Below are positions 1-10,866 of a stretch of DNA of 10,866 bases, one piece after another; positions within the stretch are counted from its first letter, which is position 1; each line of letters starts with the position of its first letter. Under the pieces are notes generated by a model, which searched no databases, had not been told where the DNA came from, and saw only the letters and a program-made list of their open reading frames with translations. The stretch covers positions 1 through 10,866 of the forward strand of contig JAIRLR010000117.1 in assembly GCA_031259195.1 (NCBI GenBank), read 5' to 3'. The position numbers and the translations under genes were made by a program. This DNA comes from Streptococcaceae bacterium. GTDB lineage: Bacteria; Bacillota; Bacilli; Lactobacillales; Streptococcaceae.

Positions 1-26
1 TTGTTTCAAGCTTTGCTTGATTACAA
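1..26. repeat. 26-bp hairpin core, first occurrence
   Basis: The arms TTGTTTCAAGC and GCTTGATTACAA flank a TTT loop and pair almost perfectly. The same 26 bases recur exactly at 134-159 and, on the opposite strand, at 4323-4348 and 4456-4481. Confidence 0.85.
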
Positions 27-133
27 ATCGCAAGGAACGGGAGCCTCGATTTAGCACCAACGCGTAGCTTCCCTTGCGTTTTTTGCCTCAAATTGTAAAA
101 AAATAGCTCAAAAAACCTGGCAGGCTTACCAAA

Positions 134-159
134 TTGTTTCAAGCTTTGCTTGATTACAA
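134..159. repeat. 26-bp hairpin core, second occurrence
   Basis: Identical to 1-26. Its outer flanks (CTTACCAAA on the left, TTTGTATAG on the right) are a slightly decayed version of the complementary arms seen in the matching hairpin of copy C (4314-4358). Confidence 0.85.
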
Positions 160-249
160 TTTGTATAGTAGGATTCATTTCATTAGAGATCTTGGGCAAG
201 CTCTAAGAATGCTTATCTAGGAAAAATGTTTGCAAGACTACTAGTAGTT

Positions 250-1641
250 TCACCCCACAGATCCTTCCATTTCATAACTAATCAAGCGGTTTAACTCCAC
301 CGCATACTCCATCGGCAGCTCCTTTGTAAAGGGCTCCACAAACCCCATCACAATCATTTCTGTGGCCTTACTTTCTGTTAAGCCACGACTCATCAAATAA
401 TACAGTTGCTCTTCAGAAATTTTCGAAACTTTTGCTTCATGTTCGAGTGTTACTTGAGAATTATGCGCTTCATTAAGCGGGAAAGTATCAGATCTTGAAA
501 ATTCATCCATGATAATCGTGTCACACTCAACATGAGAAGCTGAGTATTTACTATTCTTACCAAACTTAACAATACCGCGATAGTTGGTCTCACCGCCACC
601 TTTGGCAATCGATTTAGAAACAATGGAACTAGAAGTATTTGGCGCGCGATGAATCATCTTAGCTCCGGTATCTTGAATCTGGCCGGTATTGGCAAAAGCA
701 ATCGAAAGCATGGTTCCACGGGCACCCTGCCCATCCAAAACAACAGCTGGATACTTCATCGTTGTTTTCGATCCCAGATTGCCATCAATCCACTCTACAG
801 TCGCAAAATCTTTTGCCTGCGCGCGCTTTGTTACCAAGTTGTAAACATTATCCGACCAATTTTGAATCGTGGAATAGCGCATATATGAATTCTCTAAAGC
901 AAAAATCTCCACCACTGCTGCATGTAGTGAATGACTGGAATAAGTAGGAGCCGTACAACCTTCTACATAATGCACGCTTGCTCCCTCATCAACAATAATT
1001 AACGTCCTTTCAAATTGCCCCATCTTTTCCGCATTAATTCTAAAATATGTCTGCAGCGGAATATCAACTTTTACTCCCTTTGGTACATAAATAAACGTCC
1101 CACCTGACCAGACAGCTGAGTTTAAAGCGGCTAACTTATTATCATCTGGCGGAACTAATTTCGCAAAATACTGTTTAAAAATTTCTGGATATTCCTTTAA
1201 TGCTGAATCCGTATCTGTAAAAATAATCCCTTGCCTTTGAAACTCATCTTTCATATTATGATAGACCACTTCTGACTCATACTGAGCTGATGCTCCCGCT
1301 AAATAAGCACGCTCAGCTTCTGGAATACCGATTCTTTCAAACGTCTCTTTTATCTTTCTTGGCACTTCATCCCATGTGCGCGCTGACTTTTTTGTTGGCT
1401 TTTGATAATAAATAATATCTTCAAAATTAATCGCTGATAAGTTAGGCCCCCAAGCAGGCAGCAGCATTTTATGAAAAGTATGTAAAGACTTAAGGCGAAA
1501 TTCAAGCATCCATGCAGGCTCACTTTTAGCTTTAGAAATCTCACGCACAATATCTTCCGTCAAGCCTTTTCCTGTACTAAACACAGGCTTTACATCATCA
1601 CTAAAGCCAAATTTATACTCATCTAACTTTGGAACATCCAT
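250..1641 (-). CDS. sufB: SufB, Fe-S cluster assembly scaffold protein
   Basis: SufB is the scaffold subunit of the cytosolic SufBCD complex, where Fe-S clusters are built from sulfur passed on by SufS/SufU and with ATP hydrolysis by SufC. The 463-aa product has normal full length. Residues matching the functional set in E. coli SufB are visible: R201 and N203 (in YFRIN), C229 (in VEGCTAP), C373 (in HVECDT) and the E400-H401-E402 triad (in LEHEAK). The C-terminal half shows the beta-helix composition of the SufB/SufD core. The ATG at 1641 has a strong GAGGTGG ribosome binding site at 1646-1652. In most Bacillota sufB closes a sufC-D-S-U-B operon. Here the gene upstream is a pilin with its own terminator, so sufB appears to be transcribed on its own. 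Family assignment is secure; the unusual context is observed directly. Confidence 0.97.
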
Positions 1642-1645
1642 GATT

Positions 1646-1652
1646 CCACCTC
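1646..1652 (-). promoter_or_regulatory. Ribosome binding site of sufB
   Basis: GAGGTGG on the minus strand, four bases before the ATG at 1641. It supports that start. Confidence 0.75.
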
Positions 1653-1672
1653 ATACCATCTCTTCAAAGGTA

Positions 1673-1700
1673 AGTATAGTCTTGCCAACACGACTACAAA
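1673..1700 (-). promoter_or_regulatory. Possible sufB promoter
   Basis: On the minus strand, TATACT (1673-1678) resembles a -10 box, with a weak TTTGTA about 16 bases upstream as -35. A start near 1666 would leave a leader of about 25 nt containing the sufB ribosome binding site. This fits a gene not co-transcribed with the pilin, but the -35 match is poor. Confidence 0.3.
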
Positions 1701-1805
1701 CCTTTTCCTTATCTTTTTAAGACTACCCATACATATAGCAAATAGTAAAATGTTTTTGCTAAGATTACAATTACCGAATTGCGTCATAAAAAAACACCCG
1801 CAAAT

Positions 1806-1854
1806 AAAAAACTGGAAGTTAAAAGTATGTTTTAACTTCCAACTACCAGTTTTT
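1806..1854 (-). terminator. Intrinsic terminator of the pilin gene
   Basis: A perfect 11-bp stem, GGAAGTTAAAA with TTTTAACTTCC (1814-1840), has a five-base loop. An outer AAAAACT/AGTTTTT pairing extends it. On the minus strand the stem is followed by a T-rich run. It lies 17 bases past the pilin stop and separates the pilin from sufB. The tracts on both sides could let it work in either direction. Confidence 0.85.
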
Positions 1855-1870
1855 ATTTTAAAAGAAGTTA

Positions 1871-3877
1871 TTAAGAAATGTTTCCTTTTATTTTGCGGTT
1901 ACGAACTAGCATATATCCTCCGATACCCATTGCTGAGATACCGATTACCAGGAAGATGACAATACCGATACCACCAGTTGATGGTAAGTAACCTTTAGGA
2001 TAGTTTTTGATTTTTTCTAATGTTTTACCAGCTTGTCCAACATAAGTAGATTGGTTAAGTGATCCATCAATTGTAAATGAAATGGTTGTCGCACTATCAT
2101 CCAAGTAGTAGCCATCTGGGGATTGTACTTCTTCTACTTGATAAGTTCCTTTTCTAAGTCCAGGCAGGTTGATTTTTCCAGTAGATGCTGAACCATTTGT
2201 GCTATCAGTTGTTGTCCAGAAAACTTGAACGGGCACATTTGAAAAGGTATCACCACTTTCCGTAGTTCCCGATCCTGTTACCTCTCCAGCAGCAAAATCA
2301 GAAGCTTTATGATCTCCTGTAACATTCAACCAGCGAACTTCACCATCAGTTGTATAACCGCCAAAGTATTTGCCATCATTACGTTTTAAGACAAAAGCTG
2401 CTTTTCCATCAGTAATTAATTGACTAGATCTACCGTTTACTTTGTCAAACCCTTTTTTAAAAACAATCACAAACTCTGAGTCATCTTGACCTTCATTATC
2501 TCCACTACCATCATTTTTATGATTTTTATATCTAATTAAGTTATTCATGCTTTTTTCAATTGGTGCATCCTGAGTTACAATCATTCTTAATTTAATTGTG
2601 ATCACTTTTCCTGCTAATTTTTGTAATTTTTCTGTATTTGTTTGAGAAACAGTAGTTGGCATAACGAAATTAAATTGTAAATTTTTGGTCTTATTATAAT
2701 CAGTTGTGCCACTTGTAGCAGCTTCATTTGAATATTTATTTATTGTTAAATTAAGCGGAGTGCTTAGAAGTGAGTTATAAGAAGCTTGAGCACTCGTTTT
2801 AGCATCGGCAAAATCCGTATGTTCGTTACTTTGATCTTCTATTGTTATCTTATCAATTGAGAAAAATGCTAATCCATCATCTGGTAAATCATTTAGCTTA
2901 AAATACGCATGCTTATATGTACTTGCATCTACAAGCGATGATAAATCGTAAGGTAATTTATAATTAATTTCAAATTCTACCAATTCACCAATGGATCTAG
3001 TTACAGTTGGATCAGATGTGTTACCAGTAGTTCCTAACGGACCGTTTGTTGCATCTTTATCATCAATAAATACAAAGCCATCAAGATCTCCATCAGAATC
3101 ATCAGCTTTGTCTTGCTGCGTTGATACTAATTTTTTTTCAATATCTGGTCTTGAATCAACAACGTTTTTAGGATAAAGATCTACTACATTATCTGTCTCG
3201 CTTGCTAAGTATAAATCGTCAGAATTTTGATCTTTAAGAACTGGTAAAGAAAATACAGTATTTACTGTTTTTGGAATTTGTACAATATTGGTTGAAGGTG
3301 TTCCAACAATGTAAGCGCCTGAAGTATTTGATTCTACAGCTACGTACACTTTGTTAGCTCCATTGCCGCTGGCTTGTGCAACATTTTCAAATTTTGCGAT
3401 CCCGTCACTGCTTCCCGTTGTTTTAGTATCTATAAGTGTAGCATTAGGGTCACTAGTCATGGAAGCAGGTGTCTTACCTTTATAATGATCTACAGTACTA
3501 TTAAAAGCTTGAAGTCGTTGTTCTTGTGTTGTCTCTAAAACATTTGTAACTAAAGCAATTCTTTTTAATTCTGCATCAAAAAATGGAGTAACATCATATA
3601 ATCGAAACACCACTCCAGCAATTTTTTCCTTTTCTTCTAAAGCCGCTATAAGATCTCCAGTGTTTTGATAGGGCTGCTCATCGAATTCTGTTTGCGTTAC
3701 TTTTACCTTGTGGAGGTTAACTATTACTGGATGAGTAGATGTTTCTGCATTTGCTTCATATTTTGCTTCGGCATCCGTCTCTGCATTAATAGTAAACGGC
3801 TGAATAGTGCTGACGACACTTGGCGCAAGCAACATTCCTGTAGCTACGATGCTAAATAATTTTTTCTTAAAGTTCAT
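1871..3877 (-). CDS. LPXTG-anchored major-pilin-like surface protein
   Basis: This 668-aa secreted protein is covalently anchored to the cell wall. A signal peptide covers residues 1 to about 32 (basic MNFKKK, hydrophobic stretch, NAE processing region). An N-terminal pilin/Cna-like domain starts near VIVNLHK (51-57). A pilin-type YPK motif with a candidate cross-linking lysine lies at 235-237 (VVDLYPKN). A C-terminal Cna-B-like domain carries an E-box-like stretch at 579-590 (YQVEEVQSPDGY). The sorting signal LPSTG is at 631-635, followed by a membrane segment (about 637-657) and a basic tail. These are the marks of a sortase-polymerised pilus backbone. No sortase C or minor pilin is present in the window, so polymerisation is inferred. 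An aspartate-rich loop at 260-267 (DSDGDLDG) resembles a calcium-binding motif. The ATG at 3877 follows an AAGGAGAG ribosome binding site, and the gene ends in tandem stops. The exact fibre type is not determined. Confidence 0.9.
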   Translation of the reverse strand: MNFKKKLFSIVATGMLLAPSVVSTIQPFTINAETDAEAKYEANAETSTHPVIVNLHKVKVTQTEFDEQPYQNTGDLIAALEEKEKIAGVVFRLYDVTPFFDAELKRIALVTNVLETTQEQRLQAFNSTVDHYKGKTPASMTSDPNATLIDTKTTGSSDGIAKFENVAQASGNGANKVYVAVESNTSGAYIVGTPSTNIVQIPKTVNTVFSLPVLKDQNSDDLYLASETDNVVDLYPKNVVDSRPDIEKKLVSTQQDKADDSDGDLDGFVFIDDKDATNGPLGTTGNTSDPTVTRSIGELVEFEINYKLPYDLSSLVDASTYKHAYFKLNDLPDDGLAFFSIDKITIEDQSNEHTDFADAKTSAQASYNSLLSTPLNLTINKYSNEAATSGTTDYNKTKNLQFNFVMPTTVSQTNTEKLQKLAGKVITIKLRMIVTQDAPIEKSMNNLIRYKNHKNDGSGDNEGQDDSEFVIVFKKGFDKVNGRSSQLITDGKAAFVLKRNDGKYFGGYTTDGEVRWLNVTGDHKASDFAAGEVTGSGTTESGDTFSNVPVQVFWTTTDSTNGSASTGKINLPGLRKGTYQVEEVQSPDGYYLDDSATTISFTIDGSLNQSTYVGQAGKTLEKIKNYPKGYLPSTGGIGIVIFLVIGISAMGIGGYMLVRNRKIKGNIS

Positions 3878-3898
3878 TTAACTCTCTCCTTTACTTTT

Positions 3899-3954
3899 AA
3901 AACTTATTTATGACTTATAAAGATCATATTTGAATTAATGCTGTGATTAAGCTG
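3899..3954. repeat. Diverged direct repeat flanking copy B, unit 1
   Basis: This stretch shares ACTTATTTA, TGACTTATAAA, an ATATT block and a TTGA..TAATGCT-like end, in the same order, with 4141-4203. The two units flank mobile copy B. The match is interrupted by small insertions, so they are old duplicates or a decayed pair. Unit 1 covers the proposed pilin promoter. Confidence 0.4.
3923..3950 (-). promoter_or_regulatory. Possible pilin gene promoter
   Basis: On the minus strand TATGAT (3923-3928) can serve as -10, with TTAATC (3945-3950) as a weak -35 at 16-bp spacing. This would give a leader of about 38 nt before the ATG at 3877. The same block recurs, diverged, beyond copy B. Confidence 0.27.
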
Positions 3955-3977
3955 TTTTTTTGATGAAACCACCTCTT

Positions 3978-4139
3978 AGAACCTGTCCAAGATCTCAAAA
4001 TGATGAATAATTTTGGCTCTTTTTTCACACTTTTTCGTTAAAAAGTCTCGATTTAGCACCACTATTCCTGCGTTTTTTGCCTCAAATTGTGAAAAAATAG
4101 CTCAAAAATTCATTTCATTAGAGATCTTGGACAGGTTCT
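3978..4139. mobile_element. MITE-like palindromic element, copy B (162 bp, complete)
   Basis: The ends are perfect inverted repeats: 3978-3996 (AGAACCTGTCCAAGATCTC) matches 4121-4139 in reverse complement, and the symmetry extends four bases outside each end. Inside, the two halves keep matching in inverted orientation (for example GGCTCTTTTTTCACA against the reverse complement of 4080-4103), so the whole element can fold as one long imperfect hairpin. It lacks the 26-bp hairpin modules found in copies A and C and so shows the simple form of the element. A TA lies just outside GAACC and GGTTC on both sides, which could be a target duplication if the ends start at GAACC. It is non-coding and lies upstream of the pilin gene. 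Confidence 0.85.
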
Positions 4140-4140
4140 A

Positions 4141-4203
4141 AGACTTATTTAATCTTTTTTTGACTTATAAAAGCTATATTCATTATTTGACCTTGATGCT
4201 TCT
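4141..4203. repeat. Diverged direct repeat flanking copy B, unit 2
   Basis: Partner of 3899-3954 on the far side of copy B. It shares ACTTATTTA, TGACTTATAAA and TTGA....GATGCT in order. Confidence 0.4.
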
Positions 4204-4216
4204 TTTTTAAACCTTA

Positions 4217-4245
4217 GTTTATTTGATCTGAATATATTCTATAAT
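4217..4245 (+). promoter_or_regulatory. Possible promoter of the HD-HAD-rel-birA cluster
   Basis: A perfect TATAAT at 4240-4245 faces the plus-strand cluster, with only a weak -35 (TTTATT near 4218). Transcription would begin near 4252, just before copy C. With copy C removed, the leader would be a normal length of about 45 nt, which supports the idea that the element landed in an existing 5' leader. Confidence 0.4.
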
Positions 4246-4313
4246 AAAATTTATTTTAATAAAACAAAAAGCACTTAAGAACCTGTTAACGATCTCTAGC
4301 GAAGTGAATCCCA

Positions 4314-4358
4314 CTATACAAATTGTAATCAAGCAAAGCTTGAAACAATTTGTAATAG
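4314..4358. repeat. Hairpin module 1 of copy C
   Basis: The 26-bp core (4323-4348) is extended by outer arms CTATACAAA and TTTGTAATAG that pair with a one-base bulge. The loop is AAA on this strand. Confidence 0.75.
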
Positions 4359-4443
4359 CCCGACAGGTTTTTTGAGCTATTTTTTCACAATTTGAGGCAA
4401 AAAATGCAGGGAAGCTACGCATTGGTGCTAAATTGAGGCCCCC

Positions 4444-4494
4444 GTTCCTTGCGATTTGTAATCAAGCAAAGCTTGAAACAACTTCGTAAGGAAC
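4444..4494. repeat. Hairpin module 2 of copy C
   Basis: The same 26-bp core (4456-4481) is enclosed by a different pair of arms, GTTCCTTGCGA (4444-4454) and TCGTAAGGAAC (4484-4494), which pair over 11 positions with one mismatch. The total hairpin is about 51 bases. Confidence 0.75.
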
Positions 4495-4578
4495 CCGACA
4501 GGTCTTTTAACGAAAAAGTGTGGAAAAATAGCCAAAATTATTCATCGTTGGGAGATAAGTTAACAGGTTCTAAGCGCC

Positions 4579-4585
4579 AAGGAGG
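4579..4585 (+). promoter_or_regulatory. Ribosome binding site of the HD-domain gene
   Basis: AAGGAGG ends five bases before the ATG at 4591. It is separated from the end of copy C (4571) by only seven bases, so it survived the insertion intact. Confidence 0.85.
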
Positions 4586-4590
4586 TTTCA

Positions 4591-5898
4591 ATGATCTCAT
4601 ATCAAGAAAGATTAATAGACGAAAAAGTTTTTCGTGATCCTGTTCATAATTATATAAAAGTTGATCATCAGTTAATTTTAGATTTGATTAATGCAAAAGA
4701 AATGCAGCGTTTGCGTCATATTAAGCAGTTAGGAACTTCGAGTTTTACTTTTCATGGTAGCGAACATAGCCGTTTTACACACTCGCTGGGTGTTTATGAG
4801 ATTGCCCGTAAAATTTGCAATATTTTTAATCGCTATTATCCTAAAGGTAGTAACCATAAAGATGGTTGGGATGATTCACAGCGTTTATTAACTTTAGTTG
4901 CGGCGTTGCTGCATGATATTGGACATGGTGCTTATTCTCATACTTTTGAGCATATTTTTAATACTGATCACGAGCAATTTACAATAGATATTATTACCTC
5001 TAATCAAACAGAAGTCTTTCAAATCTTGCATCATTTTGCAAAAGATTTTCCGGGAAAAGTCGCACAAGTGATTCAAAAAAACTATAGAAATCAACAGGTT
5101 GTCCAGATTATATCTTCACAAATCGATGCCGATCGGATGGATTATCTACTGCGCGATGCTTATTATACAGGAACAAAATATGGTACTTTTGATTTAACAA
5201 GAATTTTACGCACGATTCGCCCTGTAAGAGACGGCATTGCTTTTAAAGCTAGTGGCATGCACGCTGTTGAGGACTACATCATAAGTCGTTATCAAATGTA
5301 TATGCAGGTTTACTTTCATCCTACTAGTAGAGCGATGGAAATTATTTTAAAGCATTTGCTTAAAAGAGCAAGAGCTTGTGCTTTATATCAAGAGAAGCCT
5401 GATTATTTTAGGCAAACAGCGCCTCGCTTGCTTACCTTTTTAAAAGGGGAATACAAATTAGAAGACTATCTTTTTTTAAATGATAATGTTTTAAATACTT
5501 ACTTTGCTGAGTGGAAATTGGCAAAAGATCCTGTATTAAGTGATTTAGCTATCCGTTTTTTGGAGCGAAAGCCGCTAAAATCTTGTGCTTTTACCAATCA
5601 AAGTAAAGCTATTATCGATGAAATGAGAAAACTGGTAGCTGCTGCAGGATTTGCTTCTGATTATTATACAGCTATAAGTTCTAGTTATGATTTGCCATAT
5701 GATTTTTATCATCCAAGTACCAAAAATGCGCAAATTGATATTATGCTTGAAAATGGTCAATTAACAGAGTTATCAACTATGAGTCCGCTAGTTCTTGCAT
5801 TAGCGGAGAATGCTCATGGGGAGCAGCGTTTTTACTTTCCAAAAGAAATGTTAAATAGCTCACAAATAAAATTTAATCAACTACGGAATTCTCTCTAA
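4591..5898 (+). CDS. HD-domain phosphohydrolase, dNTP triphosphohydrolase-like (SAMHD1/YwfO type)
   Basis: This 435-aa cytosolic protein belongs to the HD superfamily group that includes SAMHD1 and the Enterococcus faecalis dNTPase EF1143. Characterised members split dNTPs into deoxynucleosides and triphosphate. The metal-binding set is intact: H64 (RFTHSLG), H108-D109 (LLHDIGHGAYSH) and D181 in IDADRMDY, where R182 and Y185 sit where SAMHD1 has its substrate-contacting lysine and tyrosine. The N-terminal DPVHNYI (16-22) is also typical. The start is fixed by AAGGAGG at 4579. It heads a cluster with a HAD phosphatase 15 bases downstream and then rel, so a role in nucleotide-pool control is plausible. 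Substrate and allosteric control cannot be read from the sequence. The 5' leader is occupied by mobile copy C. Confidence 0.92.
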   Translation: MISYQERLIDEKVFRDPVHNYIKVDHQLILDLINAKEMQRLRHIKQLGTSSFTFHGSEHSRFTHSLGVYEIARKICNIFNRYYPKGSNHKDGWDDSQRLLTLVAALLHDIGHGAYSHTFEHIFNTDHEQFTIDIITSNQTEVFQILHHFAKDFPGKVAQVIQKNYRNQQVVQIISSQIDADRMDYLLRDAYYTGTKYGTFDLTRILRTIRPVRDGIAFKASGMHAVEDYIISRYQMYMQVYFHPTSRAMEIILKHLLKRARACALYQEKPDYFRQTAPRLLTFLKGEYKLEDYLFLNDNVLNTYFAEWKLAKDPVLSDLAIRFLERKPLKSCAFTNQSKAIIDEMRKLVAAAGFASDYYTAISSSYDLPYDFYHPSTKNAQIDIMLENGQLTELSTMSPLVLALAENAHGEQRFYFPKEMLNSSQIKFNQLRNSL

Positions 5899-5913
5899 GA
5901 AAGGAACATTAAT

Positions 5914-6723
5914 ATGGCAATTAAGCTTGTGGCCATTGATATCGATGGTACTTTAATAACTGATAAGGGCGAAATTACACCAAAAGTTTACGAGGCGATT
6001 CAAAAAGCGAAAAAGCAAGGTGTTAAAATCGTTATCGCTACTGGTCGCCCATTAACTGGTGTGCATGATTTACTGGATCATCTAGAACTTAATGGAAAAA
6101 AAGATTTCGTTATTACTTATAATGGTGGGCTACTGCAGGAAGCTCAAACGGGTAAAGAAATTGCCCGCTACTCTTTAACTTATGATGATTATCTAGAAAT
6201 TGAAATGTGGTCCAGAAAGCTGAAAGTTCATATGCACGCCATTACAAATGATGCGATTTATACCGCAAATCGTAATATTAGTCACTACACCGTGCGCGAA
6301 TCTACTTTGGTTAATATGCCTATTTATTACCGCACAGCTGATGAGATGACAGAGAATTTGGAAATTGTTAAAACGATGTATATTGATGAGCCTGATCATT
6401 TAACAAAGGTTATTCAAAGATTTCCGGCACATTTGAAAGAAAAATATACAACTGTGCGCAGCGCACCTTTTTATTTTGAAATTTTAAATCCAAAAGCAAG
6501 CAAAGGGAATGCTCTTTTAGCGTTGACTAAAAAGTTAAATCTGACCAAGAAAGAGGTTATGGCAATTGGCGATGCTGAAAATGATCTTTCAATGCTTAAA
6601 GTTGCCGGTCTTGGTGTGGCAATGGAAAACGCAGTTGCTGATGTTAAAAAAGAAGCTGATGTGGAAACGGCTAGTAATAATCATGATGGCGTTGCTGTTG
6701 CGCTAGAAAAATGGGTGTTATAA
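5914..6723 (+). CDS. Cof-type HAD-superfamily hydrolase (YidA-like sugar-phosphatase family)
   Basis: This 269-aa cytosolic phosphatase of the HAD IIB (Cof) group shows all four HAD motifs: motif I DIDGTL with nucleophile D9 and acid/base D11, motif II T43 in IATGRP, motif III K197 in ASKGNAL, and motif IV GDAENDLSML (219-228) with metal-binding aspartates. The large cap between about 85 and 185 marks the C2B subclass, whose members act on sugar phosphates and other small phosphorylated metabolites. The true substrate is unknown. The ATG is preceded by AAAGGAA (5899-5905), 15 bases after the HD gene stop, and rel follows 24 bases after its own stop. It therefore probably shares a transcript with both. 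The length is normal and no defects are seen. Confidence 0.93.
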   Translation: MAIKLVAIDIDGTLITDKGEITPKVYEAIQKAKKQGVKIVIATGRPLTGVHDLLDHLELNGKKDFVITYNGGLLQEAQTGKEIARYSLTYDDYLEIEMWSRKLKVHMHAITNDAIYTANRNISHYTVRESTLVNMPIYYRTADEMTENLEIVKTMYIDEPDHLTKVIQRFPAHLKEKYTTVRSAPFYFEILNPKASKGNALLALTKKLNLTKKEVMAIGDAENDLSMLKVAGLGVAMENAVADVKKEADVETASNNHDGVAVALEKWVL

Positions 6724-6734
6724 CTTTCTTGATC

Positions 6735-6740
6735 AGGAGG
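6735..6740 (+). promoter_or_regulatory. Ribosome binding site deciding a GTG start for rel
   Basis: AGGAGG ends seven bases before GTG at 6748. No ATG fits this spacing, so GTG is the likely start of rel. With it, residues H53, H77, D78, D144 and D264 carry the same numbers as in the streptococcal Rel enzyme. Confidence 0.85.
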
Positions 6741-6747
6741 TAAGCAA

Positions 6748-8976
6748 GTGGCGACACAACAAGAGCTGACAGGCGCTGATGTTATTGATATCGTTAGCGG
6801 CTATATGATTGAAGAGCAAGTTCAATATGTGCAGAAAGCTTTAGACTTTGCAATCAAAGCTCATGCTGATCAGTTTCGTAAGTCTGGTGAACCTTATATT
6901 ATCCATCCAATCCAAGTGGCTGGCATTTTAGCAGGGTTAAATATGGATTATCACTCAATTACAGCGGCTTTTTTGCATGATGTTGTGGAAGACACACCTG
7001 CTACTCTTGAAGATATCAGAGAAGAATTTGGCGTAGATGTTGCTATGTTAGTAGATGGTGTTACCAAACTAGGTAAAATAAAATATAAATCGCATGAAGA
7101 ACGCTTAGCAGAAAATTACCGCAAGTTATTGTTAGCTATGGCCAAAGACTTACGTGTTATTTTAGTCAAGCTAGCCGATCGCTTGCACAATATGCGAACC
7201 CTAAAACACTTGCGCGAAGATAAACAACGTAAAATTGCAGAAGAAACCCTAGAAATCTATGCTCCACTTGCTCATCGTTTAGGGATTAGTCATATCAAAT
7301 GGGAGCTAGAAGATATATCTTTGCGCTTCCTTCATCCAAAACAATATTATCGCATTGTTCATTTAATGCAGGTCAAACGCACAGAAAGAGAAAAGTTAAT
7401 CGAAGAAGCCGTAGAAGATATCAAGAGGGCGACAAAAGAGCTAGAAATCACTGGTAAAATCTATGGCCGTCCTAAACACTTGTACTCTATCTATCGCAAA
7501 ATGGTGGATAAACATAAACGATTTGAAGAAATTTATGATTTGCTTGCTATTCGAGTTATTGTAGACTCGATTAAAGATTGTTATGCTGTGCTTGGAGCGA
7601 TTCATACCAAGTGGACGCCAATGCCTGGACGTTTTAAAGATTATATTGCTATGCCCAAAGCTAATATGTATCAATCACTTCATACAACAGTTATTGGACC
7701 AAATGGTAATCCGATTGAAATTCAAATTCGAACTTTTAAAATGCATCAAATTGCTGAATTTGGAGTAGCCGCTCATTGGGCCTATAAAACTGGGAAAACT
7801 GATGAAGTTAAACCAAATGAGATGACGAAAACTTTATCTTTGTTTAATGAAATTTTAGATATTCAAAGTGCAACAGATAATGCTTCAGAGTTTATGGAGT
7901 CAATCAAAGACGACATTTTCTCTGATATGGTCTATGTTTTTACACCGAAGGGGGATGTAATTGAGTTGCCTGCCGGAAGTGGGCCGATTGACTTTGCTTA
8001 TAGTATCCATACCCAAGTTGGCGATAAAACAATCGGAGCCAAAGTCAATGGCAAGATTGTGCAGCTAGACCATAAGTTAAAAACGGGAGATATTATTGAG
8101 GTTATCACTTCGGCGAGCTCTTTTGGGCCTTCACGCGATTGGTTGAAATTAGTTAAAACAACACGTGCGCGCAATAAAATCAAGCGTTTTTATAAAACAC
8201 AGGATAAAGAGTTAAGCATCGATAAAGGACGCGAAATGGTGATGAATGAATTACAAAAAAATGAGTTCAACACCAAAATATTTATGAATAAGCATCATCT
8301 TGATGAATTGCTTAAACGCAGCAGCTATCAAACAGAAGAGGATATATATGCAGCGGTTGGTTTTGGAGAGATTAGCGTACAGACCGTTACCAATAGGTTG
8401 ACTGCTAAAGAGAGAAATGAAATAGAGCAGCAAAAGCAAGTTGAAGCTGCCGATCAGCTAATGACGAAATCTGTTAAGGTTGAAAAAGAAACCGAAAGGA
8501 TGAAAATTCGTCATGAGGGGGAAGTGGCTATTCAAGGGATTGATAATCTTATGGTGCGTCTTAGTCATTGCTGTAATCCTGTGCCAGGGGATAGGATTGT
8601 AGGCTACATTACCAAAGGTCACGGCTTCTCTATCCATCGCAAGGATTGTCAAAATCTAGCCAGTCAAAAGCAAGTCGAAAAACGTTTGATTGAGGTGGAG
8701 TGGGAAGATAAAGCAAGTGCGCAAAATGCCAGTAAGGATTATATAACTGACCTAGATATTTACGGCTTTAATCGCTCAAATTTATTAAATGATGTTTTGC
8801 AAGTAATCAGTTCCAATACAAAAAATATTGTGGGCGTAAACGCTAGGCCAACTAAAAATAAAATGGCTTCGATTCACGTCACTGTGAAAGTACACAATGC
8901 TGATCACTTAAAGCAGTTAGTGGAAAAAATAAAATCCGTGCCGGATGTATACTCCGTCAAAAGGAAGAATGGATAA
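6748..8976 (+). CDS. rel: Bifunctional (p)ppGpp synthetase/hydrolase, RelA/SpoT homologue (Rel)
   Basis: This 742-aa long RSH enzyme makes and degrades the stringent-response alarmone (p)ppGpp. The hydrolase HD domain (about 25-180) has an intact active site: H53, H77-D78 and E81-D82 in FLHDVVED, and D144 in LADRLHNMR. The synthetase domain (about 235-345) has R241 in GRPKHLYSIY, D264 in YDLLAIRV, E324 in IEIQIRT and the RFKD motif (295-298) typical of bifunctional enzymes rather than the EFDD of synthesis-only RelA. A TGS domain follows (about 393-453), then a conserved-cysteine region with SHCCNPVPGD (606-615) and C634, and an ACT domain (about 667-742). These regulatory parts sense stalled ribosomes. 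Translation starts at GTG. In many Bacillota dtd follows rel; here birA follows 20 bases after the stop and dtd is absent from the window. Confidence 0.97.
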   Translation: MATQQELTGADVIDIVSGYMIEEQVQYVQKALDFAIKAHADQFRKSGEPYIIHPIQVAGILAGLNMDYHSITAAFLHDVVEDTPATLEDIREEFGVDVAMLVDGVTKLGKIKYKSHEERLAENYRKLLLAMAKDLRVILVKLADRLHNMRTLKHLREDKQRKIAEETLEIYAPLAHRLGISHIKWELEDISLRFLHPKQYYRIVHLMQVKRTEREKLIEEAVEDIKRATKELEITGKIYGRPKHLYSIYRKMVDKHKRFEEIYDLLAIRVIVDSIKDCYAVLGAIHTKWTPMPGRFKDYIAMPKANMYQSLHTTVIGPNGNPIEIQIRTFKMHQIAEFGVAAHWAYKTGKTDEVKPNEMTKTLSLFNEILDIQSATDNASEFMESIKDDIFSDMVYVFTPKGDVIELPAGSGPIDFAYSIHTQVGDKTIGAKVNGKIVQLDHKLKTGDIIEVITSASSFGPSRDWLKLVKTTRARNKIKRFYKTQDKELSIDKGREMVMNELQKNEFNTKIFMNKHHLDELLKRSSYQTEEDIYAAVGFGEISVQTVTNRLTAKERNEIEQQKQVEAADQLMTKSVKVEKETERMKIRHEGEVAIQGIDNLMVRLSHCCNPVPGDRIVGYITKGHGFSIHRKDCQNLASQKQVEKRLIEVEWEDKASAQNASKDYITDLDIYGFNRSNLLNDVLQVISSNTKNIVGVNARPTKNKMASIHVTVKVHNADHLKQLVEKIKSVPDVYSVKRKNG

Positions 8977-8996
8977 GTCGATTTTGGAGTAGCTTT

Positions 8997-9965
8997 ATGA
9001 AAGTAAAAGAACTTGTTTTAAGAGAACTAGTCAAACACTTGAAGCAAAATATTTCTGGCGAAAGTTTAGCAAAAACTTTAAGTCTTTCAAGAACAGCTAT
9101 TTGGGAAGCCATTCATGAGTTAATCAATGACGGCTATAAGATTAGCTCAAAAACCAACAAGGGGTATTGTCTAAGCATGCCTCAGCGTTTATCTAAAGAA
9201 GTTATCGAATATTTTCTATCAGAGAAGGCACCGATTAAGCATATAGAGTTCAAAGAGACAACTGATTCAACTCAAAACGACGCTAAGCGTTTTTCTTTAA
9301 ATAACAAAAAAGAAGTGCTGATTCTTAGCGATCATCAAACCGCAGGCAAAGGACGTTTTGGCCGAGCTTACTTTTCACCTGCTCAAAAAGGCTTCTATAT
9401 GAGTCTTCTACTTTTTCCAAAACGCACCCACCTAGATGTGCCACAATATACTTTGTTGACGGCAGTCGCCATTGTTCGTGCAGTGGAAAACCTAACAGAC
9501 AAACAGCCTCTTATTAAGTGGGTCAATGATATCTATCTTAATGGCAAAAAAATTTGTGGTATTTTAAGCGAAGCCGTCACTGATGTTGAAAGCAATCAGA
9601 TAACGAGCGTAATTATTGGCATCGGCTTTAATTTTTCAACTCCGCAGGAAGAATTTCCGAAAGAATTACAAAAGAAAGCTACTTCATTATTTGCAGATAC
9701 TCAGCCTTTCATTTCGCGCAATGAATTGATCGTTGAAATTTGGAAACAATTTTATCAATTAACGAATACTGATTTTATTGAAATTTATCGTCAGCATTCT
9801 TTTGTTTTGGGAAAGCAAGTGAGTTTTACTGAAGAAAATAAAACTTATCAAGGAATTGCCAAGCAAATTACCGATGCCGGGCAATTGGAAGTTTTGTTGG
9901 CCGATGGCAACTTAAAAACCCTAAATGCCGGAGAAATCAGTTTGAAAAGTATAAGTACTTGTTAA
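8997..9965 (+). CDS. birA: BirA, biotin-protein ligase and biotin-operon repressor
   Basis: This 322-aa class II biotin-protein ligase activates biotin as biotinyl-AMP and attaches it to carboxylase carrier domains. The N-terminal winged helix-turn-helix (about 5-60, LAKTLSLSRTAIWEAIHEL) suggests it also represses biotin genes. The catalytic core shows TTDSTQNDA (88-96), the adenylate-binding loop GKGRFGR (117-123), KWVNDIYLNGKK (174-185) and GIGFNF (208-213). The loop has Lys where the classical GRGRxGR has Arg, a conservative change. A small C-terminal domain follows. The ATG has TTGGAG 7-12 bases upstream and lies 20 bases after rel. The last codons, for I-S-T-C and the TAA stop, lie at the edge of or inside the inverted end of mobile copy D, so the natural C-terminus was probably replaced. 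The change falls beyond the conserved GEISLK region and is unlikely to abolish function. Confidence 0.95.
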   Translation: MKVKELVLRELVKHLKQNISGESLAKTLSLSRTAIWEAIHELINDGYKISSKTNKGYCLSMPQRLSKEVIEYFLSEKAPIKHIEFKETTDSTQNDAKRFSLNNKKEVLILSDHQTAGKGRFGRAYFSPAQKGFYMSLLLFPKRTHLDVPQYTLLTAVAIVRAVENLTDKQPLIKWVNDIYLNGKKICGILSEAVTDVESNQITSVIIGIGFNFSTPQEEFPKELQKKATSLFADTQPFISRNELIVEIWKQFYQLTNTDFIEIYRQHSFVLGKQVSFTEENKTYQGIAKQITDAGQLEVLLADGNLKTLNAGEISLKSISTC

Positions 9966-10075
9966 CTTGTCTCCAATTGCGAACTGCCTTAACGATTGGC
10001 AAGCGTTAGCTTGACAGAGTTTAGGCAGGATGTACCTACATTAGTGCGCAAATCTGGAGAGCGTTAACAGGTTCT
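9954..10075. mobile_element. Small MITE-like element, copy D (122 bp), between birA and cat
   Basis: The ends are AGTACTTGTTAAC (9954-9966) and GTTAACAGGTTCT (10063-10075). They match as inverted repeats at 11 of 13 positions, and at 14 of 16 when three flanking bases are included. Its first 22 bases on the right agree with the end of copy C at 20 positions, so the same transposase could recognise both. Internal pairings continue (CTCCAATTGCG with CGCAAATCTGGAG; CTGCCTTAA with TTTAGGCAG; TAACG with CGTTA), so the whole element can fold into a branched hairpin. A 4-bp TATA lies directly outside both ends and may be a target duplication. It is non-coding. It may terminate transcription from both sides, since no other terminator is seen between birA and cat. 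Confidence 0.75.
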
Positions 10076-10737
10076 TATAACCAATCCTCGAATTTATTGC
10101 ACAATTCTTGCAAACGCTCTACGAATTTGCCGACATGGTATCCGTCGCAAATAGTGTGATGTACTTGAATTGCAACGAGTAACTGAAGCCTGCCATTGTA
10201 GTCTGCGGCAATCTTGCCAATGGTAATCTGTGGCGCAAGCCAAGTAAACGGGTGTTGGCAGTAAATATTCAGGTTGAAGCCTGTAAAACTCACCCACGAC
10301 AAACACGAGAAGTCGAAAATGTTTGGAATGTCCGACATCAGCTCAAATCCGACCTTACTTTTATATTCGTTCATATCGGCAGTGCACTTCTCGTAGAACG
10401 TACGAAAATTCGAGGTGTACTCCGTCCAGATGACGCCAAAGGTCTCAGTTTTTTCATTGAATACATTGTATCTTGGGTTAACATAATCCCATACGCCGAG
10501 TTCGCCCCGCTCATTGTGTGCCATGCGAAACTCGCGAATATCATTCACAGCTCTCGAAAACAACCAGCATTGGGTTGGGAAAGTTCTTAACTCTTTTTCT
10601 TTTAGTCTACTTTGCAAGTCGGTGATGTCAATGTTGGTCGTCAAGCTATATGTTCAGCTTCCGAGCGTGCTGACATAGTGCTTATAATGCTCGCGCCGTG
10701 GATATGTATTCAAATCTATCAAAGTGAATTTGCTCAT
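10075..10737 (-). pseudogene. cat: Chloramphenicol acetyltransferase (class A CAT) with an in-frame stop
   Basis: CAT acetylates the 3-hydroxyl of chloramphenicol using acetyl-CoA and acts as a trimer. Reading from ATG at 10737 gives 220 codons, the normal length for the family, but TGA at 10654-10656 interrupts the frame after MSKFTLIDLNTYPRREHYKH...TLGS. It sits where relatives have Cys in a CTYS motif, so one base change from TGC or TGT explains it. Downstream the frame is intact (189 aa from a TTG at 10644), with FRMAHNERGELGVWD, SWVSFTGFNLN and the active site QVHHTICDGYH. A TTG restart would lose the first 31 residues and lacks a well-placed ribosome binding site, so the gene is probably inactive unless the stop is suppressed or is a sequencing error. 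Its TAA stop overlaps the end of copy D by one base, hinting that a few C-terminal residues were replaced. It is likely an acquired resistance gene. Confidence 0.85.
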
Positions 10738-10756
10738 ATTCAATTTCCAATTCTAT

Positions 10757-10825
10757 TTAATTTTCAGTGTTTACAAATCCATTTTTATAGTATTTCATAA
10801 ATAATCTGCGGCTTATGTAAATCAT
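10757..10825 (-). CDS. Possible 22-residue leader peptide upstream of cat
   Basis: On the minus strand an ATG at 10825 opens a 22-codon frame (MIYISRRLF...NTEN) that ends 19 bases before the cat ATG. Many cat genes of Gram-positive bacteria are induced through ribosome stalling on a short leader peptide, so position and size fit. However, no strong Shine-Dalgarno (only AAGAAG) and no clear hairpin hiding the cat ribosome binding site is seen. It could be chance. An internal ATG at 10798 gives a 13-residue version. Confidence 0.25.
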   Translation of the reverse strand: MIYISRRLFMKYYKNGFVNTEN

Positions 10826-10866
10826 AGCTTCTTTTTTATCTAAAATCTGATGCTGATCAAAATGTT
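10826..10866. other. AT-rich window end, no feature seen
   Basis: These 41 bases lie upstream of the cat leader region. They hold no recognisable gene end, element terminus or clear promoter. A promoter for cat may lie here or just outside the window. Confidence 0.3.

Follow-up and report, generated by a model that had tools for sequence, protein, structure and literature searches.

A stretch of DNA of 10,866 nucleotides from a Streptococcaceae bacterium (the window; the entire contig G000:C60) contains four copies of a short palindromic element that very probably belongs to a family of MITEs, comprising a hairpin of ~160 bp with the ends of an IS5-family IS, moved in trans into TNA targets, with slot-specific hairpin blocks and an exchange of ends. 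This reading draws on ends that match those of the IS, on duplicated targets and unfilled sites, on the presence of the family in 5/5 genomes of the genus and on covariation. According to the proposed mechanism, the conserved hairpin would bear the IS ends, an IS5-type transposase, the presumed mover, would carry it in trans into TNA targets, and the hairpin would host smaller hairpin blocks, each type in a fixed slot of its own. The differing block combinations observed between close copies would result from insertion, loss and recombination, while the occurrence of the same core between different ends, associated with a second subgroup of IS5, would reflect an end swap.

Copies of the element in the window

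The window belongs to a draft genome of 1.03 Mb (186 contigs, 84.25% complete, 3.74% contaminated), designated G000; G000–G004 are the five genomes of the genus, all of them many-contig drafts. It encodes a SufB/D protein, an LPXTG/SpaA-type surface protein, an HD-domain protein, a HAD hydrolase, a RelA/SpoT protein, a biotin ligase and a chloramphenicol acetyltransferase-like frame. The HD protein shows 81 and 82% identity to its counterparts in Streptococcaceae bacterium Nc350_bin42 (L090) and Lactobacillales bacterium Gsp477_bin117 (L091). The following features were assigned:

1..204, + strand (relative to copy B): copy A, truncated by the contig start, with part of the slot-65 block, the entire slot-130 block and the right end
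3978..4139, + strand: copy B, bare, 162 bp, with mismatched flanking 3-mers TTA / TAA
4278..4571, - strand (relative to copy B): copy C, 294 bp, slots 65 and 130 filled, with target duplication TAA / TAA
4310..4369, - strand: slot-130 hairpin block of type 1 within copy C, 60 bp
4441..4504, - strand: slot-65 hairpin block of type 2 within copy C, 64 bp
9954..10075, no strand assigned: copy D, 122 bp, consisting of ends, a shortened backbone and a type-3 block, with mismatched flanking 3-mers TAA / TTA
9978..10040 (approximate limits), + strand: type-3 hairpin block within copy D

Copies A, B and C had been recognized in a sequence-only reading of this DNA, and their places are confirmed by the coordinates, by the inverted ends of copy B (19 bp, identical) and by end-to-end folds. 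The predicted fold of copy B has an energy of -60.4 kcal/mol and z = -10.07 against 200 dinucleotide shuffles, and that of copy C has z = -9.64. The same reading described A and C as the backbone with two extra insertions at the same positions. The alignment agrees with this: relative to bare copies, copy C lacks any large deletion and has two insertions of at least 12 bp, one of 64 bp at backbone position 67 and another of 60 bp at 131, and copy A retains all of the second block and part of the first. The 26-bp hairpin core TTGTTTCAAGCTTTGCTTGATTACAA, reported to be identical in the blocks of A and C, was located in all four occurrences, at 1–26 and 134–159 and, on the opposite strand, at 4323–4348 and 4456–4481. 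Copy D, the fourth in the window, is absent from that reading.

Copies B and C are located between the surface-protein and HD genes, which are divergent. The biotin-ligase frame (8997–9965) stops within the left end of copy D, and the right end of this copy overlaps the last codon of the acetyltransferase-like frame. The latter frame (10075–10644) corresponds to positions 30–205 of the 205 of PF00302, the initial part of the profile being unmatched, and ends at copy D.

Copy number, target sites and partner IS

Counts of the end pattern AGAACCTGTNNANNNTCTC, with at most one mismatch, are 158, 169, 18, 115 and 21 for the five genomes of the genus, the first being that of the window, and the reversed-pattern control gives 1, 0, 1, 0 and 3 occurrences in the same order. 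The abundance of the pattern in the window's genome is far above chance. At E 0.001 copy B matches six of 40 genomes: the five of the genus, that of the window among them, and a single genome of another genus, in which two stretches of 31 and 26 bp match. Among 395 genomes drawn from the order, the window's own was the sole match at 1e-6 in a search that scored two candidates per genome, so that weak relatives could be missed; the other four genomes of the genus were presumably outside this draw, since they would have matched. Copies A–D had no BLAST match in 78 loci (L092–L169) of more distant relatives, among them streptococci. Transport by phages or plasmids was rejected, as a 611-bp query had no match in plasmid and phage collections and two exact patterns were not found in viral contigs.

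The fetched stretches of the genomes contain 119 distinct elements with paired ends; the G003 stretches were picked from bare-copy matches, which makes their sampling biased. Three end pairs, 540, 589 and 702 bp long, are counted among the 119 and stand outside the slot alignment, the tree and the target-duplication test; the 702-bp pair lies inside the relA/spoT gene and was taken as chance. Minimal elements of 45–48 bp, extending scarcely beyond both ends, are present at L248:1051-1095, L245:310-357 and L076:719-764.

An identical 3-mer is found on both sides of 80 of the 114 elements shorter than 400 bp with flanks, whereas shuffling the right flanks 5000 times gives 46.1 on average and never more than 62; agreement between the flanks is greatest at the offset that was expected. 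The remaining 34 elements, B and D among them, have no matching flank 3-mer. By kind, the identical 3-mers are TTA (53), TAA (26), TCA (2) and TGA (1) among 118 elements. From its sequence, the element may be read as GAACCTG...CAGGTTC flanked by copies of TNA.

For 111 elements the two flanks were joined and searched for in every locus fetched, and 18 gave a match spanning the junction, some of these matches probably due only to other repeats within the flanks. Eleven junctions of ten elements were inspected; seven elements were judged to have clear empty sites, listed below, and the other three junctions were unclear.

Empty site 1: 283-bp two-block element of G000 against G002 (376/399 columns identical) and G003 (344/400)
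Empty site 2: element of G000 against G001 (347/409 columns identical)
Empty site 3: element of G000 against L090 (311/396 columns identical)
Empty site 4: element of G001 against L091 (217/252 columns identical)
Empty site 5: element of G003 against G001 (304/365 columns identical)
Empty site 6: element of G002 against G000 (213/275 columns identical)
Empty site 7: element of G000 inside an IS copy against another IS copy at a different locus (356/379 columns identical)

No exact empty site was found for copies B or C, where the alignment with L090 and L091 does not begin until roughly the HD gene start. The suggestion that the copies form a family of mobile, non-coding palindromes, some bare and some with blocks, is upheld by the high copy number, target duplications and empty sites; the check proposed with it, a search for copies and empty sites, returned scores of copies and seven clear unfilled sites, that of the 283-bp two-block element among them.

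Transposase frames, some of them broken, adjoin the same ends as the elements:

L065 from 167, and L187 from 1000: IS left end
L066:799-817 and L067:621-639: IS right end

The open frame of L066 contains a DDE_Tnp_1 domain and reaches 121.2 bits against the IS5-family model NF033580, whose cut-off is 110; no complete, evidently intact copy of this partner IS is present in the fetched stretches. Since an IS5-family IS of these genomes has the same ends as the elements, the elements are MITEs. They have inverted ends matching an IS, a target duplication, a short length and multiple copies, and they lack a transposase gene. The ends common with an IS5-family IS, together with the TNA duplication, are a feature of an element mobilized by an IS5-type enzyme; TNA duplication is the rule for such IS5-family IS. 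BLAST alignments between four IS stretches and the elements shorter than 400 bp are confined to the IS ends and one block inserted in the IS gene, the exception being the 56-bp copy L229, which consists of IS end sequence. With this single exception, the unrelated interior supports the earlier opinion that the family is not an internally deleted transposon, and the search it recommended for an IS with matching termini yielded one, of the IS5 family.

Two other associations with transposase genes were observed. A bare element (L071:185-346) is inserted close to the 3' end of the transposase gene in one copy of the partner IS, and in L074 (G002:C13) two end sequences of this family flank a separate transposase (PF01609, open frame of 357 aa).

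Hairpin, blocks and a proposed exchange of ends

Sixty-one elements are 157–164 bp long; seven were set aside by eye as hybrids, leaving 54 bare copies from four genomes, with a mode of 162 bp. Their consensus fold has 43 pairs, with an outer stem comprising the element ends and an inner part formed by the GATTTAGCACCA hairpin, which the sequence-only reading had also seen. In this fold, 96.5% of cells are paired (88.9% in shuffled alignments), 171 cells show a double change (51.7 shuffled), 17 pairs contain a double change (12.4 shuffled) and the covariation score is 0.218 (0.086 shuffled). Slid versions of the structure are 33–59% paired, a control over which the consensus is favoured because it was taken from the same alignment. 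Base pairing is kept up in the bare hairpin; possible causes are selection on the hairpin or template switching in palindromes.

The strong covariation and stable fold would also suit elements retained for an RNA or terminator function rather than as parasites. This is quite improbable in view of the mixed gene contexts (40 tandem, 11 divergent and 9 convergent among the 60 of 119 elements that could be classified), the lack of terminator-like sites in 3870–4600 (0 against 0.4 in shuffles) and the sole Rfam match, of 22.8 bits against a cut-off of 70. Assignment to a known RNA family was rejected on this score, and a promoter or terminator role for copies B and C was rejected as well, with four promoter-like sites against 2.8 in shuffled sequence and the terminator-like count just given.

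The 31 block-bearing copies that fit the backbone well define the following scheme of slots (backbone positions):

Near 25–31: block type 3, ~61–67 bp
Near 51–57: block type 4, 57 bp
Near 63–67: block type 2, ~61–64 bp
Spread over ~83–114: block type 4'
Near 128–133: block type 1, ~58–61 bp

In L202 an inverted type-1-like block occupies position 33, the mirror place of slot 130. Twenty-seven of the 119 elements, mostly very short, very long or rearranged and including copy D, fit the scheme poorly. The sequence-only reading regarded the modules as interchangeable; there are about six fixed slots, each holding its own block type in well-fitting copies, and the blocks are therefore not freely interchangeable. 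Types 1 and 2 have common ends, ACCTGTCGGG...CGGG, and a loop with the 26-bp core in most of 25 aligned copies, these having been retrieved with a pattern that requires such ends.

A backbone tree was built with 85 rows; the other 34 of the 119 elements are the 7 hybrids and 27 that are too short, too long or poorly fitting. The 17 rows with a filled slot 65 imply no fewer than 14 changes on the tree, and the 18 rows with a filled slot 130 no fewer than 13; slot 97 is filled in 7 rows (6 changes), and slots 51 and 25 in 4 rows each (4 changes each). The 31 block-bearing rows come from G000 (27) and G001 (4). Given the biased sampling, the lack of block-bearing rows from G003, where 44 matches to the block were found, should not be taken for a real absence. 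Seven copies of 157–160 bp, picked by eye, in which the left arm of one block is joined to the right arm of another, look like deletions between two cores.

The family had been proposed to grow by gaining modules. Bare and block-bearing forms do occur, but the change counts on the tree are compatible with gain as well as loss of blocks, and seven copies are deletion-like. It is possible, if rather unlikely, that a large multi-block element is ancestral and that the family shrinks, bare copies having arisen through precise loss of hairpins during replication or through recombination. Slot-specific blocks are what single insertions of each would give, the presence of blocks is scattered over the backbone tree, and the seven copies resembling deletions point the same way. 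However, 54 of the 119 elements are bare, in four genomes and with a sharp mode at 162 bp, and several block types would have to have been lost precisely, time and again; the block in a transposase gene, described next, is moreover a gain.

A type-3 block is present at one place of the partner transposase gene in L053, L064, L066, L067, L068 and L344, the last with two units, while L282 and L297 carry it in a rearranged context and L065 and L069 have no block in the transposase gene. In L066 the block adds 22 codons in frame. It is absent from 5/5 aligned homologues, chosen from 120 listed, and the match of these to the empty form indicates that the block was gained there. The right flanks differ among four block-bearing IS copies (L064, L066, L067 and L068), so these copies did spread, by their own or another enzyme. 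The occurrence of the in-frame block in copies with different flanks suggests that insertion of the hairpin need not have stopped the spread of the partner IS. Type-3 blocks also form tandem arrays, with a period of 65 and 3.0 copies in L340 and a period of 101 and 2.9 copies in L333. The units of L333, L334 and L336 (all G004) are type-3-like and ~100 bp long, apparently with another hairpin nested in the loop.

These places of type 3, non-homologous to one another (MITE slot 25, the IS5 transposase gene and the G004 arrays), could mean that the blocks are themselves independently mobile, as elements of an undescribed kind with neither inverted ends nor evident target duplication. The blocks of types 1 and 2, occupying slots 65 and 130 and once, inverted, position 33, could be explained in the same way. 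We consider independent mobility unlikely: only two or three sites of type 3 are clearly unrelated, recombination between elements could explain the rest, and no Y1 (REP-type) transposase can be linked to the blocks in the PF01797 loci searched. PF01797 was matched in three of the five genomes, and the three loci searched contain no element or block (best BLAST matches of 17–24 bp, E 0.01); mobilization of the blocks by a REP/RAYT or IS200-type system was rejected for this reason. Two of these loci, L270 and L271, read over bases 1–1700 of 2232 and 1–1400 of 2182, contain Y1-type transposase frames on contigs seemingly foreign to the host genome, perhaps as a result of binning contamination.

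The same core and blocks are enclosed by a second type of end, AGACCTCTTGCGAAACTAG, of which three complete pairs were found:

L300:1469-1731: second-family element
L296:1469-1787: second-family element
L049:1743-2030: second-family element

Their flanking 3-mers are identical in two cases (AAT and ATT) and not in the third; ANT is the usual target of the NF033581 subgroup of IS5. A partial frame beside a second-family end in L197 scores 54.8 bits with NF033581 (IS5 family), the full-length cut-off being 140, and a longer frame in L086 exceeds this cut-off with 169.3 bits, its relation to the second-family ends being a candidate one. The alignment of the partial, bare-like copy L216 with a first-family element opens at base 24 of the former and base 26 of the latter and covers 81 columns (82.7%, E 6e-18). 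In this alignment, homology between the two families begins just inside their ends.

A further picture, speculative and in our estimate distinctly unlikely, is that of layered mobile hairpins, with blocks whose mode of movement would leave neither inverted ends nor an evident target duplication colonizing the slots of the MITE and, in frame, the transposase that moves it, and the core swapping ends between two IS5 subgroups.

Comparison with known repeat families

The origin and diversification of bacterial MITEs are known from few families. The five related genomes hold hundreds of end sequences, with copies that are bare, carry one to several blocks, are hybrids or have other ends, and this range of states makes it possible to test whether the uptake of smaller hairpins enlarges MITEs and whether an exchange of ends can give them another transposase. 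A literature search, with subscription journals mostly outside its coverage, found no description of the present MITE family or of several of its features, and none of the titles it listed concerned the EFAR repeats of Enterococcus faecalis, a possible lead.

The present elements have their ends and 3-bp duplications in common with IS5-family IS (NF033580, NF033581). Unlike these IS, they lack a transposase gene, and their interior is unrelated by BLAST to the NF033580-type IS. REP/BIME are likewise high-copy short palindromic repeats; in contrast to them, the present elements have no REP-type (Y1, RAYT) transposase linked to them in the three PF01797 loci searched.

ERIC, RUP, SPRITE and Correia elements resemble the present family in being high-copy short palindromic repeats, and pneumococcal repeats are reported to be inserted into one another. 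Slot-specific blocks are a feature of the present family and are not described for ERIC, RUP, SPRITE or Correia in the accessible parts of these sources (PMC10969869, PMC3049150). Rickettsia palindromic elements, described in part of one of them as ~150 bp long and present in many genes, share with the present family a palindromic block in frame in a protein gene (PMC10969869). The present block differs in its length of ~66 bp, in being seen in one gene family, that of the partner transposase, and in being mostly hosted by MITEs.

The present elements are of a kind already known from the BOX elements of streptococci, which are the closest precedent. The BOX elements of S. pneumoniae and S. suis are characterized, in the accessible portion of the source, as composite non-coding MITE-like repeats with a stable predicted fold, in which boxB is absent or tandem, and S. 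suis has two BOX families with differing ends around the same boxB blocks (PMC3049150). BOX was compared by description, the search at the sequence level being that of copies A–D against the 78 loci including streptococci, with the result given above. Like BOX as described there, the present elements are composite and non-coding, have variable or tandem blocks and a stable predicted fold, and exist with two types of ends around one core. Unlike BOX as described there, the present family has IS5 ends, TNA duplications, about six slot-specific block types and an in-frame block in the transposase of its partner.
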